Source: Lentzea indica (GTDB taxonomy: Bacteria; Actinomycetota; Actinomycetes; Mycobacteriales; Pseudonocardiaceae). Taken from it: a stretch of 58,859 bases of DNA. Where the stretch lies: assembly GCF_012184385.1 (NCBI RefSeq), contig NZ_VSRL01000031.1, positions 1 to 58,859 of the forward strand. Direction: 5' to 3'. The position numbers and the translations under genes were made by a program. Positions within the stretch are counted from its first letter, which is position 1, and every line of letters begins with the position of its first letter. This document shows, piece after piece, positions 1 through 58,859 of the stretch. The notes under the pieces are model-generated. The model saw only the letters and a program-made list of their open reading frames with translations, searched no databases and was not told where the DNA came from.

Positions 1-159
1 GGCATCGCCGGTGCCGCGGTCGTCGAGGACCTGACGCTGTCGATCCCCGGCTCGGTCACCCGCTTCGCCGACCTCCACCCGGTCGACGACCCCGAGGTCA
101 CCGAGAAGCTGACCGTGGTCATCGAGGGTCTGGCCGCCCGCGCCACCGCCACCGTCTGA
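1..159 (+). CDS. C-terminal fragment of an unidentified protein (cut by window start)
   Basis: An open frame enters from the left edge and ends at a TGA at 157-159, giving the last 52 residues of a protein that begins outside the window. The tail has alternating acidic and hydrophobic residues and ends in an Ala/Thr-rich stretch. I see no motif that names a family. It converges on the expansin-like gene on the other strand, with only about 20 bases between the two stops. Confidence 0.5.
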   Translation, partial: GIAGAAVVEDLTLSIPGSVTRFADLHPVDDPEVTEKLTVVIEGLAARATATV

Positions 160-180
160 TCTGGCGCACGGGCGTGCGGT

Positions 181-1047
181 TCAGTGCGCCGCGAACTGCA
201 CGCTCGTGCCCTGGACGACATCGGCCTTGACCGGCAAGGCGTTCACGACCAGGCGCTGCCCGTGGATGTCGGTGATCGCGATGGCCCCTCCGCACCCGGC
301 ACCGTTCTCGGAGAGGAAGTAGTTGTAGTCGGTGCGCTTGAGCTCCCGCCACTGCCCACCGGCCTGAACCTCCAGCCGTGCCACCGGATTGCGGTGGTCG
401 ATGACCTGGATCCCGCACCAGTACTGGCTCGACCCGGTCTTGTAGCGAACGGAGATGTTCTTCTGCAGCGCCGGGCTCACCAGCGTCCACGTGATCGGGA
501 TCTCGCCTTGGACGGGTGGCGCCAGCTGCGCGAACGCCTCCGCGCTCAGGTCCAGCTGCCCGACCCGGCACGGCGCGGGGCAGAGGTTGGTGATCCGCAC
601 CGTCAGGCTCTTGCCGTTCGCCGTCCGCACCAGCACGTAGGCGCCGCACGCCTTGGAGTCCTCGTAGTCCGCCCAGTTCATCGCGGCGGTCAACGGATCA
701 GGGCCGGGGTCGTAGGAGCACGCGCCGCCGCCGTTGGAGTCGTAGAACGTCGCGACACCGGTGTGGGGCTCGCCCGGCTTGATCCGTCCTGCCAGCGGCG
801 TGCCGGCCGCGACCGGCGCGGGAGCCGGTGGAGCGGACGAAGACGTCGAGGGTGGAGCGGAAGTGGTGGTGGTCGTGTCCGGGACCGAGGTGGGCTCGGC
901 AACGGCGCCAGAGGACGGAGTAGCTCCGGCCGCGGGGACGGCTTCACCCGCGATGCTCGTCCGGTTGCTCAGCGCGACGGCGCCCGTCACACCCGCGACG
1001 GCCACCAGCAAAGCGACCGCTGCGGCCACGGACCATCGTCTGGACAA
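181..1047 (-). CDS. secreted expansin-like protein (double-psi beta-barrel plus CBM63-like domain)
   Basis: The 288-residue protein has a hydrophobic signal segment at residues 5-27 and a Thr/Ser/Pro-rich linker at about 45-80. A bacterial-expansin core follows: residues 95-190 start with GVATFYDSNGGGACSY and contain a conserved MNWADY segment, paired Cys and the ITNLCP motif typical of the double-psi barrel. The last 95 residues resemble the CBM63 binding domain, with exposed aromatics (YWCG, YNYFLS). Bacterial expansins loosen cellulose networks without hydrolysis, and the cellulose-related neighbours fit that role. The start is TTG at 1047, chosen because AAAGGGG lies 7 bases upstream. I see no CebR-type box in front of it. 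Confidence 0.8.
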   Translation of the reverse strand: MSRRWSVAAAVALLVAVAGVTGAVALSNRTSIAGEAVPAAGATPSSGAVAEPTSVPDTTTTTSAPPSTSSSAPPAPAPVAAGTPLAGRIKPGEPHTGVATFYDSNGGGACSYDPGPDPLTAAMNWADYEDSKACGAYVLVRTANGKSLTVRITNLCPAPCRVGQLDLSAEAFAQLAPPVQGEIPITWTLVSPALQKNISVRYKTGSSQYWCGIQVIDHRNPVARLEVQAGGQWRELKRTDYNYFLSENGAGCGGAIAITDIHGQRLVVNALPVKADVVQGTSVQFAAH

Positions 1048-1358
1048 CGTGAACCCCTTTGGGAGAAAGGAAAGCCGATCGCGGCGGCCGTGATCGTGTC
1101 AACTACTGACGCGTAAGGCAAGCCCATCCACTGTGGAGGCTGAGCTGATCGAGCGGCCTCAGCCGGATGGCTCCGCAGGTAGTCCCGCAGGGTCCGCTGA
1201 TTGCGCGTCGGCCAGCTTTCCACCGTGACGACGTGCAGGATGTGCGTTCGAATCCCGTCGCGTGCGCGCACGTACAACAGGCGATCGGTCATTCCGTTGT
1301 TGTGCCGGACAAAGCCGATTCCAGTGAGAAGGCTCTCACACTCTCGATGCCCGACATG
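1048..1358. other. intergenic stretch between the expansin and glycosidase genes
   Basis: This 311-base gap precedes the expansin gene and follows the glycosidase gene; both are on the minus strand. It contains a short hairpin at 1324-1339 (GTGAGA, 4-base loop, TCTCAC) just beyond the glycosidase stop, which may end its transcript. It also holds a TTCGAATCCC sequence at about 1250 that resembles a tRNA T-loop, but no cloverleaf forms around it. No gene could be supported here. Confidence 0.4.
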
Positions 1359-3383
1359 TCACCCCGTGTGGCAGAGCGTTCCGTTGAGCGTGAAGGCCGT
1401 CGGCGGAATGTTGGGCCCTGTGTAGTTGCCGACGAACCCGGCACCGACCGTGGCGTTCGGGTCGATGCGGCTGGAACCGGTGACGGTGACCGTGCTGCCG
1501 GTCTGGATCCACGTCGCGTTCCAGCCCGACGCCACCTGCTGCCGGCCGGTGGGCCAGCTGAACGTCAGCGTCCAGTCGGCGAGAGTCTGAGTGCCGGTGT
1601 TGGTGATGTCCACGGCGCCGACGAACCCGCTGCTCCAGTCGTTCACGTTGGTCAGGCGAACCGTGCAGGTGCTCTGGGCTGGACTGACGGTGGTGAGGGT
1701 GAGCGGTGGAGACGCCCACGAAACGGCGCCCGCGGCGTCCCTCGCCAGCACGTTGACGGTGTATCTGTTGCCGGGGTTCAGGTTTCCGACGGTGAACGAG
1801 GTGCCGGACGTCTCGCCCCACTGCTCGCTGGTCGTGCCGAGCTGACGATGGACCTCGTACTTCACGACACCGGGCACGGACGGCCAGGTGATCGTCGCCG
1901 TGCGATCGGTGACCGCACCAGCGGCCGGCTGGCCTGGCGCGGCAGGAAGCTGTGCCGGATCGGACGGACGCAGGACGAGCGTCGTGAGCGAGAACGGCGG
2001 CAGCGTCCGGCTGGTCGCGCTGCCGTCCGTCGAGGTCGAGATGCCGGTCGCGCCGTTGGCGAACGTGTGCACGGTCGGCGCACCAGAGGAAGGTGCGTAA
2101 CCGGCGTAGTCGATGGCGACCGTGCGTGAGTTGTCCGGGTCGGTGTTGAGCAGCAACACGGCGAGGTCACCGTTCGGTCGCCGCGCCGCGTGTGCCCGGA
2201 TCGACGGATCGCCGGAGCCGGCGCGGATGAGCTGATCGCCGGGACGGGTGAAGAGGTTCAGCATCTTCAGCGCGTGGTACGGCGCGAACGGCGTGTTCAA
2301 CGGCGGCTCGCAGACGCCGTCCGACAGGCACGTGCCGCTGGAGAGCAGGCCGAAGTCGTCGTAGTCCGGCTGACCGGCCACAGTGGACGCTTTGCCGGGG
2401 CCGTTGTGGGTGTTCCACCAGTCGACGGTGAACACGCCGTTCTCCAGCAACGAGGTGTAGGCCTCTGCCGCGAACAGCGCGCCGGGCTGGGTGTTGCGGC
2501 CGTACGTGGTGTTCAGCTCGGTCATGGCGATCCCGATGCGGTCCGCGTCCTGGCCGGCGTACCGGGTGATCTGCTGGCGCAGCAGGTACGTCATGTCGGA
2601 GACCTGGTCCGCGCTCGCCAACGTGTCGGCCGTCGTCGACCCGCTGGGATACCAGTGCACGATGACGAAGTCCACGTGCGGGCCCGCGATCGACAGCACC
2701 GTCTGGTTCCAGCTCGCGGCGTCACCGGCAGCGACGATCGCGTCCGGCCAGTTCGCGGGCGTGGTGAGCACGGCGCCGATCTTGATGGTGGGGTCGACCG
2801 CCTTCATCGCCTTGGCGTAGGCCACGGTTTCCCTGGCATATCCGGCGGGACTCTTGTCGGGGTGGTCGTCCGCTTCCCACTTGCTGCCGTAGTGACCGTT
2901 GCCGTAAAGCTCGTTGCCGATCTCCCAGTACTTCACGCCGTACCCCTTGGTGAGGTTGGCGTAACGCACCCAGTCAGCGGCCTCCTGCGGCGTGCCGGTG
3001 CCGTAGTTCGCGATGATGATCGGCTGCGCCTGTGCGCGGCGCACGCCGCCCATGAAGGTGTCGAAGTCCGTGTTCGGTGCCACGTAACCGCCGGGGGCCG
3101 TGTGGTCCTTCCAGTGGTAGATGTCGCCGTACGACCCGCCGGGGTAACGCATCATCCGCACGCCCGCGTCGCCGAGCAGGTCGGCCACCTCGTCCGTGCC
3201 GAGCTGGCTGTCCCAGATCGCGTGGTTCACGCCGAGCGCGGTGTCCGGCACGGTGGTCAGCCCCGCTTTCGCGTTCACCACGACGGTGGCGTCCGGTGCG
3301 CCGGCCGCGGTGGTCGCCACCGCGGGCAGACAGGCCGCGACGAGCGCGGACACCAGGAGGAGCCGGCGGCTTGCCATGCGCAT
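1359..3383 (-). CDS. secreted GH-A clan glycosidase, alpha-L-arabinofuranosidase-like, with Fn3 and CBM2
   Basis: The 674-residue protein has a signal peptide at residues 3-30 and a (beta/alpha)8 hydrolase domain to about residue 470. WEIGNELYGN at about 152-161 supplies the predicted acid/base Glu, and AMTELNTTYG at about 286-295 the predicted nucleophile. A fibronectin III domain lies at about 480-565 and a CBM2 cellulose-binding domain at 570-674, with bracketing Cys and Trp in NDWSSGF and SGWNATW. The layout matches actinomycete GH51-like arabinofuranosidases that bind cellulose; GH44-like activity is an alternative. Start candidates are ATG 3383 or ATG 3377, both behind GAGGA; 3377 has the better spacing. 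A perfect CebR-type box lies 21 bases upstream, so induction by cellobiose is likely. Confidence 0.8.
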   Translation of the reverse strand: MRMASRRLLLVSALVAACLPAVATTAAGAPDATVVVNAKAGLTTVPDTALGVNHAIWDSQLGTDEVADLLGDAGVRMMRYPGGSYGDIYHWKDHTAPGGYVAPNTDFDTFMGGVRRAQAQPIIIANYGTGTPQEAADWVRYANLTKGYGVKYWEIGNELYGNGHYGSKWEADDHPDKSPAGYARETVAYAKAMKAVDPTIKIGAVLTTPANWPDAIVAAGDAASWNQTVLSIAGPHVDFVIVHWYPSGSTTADTLASADQVSDMTYLLRQQITRYAGQDADRIGIAMTELNTTYGRNTQPGALFAAEAYTSLLENGVFTVDWWNTHNGPGKASTVAGQPDYDDFGLLSSGTCLSDGVCEPPLNTPFAPYHALKMLNLFTRPGDQLIRAGSGDPSIRAHAARRPNGDLAVLLLNTDPDNSRTVAIDYAGYAPSSGAPTVHTFANGATGISTSTDGSATSRTLPPFSLTTLVLRPSDPAQLPAAPGQPAAGAVTDRTATITWPSVPGVVKYEVHRQLGTTSEQWGETSGTSFTVGNLNPGNRYTVNVLARDAAGAVSWASPPLTLTTVSPAQSTCTVRLTNVNDWSSGFVGAVDITNTGTQTLADWTLTFSWPTGRQQVASGWNATWIQTGSTVTVTGSSRIDPNATVGAGFVGNYTGPNIPPTAFTLNGTLCHTG

Positions 3384-3403
3384 CACGTCCTCGTCGACGT
3401 TTC

Positions 3404-3417
3404 TGGGAGCGCTCCCA
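3404..3417. promoter_or_regulatory. CebR-type operator (perfect palindrome)
   Basis: TGGGAGCGCTCCCA matches the 14-bp CebR operator known from Streptomyces at every position. It is centred about 27 bases upstream of the glycosidase start, where a bound LacI-family repressor would block transcription. Confidence 0.85.
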
Positions 3418-3612
3418 GAGTCCTGGTTCGGCCGGCGGCGGTCAAGACGGCGTTCGGAGTCTTCGGCCGGGGCGGAGATCGGGTGTTCTTCGAAATCGGG
3501 TACTTGAGTGGCCTCGTCCGGCGGTAGTTTGTTGGTGCCGAACGGCTTTCGGGCCTTTGGTTTCGCCGCATCCGTGGGCCCACGCAGCAGCCGATCATCT
3601 GACGGAGGACGT

Positions 3613-5136
3613 GTGTTCAGGCGTTTCTTGGTTTCGACGCTGGTCTCGGCAGTCGTGTTTTCGACGCTCACCGGCACCGGCGCGGCGGCGGGCCAGCCCC
3701 ACGCCCCTGCCCTCTCCTGGAGCCCGTGCGAGGAGGGGCAGCCGGGTGAGTGCGCCACCGTGCAGGTGCCAGTCGACTGGAACAAGCCGAAGGGCGAGAA
3801 GCTCGGCGTGGTCATCGGCCGGTTGAAGGCCGCAGAGCCGGAACGCCGGATCGGCATGCTGTTCGTCGCCCCTGGCGGTCCGGGAGGGTCCGGGATCGAC
3901 GCGTACGTCCTGGGCCAGAACCGGATCAACTCGGGTGAACTGCGCAAGCGGTTCGACATCGTCACCTGGGACCAGCGCGGCGTCGGTCGCAGCAACGAGG
4001 TCAAGTGCAGCGCCGAGCTGCTCGGCCAGTGGCCGGCGAACTACCCGTCCAGCGAGCAGGAGTACCAGGACCTGCTGGCGTACAACGCCAAGCTCGGCGC
4101 CGACTGCCGCAAGCACACCGGCCCGGTGTTCGACCACGTGGACACCAAGAGCGCGGTGCGCGATCTGGACGCCATCCGCGCCGCGCTCGGTGAGAAGAAG
4201 ATCAGCTTCTACGGTGCCTCCTACGGCTCGCAGGTGGGGCAGCAGTACGCCGAGCTGTTCCCGGCCCGCCTGCGGGCCATGACGATCGACTCCAACATGG
4301 ACCACAGCCTCACCTCGCCCGGCCGGTACATCGCGACGGCCACCGAGGACCTGGAGGGCTCGTTCAACGCCTTCGCGGACTGGTGCGCCCGCACAGCGAA
4401 CTGCCCGCTGCACGGACAGGACGTGCGCGCCCTCTGGGACGGTCTGCACGCGAAAGCGGAGGCGGGCACGCTGATCGATCCGGACAGCGGGCGACCGGTG
4501 TCCGCGGAGAGGCTGCGCGGTGAGCTGTTCGGGGCGATGTACTCGCCGTCGTCGAGCTGGTACCGCATCGCGACCCGGCTGCGCTCGCTCGCGGGAGGCG
4601 CACCGGCGCCCCTGGCGACCACGACTGCCGGCGAGGACGAGCTGATGGGCAACTCCTACCAGGCGATCTGGTGCCAGGACTGGAAATGGCGGGTCGACGG
4701 GTATCGCGACCTGCGGGCGTACCGCGACCAGGCCGCCGCGGTCGCCCCGCACACGAAGCTCAGCCCGTTCTGGAGCGACGTCACGTCCTGCCTGGGCTGG
4801 CCGGCCAGGGTGAACAATCCGCAGCACCGGCTGTCGATCAGGAACACACCCACGATCCTGATCGTGAAGTCCGCCGCCGATGTCGCGACGCCGGAGGCGT
4901 GGAACTTCGCGGTGGCCAGGCAGATCAGGAACTCCGTGCTGCTGAGCTACGACGGCATCGGTCACGGCCAGTACTTCCGCAGCACCTGCGCGCAGGGCCA
5001 CATCGACAAGTACCTGATCGACGTCGTCACACCAGCGCCCCACACCCACTGCGCCGCGGTCTACCCGACGGAGCCGCCGGCCGCCCTCGACGCGGCGCTT
5101 GGCGCGGCGCCACGCCCCGTGCACGTGGTCGGCTGA
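3613..5136 (+). CDS. secreted alpha/beta hydrolase, tripeptidyl aminopeptidase (TAP/SlpD) type
   Basis: The 507-residue protein has an N-terminal signal segment (VFRRFLVSTLVSAVVF). The S33-type hydrolase core has the oxyanion loop GGPGGSG near residue 88 and WDQRGVGRS. The nucleophile is Ser203 in GASYGS, with probable Asp423 (SAADVATPEA) and His451 (GIGHGQ). This order and length fit actinomycete tripeptidyl aminopeptidases with a C-terminal TAP-like domain, which remove N-terminal tripeptides from secreted proteins. The GTG at 3613 is chosen because GGAGGA lies 3-4 bases upstream and it begins the signal peptide; an upstream ATG at 3508 would place 35 non-signal residues in front. The gene is divergent from the glycosidase at 3383. 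Confidence 0.83.
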   Translation: MFRRFLVSTLVSAVVFSTLTGTGAAAGQPHAPALSWSPCEEGQPGECATVQVPVDWNKPKGEKLGVVIGRLKAAEPERRIGMLFVAPGGPGGSGIDAYVLGQNRINSGELRKRFDIVTWDQRGVGRSNEVKCSAELLGQWPANYPSSEQEYQDLLAYNAKLGADCRKHTGPVFDHVDTKSAVRDLDAIRAALGEKKISFYGASYGSQVGQQYAELFPARLRAMTIDSNMDHSLTSPGRYIATATEDLEGSFNAFADWCARTANCPLHGQDVRALWDGLHAKAEAGTLIDPDSGRPVSAERLRGELFGAMYSPSSSWYRIATRLRSLAGGAPAPLATTTAGEDELMGNSYQAIWCQDWKWRVDGYRDLRAYRDQAAAVAPHTKLSPFWSDVTSCLGWPARVNNPQHRLSIRNTPTILIVKSAADVATPEAWNFAVARQIRNSVLLSYDGIGHGQYFRSTCAQGHIDKYLIDVVTPAPHTHCAAVYPTEPPAALDAALGAAPRPVHVVG

Positions 5137-5221
5137 ACCTCCGGCCACGATTTCTGTTATCGGGGCGCCTCTGGTCCGTCTCCTGTGTGCAGGCAGGATG
5201 ACGGGCGAGGAGTGAACAGCG

Positions 5222-6967
5222 GTGAACGCACAACCGGGGACTGCGACGGTGGTCGCGGCACAGGCAGGCGACCAGCGCGCGTTGGACGAGCTGGTGGCGG
5301 GCTATCTGCCGCTCGTCTACAACATCGTGGGACGAGCGCTGGCCGGGCACAGCGACATCGACGACGTCGTGCAGGAGACGATGCTGCGGGTCGTGCACGG
5401 GCTCGGTGCGCTGCGTGATCCCGGCAGCTTCCGCTCGTGGCTCGTGGCGATCACGATGCGGCAGGTGCGTGATCGCGGACGCCTGGTCGCGCGAGCCGAC
5501 GACCGTGAGCTCGCGGAGGTCGCGGATCCCGGTGCCGACTTCGTCGACCTGACCTTGTTGCGGCTGGAGCTCTCGGGACAGCGGCGCGAGGTCGCCGAAG
5601 CGACGCGCTGGGTCGACAGCGACGACCGCGAGCTGCTGTCCCTGTGGTGGCTGGAGGCTTCCGGTGAACTGAGCAGGGCCGAGCTCGCGGCGGCCATGGG
5701 CATCACGACCCAGCACGCCGCCGTGCGCGTTCAGCGGTCCAAGGCGACGCTCGCCGCGGGACGGGCCGTCGTGCGGGTGCTGCGGATGGAACCGCGTTGT
5801 CCCGAACTGGTTGTCGTCGTGCGCAACTGGGACGGCGTGCCGACCGCGCTCTGGCGCAAGCGGATCGCCCAGCACACCAGGGTCTGCGGGCGCTGTGAGG
5901 TCGTGTGGCAGGAGCAGGTGCCCGCGGAACGGCTGCTCGCCGGGCTGGCGCTGGTGCCGGTGCCGGTCGCGTTGCTGCCGCAGGTGCTCGGTGGCTCCGG
6001 TGGCTCCGGCGCAGTGCGGTGGTGGAAGGGCCTGTTCTCGAAACCGGTCGCCGCGGCCGTCGCGACGGTCGTCGCCGTCACGGCGGGCACCGTCGTGTAC
6101 ACCTCGACCCCGGACGCCTCGCCCCAACCGGCAGCGCAAACCGGTGAGATCACGCCCACAACGACGACCTCGACCACAACGACGACGGTGGCGCCGTCAT
6201 CCACTGACACCGCAACAACAACAGCAACAACCACGCCCAAGACGACACCGGCCGCGCCCGCTGGACCCCGGTACGGCAGCGTGGTCGACACCGTGGACTC
6301 CGCACCAGACAAGCTGACCCCGCCGAAGAAACTGCCGGTGCGGCCGGCCGGTGAGATCACGGCGGCCGGCGGGCAGTACGCCGACCCGCAGAGGGGCTGG
6401 ATCGGCGGACGGTACGTGATGATGCGCCGAGGTGAGCACGTCGTGCTGCGCGGACGCGGCTACTTCATGGTGCGGTACGAGATCGCGTGGTTCAACCGTC
6501 CAGGTGGGATGGTCATGCCGACCTGGACCGGCTTGCGGGGCAAGCTGTTCCACGTCGCGTCCGGCGGGACGAAGCGCATGGACGACCAGTCGCCCGGCAA
6601 GCCAGCGGGGTACTCCCCGATGGGTGAGCCGGTGCCGGGCCCGAGCGGTCCGGCGGCCGGGTACGTCCACCTGCCGGCCGGGGCGCAGCAGATGTGGCAG
6701 AACGAGTTCTTCTACCTCGACGGCGAAGTCGCGCTCTACAACAACGAGCGCGGCGCGGACTACAACATCACCGCCACGCCGAAGACGTGGGACGAGGTGA
6801 CCGCCGACATCACCGCGCCACCGGCCGGCGTCACCGGCGGGAAGGGCGGGATCCGCTACGGGCTGGTGCGCGACACCGGCGACGACGGTGCGCCGGTGCC
6901 TCAGTACGTCACCCGCGAGAAGCCTGCCGACCCCGCCACGGTTCCGCAGCAGTCGGCGGTGAGCTGA
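5222..6967 (+). CDS. ECF sigma factor fused to zinc-finger, membrane helix and extracytoplasmic domain
   Basis: The 581-residue protein starts with an ECF sigma factor. Region 2 has DIDDVVQETMLRVVHGL at about 45-61, and region 4 has SRAELAAAMGITTQHAAVRV at about 154-173. HTRVCGRC at about 218-225 matches the H-x3-C-x2-C of zinc anti-sigma (ZAS) domains. One membrane helix lies at about 276-295, followed by a Thr/Ser-rich linker at 305-345 and a 220-residue Gly/Trp/Tyr-rich outer domain. Known actinobacterial ECF groups carry C-terminal anti-sigma fusions (ECF52/ECF53-like), so membrane tethering with release on an outside signal is likely. The GTG start is supported by GAGGAG 9 bases upstream. 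No separate anti-sigma gene is adjacent. Confidence 0.8.
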   Translation: MNAQPGTATVVAAQAGDQRALDELVAGYLPLVYNIVGRALAGHSDIDDVVQETMLRVVHGLGALRDPGSFRSWLVAITMRQVRDRGRLVARADDRELAEVADPGADFVDLTLLRLELSGQRREVAEATRWVDSDDRELLSLWWLEASGELSRAELAAAMGITTQHAAVRVQRSKATLAAGRAVVRVLRMEPRCPELVVVVRNWDGVPTALWRKRIAQHTRVCGRCEVVWQEQVPAERLLAGLALVPVPVALLPQVLGGSGGSGAVRWWKGLFSKPVAAAVATVVAVTAGTVVYTSTPDASPQPAAQTGEITPTTTTSTTTTTVAPSSTDTATTTATTTPKTTPAAPAGPRYGSVVDTVDSAPDKLTPPKKLPVRPAGEITAAGGQYADPQRGWIGGRYVMMRRGEHVVLRGRGYFMVRYEIAWFNRPGGMVMPTWTGLRGKLFHVASGGTKRMDDQSPGKPAGYSPMGEPVPGPSGPAAGYVHLPAGAQQMWQNEFFYLDGEVALYNNERGADYNITATPKTWDEVTADITAPPAGVTGGKGGIRYGLVRDTGDDGAPVPQYVTREKPADPATVPQQSAVS

Positions 6968-6982
6968 GCCCGGTGTTCCCCC

Positions 6983-6997
6983 TGAAGGGAGCCTTCA
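6983..6997 (+). terminator. short hairpin after the sigma-factor fusion gene
   Basis: TGAAGG-GAG-CCTTCA lies 16 bases after the stop codon. The stem is short and no T-run follows, so it may be a weak terminator or a dispersed genomic palindrome. Confidence 0.35.
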
Positions 6998-7107
6998 CCG
7001 GGTTTTCGGGCCTCACTTCAGTTGTCCGTTGTCTGCTCGCGGCAGGTTCCGGCCATGAATTGCCCGTTGGCGCCTGCTCACCACCGGTGCTCGCTACGGT
7101 GACGGTC

Positions 7108-7554
7108 ATGACCAACGTTGCGGACATGGAACGAAGTCGCGCAATTGTCGGTGACGCATTGCTGCAACTGTGCAAGCCGATCCGAAAGGAACGTCGACGG
7201 CAGTCGCTGAGGCGACTGACCGGCCGCTCCTACTTCTTCGTCGAACTGCCGTCAAAGGAGCCGGAACGGGTGCACTTCGCCGGTACGGGAATCAAACCGC
7301 TGTGGGAGACCGCCGAATCCGAGGAAGAGGATCTCGATTCATTGCACCCGCGTATGGTGACCCGCCGGTACACCATCGGAAAGATGTGGTGCCTCGGCCA
7401 CCAGGACGCGACCCGTGTGCCGATTTTCCTCATCGTCGACCAGGATGCCAACGCATGGCTGGTGGCCCCGGATCGAAAAAAGTATCCGGCAACGCCCACC
7501 GGCTGGCGCAGGTTGGTGACGGCGGTCGAGCCCTCATATCTGAAACACCACTAG
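7108..7554 (+). CDS. hypothetical basic-acidic small protein (148 aa)
   Basis: This soluble protein has a basic N-terminal third (KPIRKERRRQSLRRLTGRSYFF), an acidic patch (ESEEEDLDS) near residue 70, and a C-terminal half rich in aromatic and basic residues. I do not recognise a family. It has no signal peptide or membrane helix. Codon use is more relaxed than in its neighbours (GCAATTGTC, GACGCATTG, GAATCC), with visibly lower third-position GC, which hints at a different history. The ATG at 7108 is the first Met consistent with that composition; no strong ribosome-binding site precedes it, and Met at 7126 is an alternative. It lies 145 bases before the large ATPase/receptor gene on the same strand, so a functional link is possible. 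Confidence 0.55.
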   Translation: MTNVADMERSRAIVGDALLQLCKPIRKERRRQSLRRLTGRSYFFVELPSKEPERVHFAGTGIKPLWETAESEEEDLDSLHPRMVTRRYTIGKMWCLGHQDATRVPIFLIVDQDANAWLVAPDRKKYPATPTGWRRLVTAVEPSYLKHH

Positions 7555-7699
7555 CGCTTCATCGCGCCGGCGGAGAGCGGGGCCCACCGGGCAGGCCGAA
7601 AGCAATGACAGGTGTTCGTCATCGTTTGGGGCAGTGACAACTCCCCGCCACGAGAGCGATCATGTGACCACGCGTTCGTATCGTGCAGGGGGGCCGCCG

Positions 7700-10600
7700 A
7701 TGCAACAGGGAAGCCTGCTCACCTTGGTGCGGGAGTTCATGGAGAGGCCGGAGCACCACGGTGTGCCGACCACCCGGCGTACACCGGTGCTGGTGTTCAC
7801 CGGCCCCAAGGGCTCTGGCAAGACCGCGCTGCTCGACGAGGTCGAGTCGCGGCTGACCGGCAACGTTCCGCACGCCGGCATCGACTGCGCGACGTTGAAG
7901 GCCAACGCCGCGTGGGAGGTGCTCGCGAGCCTCACCTTCGAGCTCAACCGCACGGCCGCGGGATACGGGACGGTTCCGTTCCCGCGGTTCGTGACCGCTC
8001 AGGTCGCGATCGCCCAGGACTTCACCGGTCTGACCCGTGGCAAGAAGCACGAGCAGCTGGAAAGAGCGCTGGAGGAGACGCACAACGTCGACAAGCTGCG
8101 CGAGATCATCGGCGTGATGGCCGAGCAGGCCGCCCAGTTCGTGCCGGTGATCGGCCCGGCCGCGCGGTACGCGCCGGAGCTGGTGCTGGCCGGGCTCAAG
8201 GCGAACGGGTGGAGCCGGCAGTTCGTGCTGGGCACCGGACTCGCCCACTACGGCTCGGACAAGACCGTCGCGTACGACGAGCTGGTCAGGATCAACCAGC
8301 TCACCAGGAACGACGCGAGGGAGGAACAGCGCCAGGCCGCGACCGAGGTGCTGTGGGGCGCGTTCCTCGCCGACCTGCGCGCGGCGTTCGGCTCCGGTGG
8401 CCGCAAGCGGAGGTGGTCGCTGAACTGCGTGCTGCTGCTGGACAACATCGACGCGGATCAGGGCCGGATCCTCTACCGGGCGCTCACCGACGTCCGGCGC
8501 AAGGCCGAGCCGGATCCGCTGACCGTGATCGCGACCAGCGGTGGCGCTCTGCCCCGGCACCTGGATCCGAAAGAACGCATTCCGTTCGCCGAGGAGGCGA
8601 GCTACGCGAGCTACCTGGAGGAGCGGCAGGGCGAGTACCGCTCCGACTCGTACCCGGTGCGGCTGCGGGACCTGACCCTCGACGAGGTCGCAGGGATGCT
8701 GGACGACGTCGCGCCGCAGTGGATGGACGAGCGGCGCACGTTCGCGTCCTGGATCTACCGGATGACGCTCGGCCACCCCGCGGCGACGGCCGTGCTCGTC
8801 AAGGCGCTCAGCGACCGGGTCAGCAGGCCGGGTTCGCTGCGGGAACTGTTGTCCGACGAGTTCCCCGGCTCGGTGGACAAGGACGAGCAGATCACCGTCC
8901 GGCAACGGCTGCGCCGCAAGTTCCTCGGCGACAAGCCCGGCGAGGAGTTGCTGACGCGCTTGCGGGCATGCGCGGCGGCCCGTGACATCGACCAGGCCGA
9001 GCTGTTGCGGGACAGCGGGTTGATCGTCTCGCCCGCCGACAACGCGGCGCTGGTGCCGGCGGAGCTCCAGGTCGTGGAGGCAGGCAAGAAGGTCATGCTG
9101 CCCGCGTTCCGTCACCTGATGCTCGCCGAGCTGGCCGAGGAGCGCGAACGCTGGCTCGCGGTGCACAGCTGGTTGCGGAACAAGGGGACGGACCGGCAGT
9201 ATCACGCGCTCGCCGCGCGGGATGTCCAGGCGGTGGTGGCTCGGCTCGAGCACGGGCTGTCCGATGCGAAGACCTGGCTGGAGTCGTTGCACTCCATCAC
9301 CGAGGCGCCCAACGACCTGAGGCTCGACCACGACGACGCCGAACCGGACCGCGTGCTCGCCGCCGCCGCCGGGTGGCAGCCCTCGGACAGCCGGAGCCGG
9401 ACGCTCGCCAGGATCGTCGCGGCGTTGTGGATCGCACGGGATCCGCTGACCACGACCAGGCGCAAGGATCTGTACCGCAGTGCCGCGTTCGACCTGCGCA
9501 TGCTCGCGCAGGACCCTGGGGCAGCTCGCAACGACCTGCGGCACGAGGCCGACGCGCTGGACCAGCGGGCGGAGACCGTCGACGATATGCCGGAGACCGC
9601 GGCCCGCACCTCGGCAGGCCGCACTTCGTCTGGCCGCGCCGCACCTCGTCCTTCGATGATGCCCCCGGTGTCCACAATGGAACGGCGCAGGCGTGGGCAA
9701 GCCAAGGTCGTCGCGGTGGTGGCCGCGGCCGCGGTACTGGCGGTCGCCGGGTTCGTCGTCGTACCGCAGCTGTGGAAGTGCGGCGACGAGGTGTACAAGC
9801 GCGACGGGGAATGCGTCGGCATCGCGCACAGCTCGTACGTCTTCGACGACCGGCTCGGCGACGCGCAGCGCAAGATCTACGCCGAGAACGACAAGATCAA
9901 GGCTGAGCCGCACGTCACGGTCGCGATGATGACCCCGATGACGCCGTTGCCACAGGACGCGGGCAGCGTGACCTGGGAACGGGTGCGTGCGCAGCTGGAG
10001 GGTGCGCACGTCGCGCAGCTCGCCGCGAACCGGCCGGGAAGGCTGCCCAAGGTGCGGCTGGTCCTGGCGAACCCCGGCAGCACGCAGCAGGGATGGCGGG
10101 AGGTCGTCGACCAGCTCACCAGCACGGTGAACGACCTCGTGGGGGTGGTCGGCATCGGGCTCAGCACGATGCCGACCCAGGAAGCGGCGAAGGCTCTCGC
10201 CGCGGCCGACATCCCCATGGTGGCCTCGGTCGTGACCGCCACCGACATCAACGTCGACGAGCAGGACGGAAAATCTGGTTACATCAAGGGTTTCACCCGT
10301 GTGAACACGACGAGCGCCGACCAGATCGAAGTGCTGTCGGCGTTCCTCACCGGATCCGGCGTCGGCACGGCGATGCTGGTGTACGACACGAACGACCAGG
10401 ACCTCTACACCTCGACGCTGTACCGGGAGTTCAAGCAAGCGGCCACCGACCGGCGCGGTCCGCAGATCACGGTGCAGAGCCCGTTCGACACCGAGGCGGC
10501 ACTGGACACCCAGTTCAACGAGATCACCAAGGACCTGTGCGCCGACGGCGCACCCACCACGATCCTCTATGCCGGCCGCGCGGTCCTGCTCGACGACCTG

Positions 10601-11113
10601 ATCCGCAACCTGCGTGACCGAGGCTGCGCGCTGGACCGGCAGATCACCCTGGTGACCGGCTCCGACGCCTCGATGTTGCGGTCCCGCAACGACCTGCGAC
10701 CCAAGGAGGACGACGCGAAGCTCGCGATCGTCTACACCCCGCACTTCGATCCGGACGCGATGCGCGAAGACCTGGGATTCGTGGCCATCGGCAAGGAGTT
10801 CGACCGGCTCGGGTTCCGCCGGGAGGACCTGGACGACGGCTGGGGCATCATGATGCACGACGCGATGCTCGCCACCACGGAGTCGATCAGCCAGGCGGCC
10901 AGCGGGCTCGGTGCCGGCGCCACGGTGACACGCAAGGACGTCCGGGCCGCACTGTCGCGGCTGGACCGCAAGAAGAACGCGGTGAACGGCGCAGGAGGCA
11001 CGTTCGGGATCAACGCCACGACGGGCAACTCCACCGGTCGCCGGCTGCCGGTGATCGAGGTGGACGCGGAGGGCTCGTTCATCGTCAGGAAGATCATTGA
11101 TCTGCCCGGTTGA
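7700..11113 (+). CDS. P-loop ATPase / single TM / periplasmic-binding-protein fusion receptor
   Basis: The 1137-residue protein has a cytoplasmic N-terminal NTPase. The Walker A sequence GPKGSGKTALL is at residues 35-45, and the Walker B-like sequence CVLLLDNID is near 245. A helical region runs to about 655. One membrane helix lies at about 667-692 (VVAVVAAAAVLAVAGFVVV). A Cys-containing stretch WKCGDEVYKRDGECVG follows, then a roughly 430-residue type-1 periplasmic-binding fold resembling branched-chain amino-acid receptors, with segments such as VVGIGLSTMPTQEA, GFTRVNTTSADQ and VTGSDAS. The predicted topology puts ligand binding outside and the ATPase inside. This would be a one-protein receptor rather than an ABC importer subunit, since no permease is nearby. 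The ATG at 7700 follows AGGGGGG by 6 bases; GTG 7634 would add 22 residues. Confidence 0.7.
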   Translation: MQQGSLLTLVREFMERPEHHGVPTTRRTPVLVFTGPKGSGKTALLDEVESRLTGNVPHAGIDCATLKANAAWEVLASLTFELNRTAAGYGTVPFPRFVTAQVAIAQDFTGLTRGKKHEQLERALEETHNVDKLREIIGVMAEQAAQFVPVIGPAARYAPELVLAGLKANGWSRQFVLGTGLAHYGSDKTVAYDELVRINQLTRNDAREEQRQAATEVLWGAFLADLRAAFGSGGRKRRWSLNCVLLLDNIDADQGRILYRALTDVRRKAEPDPLTVIATSGGALPRHLDPKERIPFAEEASYASYLEERQGEYRSDSYPVRLRDLTLDEVAGMLDDVAPQWMDERRTFASWIYRMTLGHPAATAVLVKALSDRVSRPGSLRELLSDEFPGSVDKDEQITVRQRLRRKFLGDKPGEELLTRLRACAAARDIDQAELLRDSGLIVSPADNAALVPAELQVVEAGKKVMLPAFRHLMLAELAEERERWLAVHSWLRNKGTDRQYHALAARDVQAVVARLEHGLSDAKTWLESLHSITEAPNDLRLDHDDAEPDRVLAAAAGWQPSDSRSRTLARIVAALWIARDPLTTTRRKDLYRSAAFDLRMLAQDPGAARNDLRHEADALDQRAETVDDMPETAARTSAGRTSSGRAAPRPSMMPPVSTMERRRRGQAKVVAVVAAAAVLAVAGFVVVPQLWKCGDEVYKRDGECVGIAHSSYVFDDRLGDAQRKIYAENDKIKAEPHVTVAMMTPMTPLPQDAGSVTWERVRAQLEGAHVAQLAANRPGRLPKVRLVLANPGSTQQGWREVVDQLTSTVNDLVGVVGIGLSTMPTQEAAKALAAADIPMVASVVTATDINVDEQDGKSGYIKGFTRVNTTSADQIEVLSAFLTGSGVGTAMLVYDTNDQDLYTSTLYREFKQAATDRRGPQITVQSPFDTEAALDTQFNEITKDLCADGAPTTILYAGRAVLLDDLIRNLRDRGCALDRQITLVTGSDASMLRSRNDLRPKEDDAKLAIVYTPHFDPDAMREDLGFVAIGKEFDRLGFRREDLDDGWGIMMHDAMLATTESISQAASGLGAGATVTRKDVRAALSRLDRKKNAVNGAGGTFGINATTGNSTGRRLPVIEVDAEGSFIVRKIIDLPG

Positions 11114-11220
11114 CATGTGACTTCCAGCTGAAGGTCAAGTCCCAGCACGCTCCCGTGATGCGCAATCGCCGCGTGGTCGTGCTGGGTCTCGATCTTCTCA
11201 AGCTCGTGAGTCGTGACCCG

Positions 11221-13146
11221 TCACGTGTCGCCGGGATGGCAGTGCGACGCGGTGCCGTGACCGGGTGGCGGCACGTCCAGCGACGGGTTCCGGTCGAAGA
11301 ACCCGGCAGGTTTGAGCGAGAACCCGACGTACTCGCACGGCATGATCGGCCAGTCTTCCGGCCGTGGCAGGTGCGAGGTGCCGAAGGTGTGCCAGAGAAC
11401 GACGTCGGTGTTGACGAGGTCGCGTTCCTGGCGCACCCACTCGCCGATGCCGTCGCCGGGGTGCTGGTTCGGGTAGTCGCCCGCCGCGTGCAGCTCCTTC
11501 GGGTCGTACCGGGTGACCCAGAGGTGGTGGCGCGCGAACTCGGCTCGTTTCGCGAGATCGCTCTCCGGCGCGGCGAGCAGGGTCGGGCCGACGAACGGCA
11601 CGAGCTTGTAGCCGACGGGGGCGCCGAAGCGGTTGACCACGTTGGGGTTGACCACCTTCCACGTCCTGGCGGCCAACGGGTCGCACGCGCGGCGGGCGTC
11701 CCGTTCGTTGGTGATCTCGGTCTTGCGGGCCACGATGGCGTTGCCGTGTTCGTTGCCCGGACCCATGGGCAGGCCCACGGCGTCGACCTCGAGCACGGTG
11801 TTGGCAGGTCCGTCGATCTCCAGGTCCAGACGCATGTTGAACATGTGCTGGTGGTTCGGCGCGTCGAGCTGGGGCGCGACGAGCGTGCCGAACTCGGGTG
11901 TCGTGCCGGGCGCGACGGCACGCGTCTGGACGATGCCGGTCAGCTTGCTCTCGAACTGGATGGTGCCGTCGAGGTAGAAGTACCAGAAGAAGCCGTACTC
12001 GTAGTTGCCGATGGTGTGGATGGCGGAGACGACGAAGCGACGGGACCGGCGGACCTCCGGGGAGGAGGCATACCGGAAGTTCCAGTGCTTCCAGAGGATT
12101 CCGTAGTCCTCCTCGTGCATGCAGATCGCGTTGGTGATCGTCTGCGGTGTGCCGGACTCGTCGGAGAGCACGGCGTCGAGGTAGCGGATCTCCCCGAGGC
12201 AGTCGCAGCCGAGCGCGAGCGAGCCGACGGTCTTGCCGAGGTTGTACTCGCCCGCGTCGAAGACGTTGCGGAAGTAGAAGTCGTCGCTGGTGTCGCCGTA
12301 GGGAACGACCATCTCGCTGATCGCGGCGCGGTGCAGGACCGAACGGCGCCGCTCACCGTCCAGATAGGACACGTCGCTGACCACGAGCCCTTCGACGGCG
12401 TCGACGTGCACGTGCAGGCGCCAGCGCTGCCACTCGATCACGTTGCCGCTGACGGTGAACGACGGTCCTTCCGGCTGGGTGATCTCCAACGGGCGCAGGC
12501 CGGTGCGCAACGGGCGGACGCTGCCGACGTCGTAGTTGCCGCTCTCGGGCGGCAGGGGGATCGGCGCGCCCTCCTGGATCGCGGCGACCGACTTCTCGTT
12601 GCAGTCGATGATGAACACCAGGTTGCCCACCGGTCGCGCGTAACCGTTGTCCTCGGGGAACTCGCGAACGTAGGCGCTGGCCCGCATGATCCGCCGCAGC
12701 GGGGACACCCCGTCCACCGGCAGCGTGCCGGTGGACCACGGGTCGATCTGCAGCAGGTCCAGGTCGTGCACGCCGTGCCGGGCGAGTGCCGCGACGGCAG
12801 CAGGGTCCTTCCTGACGATGTCCTCGAGCTCCATGATCTCCTCGATCATGATGCCCGGCTGCACGCCGGCGATGTGCTGCCAGCGGGTGATCTCACCCGT
12901 GGCCAGGTCGACCACGGCCTCGTAGGTGGCGGCGTCCGCGCGGTCGTAGACGACGAGGAACGCCGCTCGCGCGACCGGCGCGCCCGGTGTCCAGTCCCGC
13001 ACGACCTGCTTCGCGGGCAGATCCGTTCGCACTACGGGAAATCGTGCGTCGGTCAGTTCGCTGCGATGCGTGCGCACGGCGGCCACCGCGGCGGTGATCT
13101 CGTCAGGGGTGAGCGGGTCGTACGGGTGCCTGAGTTGTGGGCTCAC
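11221..13146 (-). CDS. copper-containing primary-amine oxidase
   Basis: The 641 residues match the usual length of bacterial copper amine oxidases such as the Arthrobacter phenethylamine oxidase. The topaquinone site is IGNYEYGFFWYFY, where the Tyr in NYE is self-processed to the cofactor. Copper ligands are the HQH in APNHQHMFNM and the His in SHLPRPEDWP. The predicted catalytic base is Asp in VFDAGEYNLG. The enzyme oxidises a primary amine to aldehyde, ammonia and hydrogen peroxide. It lacks a signal peptide, so it acts in the cytoplasm. The GTG start lies 28 bases after the permease stop, so the two genes form an operon, with the permease likely importing the amine. Confidence 0.92.
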   Translation of the reverse strand: MSPQLRHPYDPLTPDEITAAVAAVRTHRSELTDARFPVVRTDLPAKQVVRDWTPGAPVARAAFLVVYDRADAATYEAVVDLATGEITRWQHIAGVQPGIMIEEIMELEDIVRKDPAAVAALARHGVHDLDLLQIDPWSTGTLPVDGVSPLRRIMRASAYVREFPEDNGYARPVGNLVFIIDCNEKSVAAIQEGAPIPLPPESGNYDVGSVRPLRTGLRPLEITQPEGPSFTVSGNVIEWQRWRLHVHVDAVEGLVVSDVSYLDGERRRSVLHRAAISEMVVPYGDTSDDFYFRNVFDAGEYNLGKTVGSLALGCDCLGEIRYLDAVLSDESGTPQTITNAICMHEEDYGILWKHWNFRYASSPEVRRSRRFVVSAIHTIGNYEYGFFWYFYLDGTIQFESKLTGIVQTRAVAPGTTPEFGTLVAPQLDAPNHQHMFNMRLDLEIDGPANTVLEVDAVGLPMGPGNEHGNAIVARKTEITNERDARRACDPLAARTWKVVNPNVVNRFGAPVGYKLVPFVGPTLLAAPESDLAKRAEFARHHLWVTRYDPKELHAAGDYPNQHPGDGIGEWVRQERDLVNTDVVLWHTFGTSHLPRPEDWPIMPCEYVGFSLKPAGFFDRNPSLDVPPPGHGTASHCHPGDT

Positions 13147-13174
13147 TGACGTCCTCGGGTGTGGGAAGTGGCGG

Positions 13175-14629
13175 TCAGACGGGGTGCGGTTCGTCCTCGG
13201 TCACGGGCGCCGGGCGGCGTGATGTCACGACCAGCGCCCAGATCACCCCGGCGGCGATCCAGGCGCCGAGCGCCCACGGCACGGTGTCCAGCGGGCTCGC
13301 GGCCTTGTAGACGACACCGAAGACGGCGCCCCCGGCGACCAGCACACCGGCGGTGGCGGCCACGACGAGCTTGGTGCGGTTCACGTCGTGCCACAAGCCG
13401 CGGGCACCCGCGACGCACATGGTGAGGTACATCAGGGCCAGGCCGGCACCGGCGAACCCGGCCATCCACCCGAACATCGGAGCCCACTGCGGTTGCAGCA
13501 CGCCGGGCTGGGCGGTCTCGCGGGAGAACACGCCGTCGGTCAGGGCCACCAGCGCGATCGCGGCCACGGACACTGCCGCGAGCAGTGCCGCCGCGACGAC
13601 CGGTGTGCGGAAGCGGGGGTGCGTCGCCGCGAGTGCGACGGGCAGGCGTCCCGCCCTGGCCATGGAGAGCAGCCCTCTGGTCGCGGCGACGCAGACGCCG
13701 ATGGCCACCGCGGCGACGTCGAGAATGATGATCACGAACACGAGGTGGCCGAACCACGCCGAGCCGAACTCGGGGCCGGAGGCGAGTGCCTGCAACGGGA
13801 ACAGGCTGGTCTTCCACGCCTCCGCGTTCAGGCCGAAACCGACGGCCTGGGAGTAGGAGGTGAGGATGAAGTAGACGCCGACGATCGTGAGAGACCACAG
13901 CACGGCACGGGGTACGTGGCGCTTCGGGTCGTCGGTCTCCTCCGCGAGGTTCGCGGCGGACTCGAAACCGATGTACATGTTGAAGCTGTAGAGCACGCCG
14001 TAGAGCAGGCTGAGCCCGTCGATCGCGAACGGGTTGAACGGTGCCGCCGACAGGCTGGTGCCGCCCTGCCCTCCCTTCGCGATGACGTACACCGCGAAGA
14101 TCGCCACGACCGCCGCGGAGACCAGCACGAGGGCCAGCTGCGCCTTCACCGACACCTGGACCCCGACGACGACGGCGGCCATGACGAGCACGAGAAAGCC
14201 CAGCGCGAGCACCCACCAGGCGATGTTCACGCCGAACGCGCCGCGCAGGAACTCCTCGGTCTGCCCGCCGAGAACCAGGAACGTCGCCGCGGCCAGTACG
14301 GCCATCGCGCCGTAGTACAGCCATCCGGCCACGATGCCGGCGCGCGGGCCGAAAGCGTCGCAGATGTACTCGTACAGCGAGCCGCACAGGTGGATTCGCT
14401 TGGCGTACTGGGCGATCACCCAGCCGGCGCCGAAGATCCCGATGCCGGCGATGACGATCGCGACGGGGGTGGCGATGCCGGCGCCACGACCGGTGGCAGA
14501 CAGGCCGACGACCAGTGGCAGCAGCGTGGCGACCGAGAACACCGGGCCCATGAACCCGACGGACTGGGCGAGAACGCCGGACATGGTGACCTTGGCGCGT
14601 CCTAACGAAGCACTGGGATTATCGCTCAT
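13175..14629 (-). CDS. APC-family amino acid/amine permease
   Basis: The 484-residue protein has about 12 hydrophobic helices and APC-superfamily features, including the N-terminal LAQSVGFMGPVFSVATLLP helix and GFESAANLAEETDDPKRHVPRA in the middle. It sits in the inner membrane and probably imports the substrate of the downstream amine oxidase. The ATG at 14629 is preferred because GGGAG lies 5 bases upstream; the longer frame from 14692 has no such signal. The upstream region carries a -35/-10 pair and the 15-bp motif shared with the IclR-linked promoters. Confidence 0.85.
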   Translation of the reverse strand: MSDNPSASLGRAKVTMSGVLAQSVGFMGPVFSVATLLPLVVGLSATGRGAGIATPVAIVIAGIGIFGAGWVIAQYAKRIHLCGSLYEYICDAFGPRAGIVAGWLYYGAMAVLAAATFLVLGGQTEEFLRGAFGVNIAWWVLALGFLVLVMAAVVVGVQVSVKAQLALVLVSAAVVAIFAVYVIAKGGQGGTSLSAAPFNPFAIDGLSLLYGVLYSFNMYIGFESAANLAEETDDPKRHVPRAVLWSLTIVGVYFILTSYSQAVGFGLNAEAWKTSLFPLQALASGPEFGSAWFGHLVFVIIILDVAAVAIGVCVAATRGLLSMARAGRLPVALAATHPRFRTPVVAAALLAAVSVAAIALVALTDGVFSRETAQPGVLQPQWAPMFGWMAGFAGAGLALMYLTMCVAGARGLWHDVNRTKLVVAATAGVLVAGGAVFGVVYKAASPLDTVPWALGAWIAAGVIWALVVTSRRPAPVTEDEPHPV

Positions 14630-14675
14630 CTCGGCTCCCGTTGGGTGTGAGAGGGCGCCGGATGAAGTTCCGGCT

Positions 14676-14690
14676 GTACGATATCCGAAC
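14676..14690. promoter_or_regulatory. putative IclR operator, permease/amine oxidase promoter
   Basis: GTACGATATCCGAAC resembles GTACGATAATCGCAC before the TPP gene (12 of 15) and GTACGACTATCGACC before the second ALDH gene. It lies between the predicted -10 element and the permease start, a position suited to repression. The regulator assignment is inferred from the iclR gene in the same cluster. Confidence 0.5.
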
Positions 14691-14712
14691 ATGGCGTACG
14701 TTTAATGAACAG

Positions 14713-14741
14713 ATCCTGACGGCCGGTCTGCGCGATGTCAA
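14713..14741 (-). promoter_or_regulatory. sigma-70-type promoter of the permease/amine oxidase operon
   Basis: On the minus strand a TTGACA (14736-14741) is followed after exactly 17 bases by CAGGAT (14713-14718). The permease start is 84 bases further on. Confidence 0.5.
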
Positions 14742-14819
14742 CACTTCGCGCGGCGTCGGGCAATGCTGAACATCCACATAGGACAGAGTTGATCTCGCTG
14801 TCACAGAACGGAAACGGCC

Positions 14820-15215
14820 TCAGCCACCGGACTGCGACGGTTCGAGCCGCGGAGCGTCGACCACCTCGCGCCAGGCGTCGAACCCGTGCTGGAAGGCGAC
14901 CACGCCTGCTTCCGGCAGCGCGATCTCGATGGCTTCGAGGATTTCCTGTGGTGTCACACCGATGTCGAGTGCGACGCGGATGTGGCTCTTGATGTGCGCC
15001 TTGTCCGCGCGCAGCACGGTGAGACTGAGGATGAAGAGAAGCTCTTTGACGTCGCGGCCGAGCGAGCGCTGGGCCAGGTACGCCGCACCGACGAGAGCGT
15101 CGGCCGCCTGCAACACCGGCAGGTCGTTGGCGGCCATGACTTTGTGGTAGTCGAGCACATAACCGCGACGGGCGACCATGTCGTCGAGATAGCGTTGCGC
15201 GGGCGTTTCGCTCAT
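14820..15215 (-). CDS. carboxymuconolactone decarboxylase (CMD) family protein
   Basis: The small all-helical protein (131 aa) belongs to the CMD/AhpD-like family. The core GRDVKELLFILSLTVLRADK followed by KSHIRVALDIGVTPQEILEAI matches the conserved CMD helix pair. The AhpD CxxC is absent, so a decarboxylase- or lactone-type role is more likely than a peroxidase. It is the last gene of the ten-gene catabolic operon, and its start overlaps the end of the NIPSNAP gene by 4 bases. Confidence 0.78.
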   Translation of the reverse strand: MSETPAQRYLDDMVARRGYVLDYHKVMAANDLPVLQAADALVGAAYLAQRSLGRDVKELLFILSLTVLRADKAHIKSHIRVALDIGVTPQEILEAIEIALPEAGVVAFQHGFDAWREVVDAPRLEPSQSGG

Positions 15216-15535
15216 GGTGGCGTGGGACTTCCTGTGCGTGCGGCGGGCAGGAGAATGCGGCTGGCCTGGCTGACCAGAAAGCTCCGCACCTTGGTGCGGA
15301 ACACGGCGAAGTCCGGGTCCTTCGCCAGCCGTGCACGCCGGCTCGCCCTGTCTGCGAAGTCGGCGTACTGCCAGTGGTAGACGAGGGTGTTCAGCTCACC
15401 GATCTCGACCGTGTACACGCCCAGCGGCTCACCGAGATGACGGATCTGCGGCTCCCTGCCGGTGCGGTGCCACTGGTCGAGGTACTGCGGCGTGCCGCCT
15501 GGCACCAGAACGTAGTTGCGCTCTTCGACGATCAC
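15212..15535 (-). CDS. NIPSNAP-family protein
   Basis: The 107-residue protein has a single ferredoxin-like alpha-beta domain, beginning with ERNYVLVPGGTPQYLDQW and followed by LGVYTVEIGELNTLVYHWQYADFADR, which matches NIPSNAP proteins. These small proteins are common in bacterial aromatic or amide catabolic clusters, but their exact job is unknown. The GTG start and the stop of the FAD hydroxylase share a GTGA overlap, so the genes are translationally coupled. Confidence 0.75.
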   Translation of the reverse strand: MIVEERNYVLVPGGTPQYLDQWHRTGREPQIRHLGEPLGVYTVEIGELNTLVYHWQYADFADRASRRARLAKDPDFAVFRTKVRSFLVSQASRILLPAARTGSPTPP

Positions 15536-17160
15536 GGCACCCTGCTTCCGGTGAACCGGCCCGCGAGCAGGGCCAGCGCGTCACCGAGCTCCTCCGCACT
15601 CGTCATGGCCGCCACGTAGCGATCCGGCCGGACCAGCACGACGTTGCCGCTGCGGGCCTGGAACCAGGCGCGCAGTTCGTTGTGGACGTCCTCGACGACG
15701 ACGGTTCCGCTGTCGGCACAGGGCTTGTCGTGGTGACGCCGGCCTGCCCGCGACTCCACGACCTTGACGACGCGCGGCCGGAACCGTGCCACCACGGCCA
15801 GTTCCGCGGCGTCGAGCGCGGCCAGCGGGTCGCATTCGAACCCGATCACGGCGAACCACGGACCGAGGACGTCGTCGAGCCGCCGGCAGGTGCCGTCGGC
15901 GGTCTCCACCACGGGCTGGGCCATCATGCGGCCGACGGCGGGGCGGCGGGTGCCTGGCCTTTCCCTGGTGACGAAGCCGTCCTGGTAGTGCGGCACCGGC
16001 TTGAACCGCATCTCCAGCGTCCACCTCTTGATCGGCGGAGCCGCGGACGCGCCCCGGATGAACCAGTCACGCGCTCGTGCCACGGATCTCCGCGTGGGAC
16101 TGATGACCCGGCCGAGCGTCGTGGACAGATCGATCATGGCTTGGGCGTGGGGGCGGCGTTCGCGGTCGTAGGTCTCCAGCAACGATCCGTCGGCGCCGTC
16201 CTGGACGATGGCGGCGAGCTTCCAGCACAGGTTCGTGACGTCACGGATGCCGGTGTTCATGCCTTGCCCCGCCCACGGCGGCATCAGGTGCGCGGCGTCG
16301 CCGGCCAGTGCCACGCGGCCTTCGACGAAGCGTGCGGCGATGCGGGAGTGATGCGTGTACACCCGCGCCCGGATCACCTCGACGACACCGGGATCGGGCA
16401 CGTGGTGGCGCAGCAGGTCGTTGACCCGTTCCGGAGTGAGCATCTCGTCCGCGTCCTCGCCGGGAAAGAGCATGAACTCCCAGCGGCGGTGGTCGTCGGG
16501 CAGATGCGCGCACACGTACGGGCGACGTGGATCGCAGTGCAGCGCGGTGTACGGCGCGTCGAGGGGATCGTGGGCGCAGTCGATGACGACCCACTTGCGG
16601 GGATGTGTCCTGCCTTCCAGCGCGATGCCGAGCTGGGTCCGGATCGGGCTGCGGCCACCGTCCGCCGCGATCACGTGGCCGGCCCGCACCTCGTGCTGCT
16701 CGCCGGTCGCGGTCACCAGGCGGAGGGTGACGCCGTCCGCGTCCTGACGCAGTTCGCGCAGCTCGGTGCCGAGCATCACCTGCACGTGCGGAAAGCGGGC
16801 GAGGCCACGGCGCAGGACGGCCTCGGCGCGCGGCTGCATGAAGATGTTGCGCTTGTACCAGCCGTAGTCCTGTGCCGTGGGGCGGATGTCGGCGAGGCAG
16901 CGTCCGCCGCCGTCGAAGAGCTTCAGCGGCACGTTCTGGATGGTGCCTCGAAGGATCTCGTCCACGAGTTCGGCGGTCTGGAAGGTGCGCAGGCTTTCGT
17001 CGTCGACGCCCGCCGCCCGCGGATAGTCGATGACCTCGGTTTCCCTGTCGATGACCAGGGTCGTGACGCCGTAGACGCCGAGCAGGTTGGCCGCGGTGAC
17101 GCCGATCGGGCCGGCGCCGACGATCGCGACCGGCACCCAGGCCGGTGGGGTGCCGCTCAC
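15532..17160 (-). CDS. FAD-dependent aromatic monooxygenase, MhpA-like
   Basis: The 542-residue protein has the Rossmann fingerprint VGAGPIGVTAANLLG at residues 14-28 and a GD motif in GDAAHLMPPWAGQGMNTGIRD. Its middle DG-type segment is IAADGGRSPIR. This arrangement matches the class A flavin hydroxylases related to 3-(3-hydroxyphenyl)propionate hydroxylase, which use NAD(P)H and O2 to add a ring hydroxyl. Substrate identity cannot be read from sequence. In this operon it would make the diol or hydroquinone that the VOC dioxygenase could open. The GTG start overlaps the hydrolase stop by 4 bases. Confidence 0.85.
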   Translation of the reverse strand: MSGTPPAWVPVAIVGAGPIGVTAANLLGVYGVTTLVIDRETEVIDYPRAAGVDDESLRTFQTAELVDEILRGTIQNVPLKLFDGGGRCLADIRPTAQDYGWYKRNIFMQPRAEAVLRRGLARFPHVQVMLGTELRELRQDADGVTLRLVTATGEQHEVRAGHVIAADGGRSPIRTQLGIALEGRTHPRKWVVIDCAHDPLDAPYTALHCDPRRPYVCAHLPDDHRRWEFMLFPGEDADEMLTPERVNDLLRHHVPDPGVVEVIRARVYTHHSRIAARFVEGRVALAGDAAHLMPPWAGQGMNTGIRDVTNLCWKLAAIVQDGADGSLLETYDRERRPHAQAMIDLSTTLGRVISPTRRSVARARDWFIRGASAAPPIKRWTLEMRFKPVPHYQDGFVTRERPGTRRPAVGRMMAQPVVETADGTCRRLDDVLGPWFAVIGFECDPLAALDAAELAVVARFRPRVVKVVESRAGRRHHDKPCADSGTVVVEDVHNELRAWFQARSGNVVLVRPDRYVAAMTSAEELGDALALLAGRFTGSRVP

Positions 17161-18005
17161 CGCGTGATTCCGGTGAGGAAGTCGGCGACGTGCTCGATGA
17201 ACTCCGCGGGGTTGTCGTCGTGTGCGTAGTGGCCCGCGTCATCGATCTCGGCCCACCGCAGCAGCGGCTGGACTTTCGCCATGCGCATGCACGTGTCCAC
17301 TGGGAGGAAGTCCGAGCGGGCGCCCCGCAGGATGAGGGTCGGGCAGCGCAACGCGTCGATGCAGGCCCACAGGTCGACAGCCCCGCCGGGATCGGCGCTG
17401 CGCCGTGCCTCGGCGATCCCCGCCATGTCGGACTTCCACTTCCACCCGCCGTCGGCGTCCGGACGCACGGTGTGCGCGATGCGGGAGGCGAGCGCGTCCT
17501 CGGTGATGTCCGGACGGATCTGGCGCCAGTAGGCGCGCACCGCGTCGAGCGAGGAGAAGCGGTCCGGGGTGGCCGCCAGTTCCCGCAGGATCCGGTCGGC
17601 GCCCGCGGTTCCGGTGGACGAGCCCGGCCCGATGTCCTCGACGACCAGCGCCTCGACCTGATCGGAATGTCGTGCGGCATAGGCATAGCCGACGGTGCCG
17701 CCCATGGAGTGGCCGACGATGCTGAACGAAGTGAGCCCGAGGTGCGCGACCAGGCCCTCGACGTCGCTGACGTACGCGTCGGCGAAGTAGTCGCGTTCCG
17801 GGTCCCACGCGCTGCCGCCGCGGCCCCGGAAATCAAGGGCGATGACGCGGTGCGTGCGGGACAACGCTTGCGCGACCGGCTCCCACGTCTGGGCGTAGCT
17901 GCGCAGTCCGTGCATGAGAAGGACGGCGGACGCGTTCTCGTCACCCCACGCCAGATAGTGGTGGACCAGGCCGTTGATGGGTACCAGGTGGCTCGACGGC
18001 GTCAT
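17157..18005 (-). CDS. alpha/beta-fold hydrolase (MhpC-like)
   Basis: The 282-residue protein has the alpha/beta-hydrolase pattern: HG oxyanion segment LLMHGLRS, ALDFRGRGGS, nucleophile Ser in VGHSMGG, and catalytic His in AGHYAHDD. The likely acid is Asp in GARSDFLPVD. In aromatic pathways such enzymes cleave C-C bonds of ring-fission products or hydrolyse lactones and esters, and its place between the hydroxylase and the dioxygenase genes fits that. The start codon overlaps the preceding stop by 4 bases. Confidence 0.83.
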   Translation of the reverse strand: MTPSSHLVPINGLVHHYLAWGDENASAVLLMHGLRSYAQTWEPVAQALSRTHRVIALDFRGRGGSAWDPERDYFADAYVSDVEGLVAHLGLTSFSIVGHSMGGTVGYAYAARHSDQVEALVVEDIGPGSSTGTAGADRILRELAATPDRFSSLDAVRAYWRQIRPDITEDALASRIAHTVRPDADGGWKWKSDMAGIAEARRSADPGGAVDLWACIDALRCPTLILRGARSDFLPVDTCMRMAKVQPLLRWAEIDDAGHYAHDDNPAEFIEHVADFLTGITR

Positions 18006-18604
18006 CGCAGCCCGTCCACGCCTTGCACCTCGTCCGCGGTCAGGCCACCGAGACGGGCGTGCAGCCTGCCCCGGGAGGCGAAGGCGAACGCGATGACGAC
18101 CTCGTCCGGCCGAGGCGCATCACCGAAGCCGGCCGAGATCGTGTCGTAGTGCGACCGGACGTACAGCGCGTCCTTGTGCGCCAGAGGAATGTCGATGGTC
18201 GTACCAGCAGCGGCGACCTTGCCGCTGGACGGCACCCACGACTTACCACCGCCGACGGCGTCGCGCACCGGATCGGCGAACAGCTGCGTGAGGAACGCGT
18301 TGCCGTGCTCGTACTCGCCGCTGACGCCGACGACACAGGCCTTGCCGTAGCTGGAGATCGGCACTCCGCCTGCCGCCGCGACCGCCCGGCGGCCGAACTC
18401 GTGGCCCAGTTCGTCGGACTTGGCCACGATGTCGCTCAGGTCCTCGCTGAACCTGCCCGCGTACGGGTTGTGGACCGCGGCCGCGATGACGATGCGGCGC
18501 ACCGCAGGCCCGTCGGAGTGCTGCCCGGTCTCGTTGGCCAGCACGTCCTCGACGTGGGTGAACCACTTGCGGACGTGGTACGGCCCGAAGTTCGCTTCTG
18601 GCAT
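18002..18604 (-). CDS. DUF1185 / 'amino acid synthesis' family protein
   Basis: The 200-residue protein resembles DUF1185 proteins, with segments such as RRIVIAAAVHNPYAGRF, SYGKACVVGVSGEYEHGNAF and KDALYVRSHYDTI. The family has been solved structurally but, as far as I know, no reaction has been assigned. Members often lie next to NIPSNAP and flavin enzymes in catabolic operons, as here. The ATG at 18604 is chosen for the GAGGAG 8-9 bases upstream; longer in-frame alternatives run into the VOC gene. Confidence 0.75.
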   Translation of the reverse strand: MPEANFGPYHVRKWFTHVEDVLANETGQHSDGPAVRRIVIAAAVHNPYAGRFSEDLSDIVAKSDELGHEFGRRAVAAAGGVPISSYGKACVVGVSGEYEHGNAFLTQLFADPVRDAVGGGKSWVPSSGKVAAAGTTIDIPLAHKDALYVRSHYDTISAGFGDAPRPDEVVIAFAFASRGRLHARLGGLTADEVQGVDGLR

Positions 18605-18624
18605 GGGTTTCGGCTCCTCGGAGG

Positions 18625-19092
18625 TCACGTGTAGAGCGGGTCGAGCACCACGGGCTCGCTGGGCGCGTTGTGCTCGCCCAGGACGCGCTGTCCTTCTTCG
18701 TCGTCGGTGATGGTCTCGACGAAGAACTCGAACCGGTTGCCGTCCGGGTCCTCGAAGTAGAGCCCGAAACCCACCTTGTGGTCGGTCGTCTTGACGACCT
18801 TGACGCCCTTGGACAGCAACATGCCGTAGAGCCGCCGCAGGTCGTCGAGATCGCCCTCGACCTCCAGGCCGTAGTGCTGCAGGCCGAGCCCGCCCTGCTG
18901 CGCACCCTCCTCCGCGCGGATCAGCGCGATGTCGTGATGCTTGCGGCCGAACGAGAGGAACACCCACGCGGCGCCGCGAGCGGTGATCTTCATGTCGAGC
19001 ACGTCCGCGAACCACTGCGCGGACGCTTCGGGGTCGCGCACGAACAGCGACACGTGGGTGCGGACGATCACGGGGGTGACCCTGGATGTCAT
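18625..19092 (-). CDS. VOC-family dioxygenase-like protein
   Basis: The 155-residue protein is a one-module vicinal-oxygen-chelate protein. Predicted metal ligands are His in RTHVSLFV, His in GLQHYGLEV and Glu in NRFEFFVE, the 2-His-1-Glu set of extradiol dioxygenases and glyoxalase-like enzymes. FEDPDGNRFEFF is the characteristic C-terminal strand. Single-module members can act as dimers. A ring-cleaving role is inferred from the adjacent hydroxylase and hydrolase. The ATG at 19092 has AGGAG 7 bases upstream. Confidence 0.8.
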   Translation of the reverse strand: MTSRVTPVIVRTHVSLFVRDPEASAQWFADVLDMKITARGAAWVFLSFGRKHHDIALIRAEEGAQQGGLGLQHYGLEVEGDLDDLRRLYGMLLSKGVKVVKTTDHKVGFGLYFEDPDGNRFEFFVETITDDEEGQRVLGEHNAPSEPVVLDPLYT

Positions 19093-19111
19093 GGTGGTGC
19101 TCCTGTTCTGG

Positions 19112-20125
19112 TCAGTGCTGCGCGGCGGGTGGGGCGGCGGCCACGGCCGGCGTCCACGCCACGTCGGTGATCTCGGGGAACTCCCGCCACTCCTTGGTGA
19201 AGCTGCGGCCACCGTCGGTGGAACGGAACAGATGGCCGTACTTGGTGCCGGCGAACACGAGGTCCGCGTCGCTGGAGTGGGTGCCGAACGCCCAGACGGT
19301 CGAGTTGGGCGGGACGTCCACAGTGGACTCGGTCCAGGTCCGCGCGAGGTCGTCGGAGCGGAAGATCCTGGTCTGCGTGCCCGGTGTGCCGTCACCGATG
19401 CCGAGCAGCACGGAGTTGGAGTCGGGGATGCGGGCGACGAGCCGGGTGTAGTAGATGCCCCAGGTCGACTTCGTTCCGGTGCGGGTCCACGTCGCCCCGT
19501 CGTCCTGGCTGACGAAGATCGCGTTGACCACCAGGCAGACGATGGTCTTGGGCGGTCCGTCGAGCACCAGCACGCAGTGGATGTCCGAGGGAGTGACGCC
19601 GTCAGGGCCGTCGACGCGGTCCCAGGTGTCGCCGCGGTCGCGGGTGAGCCACAGGCCGCCCTCCTCGACGCCGAACCAGGCGGACTTGCCGTCCACGTGG
19701 TCGTAGGCGACGGTGAGGATGCGGGGCTTGCTCACCCCGGCACAGCGTTCCGGCAGTTCGGGGGAGAGCCGGTCCCAGGTGACGCCGCCGTCGGTGGTGC
19801 GGTACATGGCCGCGCGGGACGGTGCGCCGGTGCCGACGAGGATGCTGTCGGGGTCGTGGGGGTCGATCGCGATCGACCAGACCTGCTGGTCGTCGAACGG
19901 CGAGTTCACGCGTGACCAGCGGGTGCCGCCGTCGTCACTGCGGCCCAGCCCCGCGTCGGCGCCCGCGAAGATCACCTCGGGCCGGGTGGGGTGCACCGCC
20001 AGCGCGCGCACCACGGAGTCGAACTCGAGGTCCTGGTCGAGCGGGATGCGGTGCCACGTCGCGCCGTTGTCGTTGCTGCGCAACACTCCCTGTCCCGCCG
20101 TGCCGACCAGAATGGTTCCTTGCAT
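19112..20125 (-). CDS. BNR/Asp-box repeat beta-propeller protein
   Basis: The 337-residue protein has repeated Asp-box motifs (S-x-D-x-G-x-T-W type): RSNDNGATWHR, RSDDGGTRWSR, RTTDGGVTWDR, TRDRGDTWDR, SQDDGATWTR, RSDDLARTWTE and RSTDGGRSFTK. Seven repeats predict a beta-propeller like those of sialidases and sortilin. It lacks a signal peptide, so it is cytoplasmic, and no sialidase active-site arginines stand out. Its place in a catabolic operon suggests a lactonase-like or scaffolding role, which is inference. The ATG has AAGGAGA 8 bases upstream. Confidence 0.72.
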   Translation of the reverse strand: MQGTILVGTAGQGVLRSNDNGATWHRIPLDQDLEFDSVVRALAVHPTRPEVIFAGADAGLGRSDDGGTRWSRVNSPFDDQQVWSIAIDPHDPDSILVGTGAPSRAAMYRTTDGGVTWDRLSPELPERCAGVSKPRILTVAYDHVDGKSAWFGVEEGGLWLTRDRGDTWDRVDGPDGVTPSDIHCVLVLDGPPKTIVCLVVNAIFVSQDDGATWTRTGTKSTWGIYYTRLVARIPDSNSVLLGIGDGTPGTQTRIFRSDDLARTWTESTVDVPPNSTVWAFGTHSSDADLVFAGTKYGHLFRSTDGGRSFTKEWREFPEITDVAWTPAVAAAPPAAQH

Positions 20126-20158
20126 CGGGAGTTCTCCTTGGTTGCCAGAGAGGATGTC

Positions 20159-20953
20159 TCAGAGGAAGATGCCGCGGGTCAGTCCGCCGTCGATGCCGAT
20201 CGACTCGCCGGTGATGCCGCCGGAGCCCGGAGCCGCGAGGAAGCAGACGGCGTCGGCGACCTCGTCGGCGGTGAGCACCCGGCGAATCGGCGTGCGGTTG
20301 ACGAAGTTCTGCTCGACCTGCTCGGGCGTGATGCCTTCGGCGGCGGCGTTCTTGGCGTACAGCTCGTGGATGTGCTCGGTCTCCACGACACCGGGGTGCA
20401 GGGTGTTGATCGTGATGCCGTCCGGGCCGAGCTGGTCGGACAACGCCTTGGTCATGTGCACGATCGCGAGGTTGCGCATGCCGGACAACGCGTGGCTGGA
20501 CCGGCCGGTCAGGCCGCCGATGTTCACGACGCGGCCGTAGCGGTGTGCCCGCATGATCGGCGCGACCGCCTTGACGCAGCGGAAGTACCCGACCACCTTG
20601 GTGTTCAGGTCGGCGAGCAGCGCGTCCGGGTCGGCACTCGCGATGTCGTTGCGCACGAGTCCCGCCGGGGCTGCGGCGCCGTTGACGAGGATCGCCACCT
20701 GGCCGACCTCGCCGGCCGCTTCGGCAAGCGCCAGCACGGAGTCCATGTCGGTGGTGTCGGCGGCGACGGGCACGACCCGCCCGCCGAGCTCGTCGGTGAT
20801 CTCCTTCGCCGCCAGTTCCAGCACGGGCATCCGCCGCGCCGCGATGACGACCGCCGCACCTCGGCGCACGAGGGCGCGCGTGACGGCCTTGCCGATGCCC
20901 AGCCCGCCACCGGTCACGATCGCGACCTGGCCGGTGAGATCTTGTTCTGTCAC
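20159..20953 (-). CDS. short-chain dehydrogenase/reductase (SDR)
   Basis: The 264-residue protein has a classical SDR cofactor motif, VTGGGLGIGKA at about 13-23, and NGAAA in the NAG position. The catalytic Tyr is not in a clear YxxxK context: the region reads SSHALSGMRNLAIVHMTKAL, with Met where Tyr is expected and Lys kept. Activity may therefore be altered. The C-terminal segment ITGESIGIDGGL is family-typical. GTG 20953 shares four bases with the ALDH stop, showing translational coupling. Confidence 0.8.
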   Translation of the reverse strand: MTEQDLTGQVAIVTGGGLGIGKAVTRALVRRGAAVVIAARRMPVLELAAKEITDELGGRVVPVAADTTDMDSVLALAEAAGEVGQVAILVNGAAAPAGLVRNDIASADPDALLADLNTKVVGYFRCVKAVAPIMRAHRYGRVVNIGGLTGRSSHALSGMRNLAIVHMTKALSDQLGPDGITINTLHPGVVETEHIHELYAKNAAAEGITPEQVEQNFVNRTPIRRVLTADEVADAVCFLAAPGSGGITGESIGIDGGLTRGIFL

Positions 20954-22479
20954 GTCAGGTTCACCCACACGCTCTTGGTCTCGGTGTACTGCTCCAGCAC
21001 GCCGCGGCCCATCTCGCGGCCCCAGCCCGACTGCTTGTAGCCGCCGAACGGCGACGCGGGATCGGTCATGTTGAAGCAGTTGATCCAGACCGTGCCCGCC
21101 TTGATCGCGGCGGCAACGCGATGGGCCTGGGTGAGGTTGTTCGTCCACAGACCCGCGGCCAGCCCGTAGGGGGAGTCGTTGGCCTTGTCGACCAGGTCGT
21201 CGATCTCGGTCCACCGCATCGCGACGAGCACCGGCCCGAAGATCTCTTCCTGCACCACTCTCATGGCGTGGGTCGTCTCCGCGAGCACGGTCGGTTCGAG
21301 GAAGTAGCCGTTCGCGTTCTCCTCGCCGAGCCCGCCGGGCCGTGACCCTCCTGTGGCGAGGAAGGCACCCTGATCCAGGCCGGACTCCACATAGGACCGC
21401 ACGGTGGCGAGCTGCCTGGCCGACACCAGCGGCCCCATCTGAGTGGCCGGATCCTGGCCCGGCCCGACGACGATGCGGCGCGCGTGGTCCACGAGCGCCG
21501 ACATCACGTCGTCGTAGATGTCGGAGTGCACGTACAGCCGGGATCCAGCCGTACACGTCTGTCCCTGGTTGAAGAAGATGCCGTCCGAGGCCGCGGCGGC
21601 GACCGCGACCGGATCGGCGTCGGGGAACACGATGTGCGGCGACTTGCCACCCAGTTCCAGCGAGACCTTCTTCATGTTGCCCAGTGCGGCCCTGGTGACC
21701 GCGCGCCCGGTCTCGGTCGAGCCGGTGAAGGCGACCTTGTCGACACCGGGATGGGCGGCGATCGCCGCGCCGACGACGCTGCCGGCACCGGTGACGACGT
21801 TGACCACGCCCGGAGGGAAACCGGCCTGCTCGACCAGTTCGGCGAGCCGCAGCGTGGACAGCGAAGTCTCTTCGGCCGGCTTGAGCACGACCGCGTTGCC
21901 CATCGCCAGTGCTGGCGCCAGTTTCCACGCCGCCATCGACATCGGGAAGTTCCACGGCACGATCGCGCCCACCACGCCGATCGGCTCGTGCACCGTGTAG
22001 TTCAGGATCCGCAGCCCGTTGCGCGGCGACAGCGGAATGGTCGCGCCCTCGAACTTGCTCGGCCAGCCCGCGAAGTAGCGGAACAGCTTCGCGGTGGTGC
22101 CGACGTCCACGGCACGGGCGACCGCGACCGGCTTGCCGTTGTCCAGCGACTCGATGAACGCGAGGTCCTCGGCGTTGGCCTCGACGAGCTCCGCGAGCCG
22201 GTGCAGCAGTTCTCCGCGCTGCAACGGGGTGATGTCGCGCCACGCGGGATCGGCGAGCGCCGCACGGGCCGCGGTCACGGCCGCGTCGACGTCGGCGGGC
22301 GTGCCACTGGCCAGTGTGGACAGTGGGCGGCCGGTGGCGGGGTTGGTGGACTCGAGCGTCTGACCCGACTCGCTGGGCCGCCAGCGGCCACCGATGTACA
22401 GGCCGTGCTCGCGGGCCAGGAACGAGGCGACGCCGAAAGGCGTTGGCGCGGGCAGGAAAGTTGTGTCCGAAGTGGTCAT
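20950..22479 (-). CDS. NAD(P)-dependent aldehyde dehydrogenase
   Basis: The 509-residue protein is full length for the ALDH superfamily. It shows PWNFPMSMAAWKLAPALA, the cofactor segment FTGSTETGR, the Glu base in LELGGKSPHIVF, the catalytic Cys in NQGQTCTAGSR, and EEIFGPV near the C-terminus. It oxidises an aldehyde to an acid, perhaps the product of the upstream TPP decarboxylase or of the amine oxidase. Its ATG overlaps the TPP gene stop by 4 bases. Confidence 0.9.
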   Translation of the reverse strand: MTTSDTTFLPAPTPFGVASFLAREHGLYIGGRWRPSESGQTLESTNPATGRPLSTLASGTPADVDAAVTAARAALADPAWRDITPLQRGELLHRLAELVEANAEDLAFIESLDNGKPVAVARAVDVGTTAKLFRYFAGWPSKFEGATIPLSPRNGLRILNYTVHEPIGVVGAIVPWNFPMSMAAWKLAPALAMGNAVVLKPAEETSLSTLRLAELVEQAGFPPGVVNVVTGAGSVVGAAIAAHPGVDKVAFTGSTETGRAVTRAALGNMKKVSLELGGKSPHIVFPDADPVAVAAAASDGIFFNQGQTCTAGSRLYVHSDIYDDVMSALVDHARRIVVGPGQDPATQMGPLVSARQLATVRSYVESGLDQGAFLATGGSRPGGLGEENANGYFLEPTVLAETTHAMRVVQEEIFGPVLVAMRWTEIDDLVDKANDSPYGLAAGLWTNNLTQAHRVAAAIKAGTVWINCFNMTDPASPFGGYKQSGWGREMGRGVLEQYTETKSVWVNLT

Positions 22480-24028
22480 AGCGCCATCTCGATGAGGTGG
22501 GGGCCGTCGGAGGCGACGGCGTCGGTCAGTGCCTTGCGCAGGTCCGCGACGGTGACGGCACGGACGGCGGGCACGCCGAACCCGGCCGCCAGCGCCACCC
22601 AGTCCACGCGGGGGTCGGCCAGGCTGGTCAGTGCTTCCGCCTGTGAGCCGAACTCGGCGTTGCCGTGCCGGCCGAGCTCGGTGCGCAACACGTTGTAGGT
22701 GTGGTTGGCGGCGATGAGGACGATCACGTTCGTCCGTTCGCGGCTCATCGACCACAACGCCTGCGCGGTGTAGAGGCCGCTGCCGTCGGACTGCAACGCG
22801 ATGACCGGCCGGTGTGGAGCGGCGATGGCTGCGCCGAGCGCGCACGGCAACCCTTGCCCGATGGCGCCGCCGGTGTTGGTCATCACCGTGTGCGGTACGG
22901 CGGACCCGGACTCGGTGTAGAACGGGTAGCCGCTCGTGCCGCCCTCGATGGACACGATGGCGTCGTCCGGCAGGCAGGCCGAGACCACGCGGCCGACGAC
23001 GCGGCCGGTCAGCGTTTCGCTGTCGTCGGGTGGTGCCGCGCCCGGTGCGGTGGGGGCGGCGGGGGTGACGGCGCCGATCAGGTCGGCCAGCTCGAGCAGG
23101 GCTTCCTCGGCGTCCTCGATCGGGCCTGCCAGGCGGACCAGCGTGCCCGGTTCGGTGAGCACGCTCGGGACGCCTTCGTAGCCGAAGTACGCGACCGGGT
23201 CCTCCGCGCCCGCGACGACCACCACGTCGGCCTCCCGCAGCACGCCGCCGCCGTCTCGGGGAAGTAGGGCAGCCGGTCGATGGCGGGCAGGCCACCGCCG
23301 CGCTCGACGCGGGCGGGAAACGTCTCGCAGTACAGGGTGGAGCCGGTGTCCGCGGCGATCATCCCGGCGGCCCGCTGACCGCTGCGGGTCAAGGCGTTGC
23401 CGCCCAGCAGAAGCACGGATCGCCTGGCGGCGCGGAGTCGTGCCGCGACGTCCTTGATCTGGTCGCTGTCGACGGCTGGACGGCGGGTCGGCAACCCCGG
23501 GCTGGTGAGGGTCCGCGCCGCGTGGGCCTGTTGGTGGTCGGCGGGCACGATCAGGGTCGAGACGCCCCGTCTGCGATGGGCCTCACGGACCGCGCCGCTG
23601 GTCGCGTCCGAGAGGCCCGCACGGTCGCTGACGTGGTGCACGGTGCCCACCGTTGCCGCGAGCGCGGCGATGTCCGAGGTCAGCGGGGCGTCGTAGGGCA
23701 GGTGCCAGCTGGCGTGATCGCCGACGACGTTGACCAGCGGGGTGTTCGCCCGCCGCGCGTTGTGCAGGTTCGCCAAGCCGTTGGCCAGCCCGGGTCCCAG
23801 GTGCAGCAACGTCATCGCAGCGCGCTCCGCGATGCGCGCGTAGCCGTCAGCGGCACCGGTGCACACGTTTTCGTGGAGCCCGAGCACGGCTCGTACGCCC
23901 CGCACCCGGTCCAGTGCGGCGACCAGCGGCATCTCGGTCGTACCCGGATTGGCGAAGCACACACGCACACCCGACCGCACTGCGGCGAGCACGAGCGACT
24001 CGGCGCCGGTGATGACGTCTTCAGCCAC
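22476..24028 (-). pseudogene. thiamine-diphosphate enzyme (acetolactate synthase/benzoylformate decarboxylase-like), frameshifted
   Basis: Two overlapping reading frames together encode a complete TPP enzyme of about 517 residues. The N-terminal part (from GTG 24028, with GGAG 7 bases upstream) has the TPP catalytic Glu in LGLHENVCTGAADGYAR. The C-terminal part has the Mg/TPP region IALQSDGSGLYTAQALW with AANHTYNVL. The frame changes in a G/C run near 23243, where one added G would give a continuous PYFPETAAAVLREADVVVV. The domains match acetolactate-synthase-like and benzoylformate-decarboxylase-like enzymes; 2-oxoacid decarboxylation to an aldehyde would feed the next gene, ALDH. I favour a base error over real loss because both halves are otherwise conserved. 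Confidence 0.8.
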
Positions 24029-24044
24029 GGCTGTCTCCAGGTGA

Positions 24045-24059
24045 GTACGATAATCGCAC
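24045..24059. promoter_or_regulatory. putative IclR operator before the ten-gene operon
   Basis: GTACGATAATCGCAC has the perfect 9-base dyad CGATAATCG and lies 17-31 bases upstream of the TPP gene start. Related sequences precede the second ALDH gene and the permease gene. Confidence 0.5.
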
Positions 24060-24155
24060 AACATGTTCGCTTATCGCCCAGGGTAGACGGTGTCCCGACT
24101 GCGGGGAAGCCCGCAGTTTTCGGTGCGATGGGTCAGTTCTCGGGCACGCCGAAGT

Positions 24156-24183
24156 CACCCGACCTGTCTGGACAAGTCGGGTG
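24156..24183 (-). terminator. terminator-like hairpin after iclR
   Basis: CACCCGAC at 24156-24163 pairs with GTCGGGTG at 24176-24183, and four further base pairs extend the stem inward after one mismatch. It lies 18 bases past the iclR stop and probably separates iclR from the TPP operon. Confidence 0.6.
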
Positions 24184-24200
24184 TGGACGCAGAAGTGGGG

Positions 24201-24905
24201 CTACGCGGTGGGTTCCGCGCTGTAGTCGCCGGACAGGCGTCGTGCGGCCTCGCCGGCCGCGGACATGACCAGATCGGGCACTCCGGGGTCGGAGACCTCG
24301 ATGCCGAGCTGGACGACCCCGATGCTGGCGCTCGCCCAGTCGGAGATGCGGATCGGCGCCGCGACTCCGAGCGCACCTGGCTGCAGAACGCCCACGGTCA
24401 GGGCGTAGCCGTTGATCCGAGCGCGCTGGACGTCGTCAGTGTCGTCATCCGAGGCGGGACGTCCGGCGAGAATCGCCACGCCGTCCGCGCCGAGACTGAG
24501 CGAGTGCCGGGCGCCCTGGCGCAACGCCAGGTGGAAGTTGCTCTGCGGGGGTTCCTCGGTGAGCAGGATCAGCGCCTCGTCGCCGTCGGCGACGCTCAGC
24601 AGGGACGTGCTGTTCGTCTGGGCGCTGAGCTTGCGCAGGATCGGCAGGACCACCGCCTGCAGCCTGGGCCGCAGCCGGCTCGCCAGTTCGGAGACGCCGA
24701 TGCCCAGCACGTACCGGGTTCCGATGCGGCCGACGAGGCGGTGCGCTTCAAGCGTGCGCAACAGCCGGTACACCACGGCACGGGCGGTGGCGAGTTGTTC
24801 GGCCAGTTCGCCCGCCGTCAGTCCGTCGCTGTGCTCGGCCAGCAGTGACAGCACTTTGAGCCCGCGATCGAGCGTCTGGGAGATCTCCCCGCCTGTCGAA
24901 CTCAT
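24201..24905 (-). CDS. IclR-family transcriptional regulator
   Basis: The 234-residue protein has an N-terminal winged helix (GLTAGELAEQLATARAVVYR, then LLRTLEAHRLVGRIGTRYVL) and a C-terminal effector-binding domain (RQGARHSLSLGADGVAILAG), the IclR layout. These regulators usually bind an aromatic or keto-acid effector. It is flanked by the ten-gene operon downstream and the divergent ALDH/WrbA unit. The 15-bp motif is found at both of those promoters and at the permease promoter, making it the likely regulator of all three. AAGGA lies 10 bases before the ATG. Confidence 0.88.
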   Translation of the reverse strand: MSSTGGEISQTLDRGLKVLSLLAEHSDGLTAGELAEQLATARAVVYRLLRTLEAHRLVGRIGTRYVLGIGVSELASRLRPRLQAVVLPILRKLSAQTNSTSLLSVADGDEALILLTEEPPQSNFHLALRQGARHSLSLGADGVAILAGRPASDDDTDDVQRARINGYALTVGVLQPGALGVAAPIRISDWASASIGVVQLGIEVSDPGVPDLVMSAAGEAARRLSGDYSAEPTA

Positions 24906-25004
24906 CGCGCGCAGTCCTTCTTGGCCGGTCGGTCAGTTGGCATGTGTTTAGCACAGCGAGCCGGCCCCGCCGGTGATTGACCGGTCGCCGATCTCTCGCT
25001 TAGT

Positions 25005-25019
25005 GTACGACTATCGACC
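25005..25019. promoter_or_regulatory. putative IclR operator before the ALDH/WrbA unit
   Basis: GTACGACTATCGACC matches the TPP-promoter motif at 11 of 15 positions. A partial second copy, ACGGTAATCGGA, follows at 25027-25038 immediately before the ATG. Confidence 0.45.
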
Positions 25020-25039
25020 ACTAGGGACGGTAATCGGAC

Positions 25040-26519
25040 ATGTCACAGCGATCAGTTGCCGAGGAGCTCGCGCGAAAAGTCCCGGCCATGCCGTTCGTGG
25101 CGGGGCAATGGCAGCCTCGTTCCTCATCTCAGCCGTTCGACGTCATCGACCCGGTCACCGAGGGGATCCTCACCACGGTGGTGGAGGCGGACGGGACGTT
25201 GGTGGACCGTGCCGTCGAATCCGGTCACGACGCTCTCGGCGGTGAGTGGGGGCGGATGGACGGCGCCACGCGCGGGCAGCTGCTGCACACCTTCGCGCAG
25301 CTGCTGGAAGACCGCGCGGAGGACTTCGCGAACGTCGAGTCGCTCGACATCGGCAAGCCGGGGTTCGAGCCGCGGGTGATCGACCTCCCGCAGGCGGTGG
25401 CCACGTTCCGGCACTACGCGGGCTGGGCCGACAAGCTGACGGGCCAGACGATTCCCACGTCCGGGTACATGGGGCGGTCCACGCTCAGCTACACCGTCCG
25501 GCAGCCGATCGGCGTCGTCGCCGCGATCACGCCGTGGAACTCGCCCACGATGATCGGCGCGTGGAAGATCGCGCCGGCGCTGGCTGCCGGGTGCGCGGTC
25601 GTGCTGAAGCCGCCGGAGGACGCGCCGCTGACGTCCCTGATGCTCGCGGAACTGGCCGAGCAGGCCGGTTTTCCCTCCGGCGTCCTCAACGTCCTGCCCG
25701 GCCGTGGCGTCACGACGGGGAACCTCCTCATCTCCCACCCCGGCGTCGACAAGATCTCGTTCACCGGCAGTCCGGAGACCGGTCACATCGTCGCGACCGC
25801 CGCCGCCAGGGGTTTCCGCCCCGACGACGCTCGAACTGGGCGGCAAGAGCCCGCAGATCGTGTTCGCCGACGCCGACCTGAACGCCGCGACGGAGGGCGT
25901 CGCCGCCGGTGTCTTCGCCAACCAGGGCGAGGTCTGCGCGGCGGGCAGCCGGATCCTGGTCGCCCGCGAGATCTACGGCGAGTTCGTCGACCGGCTCGCC
26001 GCCCGCGCGGCGAAGGTGGTGCTCGGTGATCCGTTCGACGAGGGCACCACCATGGGCGCGCTGATCAACGCCAAACAGCGCGACCGCGTCTCGCACTACA
26101 TCGGTCGCGGCCGCGACGAAGGCGCCCGGCTCGTCACCGGAGGCGGCCGGCCGGATCGGGCCGGCTACTTCGTCGAGCCCACGCTGTTCGCCGACGCGTC
26201 GAACACGATGACCATCGCCCGCGAGGAGATCTTCGGTCCCGTCGGCACGATCATCCCGTTCGACGACGACGACCAAGCGATCGCCATCGCCAACGACAGC
26301 AGCTACGCGCTCGCCGCGACGCTGTGGACCACGGACCTCACCAGGGCGCACACCCTGGCCCGGCGGGTCGACGCCGGTGCCGTCGCGGTCAACGGCTGGT
26401 CGCCGCTCGACGCCCGGCTGCCGTGGGGCGGGTGGAAGCTCAGCGGCCACGGCCGTGAGCTCGGCCTGGCGGGGCTCGAGGCGAACACCGAGCTCAAAAC
26501 GATCACGATTGTCCTGTGA
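25040..26519 (+). pseudogene. aldehyde dehydrogenase, frameshifted
   Basis: Two frames together give a complete ALDH of about 493 residues. The first ends its homology at TGHIVATAAARG, and the second resumes with VSAPTTLELGGKSPQIVF. It then carries the catalytic Cys in NQGEVCAAGSR and EEIFGPVG. The shift lies in the AGGGG run at about 25808-25812, where one extra G restores the frame. The two halves are equally well conserved, which suggests a base error. The gene is divergent from iclR and is followed after 32 bases by the WrbA-type gene. It is a paralogue, not a copy, of the ALDH at 20950. Confidence 0.8.
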
Positions 26520-26551
26520 CACCAACAGGGACACCAATGGAAGGAACATCA

Positions 26552-27178
26552 ATGCCTGCCCGCGTACTCGTCACGTACTACAGCGCGACCGGCTCCGTGC
26601 ACCGCCTCGCAGAAGCCGTCCAGGCGGGAGCGGAGGAGGCCGGCGCCGAGGTCCGGCTGCGCCGCGTCGCAGAGCTCGCCCCTGAGGAGGCGATCGCGTC
26701 CAACGAGGACTGGGCGCGGCACAAGCAGGAGACCGACTCCGTTCCCGTCGCCACCCTGGACGACCTGGAGTGGGCCGACGGCTACGCGTTCGGCACGCCC
26801 ACCCGTTACGGCGCTCCCGCGGCACAGCTCAAGCAGTTCATCGACACCGCGAGCAGCCTCTGGCACGCGGGGAAGCTCGCCGACAAGCCGGTCACCACGT
26901 TCGTCTCGTCCGCGGAACAGCACGGCGGCCAGGAAGCCACGATCCTGTCCCTGAACAACGTCTTCTACCACTGGGGCTGCGTGATCGTCCCGCTCGGCTA
27001 CACCGACGACATCGTGTACGCGGCGGGCGGTAACCCCTACGGCACGTCCTGGCCCGCGGGCTTCCCGTCGACCATGCCCGACGAGACGGTGCTCGAGTGT
27101 GCGCGCTTCCAGGGCCGCCGCCTCGCCCGCTTCGCCGGGGTGCTCGCGGGCGCGCGGGCCGAGGCCGCGTCGGCCTGA
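26552..27178 (+). CDS. wrbA: WrbA-type NAD(P)H:quinone oxidoreductase (flavodoxin fold)
   Basis: The 208-residue protein shows the flavodoxin FMN-binding start VLVTYYSATGSVHRLA. WrbA signatures follow: GYAFGTPTRYGAPAAQLKQFID, FVSSAEQHGGQEATIL and NPYGTSW. WrbA enzymes reduce quinones by two electrons and avoid radical formation, useful where a pathway passes through hydroquinones. The ATG at 26552 follows AAGGAA by 6 bases; a GTG at 26516 overlapping the ALDH stop is less likely. It is probably cotranscribed with ALDH. Confidence 0.88.
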   Translation: MPARVLVTYYSATGSVHRLAEAVQAGAEEAGAEVRLRRVAELAPEEAIASNEDWARHKQETDSVPVATLDDLEWADGYAFGTPTRYGAPAAQLKQFIDTASSLWHAGKLADKPVTTFVSSAEQHGGQEATILSLNNVFYHWGCVIVPLGYTDDIVYAAGGNPYGTSWPAGFPSTMPDETVLECARFQGRRLARFAGVLAGARAEAASA

Positions 27179-27197
27179 CGCCGGTCCACATTCGACA

Positions 27198-27211
27198 GTC
27201 GATTCGACTCG
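27198..27211. promoter_or_regulatory. palindromic element upstream of the GH42 gene
   Basis: GTCGATTCGACTCG contains the dyad GTCGA-T-TCGAC. The identical 14 bases occur at 29892-29905 before the small winged-helix-like gene, suggesting one regulator for both. It lies 159 bases upstream of the GH42 start. Confidence 0.5.
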
Positions 27212-27369
27212 AACGTGACCCGAAGGGCCCAGCCGACTCCGCAGGATTACGCGATTCCGTTGCGGCACATGGCAAAGGTCCGATGATCTCGGTTAGCATC
27301 CGAAGGTCAACTCGGCTCCGCCGGCAGTGTCGCCGCAGCGGTGATCGCGAACCCCACGGAGGTCTCCCG

Positions 27370-29484
27370 ATGGCGGTCCTGCCCGCGCGGGTGTTGTTCG
27401 GCGCTGCCTACTACCACGAGTACCAGCCGTACGACCGGCTCAAGACCGACCTGGACCTCATGGCGGAGGCCGGTTTCACCGTCATCCGGGTCGGCGAGTC
27501 GGTGTGGTCGACGTGGGAGCCGGAGAACGGGCGGTTCGACCTCGACTGGCTCCAGCCGGTGCTCGACGGCGCTCACGAACGCGGGATCTCGGTCGTCCTC
27601 GGCACACCGACGTACGCGGTGCCGCCGTGGCTGGCCCGGCAGTACCCGGAGATCGCGGGCGAGCGGGCCGACTGCAGGCGCGTCGGCTGGGGCGCCAGGC
27701 AGGAGGTCGACTTCACCCATCCCGCCTTCCGCTTCCACGCCGAACGGATCACGCGCAAGATCGTCGGCCGGTACGCCGGCCACCCCTCGGTCATCGGATT
27801 CCAGGTGGACAACGAACCGGGCGTGCATCTGCTGCACAACCACGGCGTCTTCCAGCGCTTCGTCGACCACCTGCGCACCACCTACGGCGACGTCGAGAAC
27901 CTCAACCGCGCGTGGGGCCTGGTGTACTGGTCCCACCGGCTGTCCACGTGGGCCGACCTGTGGACGCCGGAGGGCAACGCCCAGCCGCAGTACGACATCG
28001 CCTGGCGGGCGTTCCAGGCACGGCAGACCACCGAGTTCGTCGCGTGGCAGGCGGACATCGTCCGCGAGTACGCGCGACCGGACCAGTTCGTGACCACCTG
28101 CCTGCACTACTCGCACGTCGCGCTCGACGACGACGAGCTGACCGACCACGTGGACGTCACCGCCGGGAACCCGTACTACGACATGCAGGACGCGCTCACC
28201 CTGCCGGACCCCGACGACGACGAGCAGGGCTGGAAGACCCGCGGGGTGTGGGCGTTCTACCGCGGCGCGGACTGGATCTTCTCCTCCCGTCAGGAACCGT
28301 TCCTGGTCACCGAGACCAACGCCGGGAACATCGGTGGGACGTCGGACAACCGTCCTGCGTACGACGGTCAGTGGCGCCAGGCCGCGTGGGCCTTCGTCGC
28401 GCGTGGTGCCAGGATGATCGAGTACTGGCACTGGCACACGCTGCACTTCGGCGCGGAGACCTACTGGGGCGGGGTGCTCCCGCACAGCGGCAGGCCCGGC
28501 CGCGTGTACGCCGAGCTGGCGCGGCTGGGCACGGAGTTCGCCACCGCGGGCGCGACGGTCGCGGGGATCGAGCCGGACGCCGACATCGCGATCGTCTACT
28601 CGGCCCCGAGCAAGTGGTACATGCAGAAGTACCCTCCACTGTCCACTCCGGACGGTGGGTCGGACGGTGCCGCCTACCAGCGGATCTTCGACGCGTTCTA
28701 CCGCGGTGCCTTCGAGGCGGGGCTCCAGGTGCGCATGATCCACGCCCGTCAGCTGCACGACCCCAGCGGGGAGAAGCAGCCGGTGCCGCCGGACGAGGCC
28801 GCGCGACGACACCCCGTGCTGGTCGTGCCCGCGCTCTACCTCGCCGACGACGCGACCGTCGACTGGCTCGCCGCCTATGCGCACGCGGGCGGTCACCTGG
28901 TCATCGGACCCCGGACCGCCTACGCCGACCACGAGGGCAGGGCACGTCACGAGCCTGCTCCTGGACGACTCGTCGAGGCGGCGGGCGTCTACTACGACGA
29001 GTTCAGCAACCTCTCCCGCGACCTGCGGGTGCGCGCCACGGAGGGATCTCCCGTCGACCTGCCCGCGGACGCTCTCGCCACTCGGTGGGTGGAGGGACTC
29101 ACGGTGGTCGACGCGGACGTGCTCGTCGAGTACGACCACCACCACTTCGGCCGCTGGGCCGCGGTCACCACCCGGCGCCACGGCGATGGCCGCGTCACGT
29201 GCGTCGGCACCGTTCCCGGCCGTGACCTCGCGGCCGCGCTCGCCACGTGGCTGGCGCCGGTGCCTCAGGCCGGATGGCTCGATCTTCCCGCCGCGGTCAC
29301 CGTGACGACGGGTACCTCGCCGGACGGGCAACGCGTCCACGTGGTGCACAACTGGAGTGGAGACCGCACCGAGGTCGCGGCTCCGGTCGAGCTCACCGAT
29401 CTGCTGGACGGCGGCACCGTCCCGGCCGGCGGTCCCGTCCAGCTGGGGGAACGGGACGTGCGCGTGTTCACGACCCGCCAGTAG
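27370..29484 (+). CDS. GH42 beta-galactosidase
   Basis: The 704-residue protein is cytoplasmic, with no signal peptide, and typical of GH42. The N-terminal TIM barrel begins FGAAYYHEYQPYDRLKTDL. The predicted acid/base Glu is in GFQVDNEPG, and the nucleophile Glu in FLVTETNAGN. WHWHTLHFGAETYWGGVL is the conserved active-site strand. A trimerisation-like domain and a small C-terminal beta domain follow. The ATG at 27370 has GGAGG 7 bases upstream. It would hydrolyse imported beta-galactosides. Its stop directly abuts that of the convergent small gene. Confidence 0.9.
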   Translation: MAVLPARVLFGAAYYHEYQPYDRLKTDLDLMAEAGFTVIRVGESVWSTWEPENGRFDLDWLQPVLDGAHERGISVVLGTPTYAVPPWLARQYPEIAGERADCRRVGWGARQEVDFTHPAFRFHAERITRKIVGRYAGHPSVIGFQVDNEPGVHLLHNHGVFQRFVDHLRTTYGDVENLNRAWGLVYWSHRLSTWADLWTPEGNAQPQYDIAWRAFQARQTTEFVAWQADIVREYARPDQFVTTCLHYSHVALDDDELTDHVDVTAGNPYYDMQDALTLPDPDDDEQGWKTRGVWAFYRGADWIFSSRQEPFLVTETNAGNIGGTSDNRPAYDGQWRQAAWAFVARGARMIEYWHWHTLHFGAETYWGGVLPHSGRPGRVYAELARLGTEFATAGATVAGIEPDADIAIVYSAPSKWYMQKYPPLSTPDGGSDGAAYQRIFDAFYRGAFEAGLQVRMIHARQLHDPSGEKQPVPPDEAARRHPVLVVPALYLADDATVDWLAAYAHAGGHLVIGPRTAYADHEGRARHEPAPGRLVEAAGVYYDEFSNLSRDLRVRATEGSPVDLPADALATRWVEGLTVVDADVLVEYDHHHFGRWAAVTTRRHGDGRVTCVGTVPGRDLAAALATWLAPVPQAGWLDLPAAVTVTTGTSPDGQRVHVVHNWSGDRTEVAAPVELTDLLDGGTVPAGGPVQLGERDVRVFTTRQ

Positions 29485-29841
29485 TCAGCGCAACGTGACA
29501 GCACGCCAGTGGTCGCCGTCGGTCGCGCCGGGGCTGGGCCGGTTCTCCCGGTACCAGTCCACGATCCGCCGCCTGCCCGCGTCCGTGATGTGGTAGCCGA
29601 GGTGATCGCCAACGGGCTCCCAGATCAGGTGCGTCTCCACCGCGTGCTCGATCGCGTCCTGGCGGCACAGGCTTTGCAACAGCCACGGCCACACCATCCC
29701 TTGCGCGGTCATCCACAGCACCCGGAGAACCGCCGTTTCCGGCTGAGCCGAAGCGTCGTCCGGCGAATTGTCGAGAAATCTGCCCGCCTGCATCCGAAAC
29801 CCCCGTTTCCCATCTCCATTTCGGTAGTACGGCCTGCTCAT
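29485..29841 (-). CDS. small protein with winged-helix-like C-terminus
   Basis: The 118-residue protein is not firmly recognised. Its second half (AIEHAVETHLIWEPVGDHLG, then YHITDAGRRRIVDWYREN) looks like the recognition helix and wing of a winged-helix DNA-binding domain, where 'TdaGRrr' is a common ending. A regulator role is supported only by the palindrome 51 bases upstream, which also occurs before GH42. There is no good ribosome-binding site before ATG 29841, so an internal Met (MQAGRFL) is possible. Confidence 0.5.
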   Translation of the reverse strand: MSRPYYRNGDGKRGFRMQAGRFLDNSPDDASAQPETAVLRVLWMTAQGMVWPWLLQSLCRQDAIEHAVETHLIWEPVGDHLGYHITDAGRRRIVDWYRENRPSPGATDGDHWRAVTLR

Positions 29842-29891
29842 GGCTGTGGTTCATGCCAGAGAACAACTACCTTCGGGTCGAATGCATCTGC

Positions 29892-29905
29892 GTCGATTCG
29901 ACTCG
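29892..29905. promoter_or_regulatory. second copy of the GH42-linked palindrome
   Basis: GTCGATTCGACTCG is identical to 27198-27211. It sits between the start of the small winged-helix-like gene and the end of the ceb-operon regulator gene, as an autoregulatory operator would. Confidence 0.45.
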
Positions 29906-29930
29906 GCGCACATTCGATCTCTTCGGGGAA

Positions 29931-30950
29931 TCAGGCGCTCGCCCTGCGCACCAGGGAGGTGGGCAGCAGAACGGACATCGGCAGTTTCTCTTCGCCCGCC
30001 AGCTCGGCGAGCAGACGCCACGTCAAGGTGCGGCCGAACTGCTCGACGTCCTGGCGCACGGTGGTGAGCGGCGGTACCGCGGTCGACGCCAGCACGGAGT
30101 CGTCGAAGCCGATCACCGCCACGTCGGCGGGGATCCGGTAGCCGCGCACCTGGAGCACCCGCAGCGCGCCCAGAGCCATGATGTCCGCCGCCACGAAGAC
30201 AGCGTCGAGGTCGGGCGCCCTGCGCAGCAGCTCCTCCATCGCGAGCGCGCCGCTCTCGGGCGTGAAGTCGCTGTGCACCACGAGTTCCACGGCCATGCCG
30301 TGTTCCGCGAGCCCGCACCGCCACCCGCTCAGCCTGTCCATGCCGACCGCCATGTCGCGCGGGCCTGCGATCGTGGCGATCTTCTTGCGGCCGAGTGAGA
30401 CGAGGTGGCGCACCGCCTCCAGCGCACCGGTGAAGTTGTCGGAGTCGACGAAGGGGACGGCGCCGCCCGCGAGCGGACGGCCGCCCACCACGATCGGCAG
30501 GCCCGTCTCGTGCAACGTCCTCGGCAACGGGTCCTCGCCGTGCAGGCTCACCACGAGCGCGCCGTCGACGTGGCCGCCGGTGAGGTACGCGACCAGGTCC
30601 TCACCGTCCGACGGCTGGTTCATCATCAGCAGGAGCTGGACATGCCGCCCGGCCAGCTCGGCGTGGACGCCGCGCAGCACCCCGGCGAAGAACGGGTCGG
30701 CGAGAACCCGGCTGCCCTGCTCGGAGACCACGAGCGCGATCGCGTCAGCCCTGCTGCCCGCCAGCGTCCTCGCCGCGTGGTTCGGGCTGTACCCGAGCAA
30801 CGCGATCGCGCGGTGCACCGACTGGCGGGAGCGTTCGCTCACGTACTTCTCGCCGTTGATCACCCTTGAGACGGTGGACTTCGACACCCCGGCCACGCGC
30901 GCCACCTCCTCGATGCGCGGGCCGGGGCGCCGACTCCTGCCTTCCGTCAC
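29931..30950 (-). CDS. cebR: LacI-family repressor, CebR-like, last gene of the ceb operon
   Basis: The 339-residue protein has the LacI headpiece RIEEVARVAGVSKSTVSRVI and a sugar-binding core (SEQGSRVLADPFFAGVLRGV, FVDSDNFTGALEAVRHLVSL, IGFDDSVLASTAVPPLTTVR). CebR represses cellulose genes by binding TGGGAGCGCTCCCA and is released by cellobiose. Five such boxes are in this window, which supports the name. The GTG start overlaps the bglC stop by 4 bases, so the repressor is cotranscribed with the genes it controls. A close paralogue is at 36777. Confidence 0.82.
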   Translation of the reverse strand: MTEGRSRRPGPRIEEVARVAGVSKSTVSRVINGEKYVSERSRQSVHRAIALLGYSPNHAARTLAGSRADAIALVVSEQGSRVLADPFFAGVLRGVHAELAGRHVQLLLMMNQPSDGEDLVAYLTGGHVDGALVVSLHGEDPLPRTLHETGLPIVVGGRPLAGGAVPFVDSDNFTGALEAVRHLVSLGRKKIATIAGPRDMAVGMDRLSGWRCGLAEHGMAVELVVHSDFTPESGALAMEELLRRAPDLDAVFVAADIMALGALRVLQVRGYRIPADVAVIGFDDSVLASTAVPPLTTVRQDVEQFGRTLTWRLLAELAGEEKLPMSVLLPTSLVRRASA

Positions 30951-32326
30951 GAGACCGCGACCAACGCGTTGTCGCGGGCCACTCGGGCGAACCACCTCGC
31001 ACTCATCTTCGGCGTGCGGGTCTGGGTGGCGTAGTCGACGTGGACGATGCCGAACCGCTTCGCGTACCCCTCTGCCCACTCGAAGTTGTCCAGCAGCGAC
31101 CAGCAGAAGTAGCCGCGCAGATCGACTCCCGCGGTGATCGCCGTGTGTGCGGCGCGCAGGTGGGAGGCGATGTATCCGGTCCGGTCGACGTCGTCGATCG
31201 CACCGTTGCCCGAGAAGTCGTCGCGGAACGCGGCGCCGTTCTCGGTGATGTAGAGCGGAAGCCGCGGGTAGTCGTGGTGCAGCCGCAGCAACACGGCGGT
31301 GAGCCCGTCCGGGTGGACCTCCCAGTCCATGTCGGTCCGCGGAGCGTCGCGGCGGGGGAACGACGCGTGCTGCACGCCGACCCACGGAGACGGACCTGGC
31401 TCGCTGCCGTTGGGCGAGGAGCTGACGTAGTGCTCGGTGTAGTAGTTCACGCCGAGCATGTCCATCGGCGCCGAGATCACGCCGAGGTCGCCGTCGTACA
31501 CGTGCTCGCTGAACCCGAACGGTTCGAGGTCCGCCACGATGTCCGCGGGGTACTCACCGCGCAGCAACGGGTCGAGGAAGATCCGCTGCTGCAGCCCGTC
31601 GAGCCGGCGCGCGACGTCGAGGTCCGCAGGACTCGCCGGGTCGACCGGGATGATCGGGTACATGTTGAGCGTGATGCCCACCTTCGCCTCCGGCTCAGCG
31701 GCGCGGATGGTGTCGGCCGCGAGCCCGTGCGCGAGCAACAGGTGGTGCACCGCGGCGACGGCGGCGTCGGGCTCCGTGCGGCCCGGCGCGTGAACACCGG
31801 ACGCGTAGCCCAGGAACGCCGAGCACCACGGTTCGTTCAACGTTGTCCACGTGGTGACGCGGTCACCGAGCGCCTCGACGGTGGCCGCCGCGTAGTCGGC
31901 GAACCGGAACGCCGTGTCGCGCGAGGCCCAACCGCCGGTCTCCTCGAGCTTCTGCGGCAGGTCCCAGTGGTAGAGCGTCGGCCACGGCACGATGTCGTGC
32001 GACAGCAACGTGTCCACGAGCCGCCGGTAGAAGTCGAGGCCCGCCTGGTTCACCTTGCCGCCGTCCGGCCGCACCCGCGGCCAGGCGATCGAGAACCGGT
32101 AGGCCTTGAGCCCGAGCTCGGCCATCATCGCCACGTCCTGCTCGAACCGCCGGTAGTGGTCGGCCCCGGGTTCGCCGGTGTCGCCGCCCACGACCTTGCC
32201 GGGCACCCGGCAGAAGGCGTCCCAGATGGAGTCGGTGCGACCGTCCTCACCGGTCGCACCCTCCACCTGGAACGCCGCGGTCGCGGCTCCCCACAGAAAA
32301 CCCTGCGGGAAAACAATGTTCTCCAT
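30947..32326 (-). CDS. bglC: GH1 beta-glucosidase
   Basis: The 459-residue cytoplasmic GH1 enzyme starts FPQGFLWGAATAAFQVEGA. The acid/base Glu is in TTLNEPWCSAF, the nucleophile Glu in LYITENGAAF, and YFCWSLLDNFEWAEGY is conserved near the end. It splits cellobiose and short cellodextrins to glucose after import, as BglC does in Streptomyces. The ATG at 32326 has AAGGGG about 5 bases upstream and begins 2 bases after the cebG stop. The hydrolase removes the inducer, so it also dampens the response. Confidence 0.92.
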   Translation of the reverse strand: MENIVFPQGFLWGAATAAFQVEGATGEDGRTDSIWDAFCRVPGKVVGGDTGEPGADHYRRFEQDVAMMAELGLKAYRFSIAWPRVRPDGGKVNQAGLDFYRRLVDTLLSHDIVPWPTLYHWDLPQKLEETGGWASRDTAFRFADYAAATVEALGDRVTTWTTLNEPWCSAFLGYASGVHAPGRTEPDAAVAAVHHLLLAHGLAADTIRAAEPEAKVGITLNMYPIIPVDPASPADLDVARRLDGLQQRIFLDPLLRGEYPADIVADLEPFGFSEHVYDGDLGVISAPMDMLGVNYYTEHYVSSSPNGSEPGPSPWVGVQHASFPRRDAPRTDMDWEVHPDGLTAVLLRLHHDYPRLPLYITENGAAFRDDFSGNGAIDDVDRTGYIASHLRAAHTAITAGVDLRGYFCWSLLDNFEWAEGYAKRFGIVHVDYATQTRTPKMSARWFARVARDNALVAVS

Positions 32327-32328
32327 TT

Positions 32329-33147
32329 TCACCCCTTGACGGCGCCCTGCATCACACCGGCGACGATCTGCCGCCCGAGCACGAGGAACACGATGAGAAC
32401 CGGAACGGTCGCGAGAGTCGTCCCGGCGAGTACGAGCGAGTAGTCGACGTAGTAACCGCTCTGCAGCTTCTCCAGTGCGACCTGGAGGGTCGGGTTGTCG
32501 GCGTTGAGCACGACCAACGGCCACAGGAAGTCGTTCCAGGACTGCATGAACGTGAACACGCCCAGCATCGCGGCGGCAGGCCGTGCGGCCGGCAGCGCGA
32601 CGTGCCAGAACGTCCGCCACAGGCTGCAGCCGTCCATCCGCGCCGCCTCGACGAGCTCGTCGGGGATGGCGTCGAGCAGGTACTGCCGCATCCAGAACAC
32701 GCCGAACGCGGTGACGAGGTTCGGCACGATCACGGCCTCGAGCTCACCGGCCCAGCCGAACTCGGCCATCGCCATGTACAGCGGGATGATCCCGAGCTGG
32801 GTCGGTACCGCGAGCGTCGCCACCACGAACAGGAACAGCACACCCCGGCCGCGGAACCGCAGCTTGGCGAAGGCGAACCCGGCCAGCGTCGACAGCAGCA
32901 CCACCGACAGGGTCACCGTCCCGGACACGATGAAGCTGTTGCCCAGCGCCTTCCAGAACGGGATGGTGTCGAACACCCGGCTGGCGTTGGCGAAGAAGTT
33001 CCCGCCGGGGATCAGCGTGAAGTCACCGGTCAGCACCGAGTTGTCGCGGCTCGCGACCAGGTACGACCAGTAGAACGGGAACGCAGAGCCGAGCACGAAC
33101 GCGCCGAGCAGCCCGTACACCAGGAACGAAGGTCTGCGGTTGGTCAT
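32329..33147 (-). CDS. cebG: cello-oligosaccharide ABC transporter permease CebG
   Basis: The 272-residue protein has six predicted helices and the MalG-type EAA loop VEAARMDGCSLWRTFWHVAL. It is the second inner-membrane subunit of a carbohydrate uptake (CUT1) importer. The ATG at 33147 overlaps the cebF stop by 4 bases. No ATPase gene is in the operon. In Streptomyces the shared ATPase MsiK serves several CUT1 importers, and the same is likely here. Confidence 0.88.
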   Translation of the reverse strand: MTNRRPSFLVYGLLGAFVLGSAFPFYWSYLVASRDNSVLTGDFTLIPGGNFFANASRVFDTIPFWKALGNSFIVSGTVTLSVVLLSTLAGFAFAKLRFRGRGVLFLFVVATLAVPTQLGIIPLYMAMAEFGWAGELEAVIVPNLVTAFGVFWMRQYLLDAIPDELVEAARMDGCSLWRTFWHVALPAARPAAAMLGVFTFMQSWNDFLWPLVVLNADNPTLQVALEKLQSGYYVDYSLVLAGTTLATVPVLIVFLVLGRQIVAGVMQGAVKG

Positions 33148-34103
33148 CGCACCGCCCTCCTGGTGACGAGGAAGTTGATTCCGGCGACGGCGATCACGAT
33201 CAGGAACAGCACCCACGCGATCGCGGAGGCGTAGCCGAGATCGAGACCCTGGAACGCCGACTGGTACAGGTAAAGCACGACGGTCTGGTACTGGTGCTCC
33301 GTGCCGCCGCCGCTGCCGCCCGACGGCTCGAACAGCTTCGGCTCGGTGAAGATCTGCAGGCCGCCGATGGTCGAGGTGACGATGACGAAGATCAGCGTCG
33401 GCTTCAGCATCGGCAGCGTGATGCTGAAGAACCGGCGCAGCGGACTCGCGCCGTCGACGAGTGCAGCCTCGTGCACCTCACGGGGGATCGCCTGCATGGC
33501 GGCGAGCACGATCAAGGCGTTGTACCCGGTCCATCGCCAGTTGACCATGGAGGCGATGGCGACGTGGCTGCCGAACGTGTCGGCCTGCCAGTCGATCGGA
33601 CCGATGCCCACCGCCGTGAGGACGTCGTTCACCAGTCCGTACTGCGGGCCGAACAGGTTGCCGAAGATGATCGTCAACGCCACGAGGCTGGCGACGTAGG
33701 GCAGCAGCACGCCCATCCGCCAGCCGGTGCGAGCCCGCAGGTTCTCGTTGAGCAGTGCCGCGATCGCCACGGCGATGACAATCTGCGGGGCGCTGGAGAG
33801 CACGAAGATGCTGAACGTGTTGAACAGCGCGTTCCAGAACTGCCCGTCGTCGAACAGCGTCCGGTAGTTCTCCAGGCCGATGAACGTCGGGTCGTCGGCG
33901 CCCACCTCCCAGTCGAACAGCGAGACGTAGGCCGTGTACAGCAACGGGAACAGCCCGATCGCGCCGAACAGGACGAAGAACGGCGCGACGAACAGGTACG
34001 GCGAGACCTTGGCGTCCAATCGGGACATTCGGTGCCGCCGCGGCGGCCGCGGGCGAGCCTCCTCCGCTCGCCCGCGGTCGACCTTGGAGAGAACGGCGGT
34101 CAC
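33144..34103 (-). CDS. cebF: cello-oligosaccharide ABC transporter permease CebF
   Basis: The 319-residue MalF-type permease has six predicted helices and the EAA loop VHEAALVDGASPLRRFFSIT. The N-terminal cytoplasmic tail is basic (RPRPPRRHR). GTG 34103 is chosen because it shares a GTGA with the cebE stop, showing translational coupling. It pairs with CebG in the membrane. Confidence 0.88.
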   Translation of the reverse strand: MTAVLSKVDRGRAEEARPRPPRRHRMSRLDAKVSPYLFVAPFFVLFGAIGLFPLLYTAYVSLFDWEVGADDPTFIGLENYRTLFDDGQFWNALFNTFSIFVLSSAPQIVIAVAIAALLNENLRARTGWRMGVLLPYVASLVALTIIFGNLFGPQYGLVNDVLTAVGIGPIDWQADTFGSHVAIASMVNWRWTGYNALIVLAAMQAIPREVHEAALVDGASPLRRFFSITLPMLKPTLIFVIVTSTIGGLQIFTEPKLFEPSGGSGGGTEHQYQTVVLYLYQSAFQGLDLGYASAIAWVLFLIVIAVAGINFLVTRRAVR

Positions 34104-35380
34104 TTGGCCGCCTTCTGCGCGCCCTCTACGGCGGTCTTCCACGCCTCCTCGGCGTTCTTACCCTGCTCGACCGACTGCAGCGCCGGGCTGAACACGGTCT
34201 CCTGGATCTGGCCGTCCGCAGGACCCTTGTACTGCGCGGCCTTGACCTTCTTGGCCTGGGTGGCGAACAGCGCACCGGCCTTGACGTCACCGAAGTAGGC
34301 GTTGGTCTGCTCCAGCAGCTCCGGCGCGTCGAGCGCCTTGACCTGGCTGGGGAAGGTGCCCTTGGCCTTGAACGCCTTGATCTGCTGCTCCGGCGCGGTC
34401 AGCCAGGCAGCGAGCTCGGCGGCCTTCTTGGCGTTCTTGCTCTGCTTCGGCACGCTCAGGTACGAGCCACCCCAGTTGCCACCGCCGTTGGGGAACGCGT
34501 CGGTGACGGCCCACTTGCCCTTGTTCTCAGGACCGGCCTGGGACTCGACCACGCCGAGCATCCACGACGGGCAGGTCTTGGTGGCGAACTTGCCGAGCTT
34601 GAACCCGGTGTTCCACTCGTTGCTGAACGCCGCGAGCCTCGCCGACTGTCCCTTGCCGACGGCGGTGGTCACCGCGGTCCAGTCCGCCTTGATGTCGGGG
34701 TTGGTGTCCACGACCAGCTTGTCGGACTTGTCGTAGTAGCCGGTCTCGTGCTGGTTGTGCATGGCGTTGAACACCTGTGCGGCGCTGTCGAACCAGGCGA
34801 CGCCGGGGACCTTGGCGATGAACTGGTCACCCGCGGCGAAGTAGCTGTCCCACGTGGCGAACAGCGCCTTGACGCCCTCCGGGTCCGACGGCAGACCGGC
34901 CTGCGCGAACAGGTCCTTGCGGTAGCACATGGCGAGCGGACCGATGTCCGTGCCGTAGCCGATGAGCTTGCCGTCCTTGGTGGTGATGGCGTCGGTCTTC
35001 CACTGCAGCCAGCGCCCGGCCTCGAGCTTCGGGCCGATCTCGTTGAGATCGTTGAACTGCCCGGCCTTCGACATCACCTGGCTCAGGTAGCCCTCTTCGA
35101 CGCCCTCGATGTCCGCGAGGCCGGAGCCCGCGCCGAGCTTGGTGAACAGGTTCTGGTGGTGAGGCTGGCCCTGGCCGGTCTTGCGTTGTGTGATCTTGAC
35201 GTCCGGATGCGCGGCTTCGTACTCCTTGAACAGCTCTTCGTAGCCGAACTCGTTGAACGTCGCGATCGTCAGTTCGGTCTTGCCGTCCGATGACTGACTG
35301 GCCCCGCCCGAGCCGCATGCGGTGGTGGCGGCGGCGGACACGGCGGCACAGATCAGCACGCTGACCCAACGGTGTCGCAC
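34100..35380 (-). CDS. cebE: cello-oligosaccharide-binding lipoprotein CebE
   Basis: The 426-residue extracellular solute-binding protein has a lipoprotein signal (CAAVSAAATTAC, lipid-attached Cys near residue 19). A family-1 sugar-binding fold follows (TIATFNEFGYEELFKEYEA, EGYLSQVMSKAGQFNDL). The GTG at 35380 has GAGGAG 7 bases upstream; an upstream ATG would put 29 residues before the signal. It captures cellobiose or cellotriose and delivers it to CebFG. The operon promoter holds a perfect CebR box 34 bases before the start and a second, weaker box further up. Confidence 0.88.
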   Translation of the reverse strand: MRHRWVSVLICAAVSAAATTACGSGGASQSSDGKTELTIATFNEFGYEELFKEYEAAHPDVKITQRKTGQGQPHHQNLFTKLGAGSGLADIEGVEEGYLSQVMSKAGQFNDLNEIGPKLEAGRWLQWKTDAITTKDGKLIGYGTDIGPLAMCYRKDLFAQAGLPSDPEGVKALFATWDSYFAAGDQFIAKVPGVAWFDSAAQVFNAMHNQHETGYYDKSDKLVVDTNPDIKADWTAVTTAVGKGQSARLAAFSNEWNTGFKLGKFATKTCPSWMLGVVESQAGPENKGKWAVTDAFPNGGGNWGGSYLSVPKQSKNAKKAAELAAWLTAPEQQIKAFKAKGTFPSQVKALDAPELLEQTNAYFGDVKAGALFATQAKKVKAAQYKGPADGQIQETVFSPALQSVEQGKNAEEAWKTAVEGAQKAAK

Positions 35381-35413
35381 GGGAGAACTCCTCTGGTCTC
35401 GGCGGGCGGATTC

Positions 35414-35427
35414 TGGGAGCGCTCCCA
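35414..35427. promoter_or_regulatory. CebR-type operator of the ceb operon (perfect)
   Basis: TGGGAGCGCTCCCA is identical to the consensus and to the boxes at 3404 and 40681. It lies 34 bases upstream of the cebE start. Confidence 0.88.
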
Positions 35428-35553
35428 GATGCCGAGGAGTGTCGCCTTGGTGTCGAGAGTGTGTCAAGACACACTCAGGTCGGCATCAGGCGGTTTGAGG
35501 TGTCGAGAACGTGGTGACCTCGCCGTTTTGGCACAGGTCACAGTTGGGAAACC

Positions 35554-35567
35554 TGGGAGCGTTCCCG
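35554..35567. promoter_or_regulatory. second, degenerate CebR-type operator
   Basis: TGGGAGCGTTCCCG matches 12 of 14 positions. It lies 127 bases from the first box and could allow looping, or it could act on the divergent SnoaL-like gene. Confidence 0.55.
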
Positions 35568-35729
35568 GAACTGTGACGTGCCGGTTAACACTCGACGCGC
35601 TCTTCGGTGTGCAACGAGGTGCTGCGATGCGTCGGTCCGGCCCAGAGTGCACTGGTCCGCATGCTGGTCGGGCGTCCGTGAGGTCTGTCGTGGTAGGTTA
35701 TCGGTCTATCACTAACATAGGGGTTGAAC

Positions 35730-36191
35730 ATGACAGTCGAGCAGGTCGACGCCCACCGCCGCGCTGCTGCCCAGCACGCCGTGTCCGAGCACCTTCGGCT
35801 CACCGCCGCGGGACGCACCGACGAATGGGTGAAGCTGTTCGCCCCGGACGGGGTGCTCGAGTTCCCGTTCGCGCCGGCGGGCGTGCCCAGGCGGGTAACG
35901 GGGCGGGACGCGCTCTTCGCGCACATGAGCAGCTTTCCCCAGACCTTCAACGTCGAGTTCGTGGATCTGGTGTTCCACGAGACGGTCGATCCGAGTCTCG
36001 TGATCGCAGAGTTCCGCTCGACGGGTACCGCACTGCCGACCGGCAAGCCGTACGAGCAGACGTGCATCTCCGTCGTCCGGACCGACGACGACGCGCTGAT
36101 CACCCACTACCTGGACTACTGGAACCCGCTCGTGGCGATCGAGGCACTCACACCGTCCGACGCTGATCTCAGCGTCACTTTTGGACGCTGA
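35730..36191 (+). CDS. SnoaL-like/NTF2-fold protein
   Basis: The 153-residue protein has the NTF2-like cone fold pattern: an N-terminal helix, then WVKLFAPDGVLEFPFAP, GRDALFAHM and the C-terminal strand ALITHYLDYWNPL. Members act as ketosteroid isomerase-like or polyketide-cyclase-like enzymes or as ligand binders; the job here is unknown. The ATG at 35730 has AGGGG about 7 bases upstream. The gene is followed after 24 bases by a TetR gene, a common regulator-target pair. Confidence 0.72.
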   Translation: MTVEQVDAHRRAAAQHAVSEHLRLTAAGRTDEWVKLFAPDGVLEFPFAPAGVPRRVTGRDALFAHMSSFPQTFNVEFVDLVFHETVDPSLVIAEFRSTGTALPTGKPYEQTCISVVRTDDDALITHYLDYWNPLVAIEALTPSDADLSVTFGR

Positions 36192-36192
36192 G
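36168..36192. promoter_or_regulatory. inverted repeat across the SnoaL-like gene stop
   Basis: CTCAGCGTC (36168-36176) and GACGCTGAG (36184-36192) form a perfect 9-bp dyad with a 7-base loop spanning the stop codon. It is 24 bases before the TetR start and could be a TetR operator or an intra-operon attenuator. Confidence 0.4.
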
Positions 36193-36215
36193 AAGAGCCG
36201 TGTTTAACTGATGCC

Positions 36216-36752
36216 ATGCCCGCCGCCGGCAGCAGCACCAAGAGCGACGAGCGGCGTCGGGCCGTCGTTGCCGCCGCGATCGATTGCTTCGCGCACAAGG
36301 GTTTCTACGGCACGACGACGCACGAGATCGCCGACCGGGTCGGCATCTCGCAGCCGTATCTCTACCGCCTGTACCCGAACAAGCAAGCACTGTTCGCGGC
36401 AGCGGTCGACCACGTGTCCGTCGTGATGACCGAGACCCTGGTCGCACACTCGCCGGCGTCAGGCAGGCCAGAGGCGGCGGTGGAAGCGGCGCGTGCCGCC
36501 TACGCCGCGCTCGTCGCTGACCGGACCGTCCTGCGTTTTCTCATGCATGCGAACTGCGCCGCCACCGAGCCGCTCGTAGGAGAGGCCGTGCGTCGGTGCT
36601 ACGCCAAGCAGGTCGAGACGGTTCGGCAGCTGCTCGGCGACGACGATGCCGTGCGGCACTGGTTCGGCGCCGGAATGCTCGACAACGTGGTCGCCGTGCT
36701 GGGTCTGGCCGACATCGATGAGCCGTGGGCGCGCGTCCTCGCCGCTCGATGA
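36216..36752 (+). CDS. TetR/AcrR-family regulator
   Basis: The 178-residue protein has the TetR N-terminal helix-turn-helix: RRAVVAAAIDCFAHKGFYGT, then TTHEIADRVGISQPYLYRLYPNKQALF. The remaining helical domain should bind a ligand that is not predictable from sequence. It follows the SnoaL-like gene in an apparent two-gene operon and converges on the second LacI gene. Confidence 0.88.
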   Translation: MPAAGSSTKSDERRRAVVAAAIDCFAHKGFYGTTTHEIADRVGISQPYLYRLYPNKQALFAAAVDHVSVVMTETLVAHSPASGRPEAAVEAARAAYAALVADRTVLRFLMHANCAATEPLVGEAVRRCYAKQVETVRQLLGDDDAVRHWFGAGMLDNVVAVLGLADIDEPWARVLAAR

Positions 36753-36776
36753 GCACGCCCTTCATCGCTCTCGGGC

Positions 36777-37808
36777 TCAGGCGCTGGCGCGGCGCACCAA
36801 GGACGTCGGCAGCAGAAGCGACGGTGGCAGCCCGTCCTCGCCTGCGAGCTCGCCCAGCAGGCGCCAGGTCATCGTGCGGCCCAGTTGCTCGACGTCCTGC
36901 CGGACCGTGGTGAGCGGCGGCGTCGCGGTCGAGGCCAGCAGGGAGTCGTCGAACCCGACGACCGCCACGTCCTCCGGGATCCGCCTGCCGCTGGCGTGCA
37001 GCACCTGCAGCACGCCCAAGGCCATGATGTCGGCCGCGACGAAGACGGCGTCGAGATCGGGTGCGCGGCCGAGCAGCTCGGTCATCGCGCGGGCACCGCT
37101 CTCCGGCGTGAAGTCGGCTTCCGCCACGAGGTCCGCGGACAGCCTCGCCTCGCCGAGACCACGCCGCCACCCGCTGAGCCGGTCCACCCCCGCTGCCATG
37201 TCGCGCGGCCCCGCCACCGTCGCGATCCTGCCGCGTCCCAGTGACACCAGGTGGCGCACCGCCTCCAGACCACCGGTGAAGTTGTCCGAGTCCACGAACG
37301 GGACGGAGGACGCGCCGAGAGGGCGGCCGCCGGCGACGACCGGCAGTCCGATCTCGTGCAGCCGGCGCGGCAGCGGGTCGTCACCGTGCATGCTCACGAG
37401 CAGCGCGCCGTCGACGTGTCCACCGGCCAGGTAGGCCAGTAGGTCGTCGTGGTCCTCCGGGCGGCTGAGCATGAGCAGCAGCTGGACGTGCCGCCCGGCC
37501 AGCTCGGCGTGCACCCCGCGCAGCAGCCCGGCGAAGAACGGGTCGCCGAGCACACTGCTGCCCTGTTCGGAGATGATCAGCGCGATGGCGTTCGCCTTGT
37601 TGCCCGCGAGCGAACGGGCGGCCTGGTTGGGGCTGTACTTGAGCCGGGTGATCGCCTCGTGCACGGCGTCGCGGGCTTTCGTGCTCACGTACGGCTCGCG
37701 GTTGATCACCCTGGAGACCGTCGACTTGGACACCCCGGCCAGTCGGGCGACTTCCTCGATCCGCGGGCCGGGCCGTCGTTGCCGGTCAATCTCCGTCATG
37801 CCGCTCAT
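36777..37808 (-). CDS. LacI-family repressor, second CebR-like paralogue
   Basis: The 343-residue protein has the headpiece RIEEVARLAGVSKSTVSRVI and a core nearly colinear with the ceb-operon repressor (SEQGSSVLGDPFFAGLLRGV, FVDSDNFTGGLEAVRHLVSL, VGFDDSLLASTATPPLTTVR). By eye the two share roughly three quarters of their residues, and the recognition helix is the same, so both should bind the same kind of operator. It is a single gene between SnoaL/TetR and the GH9 cellulase. The start is ATG 37808 or ATG 37799; neither has a clear ribosome-binding site. Confidence 0.82.
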   Translation of the reverse strand: MSGMTEIDRQRRPGPRIEEVARLAGVSKSTVSRVINREPYVSTKARDAVHEAITRLKYSPNQAARSLAGNKANAIALIISEQGSSVLGDPFFAGLLRGVHAELAGRHVQLLLMLSRPEDHDDLLAYLAGGHVDGALLVSMHGDDPLPRRLHEIGLPVVAGGRPLGASSVPFVDSDNFTGGLEAVRHLVSLGRGRIATVAGPRDMAAGVDRLSGWRRGLGEARLSADLVAEADFTPESGARAMTELLGRAPDLDAVFVAADIMALGVLQVLHASGRRIPEDVAVVGFDDSLLASTATPPLTTVRQDVEQLGRTMTWRLLGELAGEDGLPPSLLLPTSLVRRASA

Positions 37809-37883
37809 CGTAGGAGTCAGCGACCGTCAGTTCGAACGTGGGCGAACCTGCCGCGTGTCGATCACGTCACGTCCGTGAGAGCG

Positions 37884-37913
37884 CGTCCCCGGCACGGCGT
37901 TGTGCCGGGGACG
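37884..37913 (-). terminator. strong hairpin after the GH9 cellulase gene
   Basis: CGTCCCCGGCAC (37884-37895) and GTGCCGGGGACG (37902-37913) are perfectly complementary with a 6-base loop. It lies about 80 bases past the GH9 stop and before the repressor promoter. Confidence 0.7.
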
Positions 37914-37993
37914 CGGGCAGGGGCCGGCCATCGGCCGGTGCTGGATTCGGCGCGGCACGCCTGGGCGCGCAGAACGTCCCGCGCCGAGGCTTG

Positions 37994-40876
<2,883 letters not shown>

Positions 40877-41159
40877 TCATCGTTACTTGAGGCCGTTCGG
40901 CGTAATTTTTACGTGGCTGTCACACGAAGAAGTCGAATGTCGTTCGACGGCCTCTCGCTGAAATGGCCTATTGTCTCGGCGAATTCATCTACCGAGCGTG
41001 TGCGGGAGCGGCCGTTTCGGTGGGGCCGATCGGAAGTTGCGAGCCACGATTGCCCGCTTCGATTACGCGAAGTGCAACATGAGGTTCGCTCTGATATCGA
41101 CCACAGATTCGACGACCCCTTCCCGAGTCGCTTCCCCGTGGTTACAGTCCGGCCTCATC

Positions 41160-41173
41160 TGGGAACGCTCCCA
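41160..41173. promoter_or_regulatory. orphan CebR-type operator
   Basis: TGGGAACGCTCCCA matches 13 of 14 consensus positions. It is 512 bases upstream of the GH9 start and about 170 bases beyond the end of the membrane protein gene, with no obvious target start beside it. Confidence 0.65.
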
Positions 41174-41279
41174 GGTATCCGGCCCGGTGTCGGGAGTGGG
41201 ACGCGGACCGCCACGATGTGGCGTCGTGGAGGTCGTCCTCGCGTCCCCGACGGCGGCTCGCCACCGTGCCGGTCCCGAC

Positions 41280-41317
41280 GAGCACCCCCTCCGGCGTGCG
41301 GCCAGGAGGGGGTGCTC
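41280..41317 (-). terminator. strong hairpin after the membrane protein gene
   Basis: GAGCACCCCCTCC (41280-41292) pairs perfectly with GGAGGGGGTGCTC (41305-41317) around a 12-base loop. It lies 28 bases past the stop of the gene at 41345. Confidence 0.75.
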
Positions 41318-41344
41318 CAGGGCCCCCGATCAACGCCCAACCCG

Positions 41345-42808
41345 TCAAGGGGTGATCACCGCGGCGTAGCCCGCTCGGATGTCGCCGTCGGACGGGCTCA
41401 CGTACCTGTCCGGCGGCGGGCCGTCGGCCGAGGCGAGGAACGTGCTCGGGCAGCTCTCGCCACCGATCTCCACCTTGGTATCCACCACGACCTTCCCGGT
41501 GCGCAGCTCGTACGCCTTGACCGGGATGGCGATCTTGCGGAAGGTCACACCGGCGACCCGGCCGGTGCTGGCGGCCCGGTACGGGCAGGTCTGCGTCGGG
41601 GCACCGAACTCGGTCTGGCCCGTGCACACCACCAGCACGGCCTCGCCGACGTCGTGGGTGAGCCAGTCACCGGGCAGCTTGTCCACGTACTCGCGGTTGC
41701 CCCAGATCACCGCCCGGTTGACGGCGCCCTTGCGGAACTCGGGCGCACCGCTGTAGGCGGCGGGTTGGCCGCAGTAGCCGCCGTGCAGGTTGCGGACGTG
41801 CGCCAGCTCGGCCGCGAGCCTCGCCTTCGTGACACCCTCCTGCGCCTTGCCGGTCAGCTCGTGGCCGGGGTACTCGTCGAGCAGCTGCTGGTACCGCTGC
41901 TGGGCGTGGCCGAAGTGGTTGGCCGCCATCCGCTCGTCGGCGCACCCGACGAGCGCCGCAGGTGCGACGCGCGGCACCACGGTCGCCGCCCGGTCCAGCC
42001 CGTTGCCGGTGGGTTTCCTGCTCTTCAGCCAGTCGGTGAGTGAGCTGGTGCGGCAGCTGTCCTTCGTGGGCAGGCCGCCGAGGAACCGGTCCAGCGCGAC
42101 GTCGACCATCTTGTCGTGGCCGGGCAGCTCCGCCAGCACCGCGTTGAGGCCGCGGAAGCCGGCGCCCAGTGCGTCCGTGTCGCCCTTGGCCAACGAGTCG
42201 TTGAGCCTGCCCGACGCCTCCCGGAGCCGCCGGCACGCGTCGACGGTCCGGTCGGTGCGCATGGTCATCGGCGCGTCGACCACGCGGTGGCCGAACCACA
42301 CCTTCGCCAGCTCGGTCTCCGCCCGCGCGCAGTCACCCTGCTGCCGGGCCTCGGTGACGTGTCCCTCGAGTCGCGCGGCGTCGAACCGCACCAGCCCGAA
42401 GACCAGCAGCACAGGAACCGTGACGGCGAGCGCGATCCGCCGGTGCTTGCGCACCACGGAACCGGCCCGTCCTCCGCCGAGGTACCAGCCGTGCCAGATC
42501 ATGGCCGCCCACCACGCCAGCACGGCCACTTCGAACCACACCGACGGCACGGCGACGACGACGGTCACCAGCACGACGGTCCCCAGCATGGCCAGGACGG
42601 CCAGCAGGCGCCGCCCCAGCAGCAGGTACCCAACGCTGAGCAGGGAGGCGTTGCCGATGGCGGCGGCCACCGCGTCACGGGGCCGGAACACCCGCTCGGG
42701 TACGAAGGCCGGTGGGTTCGGGGACCAGTCGGTCGCTCCTGGCAGGACAGCGACCTGTGGATCGTCGACCTGGTTGGTCTGGTTCTCGGGCGGCATCGGC
42801 TGATCCAT
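41345..42808 (-). CDS. membrane protein with helical-repeat-like outer region
   Basis: The 487-residue protein has a Pro-rich cytoplasmic N-terminus and several membrane segments between about residues 60 and 160 (VGYLLLGRRLLAVLAMLGTV, WFEVAVLAWWAAMIW, LAVTVPVLLVFGL). A soluble region of about 330 residues follows, with a TPR-like helix pair (HFGHAQQRYQQLLDEYPGHE) and six or more Cys (GDCARAE, KDSCRTS, GGYCGQP, VVCTGQTEF, TCPYRAA, GESC) that may form disulfides. Family and function are unknown. The ATG at 42808 has GGAGGG 7 bases upstream. Confidence 0.65.
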   Translation of the reverse strand: MDQPMPPENQTNQVDDPQVAVLPGATDWSPNPPAFVPERVFRPRDAVAAAIGNASLLSVGYLLLGRRLLAVLAMLGTVVLVTVVVAVPSVWFEVAVLAWWAAMIWHGWYLGGGRAGSVVRKHRRIALAVTVPVLLVFGLVRFDAARLEGHVTEARQQGDCARAETELAKVWFGHRVVDAPMTMRTDRTVDACRRLREASGRLNDSLAKGDTDALGAGFRGLNAVLAELPGHDKMVDVALDRFLGGLPTKDSCRTSSLTDWLKSRKPTGNGLDRAATVVPRVAPAALVGCADERMAANHFGHAQQRYQQLLDEYPGHELTGKAQEGVTKARLAAELAHVRNLHGGYCGQPAAYSGAPEFRKGAVNRAVIWGNREYVDKLPGDWLTHDVGEAVLVVCTGQTEFGAPTQTCPYRAASTGRVAGVTFRKIAIPVKAYELRTGKVVVDTKVEIGGESCPSTFLASADGPPPDRYVSPSDGDIRAGYAAVITP

Positions 42809-42950
42809 GGTGGTCCCTCCCTCGCGGACACGACCATGGTTTCGCCGCGGCGGGCCCGCGATCCACGCCATGACCTGTTACTGCCAGGCACCACGTCCAA
42901 GATCACCCGGTATACGGTCGCGTGAACACAGGTGGAGCTACCGGGAGTGA

Positions 42951-43610
42951 GTGAACGTGGGTGAAGTCGTCCTCATGTCGGACGCGAGGATCGCGGCGAT
43001 TCCGGTCCTCGACAGCGGGGAACCTCTCCGCGACGTCCGGCGAGACCAGGCGATCGCCGTCGACGCGCGCAAGCGCGATGACCGAGGTGCGTTCGCGTAC
43101 CTGAGGGAAGACCTCCTGAACCGTCTGCTGAGCGCTCAGAAGCTGCTTCCGGAAGGCATCCGCCTCCTGTTCGTCGAGGGTTACCGGCCGCCCTCACTGC
43201 AACGCTTCTACTTCGAGCGCTACGCCGACGAGCTGCGGGCCGGCCATCCGGACTGGTCCGCGGAGCAGGTGCGGACGGCCGCGAGCAGGTACGTGTCGCC
43301 GCCGGAGATCGCTCCGCACAGCGCAGGCGCCGCCGTCGACCTCACTCTCGTCTCCCGTGACGGGCAGGAGCTCGACATGGGGACTCGCGTGAACGCCAGT
43401 CCCGAAGAAAGCGAAGGCGCCTGCTACACGGCGGCGGAGAACGTCAGCCCGGCGGCCCGCGCCAACCGGCAACTTCTCGCCGACGCACTGGGCGGAGCAG
43501 GGCTGGTCAACTACCCCACCGAGTGGTGGCACTGGTCCTATGGCGACCGGTACTGGGCGTTCGTCACCGGTGCCGAGCACGCGCTCTACGGACCGGTGGA
43601 TCTCCACTGA
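42951..43610 (+). CDS. D-Ala-D-Ala dipeptidase, VanX/M15D-like
   Basis: The 219-residue cytoplasmic protein has the M15D zinc-peptidase layout: FVEGYRPPSLQRFYF (substrate Arg), zinc ligands His and Asp in HSAGAAVDLTL, and Glu base plus His in TEWWHWSYGDRYWAF. It hydrolyses D-Ala-D-Ala or related dipeptides. There is no vanH or vanA ligase nearby, so a recycling role is more likely than a full vancomycin-resistance operon. The start is uncertain among GTG 42951, GTG 42957 and ATG 42975; GGGAG lies just upstream and best fits 42957. Confidence 0.85.
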   Translation: MNVGEVVLMSDARIAAIPVLDSGEPLRDVRRDQAIAVDARKRDDRGAFAYLREDLLNRLLSAQKLLPEGIRLLFVEGYRPPSLQRFYFERYADELRAGHPDWSAEQVRTAASRYVSPPEIAPHSAGAAVDLTLVSRDGQELDMGTRVNASPEESEGACYTAAENVSPAARANRQLLADALGGAGLVNYPTEWWHWSYGDRYWAFVTGAEHALYGPVDLH

Positions 43611-43668
43611 CCGAACCGTCCACATCGGAACGAAGTCCGGCCACGTGATGTGCGACTCGCCACCTAGA

Positions 43669-43683
43669 TGCAAATGATTGTCA
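43669..43683. promoter_or_regulatory. Zur-box-like element
   Basis: TGCAAATGATTGTCA keeps the AATGATT core and outer TG/CA of the actinobacterial Zur consensus (TGaaAATGATTttCA), with two mismatches in each variable position pair. It lies 50 bases upstream of the binding-lipoprotein start, so zinc-responsive repression is plausible. Confidence 0.55.
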
Positions 43684-43733
43684 TGAGCTACCGTCGCAGG
43701 TTGTTAGCGTTCTCATGACGACAGGGATCCTCC

Positions 43734-45227
43734 ATGCATCGCCGCGCGCCGCTGGTCGCCGTTGGACTCACCGCCGTTTCGGCTCTCCTCGCCGGGTGCT
43801 TCGCCTCCGGGGCGCAGACCACCGGTACGTCCGGCGGCGGGAGGATCAAGCTGGCCATGATGCTGCCGCCGCGGTCAGGCCTGACTCCGTTCAGCGATGA
43901 CGCGTTCAAGCTGTCCCGCTGGTCGACGGCGGAAACGCTGGTGACGCTGGACGAGAACGGGGACGCGCGTCCTGGGCTGGCCACCGAGTGGCGGCGCACC
44001 TCGGACACGGTCTGGGAGTTCACCGTCCGGAAGGGAGTGACCTTTCACGACGGGAGCACCCTGACGGCCGCGGTGGCCGTGAACACCCTCACCAGGGCGA
44101 TGAAGGCGGTGCCGAAGCCGCGCATTCTCGACGGCGTCACGCTGACCGCGTCGGTGGCGGGGGAGAAGCTGATCGTCACGACGGGAACGCTGGACCCGTT
44201 GCTGCCGCAGCGTTTGTCGTCACCGCAGCTGTCCATTTTGGCTGAAAGCGCGTACGCGGCGGACGGCAAGGTCAACCCGGTGGGCACCGGCAGCGGGCCG
44301 TTCCGGTTGGTGCGGATCAACGGGACCACGAGCGCGTCCCTCGACCGCTACGACGGTTACTGGGGTGAGAAGGCGAAGGCCGCGGGGATCGACGCGTCGT
44401 TCGTGCCGGACGGCACCGCTCGTGCGGCGTCGATCCGCAGCGGTGAGGCGCACATCGCCGAAGCGGTCCCGGTTTCGCAGGCCGCACTGCTCGATCCGCA
44501 GACCATCAGCGAGGTGCCGATGCCGCGCACCAACACGTTGTACCTCAACACGAAGTCCGGGCCTTTCGCCGATCACGCGCTGCGTGCCGCCGTGCGCGAG
44601 ACGATCAACCGCGGCCAGATCGTCAGCAGTGTCTACGAAAACCGCGCCGACGTCGCCAAGGGACTGCTCGGACCGGCACTGCCGTGGACTGTGCAGGCCC
44701 GCAAGGAGCTCACCGGCCGCGTCGCGGCAGGCCGGGCGAACGGTGCCACGATCACGCTGGCGACCTTCACCGACCGCGCGGAACTGCCCGAGGTCGCCGC
44801 GATCGTCCAGCAGCAGCTGCAGGACTCCGGGTTCAAGGTGAACCAGGTCGTGCGCGAGTACGCCCACATCGAGCAGGACATGCTGGCGGGCAAGTTCGAC
44901 ATGTTCATCCTGTCGAGGGCGACCGTGATCGACTCAGGTGACCCGGTCGCCTACCTGAAGTCGGACTTCACCTGCGGCGGTTCGTTCAACATCGCGCAGC
45001 TGTGCGACGAGAACGTCGACCAGGCGGTCCGGAAGGCCGACGCCACCGAGGCCGGCGATCAGCGTCGCGCGGCGATCCTCGAGGCCGAGGCGGCCGTGCT
45101 GCGCACCGACGCCGCCATCCCGATGCTGCACGAGCGCGTGATCCAGGGTGACGCCACCTCGGTCGCCGGTTCGGTGAAGGACCCGCGCGAGCGGGCGCTG
45201 ATCACCCCGACCACGCACGTGAAGTGA
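43734..45227 (+). CDS. ABC transporter family-5 substrate-binding lipoprotein (dipeptide/nickel/metallophore type)
   Basis: The 497-residue protein has a lipoprotein signal ending LLAGC (Cys22). A family-5 binding fold follows: STAETLVTLDENGDARPGLA, then WEFTVRKGVTFHDGSTLTA and GPFRLVRINGTTSASLDRYD. The family binds peptides, nickel or metal-opine chelates. The Zur-like box suggests a zinc-linked ligand. Its TGA overlaps the permease ATG by one base. Confidence 0.85.
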   Translation: MHRRAPLVAVGLTAVSALLAGCFASGAQTTGTSGGGRIKLAMMLPPRSGLTPFSDDAFKLSRWSTAETLVTLDENGDARPGLATEWRRTSDTVWEFTVRKGVTFHDGSTLTAAVAVNTLTRAMKAVPKPRILDGVTLTASVAGEKLIVTTGTLDPLLPQRLSSPQLSILAESAYAADGKVNPVGTGSGPFRLVRINGTTSASLDRYDGYWGEKAKAAGIDASFVPDGTARAASIRSGEAHIAEAVPVSQAALLDPQTISEVPMPRTNTLYLNTKSGPFADHALRAAVRETINRGQIVSSVYENRADVAKGLLGPALPWTVQARKELTGRVAAGRANGATITLATFTDRAELPEVAAIVQQQLQDSGFKVNQVVREYAHIEQDMLAGKFDMFILSRATVIDSGDPVAYLKSDFTCGGSFNIAQLCDENVDQAVRKADATEAGDQRRAAILEAEAAVLRTDAAIPMLHERVIQGDATSVAGSVKDPRERALITPTTHVK

Positions 45228-46999
45228 TGTCCGAGCACGTGCGCGGACGCGCGGGAGTCGTGGTCTCGCGGCTCGGTGCGCTCGTGCTGATCGTTGCGGT
45301 GGTGGGGCTGCTGCCCTGGTTGTCAGGGCGTGATCCAGCGTTGTCGGTGCTGCGGGCGCTGTCGGCCGAGCAGGAGCCGACACCGGAGGCCTTGGCCGCG
45401 GTACGCCGGCAGCTCGGCCTCGACGCCGGTCCCGTCGACCTGCTGGCCGGCTGGGTGTTCGGACTGATGCGTGGTGACCTCGGCCGATCGTGGATCAACG
45501 GCGCCGAGGTGCTGCCGGCCGTGCTGTCCGGTCTCGGGGTCTCGCTGACGCTGATGGCCGCGGCGTCCGTGGTCGCGCTCGTCGTGTCGTCAGCGCTGTG
45601 CCTGCCGGCCTTGATGCGCGGTGCACGCGGCGACACGGCAGGAGCGAGTGGTGCGACCGGTGCGGCGCTGGCCGCGCTGCCCGAGTTCCTGCTCGCCGCG
45701 GTGCTGCTGGTGACCCTGTCGGTGTGGCTCGGGTTGTTCCCGCCGTACGGCTGGGCAGGCCCGCACCACCTCGTGCTGCCCGCGCTCGCACTCGGCATCC
45801 CCGCGGGCGCGGTGCTGGGCACGCTGCTCGGTGACGCCGTTCCCGCGGTCTTCCGCGAGCCCTGGGTGGCGGTGTGGCGGTCGTGGGGCTGCACTCGATC
45901 GACCCTCGTCCGAGGAGTCCTGTGGCGTGCTCTGCCGCCGCTGCTGCCACAGGCAGGCTTGATCGTGGTCGGCCTGACCGGGGGAGCCGTGGCGGTGGAA
46001 ACCGTCTTCGCGGTTCCCGGCATCGGCCGGTCGGCGCTGGGAGCGGCGCGGGCGCAGGACCTGCCGATGCTGCAGGGTTGCGTGCTCGCACTCGTGCTGC
46101 TGGGCCTGGTGGCCGGCGCGGCCGTCGGTGTCGTGCGCCTGCGCATGCTCGGTCCGGCACTGCGGGACGCCGCGTTGTCGTTGCCCGCCCATTCCCGGCC
46201 GACGCCGGGCAAGTGGCACGTCGCGGTTCCCGTGGGGACCGCGGCGCTGATGGCGGTGGTGATCGGATGGGGCCTGGTGCGTGATCCCCTGAGGATCGAC
46301 ACCGCGGCCAGGCTCGCGTCACCGAGCCTGGCCCATCCGCTGGGCACGGACGGCCTCGGCCGCGACGTGCTGGCGCGGGTCGCGCACGGCGCACCGGCCA
46401 CGATCGGCGTGGCCGTCGCGGTCTGCGTGTGTTCCTACGTCGTCGCCATGGCCATCGGCTTCCTGCCGGGGATCGCGAGAGGTACGGCGGAGGCGACGAA
46501 CGCGGCTGCCGCCCGTGATCGCCGGCATCCTCGTGGCCGCCGTGCTGGGCCCCGGCACGATCGCGCCTCGCTCGCCGTCGCACCTGGTCTCGTGGCCCGC
46601 CTGGCCGCGCACGCCGCCGCACTGGTGGAACAGACGCGTGCTTCGGCCCACATCACCGCGCATCGCGCACTCGGGGCGTCACCGTCGCGGATCACGCTTC
46701 ACCACGTGCTCCCGGCCGTCGCGGGGCCGGTCGCCCGCAACGCTGTTCTGCGCCTGCCCGCCATCGCGCTGGGGCTGGCCTCGCTGGGATTCCTCGGTCT
46801 CGGCGCCCAGCCGCCCGCACCGGAGTGGGGTCTGATGCTGGCCGAGTCGCTGCCGTACGTCGAACGGGCGCCGTTCGCGGCGTTGAGCCCCGCGGTGATG
46901 CTGCTGATCGTCGCCGTTTTGACCATGTCGTTGTCCGCCTTGACTTTCCCGAGGTCCGCTCGGCGCCTGTGGCGGAGGAAGGCATCGCTGGACGCGTGA
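45227..46999 (+). CDS. fused DppB-DppC type ABC permease
   Basis: The 590-residue protein joins two permease domains normally encoded by separate genes. The N-half (to about 320) resembles DppB/NikB, with the loop WRSWGCTRSTLVRGVLWRAL and VETVFAVPGIGRS. The C-half resembles DppC/NikC, with HPLGTDGLGRDVLARV and HRALGASPSRITLHHVLPA. About 20 residues near 427-447 are out of register: the adjacent frame reads LPPVIAGILVAAVLGPGTIA, expected for a DppC helix. This suggests two compensating single-base changes near 46505 and 46567. ATG 45227 is chosen over GTG 45224 for its TGATG coupling. No ATPase gene follows. Confidence 0.78.
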   Translation: MSEHVRGRAGVVVSRLGALVLIVAVVGLLPWLSGRDPALSVLRALSAEQEPTPEALAAVRRQLGLDAGPVDLLAGWVFGLMRGDLGRSWINGAEVLPAVLSGLGVSLTLMAAASVVALVVSSALCLPALMRGARGDTAGASGATGAALAALPEFLLAAVLLVTLSVWLGLFPPYGWAGPHHLVLPALALGIPAGAVLGTLLGDAVPAVFREPWVAVWRSWGCTRSTLVRGVLWRALPPLLPQAGLIVVGLTGGAVAVETVFAVPGIGRSALGAARAQDLPMLQGCVLALVLLGLVAGAAVGVVRLRMLGPALRDAALSLPAHSRPTPGKWHVAVPVGTAALMAVVIGWGLVRDPLRIDTAARLASPSLAHPLGTDGLGRDVLARVAHGAPATIGVAVAVCVCSYVVAMAIGFLPGIARGTAEATNAAAARDRRHPRGRRAGPRHDRASLAVAPGLVARLAAHAAALVEQTRASAHITAHRALGASPSRITLHHVLPAVAGPVARNAVLRLPAIALGLASLGFLGLGAQPPAPEWGLMLAESLPYVERAPFAALSPAVMLLIVAVLTMSLSALTFPRSARRLWRRKASLDA

Positions 47000-47021
47000 C
47001 ACCGGGTGCGCGTTGCGGGAT

Positions 47022-47035
47022 GTGAACGTTAACAC
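47022..47035. promoter_or_regulatory. LacI-type operator-like dyad, distal copy
   Basis: Read on the minus strand, GTGTTAACGTTCAC agrees with the esterase-proximal site (GTGTTAGCGTTAAC) at 12 of 14 positions. Confidence 0.4.
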
Positions 47036-47239
47036 CAGGGAAATGCGGCGGCAAGGCCCACTAAAACCGAGACAGACGATTGAAACGTATCAAATGTGGC
47101 CGCCGGGGGTGCGGCACCGGCGCTGACGACTGGCTTTGACCGTGGCCTCCGCAGGTCGACGCAAGACATATTGCGTTGCAGGACAGGGACTTCATCGCCC
47201 TGACGACTAGTGCGCGCGAGATGTTTTCCCTGCGAGTAG

Positions 47240-48400
<1,161 letters not shown>

Positions 48401-48498
48401 TCCTGTGGTCCTGCTCGGGTCAGTCCAACCAGCAGTGGAGGTCCTGACCGCGGTCAGGTGACGGCGCGCCGCGGAAGGCATCCGCGGCGGCGCCCGAC

Positions 48499-48699
48499 TC
48501 AGGAAGTGCCGGCGTACGAGTGCAAGCCGGAGATCGCCAGGTTGATGAAGAAGAGGTTGAACAGCACGGCGATCATCCCGATGACGTTGATCCACGCGGC
48601 GGGCTTGCCGCGCCATCCGGCGGTCGAGCGGGCGTGCAGGTAAGCGACATAGCAAACCCACGAGACGAACGCGACCGTCTCCTTGGGATCCCAGCCCCA
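48499..48699 (-). pseudogene. ccsB: ccsB (ResC/CcsA-like) 3' part, split by an IS605-type element
   Basis: The last 66 residues of a cytochrome c biogenesis protein begin WGWDPKETVAFVSWVCYVAY, the end of the conserved Trp-rich WWD haem-handling motif. They continue with the final membrane helix VIGMIAVLFNLFFINLAISG. The 5' part is at 50373-51011. Joined directly, the parts give GRYWGWDPKE in frame and a 279-residue protein. CcsB works with ResB in System II to export haem and attach it to apocytochromes, so its loss would matter unless another copy exists. Confidence 0.85.
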
Positions 48700-48709
48700 T
48701 TGGCATCCT

Positions 48710-48721
48710 CTCCGGCCTAAA
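48710..48721. repeat. IS end motif, tnpB side
   Basis: CTCCGGCCTAAA sits at the tnpB stop codon and differs at one base from the motif at the other end (50336-50347). It is part of the hairpin that would form the 3' end of the TnpB guide RNA. Confidence 0.6.
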
Positions 48722-49945
48722 GGACGGAGATTCCCTCCACGCTGCGCGTGGAACACGCGGCGTCCGGGTGGGTTACCGCTTCGTCGCGCGGTGCCGGCAT
48801 CACTGCTGGTCTTACCTGCGCTCCACGGTCGTTGAAGTCCGCCTGCCCGGCGGCCTTGATGTTCTGCGCGGCGTTGACGTCCCGGTCGTGGGTGCTGCCG
48901 CACGGGCACACCCACGACCGGACATCCAGGGCCATTTTCTCGTTGATCCGGCCGCAGTCCGAGCACATGCGGGTGGACGGGAAGAACCGGTCCACCCTGG
49001 CGAAGGTGCGTCCGTGCCGGGCGGCCTTGTACTCCAGCATGCTGGTGAAGCCGGCCCAGCCCGCGTCGTGCACGGACTTCGCAAGCCGGGTCCGGCCGAG
49101 ACCGACGACGCACAGGTCCTCGACGTACACCGCTTGGTTGTCGCGGATGATCGCCGTGGACAGCTTGTGCTGCCAGTCCCGCCGGGTGTCGGCCACCCGC
49201 GCATGGGCGCGGGCTACCTTCACGACGGCTTTCTCACGCCTGTTCGATCCCTTGGTCTTGCGAGACAGATCCTGCTGCAGCCGCTTGAGCTTGCGCGCAG
49301 CCCTGCGCAGGAACTTCGGCGCGGCCACCTTCGTACCGTCCGAGAGGACGCGAAGTGGGTGAGCCCCAGGTCGATGCCGACTGCCGAGTCTGTCTCCGGC
49401 AACGGTTCGTCCGTGGTCCGTACTACGAACGACGCGAAGTACCGGCCGGCCGCGTCCCGGATCACCGTGACCGAGCTGGCCTCGGACGGCAGGCTGCGAG
49501 ACCAACGGACCTCCACGTCCCCGATCTTCGGCAACCGGAGCCGACCGTTGTCCAGCACCCTGAACCGACTGTTCCTGGTGAACCGGATGGCCTGCCGATT
49601 GTCCTTGCGCGACCGGAATCGGGGCGGCGCGACCGTGCGACCCTTGCGCTTGCCTGAGATGGAGGCGAAGAAATTGCGGTACGCCACGTTCAAGTCCGCG
49701 AGGGCCTGCTGCAACACCACCGACGACACCTCGCCCAGCCACGCCCGTTGCGGTGTGTCCTTGGCCAGGGTGATGACCTGCTTGGACAGGTCCCCGTCCG
49801 AGACGTGCTTCTCGCCGTTCTCCCGTGCCTGCCGGCGCAGCCTGAGTCCGTCGTTGAACACCACCCTGGCGCACCCGAACGACCGGGCCAGCGCCTCGCG
49901 CTGCCTGGCGTCCGGGTACATCCGGAAGTTGTAACGGAGCTGCAC
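48717..49945 (-). pseudogene. tnpB: tnpB, RNA-guided nuclease of the IS605 element, frameshifted
   Basis: Two frames together encode about 409 residues, the normal TnpB length. The N-terminal part reads QLRYNFRMYPDARQREALA and reaches the RuvC-I Asp in VGIDLGLTHFA. The second frame holds RuvC-II Glu in AVYVEDLCVVGLG, the zinc ribbon MCSDCG plus WVCPCG, and RuvC-III Asp in THDRDVNAAQNIKAAGQ. The shift is at about 49350, where one added G (minus strand) restores HFAVLSDGTKVAAPKFLR. All catalytic and zinc residues are kept. GTG 49945 starts the protein. TnpB nucleases use a guide RNA from the element end, here near 48700-48730. Confidence 0.82.
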
Positions 49946-49976
49946 AACGCCACCGTACCCATTGGGTAATGGCTGA

Positions 49977-50291
49977 TCTCGAAGGCATCCGCACTGGCAG
50001 GCACTGCGTTTGGTGTGCGCCGACTTCGAGACCGAGCTGGTCGAGTTCAACGGCGAGAACAACCACGTCCACCTGCTCGTGGACTTTCCGCCCAAAGTCG
50101 CCCTGGCGAAGCTGGTCAACTCCCTCAAGGGAGTCTCCAGCCGCCGGATGCGGCAGGAATTCCCAGACCTGCGACGGCACTACTACCGGGCCACCAAGCT
50201 CTGGTCGGGTTCGTACTTCGCCGGGTCCGTCGGCGGCGCCCCGCTCAGTGGCCTGCGTCAGTACATCGAGCAGCAAAACCGCCCGGCCTAG
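49977..50291 (+). pseudogene. tnpA: tnpA (IS200-like Y1 transposase), 5'-truncated
   Basis: The remaining reading frame of about 104 residues holds the HUH motif in FNGENNHVHLLVDFPP, PLVNSLKG-like helices (AKLVNSLKGVSSRRMRQEF) and the catalytic Tyr in SGLRQYIEQQNRP. Full-length TnpA proteins have about 35-45 more N-terminal residues. Here an in-frame stop at 49974-49976 and the adjacent tnpB start leave no room for them, so a deletion between the two genes is likely. The protein should be inactive. Confidence 0.8.
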
Positions 50292-50335
50292 GACACCGCC
50301 CAGGTCTTGACAGCCCTCTCAGCACGGGCCTTCAC

Positions 50336-50347
50336 CTCCGCCCTAAA
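50336..50347. repeat. IS end motif, tnpA side
   Basis: CTCCGCCCTAAA matches 11 of 12 bases of 48710-48721 and lies 25 bases inside the element border defined by ccsB. Confidence 0.6.
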
Positions 50348-50372
50348 GAGCCGAGCACAGGCCCACCTTCCG

Positions 50373-51011
50373 GTAGCGTCCCCAGGCGGCTTCGGCCCAC
50401 ACCGCGCCGGTGATGATCGCGAACGTGAGGGTCACGAAGCCGAACGTGCCGGTGCGGTAGGCGACGCGGTCGAGGTGCTCGGCGGGCGGAAGTCGTTTCA
50501 CCGGACGGTGTTCGGCCCACAGGTGCAGGGCGCTCACGATGCCGGACAACAGGAACACGCCACTGGCCATGATCGCGGCGGCGACGTGGATGGCGATCCA
50601 GTACGACCGCAGGGCGGGTTGCAGTGGTGCTACCTCGGCGTACAGCTGGTTGCCGCCGATGAACAGCAGCAACGCCAGCGGCAGCAACACGAACACCGAC
50701 AAGCGGCGAACGTTGTGCCGCCACACCAGGTACAGCCACGCCGCCACCGCGATGAGGCCGACGGACGACATGTACTCGTAGAGGTTGCCCCACGGAACCC
50801 GTTGCGCCGCAACACCTCGCAGCACCAAGGAACCCAGGTGCAGACCAGCGCCCAGCACGGTCAGCGCGACGCCCATCCTGCCGCATCGGATGGCGGCACG
50901 GGGTGCGCCGCCGGAGTAGCGGGTCAGCGACCACTCCGCGGCGCCCAGCAGCGCCGCGGCCATGTAGATCCCGAACGCGCTGGTGAACAGCCAGTCGCTG
51001 AGCAGGCTCAC
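50373..51011 (-). pseudogene. ccsB: ccsB (ResC/CcsA-like) 5' part, split by an IS605-type element
   Basis: The first 213 codons of the gene start at GTG 51011 (VSLLSDWLFTSAFGIYMAA). Membrane helices and the haem-ligand region VPWGNLYEYMSSVGLIAVAA follow, up to EAAWGRY, where the element enters. In the present sequence the frame runs 14 codons into the element and stops. The GTG overlaps the stop of the upstream membrane gene by 4 bases, so ccsB was the third gene of a membrane-protein operon. Confidence 0.85.
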
Positions 51012-51391
51012 GCGGTCCTCCGCAGCCACCACAGGCCGAGCACCGGCAGCACGAGCGGCACGAACCCGTACCCGATGCCGAAGAACGACCACACGGTCGC
51101 GTCCGGAAACGCCTGCGGCACAAGGAGACTCGTCAGGCCCACTAGCACGACGCCTGCGAGCTCGACCGAGCACGCGACGAGCGCGATCCGGCGTGACGTG
51201 CGGCCGCCCAGCGCGAGGGCGACGGTGGCCAGCACGTAGACGACGGCCGCGAACGCCGACAGCACGTAGGCGACCGGCGCATCGGAGAAGCGGGTGGCGA
51301 TCTGCACGGCCGACCGCGACGTGGCGGCGATCGCGAAGACGCCGTAGACGGTGATCAGCATCCGGCCGGGACCTTGGCGCGTCTCAGGCAT
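51008..51391 (-). CDS. four-helix integral membrane protein
   Basis: The 127-residue protein has predicted helices at about 10-30, 43-62, 70-90 and 95-122 (LITVYGVFAIAATSRSAVQI, YVLSAFAAVVYVLATVALAL, GFVPLVLPVLGLWWL). Family and function are not recognised. It overlaps the start of ccsB by 4 bases and the end of the next membrane protein by 8 bases, so it is part of one operon and may support cytochrome or respiratory assembly. Confidence 0.7.
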   Translation of the reverse strand: MPETRQGPGRMLITVYGVFAIAATSRSAVQIATRFSDAPVAYVLSAFAAVVYVLATVALALGGRTSRRIALVACSVELAGVVLVGLTSLLVPQAFPDATVWSFFGIGYGFVPLVLPVLGLWWLRRTA

Positions 51392-51764
51392 GGCCCGCCC
51401 AGATCTGGCCGAGGCGCACGATCATCACCGGGACGCTGAGGCAGGCCACCACCAGTACGCCCGCGCTCCACCGGGTGCGTTCGGCGGCCGACCACACGAC
51501 CGCGACCGGCAGGATCACCACCGGGCCGAGCAGGTAGCCGACGAACGACCAGCGCTCGATGTCGCGATCGGCACCGAGCAGCGCCACGACGCCGATGACG
51601 GCCTGGACGAGCAGTCCCACCTCGAGCACCGCGAGCCCTGCCACCAGGGTCCACGACAGCTTCGTCAGCGGTAGCAACGGTTTGTTGAGCGCGATCAGCA
51701 GCAGCGACCACGCGGCGCCGGCGAGCGCGAGCACGGTCAGCACCGTGGGCAACACATCGATCAT
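51384..51764 (-). CDS. four-helix integral membrane protein
   Basis: The 126-residue protein has four hydrophobic segments (LPTVLTVLALAGAAWSLLLI, LVAGLAVLEVGLLVQAVIGV, VGYLLGPVVILPVAVVW, AGVLVVACLSVPVMIV). It is not recognised as a named family. ATG 51764 is the first gene of the operon with the next membrane protein and ccsB. A large BlaI-type inverted repeat lies 20 bases upstream, suggesting repression by the adjacent BlaI. Confidence 0.7.
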   Translation of the reverse strand: MIDVLPTVLTVLALAGAAWSLLLIALNKPLLPLTKLSWTLVAGLAVLEVGLLVQAVIGVVALLGADRDIERWSFVGYLLGPVVILPVAVVWSAAERTRWSAGVLVVACLSVPVMIVRLGQIWAGHA

Positions 51765-51784
51765 GAGGCTCTTCCGTGGACGAA

Positions 51785-51830
51785 GGAGATCTACTACGGA
51801 ATGTAGCACTACGGCTTGTAGTAGATCTCC
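51785..51830. promoter_or_regulatory. BlaI-type operator with nested dyads
   Basis: A perfect 13-bp inverted repeat (GGAGATCTACTAC / GTAGTAGATCTCC) frames two inner copies of CTAC-N5-GTAG (CTACGGAATGTAG and CTACGGCTTGTAG). TACTAC...GTAGTA is the core of actinobacterial BlaI boxes. It separates the M56 protease gene from the membrane-protein operon and may also end the former's transcript. Confidence 0.65.
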
Positions 51831-51838
51831 GGCGGAGC

Positions 51839-52687
51839 TCAGAAGACCAGGAAGCTGAGCGGTGTCGACACCAGTGTCAGGCCACTGACCAGCGCCGTCC
51901 ACCGCTGCAACGCCGAGGCGCTGGTCCGGTTCGCGATGCGCTCCAGGCGTGCCGAGGCGGCTGTGATGCCCAGCGCGCCTGCGGGTGGGCTGGCCGTGAA
52001 CCGGTGGAGCGCAGAAGCGAGTGCTTCCGGGCCGTGTTCGCGGCAGGCGCGGTCGTCCGCTCGCATCTCGACGAGCAACGCGACCGCGTCCGCCACGCGT
52101 GGCGCGCACCGGCGCAGCGCGACGAACGGCAGCAGCACCAGGTCGTGCCGTTCGCGGGCATGGGACCGTTCGTGCGCCAGCACCGCGTGTAGCTCGGCGG
52201 TCGACAGGTTGCGCAACGCTCCCGTGCTCAGCACCACCGACGACGGCGTGCCCGGGAGGCAGTACGCCACCGCGACAGGATGGTCGACCACCAGCGCGCC
52301 CGGCGCGGCCTCGTCCGTGCGGCTGACCAGCGCCAGCACGTCCCGATGGCGCCGCCTGATCCGCGCGACCGTGAACCACGAGGTGACGAGCACCGCGACG
52401 AACGCGACCGGGACGGCGAGCCCGCCTGCCACCAGCACGTCCTGGGTCACAGTGGACAGTGGATCGCCCGCCCACGCGGACAGCGCTTCGGGGATGGGTG
52501 CGTCGTACGGGTCGAGGCCGAGCGTGATCAGCACGCCCGCCAGCGACAGCACCCACGTGGCCGCCAGCATCTGCCACAACGCGATGCCGGTGCCCGGTGC
52601 GCGCCACACCCATCGCGCCCTGACCAGGAGGTGTGCCGCCACCGGGCAGATGGCCAGCGTGACGACGAGGTGCAGTGCGGCGCTCAC
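51839..52687 (-). CDS. M56-family (BlaR1-like) membrane metalloprotease
   Basis: The 282-residue protein has membrane helices near the N-terminus and around residues 80-105. The zinc protease motif is AVLAHERSHARERHD (HExxH), with a downstream Glu in LVEMRADDRACREHG. It lacks the C-terminal penicillin-binding sensor domain of BlaR1, like the short mycobacterial BlaR homologues. It should cleave BlaI on a cell-wall or membrane signal. The start overlaps the blaI stop by 4 bases. Confidence 0.85.
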   Translation of the reverse strand: MSAALHLVVTLAICPVAAHLLVRARWVWRAPGTGIALWQMLAATWVLSLAGVLITLGLDPYDAPIPEALSAWAGDPLSTVTQDVLVAGGLAVPVAFVAVLVTSWFTVARIRRRHRDVLALVSRTDEAAPGALVVDHPVAVAYCLPGTPSSVVLSTGALRNLSTAELHAVLAHERSHARERHDLVLLPFVALRRCAPRVADAVALLVEMRADDRACREHGPEALASALHRFTASPPAGALGITAASARLERIANRTSASALQRWTALVSGLTLVSTPLSFLVF

Positions 52688-53046
52688 GTCTCGTCCTGCT
52701 TGTCGGCGAGCGCCTGCGACAGCATCTCGGCCTCAGGACTGCTCACCGACCGGGCGAAGTGGGTCAGGGCGGCCTCACGGTCGCCGGTGAGCGACAGCGC
52801 GTCGAGCATGAGCTGGGCGACGTACTCCTCACGGCTGGCGACGGGGGAGTACCGCCACGCCCGGCCATCGGCCTCGCGCTGGACGAAGCCCTTCGACGCG
52901 AGGCGGGTCAGGACGGTCATCACGGTGGTGTAGGCGAGGTCGCGCTTGGAGAGCGACTCCGCGACGTCGCGCACCAGCATCGGCGTGCGGCTGTCCCACA
53001 GGACCTCCATCGCCGCACGTTCCAGCTCACCCAGCTTGCTCAGCAC
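52684..53046 (-). CDS. blaI: BlaI/MecI-family repressor
   Basis: The 120-residue winged-helix protein (LGELERAAMEVLWDSRTPML, SKRDLAYTTVMTVLTRLASK, GFVQREADGRAWRYSPVASR) matches BlaI/MecI. Dimers bind TACTACA-N2-TGTAGTA-like sites and are removed by the partner M56 protease. The only clear operator I see is at 51785-51830 before the membrane/ccsB operon, not before blaI itself. Confidence 0.9.
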   Translation of the reverse strand: MLSKLGELERAAMEVLWDSRTPMLVRDVAESLSKRDLAYTTVMTVLTRLASKGFVQREADGRAWRYSPVASREEYVAQLMLDALSLTGDREAALTHFARSVSSPEAEMLSQALADKQDET

Positions 53047-53059
53047 GGCGTCGATGGTG

Positions 53060-53233
53060 TCAGGTCGGGGTGCGGCGCCGCCACAACCTGCGGACCACGA
53101 CGCCTGCGAGCAGGTGCGCCGCGATGGCGATCCCGGCGATCACGAGGCCGAGGCGATAGCCGAGTCCGATGTGGATGATCAGTCCGGCGAGCACGGCCAC
53201 CACGGTGAGCTTGCCGGCGAGCCGTCCCTTCAC
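53060..53233 (-). CDS. small two-helix membrane protein (57 aa)
   Basis: The gene has a GTG start at 53233 that shares GTGA with the stop of the upstream methyltransferase gene. It encodes KLTVVAVLAGLIIHIGLGY and LGLVIAGIAIAAHLLAGVVV, two hydrophobic helices, followed by the basic tail RRLWRRRT. Coupling and composition support a real gene. Its function is unknown; it may anchor or modulate the methyltransferase. Confidence 0.6.
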   Translation of the reverse strand: MKGRLAGKLTVVAVLAGLIIHIGLGYRLGLVIAGIAIAAHLLAGVVVRRLWRRRTPT

Positions 53234-53868
53234 AGCGGCTTGTCCGCCCGGACGCAGTGCAGGAACCAGCTGACCCGCGTGGTCGCCCCGAGATCGAATC
53301 CGGCGTCACGGAGCATGGGCGCGATCCGCTCGACCGGGTTGTCGCGCATCGTCTCGCCGGCCGCCGCGCCGACCAGGTGCCTGGCCAGACGTCCCTTGGG
53401 AGGCTGGAAGTCGGCGATGAGCACCCGGCCTCCATGGCGCAGGACCCGGAACATCTCCGCGAACGCCTGGCCTCTGGCCTCCTCGGGGATGTGATGGATC
53501 GCCAGGCTGGACAGCACGACGTCGAACGACGCGTCCGGCAGGTCCAGCGCCTCTGCTTTGCCGAGCACGAACGAGCAGTTGCCGCCTGCCCGCTTGCGTC
53601 GCGCTTCCTCGACCATCTGCTCGGACACGTCGACGCCGACCGCGCGTCCGCCTGGCGAAGCCTGCGCGGCGAGCGAGGTGAGGTAGCCGGGTCCGCAGCC
53701 CACGTCGAGCACCTCGTCGCCCACGCGTACGCCGGCGAGCGCGACGAGGCGCCCGAAGATGCGGCGTCGGCTGCCGGCGAATGCCAGGGCGGAGGCCAGT
53801 TCGTAAGCGCGAGCGTGGCGGATCGCGCCGGGAGCGCCTCCTGGCGACCTCTCGTGTGCCTTGTGCAT
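53230..53868 (-). CDS. class I SAM-dependent methyltransferase (UbiE-like)
   Basis: The 212-residue protein has the SAM-binding motif VLDVGCGPGYLTSLAA at about 47-62, an acidic loop GVDVSEQMVEEARRK, and DVVLSSLAIHHIPEEARGQA followed by RHGGRVLIADF, as in UbiE/MenG-type enzymes. Substrate unknown. It is divergent from a TetR gene with two clear operators between them, so it is probably the direct target of that repressor. Confidence 0.85.
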   Translation of the reverse strand: MHKAHERSPGGAPGAIRHARAYELASALAFAGSRRRIFGRLVALAGVRVGDEVLDVGCGPGYLTSLAAQASPGGRAVGVDVSEQMVEEARRKRAGGNCSFVLGKAEALDLPDASFDVVLSSLAIHHIPEEARGQAFAEMFRVLRHGGRVLIADFQPPKGRLARHLVGAAAGETMRDNPVERIAPMLRDAGFDLGATTRVSWFLHCVRADKPL

Positions 53869-53883
53869 CGTCTGCTCCTCTAA

Positions 53884-53930
53884 CTTAGTGACGACTAAGT
53901 CGTGATGGCGCGAGCTTAGTCACGACTAAG
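53884..53930. promoter_or_regulatory. paired TetR operators
   Basis: CTTAGTGACGACTAAG (53884-53899) and CTTAGTCACGACTAAG (53915-53930) are near-identical palindromes 31 bases apart, about three helical turns. They lie between the methyltransferase and TetR genes, so they probably control both. Confidence 0.75.
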
Positions 53931-53952
53931 TAGAGGTGTCTAGGATGCTTCC

Positions 53953-54555
53953 GTGACCGAACAACGGGAGCGCCGGACCCGGATGACCGCCGAGGAGCGC
54001 CGCGAGTCGATTCTCGTGGCGGCCGCTGAGCTGTTCGCCGAGGTCGGCTACCTGCGGTGCAAGACGTCGGCCGTCGCCCGCAAGATCGGCGTGAGTGAAC
54101 CGGTGGTGTTCCAGAACTTCGGCACCAAGGCGACCCTGTTCGCCGCCGTCGTCGACCGCGCCGCCGACCACATCTGCCGCATGGTCGACCGCGTCACGAG
54201 CGCGGACGTCCCGGTCTCCGGCCTGCTCAAGTTGATGCTCGATCCCGAGCACCTGCAGCACGTGCACAGCGCGGGCTCAGTGGGAGCGATCTTCGCTGAC
54301 GCGTCCACGATCCACGACGAACCGGAGATCGAGGCGGCCACCCGCCGTGCCGTGCGGCGGTTCGCCGCCACGATCACCGGTCTGCTCGACCGCGGCCGGG
54401 CAGACGGCGAGCTCCGTGCCGACCTCGACACCGAAGCCGCCGCCTGGTGGTTGCTCTCCTTGGTGGCCTCGCAGAGGTTCCGTCAGACCACCGCCGCCGA
54501 CCCGCACGCGATCGAAGCGCGGCTTGCCGAAAGCATCCTCGCGTTCTTGACCTAA
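53953..54555 (+). CDS. TetR/AcrR-family regulator
   Basis: The 200-residue protein has a helix-turn-helix with RRESILVAAAELFAEVGYLR and KTSAVARKIGVSEPVVFQNF, then a helical ligand domain ending FRQTTAADPHAIEARLAES. GTG 53953 starts 22 bases after the second operator palindrome, consistent with autoregulation. It likely represses the divergent methyltransferase gene. Confidence 0.88.
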   Translation: MTEQRERRTRMTAEERRESILVAAAELFAEVGYLRCKTSAVARKIGVSEPVVFQNFGTKATLFAAVVDRAADHICRMVDRVTSADVPVSGLLKLMLDPEHLQHVHSAGSVGAIFADASTIHDEPEIEAATRRAVRRFAATITGLLDRGRADGELRADLDTEAAAWWLLSLVASQRFRQTTAADPHAIEARLAESILAFLT

Positions 54556-54568
54556 GGATTTTCCTGCC

Positions 54569-54585
54569 CACTATTTGCAATAGTG
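54569..54585 (+). terminator. hairpin after the TetR gene
   Basis: CACTATT-TGC-AATAGTG is a perfect 7-bp dyad 13 bases past the TetR stop, in an AT-richer stretch. It may be a terminator or an operator for the small gene that follows. Confidence 0.4.
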
Positions 54586-54650
54586 CGTGATTGTTAAGGG
54601 TTCCCCAATTTCAGCTGCGATCAAGGTCATATGGTCCCTAACCTTGGTCC

Positions 54651-54770
54651 ATGAAGCTGCTGCTGTGGTTCGCGCTGGCGTGCATGTGCGCGCTCAGCGG
54701 TGACCACCTGCTCGCTTTCGCCACCGCGATGCTGCTCGTCGCCTGCGCTACCGACCGCACTCGTTACTGA
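54651..54770 (+). CDS. possible small hydrophobic peptide (39 aa)
   Basis: An ATG frame gives MKLLLWFALACMCALSG and LLAFATAMLLVACATDR, two hydrophobic stretches with three Cys, ending at 54770. There is no clear ribosome-binding site, although the start follows shortly after an AT-richer promoter-like segment. It may be a small membrane peptide or a chance frame. Confidence 0.3.
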   Translation: MKLLLWFALACMCALSGDHLLAFATAMLLVACATDRTRY

Positions 54771-54789
54771 TCGCGTCTTACTGGCCGCG

Positions 54790-54888
54790 TCAGAAGTTCG
54801 CCACCGCCGCGTACAGCAGCGTCAGCACGATCGCAGTGATGGCGACCGCCGCCACGATCCGGGTCATTGTGCGCCGTCGTTGATCCAC
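54790..54888 (-). CDS. small single-helix membrane peptide (32 aa)
   Basis: The GTG start at 54888 has AGGAG 7 bases upstream. The basic head VDQRRRTMTR is followed by one hydrophobic helix (IVAAVAITAIVLTLLYAAV). The strong ribosome-binding site and the head-plus-helix design support a real small protein. It lies 16 bases after the arsR stop and is likely cotranscribed with it. Confidence 0.5.
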   Translation of the reverse strand: MDQRRRTMTRIVAAVAITAIVLTLLYAAVANF

Positions 54889-54904
54889 AGCCGTCTCCTG
54901 CCGC

Positions 54905-55261
54905 TCAGTCGTGGTCCGGTTTGCCGGTGATGTGGTGATCGGCGGCGTTGACCGCCTCGAACAACAGCCGCCGTACGTGGCCGCCTCGCGCCCTATAGAG
55001 CATCCGCCTGCCTTCACGGCGCACGGTCACCAGTCCGGTCAGCCTCAATTTCGCGAGATGTTGCGACACCGCAGGGCGCGCGATACCCACCTCCGAGGCC
55101 AGCGTCGTCACGTCGTACTCGGCCCCGCACAACAGCCACAACATGCGGAAACGCGTCGAGTCGGCGAGCATCCGGAACCCGTCGACAGCCGCTTCGACGT
55201 GTCCGCCAGTAGGTAGCTGTTGCCAGTCCTGCGTTGTTGCAACGTCGTCGCGTGCGTACAT
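54905..55261 (-). CDS. ArsR/SmtB-family regulator
   Basis: The 118-residue winged-helix protein (MLADSTRFRMLWLLCGAEYD, TTLASEVGIARPAVSQHLAK, GLVTVRREGRRMLYRARGGH) fits ArsR/SmtB. The C-terminal helix has His in GGHVRR and HH in NAADHHITG, a pattern like the alpha-5 metal site of CzrA/NmtR but with one expected ligand replaced by Ala. Metal sensing is plausible but not certain. The ATG at 55261 is only 20 bases from the divergent transporter start. Confidence 0.82.
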   Translation of the reverse strand: MYARDDVATTQDWQQLPTGGHVEAAVDGFRMLADSTRFRMLWLLCGAEYDVTTLASEVGIARPAVSQHLAKLRLTGLVTVRREGRRMLYRARGGHVRRLLFEAVNAADHHITGKPDHD

Positions 55262-55281
55262 GAGCACATATAGTGCCACGC

Positions 55282-56619
55282 ATGCTCGCTGTTCTGCGCA
55301 ACCGCACGTATCGCCACCTGTTCGGGGCACACGTCGTGGCCCTCACCGGCACCGGTTTGGCGACCGTCGCGCTGGGACTGCTGGCCTACGACCTGGCCGG
55401 CGCGGACGCCGGAGCGGTCCTCGGAACCGCGCTGGCGATCAAGATGATCGCCTACGTCAGCGTCGCGCCGATCGCGGCGGCGGTGCTCGGGGCGTTGCCC
55501 CGGCGGGCGGTGCTCGTGACGCTGGACCTGGTGCGCGCCGGTGTCGCGGTCACGTTGCCGTTCGTGGACCAGGTGTGGCAGATCTACGTCCTGATCTTCC
55601 TGCTGCAGGCGGCCTCAGCCGCGTTCACGCCGATCTTCCAGGCCACGATTCCGGACGTACTGCCTGACGAACGCGAGTACACGCGGGCCGTCACTCTCTC
55701 GCGGATGGCCTACGACCTCGAGGGTCTGCTGAGCCCGTCGCTTGCCGCGGCGTTGCTGGTGCTGATGAGCTTCAACAACCTGTTCCTCGGCACGGCGATC
55801 GGCTTCGTCGCGTCCGCGCTGCTCGTGGTCTCCGCCGTGGTGCCGCGACCGAAACCGGTCAGCCGCAACGAAAGCCTGTACGCCGCGACGACTCGCGGCA
55901 TCCGGATCTATCTCGCCACGCCGCGCCTGCGTGGCTTGCTGGCCGTGCACCTCGCCGCCGCGGCCGCCGGTTCGATGGTGTTGGTCAACACGGTCGCTTA
56001 CGTGCGCGACGTGCTCGGCCGCAGTCCTTCCGATGTCGCTGTCGCACTCGCGTTCAACGGCATCGGCTCCCTGGCGGCCGCACTGGTGCTGCCCAAGCTG
56101 CTCGACCGCGTCACCGACCGGGCGCTGGTGCTGCGCGCCTCCGCCGCACTGGTCGGTTTGCTGCTCACCGGCGCCACGTTCGCCTCGCTGCTCGGCGGAT
56201 GGCACTGGCCCGCGCTGCTGGTGCTGTGGGCCATGATCGGCGCCGGATGCTCCTTGGCGCTGACGCCGGGTGCGCGGCTGCTGCGCCGATCCGCCGAGTC
56301 GTGCGACCGGCCCGCGTTGTTCGCCGCCGACTTCGCGCTTTCACACGCCTGCTGGCTGCTGTGCTACCCGCTGGCCGGGTGGGTGGCCAGCGCCGCGAAC
56401 ATGACCACGGCATTCCTGGTCCTCGGCGGCGTCACGGTGGTCGCCGCGCTCATCGCGCTGCGGTTGTGGCCGCGGCACGACCCGGAGGTGGTGGAGCACG
56501 AGCACCACGACCTCGATGCGAGCCACGACCACCTGCACGACGCCGTGCTCGCCGGCGGCGCGTGGCGCCACGCGCACGAGTTCCGCATCGACGACCGCCA
56601 CGAACGTTGGCCCCGCTAG
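55282..56619 (+). CDS. MFS transporter with His-rich C-terminal tail
   Basis: The 445-residue protein has about 12 helices and MFS-3-type loops (RNRTYRHLFGAHVVALTGTG, PFVDQVWQIYVLIFLLQAAS, FQATIPDVLPDEREYTRAV). The cytoplasmic tail holds nine His within about 45 residues (VEHEHHDLDASHDHLHDA, WRHAHEF), a common trait of metal exporters. Pairing with an ArsR regulator supports metal efflux. The ATG at 55282 has no ribosome-binding site, and TATAGT lies 9 bases upstream, so the start may be GTG 55273 or the upstream control may lie in arsR. Confidence 0.8.
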   Translation: MLAVLRNRTYRHLFGAHVVALTGTGLATVALGLLAYDLAGADAGAVLGTALAIKMIAYVSVAPIAAAVLGALPRRAVLVTLDLVRAGVAVTLPFVDQVWQIYVLIFLLQAASAAFTPIFQATIPDVLPDEREYTRAVTLSRMAYDLEGLLSPSLAAALLVLMSFNNLFLGTAIGFVASALLVVSAVVPRPKPVSRNESLYAATTRGIRIYLATPRLRGLLAVHLAAAAAGSMVLVNTVAYVRDVLGRSPSDVAVALAFNGIGSLAAALVLPKLLDRVTDRALVLRASAALVGLLLTGATFASLLGGWHWPALLVLWAMIGAGCSLALTPGARLLRRSAESCDRPALFAADFALSHACWLLCYPLAGWVASAANMTTAFLVLGGVTVVAALIALRLWPRHDPEVVEHEHHDLDASHDHLHDAVLAGGAWRHAHEFRIDDRHERWPR

Positions 56620-56651
56620 AAAAGCGCCTGGAAGTCAGCGGGGCTTCGTCC

Positions 56652-58034
56652 TCAGACCGTCTCCACTGCCTCCACCGCTGGCGGCGCGGCGGCGCGGCGG
56701 CGGCTACGCAGCGCGCTCACCGCGATCACCACCGCTGCCACGAGGAGGCTCAGCAGCAGCTGCGACCGGGCGCTGGAGTCGAAGAGCATGCCCACCAGCA
56801 GGCCGATCATGCCGACGATCGTCGCCCACGTCAGGTACGGGTAGCCCCACATGCGCAGCGCGAGGTTGCCCGGTGCCTCCTGCTCCAGGCGGCGGCGCAT
56901 CCGCAATTGGGACACCGCGATGGCCAGCCAGACGAAGACCGCCACCGCGCCCGAGGAGTTCACCAGGAAGAGGAACACGGTGTCCGGCGAGACGTAGTTC
57001 AGCACGACCGTCACGAAACCGACCACGGTGGACGCCAGCACGGCGGCGACCGGCACCCCGCGTCGGGAGACGCGACCCAGCACCGCGGGTCCCTCGCCGC
57101 GCCGCGACAGCGAGAACACCATCCGGGACGCGGTGAACAGGCCGGAGTTCAGACAGGACAGCACGGAGGTCAGCACGACGACGTCCATGACCACAGCGGC
57201 GGAGGGCAGGCCGATGGCGTCCAGCACCGCGACGTAGGGGCTCTTGGCGACACTCGCGTCGTTCCACGGGATCAGCGTGACGACGACGGCGATCGAGCCG
57301 ATGTAGAACAGCAGGATGCGCCACACCACGGACCGGACGGCGGTGCGGACGGCCTGGCCGGGGTTGTCCGATTCTCCCGCCGCGATGGTGGCGATCTCCG
57401 CGCCGAAGAAGGAGAAGACGACGACGAGCATGGCGGCGAAGATCGGTCCCGAGCCGTTCGGCAGGAACCCGCCGTGCCCGGTGAGGTTGGACAGTCCGGG
57501 CGCGGCCACGTTCGGCAGCATCCCGAAGATCGCGAGCCCGCCGACGACGAGGAAGATCGTGATCGCGGCGACCTTGATGCCGGCGAACCAGAACTCGAAC
57601 TCACCGAAGGAACGGACCGAGTACAGGTTGGTCAGCGTGAGCAGGACGGTCAGCGCCAGCGCCCAGGTCCACTGTGGAACGGCCGGTACCCACCGGTGCA
57701 CGATGGCCGCGCCGGCCGTCGCCTCGATGCCGACCACGACGACCCAGAACCACCAGTACAGCCAGCCGACCGTGAAGCCGGCCCAGGGCCCGATCGCACG
57801 TTCGGCGTAAGCCGAGAAGCTGCCGGTGTCCGGGTTCGCCGCGGACATCTCGCCCAGCATCCGCATCACCAGCACGACGAGAAGTCCGGCGACGGCATAG
57901 GAGATCAGCACACCGGGCCCAGCCGTGCCGATCGCCGCGCCGCTGCCCACGAACAGCCCGGCGCCGATGACCCCGGCGATGGCGATCATGCTGAGGTGCC
58001 GCTTGCGCAGCGAGGGTTGAAGGTCCTGCGACAT
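56652..58034 (-). CDS. amino acid permease, GABA permease (GabP/AAP) type
   Basis: The 460-residue protein has about 12 helices with APC amino-acid-transporter marks: SLRKRHLSMIAIAGVIGAGL near the start, GEMSAANPDTGSFSAYAERA, and FFGAEIATIAAGESDNPGQA. The nearest described group is GabP/AnsP/AroP. The ATG at 58034 follows AAGGAGG by about 5 bases. It is convergent with the MFS gene and preceded by a PucR-type regulator that may control it. Confidence 0.87.
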   Translation of the reverse strand: MSQDLQPSLRKRHLSMIAIAGVIGAGLFVGSGAAIGTAGPGVLISYAVAGLLVVLVMRMLGEMSAANPDTGSFSAYAERAIGPWAGFTVGWLYWWFWVVVVGIEATAGAAIVHRWVPAVPQWTWALALTVLLTLTNLYSVRSFGEFEFWFAGIKVAAITIFLVVGGLAIFGMLPNVAAPGLSNLTGHGGFLPNGSGPIFAAMLVVVFSFFGAEIATIAAGESDNPGQAVRTAVRSVVWRILLFYIGSIAVVVTLIPWNDASVAKSPYVAVLDAIGLPSAAVVMDVVVLTSVLSCLNSGLFTASRMVFSLSRRGEGPAVLGRVSRRGVPVAAVLASTVVGFVTVVLNYVSPDTVFLFLVNSSGAVAVFVWLAIAVSQLRMRRRLEQEAPGNLALRMWGYPYLTWATIVGMIGLLVGMLFDSSARSQLLLSLLVAAVVIAVSALRSRRRAAAPPAVEAVETV

Positions 58035-58171
58035 CGGCCCTCCTTCCTGCGTTGAGAGCTGCCGGTCGGTTGCGGACCAGTCTGGGAGCGTCCGGCACCG
58101 GGTGACAGTGGACATTCCGGCCAACTCGCGCGGCGGCGTTGTACGGAATGGACAGTTCCGCGCCGAAGAGG

Positions 58172-58859
58172 TCAAACCCGCGTTTCCGGCAGGTCACCAG
58201 GCCCGTTCGCGGCCTGGTCGAGAAGTTGGAGGGCGAACCAGAACTCGGCTCGGGCGCCGGGCGAATCCACGTCCCGGCCGGTGAGCTCGGCGATCTTGGC
58301 GATGCGGTTGCGCAGCGTGTGCCGGTGGACGCCGAGGCGGGCCGCCGCCGGGTCCCACTGGCCGTGGCGGAGCCATTCGGTGAGCGACACGATCAGGTCG
58401 CCGCGGCCGTTCCGGTCGTGCTCCACCACCGGTCCCAGGAGCGATCGCGCGTAGGCGAGGGCGTCCTCGACGTGCAGCAGGCCGAGCATCCCGGCGCCTG
58501 CCACGTCGCCGAACCGCACCAGTTCACCGGGGTGCGCGGATTCGGCGGCACGGACGGCGTGCCGGTGCGCACGGCCGAAGTCCGCGTAGCCCACAGGCTC
58601 GGACACACCACCGCGCAGCCCCGCCACGGCCTCCGCCCACGGCCCCACGGTCACCAGGTGGCCGTCGAAGTCGGCGCAGAACACGCCACGGTTCTCCAGC
58701 AGCTCCAGTCCCCGCGCGCGGTGCTCGACGGGGCCGGTGAACACGTGCACCTCGACCGGCTCGTCGGGCAGCGGCGACACCTCGGCCGCGAGCTCGTGGT
58801 GACCGGCCGACAGCAGGCGCAGCACCGCGCCACGCAGCCGGCGCCGGGCGATGTCGAGG
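58172..58859 (-). CDS. PucR-family regulator, cut by window end
   Basis: The frame runs off the right edge. The last 60 residues contain the PucR C-terminal helix-turn-helix (LTEWLRHGQWDPAAARLGVH, HTLRNRIAKIAELTGRD). The middle (YADFGRAHRHAVRAAESA) fits the GGDEF-like CdaR domain. PucR regulators often act beside purine, GABA or amino acid use genes, so control of the downstream permease is likely. Confidence 0.82.
   Translation of the reverse strand, partial: LDIARRRLRGAVLRLLSAGHHELAAEVSPLPDEPVEVHVFTGPVEHRARGLELLENRGVFCADFDGHLVTVGPWAEAVAGLRGGVSEPVGYADFGRAHRHAVRAAESAHPGELVRFGDVAGAGMLGLLHVEDALAYARSLLGPVVEHDRNGRGDLIVSLTEWLRHGQWDPAAARLGVHRHTLRNRIAKIAELTGRDVDSPGARAEFWFALQLLDQAANGPGDLPETRV

What the first reader, a model, noticed from the sequence alone, without database searches (positions are those of the whole stretch)
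7700..11113. Receptor that joins an intracellular P-loop ATPase to an outside periplasmic-binding domain
One polypeptide has Walker A/B motifs, one membrane helix and a branched-chain-amino-acid-receptor fold. No permease or kinase partner is nearby. This looks like a ligand-gated NTPase switch, unlike ABC import or two-component sensing, and is the best candidate here for an undescribed signalling system.
Basis: partly seen in the sequence, partly recalled or inferred. Interest (0 to 1): 0.72.

Follow-up and report, generated by a model that had tools for sequence, protein, structure and literature searches.

The report
STAND ATPase–transmembrane–binding-protein receptor
This actinobacterial gene encodes what looks like a one-pass membrane receptor whose outside half resembles an amino-acid-binding protein and whose inside half resembles the ATPase switches of immune receptors; relatives carry the same outside half on other inside domains or as a two-gene pair, so it looks like a shared, mostly undescribed receptor family.

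Summary
Window 7700-11113 (+) encodes a P-loop NTPase, one membrane helix and a LivK/mGluR-type binding-protein domain. It is not a chance fusion. Most relatives of this form are two-gene operons (ATPase, then TM-binding protein). With an ATPase profile run on 148 genomes of the class, 7 of 9 matches sit beside, or in one gene with, this binding protein. The ATPase resembles STAND switches (a STAND-TPR protein, MalT, plant NLRs, CED-4; low TM-scores) but has no effector domain. Among 102 binding-protein domains examined, the partner was this ATPase in 39, a P-loop-less homologue in 44, and TIR, TIR-kinase, kinase, TIR-NB-ARC, NACHT, KAP-like or DUF4062 domains in 10. Pocket positions and three of four cysteines are near-invariant across all partners. 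Best reading: a modular cell-surface receptor that passes an extracellular, amino-acid-like cue to cytoplasmic switch or immune-type domains. Ligand, gating and output are inferred, not shown. The closest description found is one sentence in Kaur et al. 2020 on caspase proteins with TM and PBP.

The parts
7700..11113 (+). Whole receptor gene, 1137 aa (alternative GTG start 7634, 1159 aa)
   Evidence: relative L003 8010-11408
7700..8659 (+). P-loop NTPase core (about residues 1-320), the part shared with the P-loop-less homologues
   Evidence: A1 alignment, AF2 model, hhalign with the P-loop-less set Prob 99.7, E 1.3e-25 over 295 columns
7802..7825 (+). Walker A GPKGSGKT
8429..8446 (+). Walker-B-like VLLLDN; the Asp is invariant in A1
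8771..8779 (+). GHP (GxP-type) motif; the Gly is invariant in A1
   Evidence: meaning of the motif recalled
8660..9595 (+). Helical C-terminal arm of the ATPase half
   Evidence: AF2 model secondary structure; the hhalign match of the P-loop-less homologues stops before it
9596..9706 (+). Low-confidence linker ending in the basic stretch ERRRRGQAK
   Evidence: low pLDDT at the end of the model and the start of that
9707..9763 (+). Transmembrane helix
   Evidence: hydropathy; helix 11-44 in the AF2 model of 9644-11113
9779..11110 (+). Type-I periplasmic-binding-protein domain, inferred to be extracellular; cysteines at codons 9779, 9812, 10538, 10625
10070..10579 (+). Span holding the candidate pocket codons: Asn 10070, Ser 10163, Thr 10235, Asp 10400, Tyr 10406, Arg 10577
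   Evidence: conservation across 102 receptors; profile alignment with a Leu-binding protein and mGluR5

Best explanation
It is a single-pass cell-surface receptor. Outside, a LivJ/mGluR-type domain binds a small molecule, probably amino-acid-like and perhaps carrying an extra acidic group met by the nearly invariant arginine. Closure of that domain is passed through one helix to a cytoplasmic STAND-type NTPase, which changes nucleotide state or oligomerises and so signals to unknown targets. In most relatives of this form the two halves are separate, closely spaced genes. In others the outside half is attached to TIR, TIR-NB-ARC, TIR-kinase, NACHT or DUF4062 domains, or to a P-loop-less homologue of the ATPase core that would act as an adaptor. 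Shown here by sequence and prediction: the architecture, the fold of the outside half, the operon/fusion association, pocket and cysteine conservation, and the domain swapping. Inferred: topology (positive-inside rule, conserved cysteines), ligand class, gating of the NTPase, and output.
For: Fold of the outside half: LivK E 7.3e-17 and mGluR domains. STAND kinship: Foldseek top hits 6mfv STAND-TPR, 8bob (MalT, recalled), NRC3/NRC2, CED-4, E 1.2e-4 to 1.1e-3; at E 0.01 Pfam AAA_16 in 12, nSTAND_NTPase5 in 5 and NACHT in 2 of 16 members. Association: 7 of 9 ATPase-profile matches in 148 class genomes lie next to or in one gene with the PBP. 17 of 33 split pairs have the start within 10 nt of the previous stop or overlapping it (16, one). 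Distances of the two halves co-vary over 36 pairs, r 0.81, 0 of 2000 permutations as high. The fused form sits in two separate places on the tree. Swaps: TIR_2 E 2.5e-34, NACHT E 1.9e-7, TIR_2 plus NB-ARC (the latter below its Pfam cut-off, but FxSxx_TPR above its NCBIfam cut-off), Pkinase, DUF4062, TIR_2 plus Pkinase and a KAP-type NTPase. Pocket, of 102: Arg in 101, Ser/Thr at S174 in 97, Ser/Thr at T198 in 98, Tyr/Phe at Y255 in 101; three of the four window PBP cysteines are Cys in 95, 95 and 98.
Against: No ligand, ATPase activity or phenotype is known. TM-scores of the ATPase model to the STAND hits among the top eight are low (0.22-0.31 by query length, up to 0.38 by target length), and its Walker B reads LLLDN, without the usual second acidic residue. 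8 of 39 ATPases have an altered P-loop, so NTP-driven gating may not be general. No effector domain was found in the window protein. One ATPase match (G161) has no PBP next door and one (G335) is a weak partial hit. 7 of 102 PBPs had no recognised partner and 1 was unresolved; of these, L069 (and L142, outside the 102) lies next to a convergent kinase-like gene instead. Pfam's own PBP model is below its cut-off for the window.
Confidence: 0.6

Rival explanations
1. The NTPase is only a scaffold or dimerisation platform: the receptor signals by ligand-induced rearrangement, with no hydrolysis cycle, as the P-loop-less homologues suggest.
For: 44 of 102 receptors carry a homologous core without Walker A (none gains a GxxxxGK[ST] when the open frame is extended upstream, though 3 of the 44 have a short N-part); 8 of 39 ATPases have K to R or A, or GKG, in Walker A; Walker B lacks its second acid.
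Against: 31 of 39 keep an intact GxxxxGK[ST], including the window, and the match of the P-loop-less set stops before the helical arm, so it may be a separate branch with another job.
Confidence: 0.25
2. It is an outward-acting system: the cytoplasmic NTPase controls the conformation or availability of the outside binding domain (a nutrient trap or surface antigen) rather than sensing with it.
For: No effector domain was found in the NTPase half.
Against: The same outside half sits on TIR, kinase, NACHT and NB-ARC signalling domains, which argues for outside-in signalling; no permease recurs beside it.
Confidence: 0.08
3. It is a variant ABC importer, or an importer-derived binding protein that joined an ATPase by accident.
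For: The outside half is related to ABC importer binding proteins.
Against: One TM helix; no ABC_tran match among the listed Pfam families; no permease in a recurring neighbour cluster; the pairing recurs in genomes of several families of the class and the halves co-diverge.
Confidence: 0.03

Closest known systems
System 4 (EACC1 / caspase) of Kaur et al. 2020 (PMC7159879; section 33 read whole, other passages by word search)
   Same: Actinobacterial two-gene system; the caspase protein can end in TM helices and an extracellular PBP domain; regarded there as a membrane-associated conflict system.
   Different: No caspase match here and the upstream gene is a sigma factor; the partner is a STAND-like ATPase or its P-loop-less homologue. 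The paper names the PBP only as one of many variable C-terminal domains, and that section describes no STAND-TM-PBP pair. Its figure 7C was not seen, and whether its PBPs belong to this family was not tested.
STAND NTPases (MalT, AfsR-like, NB-ARC/NACHT NLRs)
   Same: P-loop core with GxP-type motif and helical C-terminal arm; most top Foldseek hits. L133 matches NCBIfam FxSxx_TPR above cut-off over residues 170-586 and then carries TM-PBP.
   Different: Sensor predicted outside the membrane; no effector domain found; Walker B is LLLDN; P-loop altered in 8 of 39.
Receptors with a binding-protein-like ectodomain (ANP receptor guanylate cyclase, one TM; mGluRs, 7 TM)
   Same: Same ectodomain fold, so ligand closure across the membrane is a plausible analogy.
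   Different: Opposite protein order (ectodomain at the C-terminus) and an NTPase inside; an analogy of function only.
ABC importer binding proteins of the LivJ/LivK type
   Same: Fold and aligned pocket Thr/Tyr.
   Different: Membrane-tethered to, or paired with, a non-ABC NTPase; no permease; family-specific Arg in the YAGR motif; conserved cysteines.

Membership tests
STAND NTPases | Walker A P-loop | tested here: met
   GPKGSGKT in the window; intact in 31 of 39 family ATPases that cover it
STAND NTPases | Walker B hhhhD[D/E] | tested here: inconclusive
   hhhhDN in the window; Asp invariant in A1, the next residue mostly Asn
STAND NTPases | GxP-type motif C-terminal to the core (recalled as a STAND hallmark) | tested here: met
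   GHP in the window; Gly invariant in A1, the Pro not
STAND NTPases | Overall fold: core, winged helix, helical arm | tested here: inconclusive
   7 of the top 8 Foldseek hits are STAND proteins (8bob counted as MalT from memory; the other is HslU), E 1.2e-4 to 1.1e-3, but TM-scores only 0.22-0.31 by query length
STAND NTPases | Effector domain in the same protein | tested here: not met
   No Pfam or NCBIfam match besides P-loop and PBP ones and sub-threshold hits; Walker A starts at residue 35. Not all STAND proteins are recalled to have one
Type-I periplasmic-binding-protein fold (LivJ/ANF receptor) | Fold of the C-terminal half | tested here: met
   pLDDT 85.6; 3td9 LivK E 7.3e-17, TM 0.80 by target length, 0.59 by query length
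Type-I periplasmic-binding-protein fold (LivJ/ANF receptor) | Pfam model above its cut-off | tested here: not met
   ANF_receptor 14.2 bits for the window, cut-off 25.4; among 17 members 5 match ANF_receptor and 3 Peripla_BP_6 at E 0.01, best 1.5e-10
ABC importer | ABC-type ATPase and linked permease | tested here: not met
   No ABC_tran in the Pfam lists; no permease in a neighbour cluster shared by three or more of 19 loci
Kaur 2020 System 4 | EACC1 5' gene and caspase domain | tested here: not met
   No caspase match; the upstream gene is an ECF sigma factor. No EACC1 profile was run
Known anti-phage defence systems | PADLOC model match | tested here: not met
   0 matches for 6 proteins at E 0.001

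The most novel reading that the evidence does not exclude
A cell-surface counterpart of NLR-type immune receptors in actinobacteria: one extracellular sensor with a fixed, amino-acid-like pocket is shuffled among STAND, pseudo-STAND, TIR, TIR-NB-ARC, NACHT and kinase modules (and, if the PBP of Kaur's caspase proteins is the same, caspase), so that one class of external small molecule (a danger, kin or competitor cue) drives different cytoplasmic immune or death-type outputs.
Probability: 0.3. Interest if true: 0.85.

Novelty: new variant of a known kind. Interest (0 to 1): 0.6.

Why it matters
STAND, TIR and NACHT proteins are usually thought of as sensors of what is already inside the cell. 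Here the sensor appears to be outside, with a pocket of known type. That makes a concrete question testable: which extracellular molecule is read, and does it switch a STAND-type NTPase across a membrane? The outside domain can be purified and screened, the split pairs give natural interaction tests, and the P-loop-less homologues are natural controls for the role of nucleotide.

Tried and rejected
Rejected: the antisense 1165-aa ORF as a gene (lower coding score; not searched for relatives); an ABC importer; a PADLOC defence system. A chance fusion was rejected because the pairing recurs.

Literature searches returned no paper; 31, 79 and 80 (1, 8 and 2 papers listed) nothing relevant; 39, 65 and 89 list only 20 of 4,986, 15 of 113 and 10 of 3,825 papers, and of those listed the relevant ones are Kaur 2020 and 2021.

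Caveats: most of the 102 PBPs were fetched because the PBP or the whole protein matched, and only part of the matches was fetched, so partner proportions among them are not unbiased. Only samples ATPases without regard to the PBP, and its profile A1 was itself built from PBP-linked ATPases. Gene starts are from a simple caller and some are late; two split PBPs in the set are fragments as called (83 and 402 aa). The tree is a quick LG+G4 tree without bootstrap; one of the 102 rows was too short for it, and its change counts cannot tell fusion from fission.
Full report
THE GENE. The one relative found in genome contigs is in Actinosynnema sp. ALI-1.44 (L003, 84% over 1137 aligned residues). Its 19-kb locus shares no other evident orthologue with the 58.9-kb window: one further gene of it matches two window genes of one family at 33-37%. 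The gene has therefore moved or its surroundings have been rearranged. Pfam alone sees little: AAA_16 (20.3 bits, cut-off 32.6) and ANF_receptor (14.2 bits, cut-off 25.4); NCBIfam gives nothing above a cut-off.

RELATIVES OF THIS FORM ARE MOSTLY TWO-GENE OPERONS. Searching the whole protein found matches in 3 of 246 phylum genomes at E 1e-10 and 19 of 80 relatives at E 1e-8, the own genome counted in both. Reading the loci showed an ATPase gene (565-739 aa as longest ORF, apart from one cut by a contig end) directly followed by a TM-PBP gene (438-559 aa as called, two fragments apart). Of 33 such split pairs, 17 have the second start within 10 nt of the first stop or overlapping it; 7 of these overlap by exactly 4 nt. 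Profiles of each half (A1, 16 rows; A2, 17 rows) were run on 148 genomes of the class each. At E 1e-15 A1 gave 9 matches in 8 genomes; 7 lie beside or in the same gene as an A2 match (G000 twice, G050, G182, G380, G423, G443). G161 has no PBP next door, and G335 is a weak partial match with no evident gene. On the PBP tree the fused STAND form occupies two separate places: window with L003, and L053/L054/L070/L128; such counts cannot tell fusion from fission. Pairwise distances of the two halves correlate over 36 pairs, fused ones included (r 0.81; 0 of 2000 permutations as high; r 0.55 over the 617 of 630 comparisons with ATPase identity below 40%). Shared species history may contribute. In 19 loci (256 genes; 18 loci of about 18 kb, one of 6.4 kb; the window and others not included) no third gene recurs: besides the pair, only two clusters reach three loci, each with 4.

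THE OUTSIDE HALF. AlphaFold2 on A2 gives pLDDT 85.6, pTM 0.84. Foldseek ranks LivK 3td9 first (E 7.3e-17, TM 0.80 by target length), followed by another leucine-bound binding protein (4n0q) and mGluR5 ligand domains; the ANP receptor 1t34 is also listed. By sequence profile the best are 4n0q at E 7.4e-10 and mGluR5 at 1.2e-7. In those alignments window residues S174 (mGluR5), T198 and Y255 (both) line up with a Ser, Thr and Tyr that I recall as amino-acid contacts in mGluR5; R312 lines up with a Tyr of 4n0q. Numbers count from base 9644. Across 102 receptors R312 is Arg in 101, S174 is Ser in 91 and Thr in 6, T198 is Thr in 64 and Ser in 34, Y255 is Tyr in 87 and Phe in 14, and N143 is Asn in 99. 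The window's PBP half has four cysteines (46, 57, 299, 328); the last three are Cys in 95, 95 and 98 of 102 and the first in about half. The ATPase half has three cysteines. Disulfides are inferred, not seen. Of 102 proteins a TM was detected in 92; K/R are more frequent before it in 67, equal in 16 and fewer in 9.

THE INSIDE HALF. AlphaFold2 on A1 gives pLDDT 78.5, pTM 0.77. Of the eight best Foldseek hits seven are STAND proteins (6mfv, 8bob taken as MalT from memory, NRC3 three times, NRC2, CED-4) and one is HslU; E-values are 1.2e-4 to 1.1e-3 and TM-scores low, and AAA+ proteins such as HslU, ORC and Cdc6 follow, so STAND membership is likely but not proven. By sequence the solved-structure search returns only general P-loop matches, best a P-loop protein at E 5e-7. 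Of 16 A1 members, 12 match AAA_16, 10 AAA_22, 5 nSTAND_NTPase5 and 2 NACHT at E 0.01. Walker A is intact in 31 of 39 ATPases that cover it (K to R in 5, K to A in 1, GKG in 2; a fortieth, L041, is cut by a contig end).

P-LOOP-LESS HOMOLOGUES. Forty-four of the 102 receptors have an N-terminal domain without GxxxxGK[ST]. It was first seen in 31 by A1 similarity and extended to 44 by an iterated profile. hhalign of the 44 to A1 gives probability 99.7, E 1.3e-25, 295 columns, ending near residue 310 of the window: the core and its LLLD...DPLLV region are kept, Walker A and the helical arm are not (consensus). The set was assembled in part by this similarity, but the first 31 came from the A1 profile alone. 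Extending the open frames upstream adds no P-loop in any of the 44; three have a short N-part as called (L100, L120, L125).

SWAPPED PARTNERS. The 102 (99 plus window, L003 and L065) divide into 44 P-loop-less, 33 STAND split, 6 STAND fused, 4 DUF4062, one each of TIR, TIR-NB-ARC, TIR-kinase, kinase, NACHT, KAP-like split and an HTH-like guess by eye, 1 unresolved and 7 with no partner found. Pfam supports TIR_2 (2.5e-34 in L079, 1.6e-25 in L133, 5.5e-25 in L065), Pkinase (1.1e-45 in L091, 1.4e-47 in L065), NACHT (1.9e-7 in L046), DUF4062 (1.1e-11 to 1e-13 in four) and, for L052, AAA_22 and KAP_NTPase; NB-ARC in L133 is below its cut-off. L037, called HTH-like, has no such Pfam match. L091 (kinase) seems a late-start call of the TIR-kinase type. 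L133 scores above the NCBIfam cut-off for FxSxx_TPR over residues 170-586: there TM-PBP appears where that family has repeats. All 13 labels need 17 changes on the tree, against a mean of 49.5 in shuffles, so partners are inherited within clades with repeated exchanges; TIR occurs in two distant parts of the tree.

DISTRIBUTION. A2 at E 1e-25 matches 60 of 345 class genomes, 38 of 80 relatives including all 24 of the own genus (own genome counted), and 5 of 246 phylum genomes, all 5 in the own class. Other phyla were not searched with it. Named examples of split pairs are on plasmid records of Embleya sp. NBC_00888 and Streptantibioticus cattleyicolor.

LITERATURE. Section 33 of Kaur et al. 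2020 (PMC7159879; that section read whole, other passages by word search; [quoted passage not shown] Kaur 2021 (PMC8195603; 12 of 25 found passages shown) mentions inactive STAND domains and CHASE2 receptors; the words periplasmic and PBP do not occur in it. In the listings of searches, several of which show only a part of the papers found, I saw no description of STAND-TM-PBP proteins; most subscription papers, bioRxiv preprints and figures were not available.

MECHANISM. Swapping of one outside domain, with its pocket kept, among well-known signalling domains argues for outside-in signalling with a shared ligand class. What the STAND form does when triggered is open: no effector was found, so recruitment in trans or oligomerisation is assumed. 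The P-loop losses mean that a hydrolysis cycle may be dispensable; that rival gets 0.25.

Noticed in passing
window 5222-6967 (+): ECF-type sigma factor (Sigma70_r2) with a long Thr/Pro-rich C-terminal extension and two hydrophobic segments, directly upstream of the receptor.
   Followed up: partly
window 51839-53010 (-): A protein with four hydrophobic segments next to a small gene that looks, from memory, like an M56 peptidase / BlaI-type repressor pair; no profile search run.
   Followed up: no
window 30947-35380 (-): Looks, from memory, like a GH1 glucosidase with a sugar ABC transporter (two permeases and a binding protein); about 20 kb from the receptor; no profile search run.
   Followed up: no
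L071-L074, L076, L077: P-loop-less receptors of genomes of one family (code f91) sit beside genes that look like serC, citrate synthase or pdxH (names from memory), so this branch may be a fixed core gene there, unlike the patchy STAND pairs.
   Followed up: partly
   Followed up: no
L093 5065-8512: Two tandem TM-PBP genes behind one ATPase gene.
   Followed up: no
L133 875-4495 (-): TIR plus an NB-ARC-like part of the FxSxx_TPR type, followed by TM-PBP where that family has repeats.
   Followed up: partly
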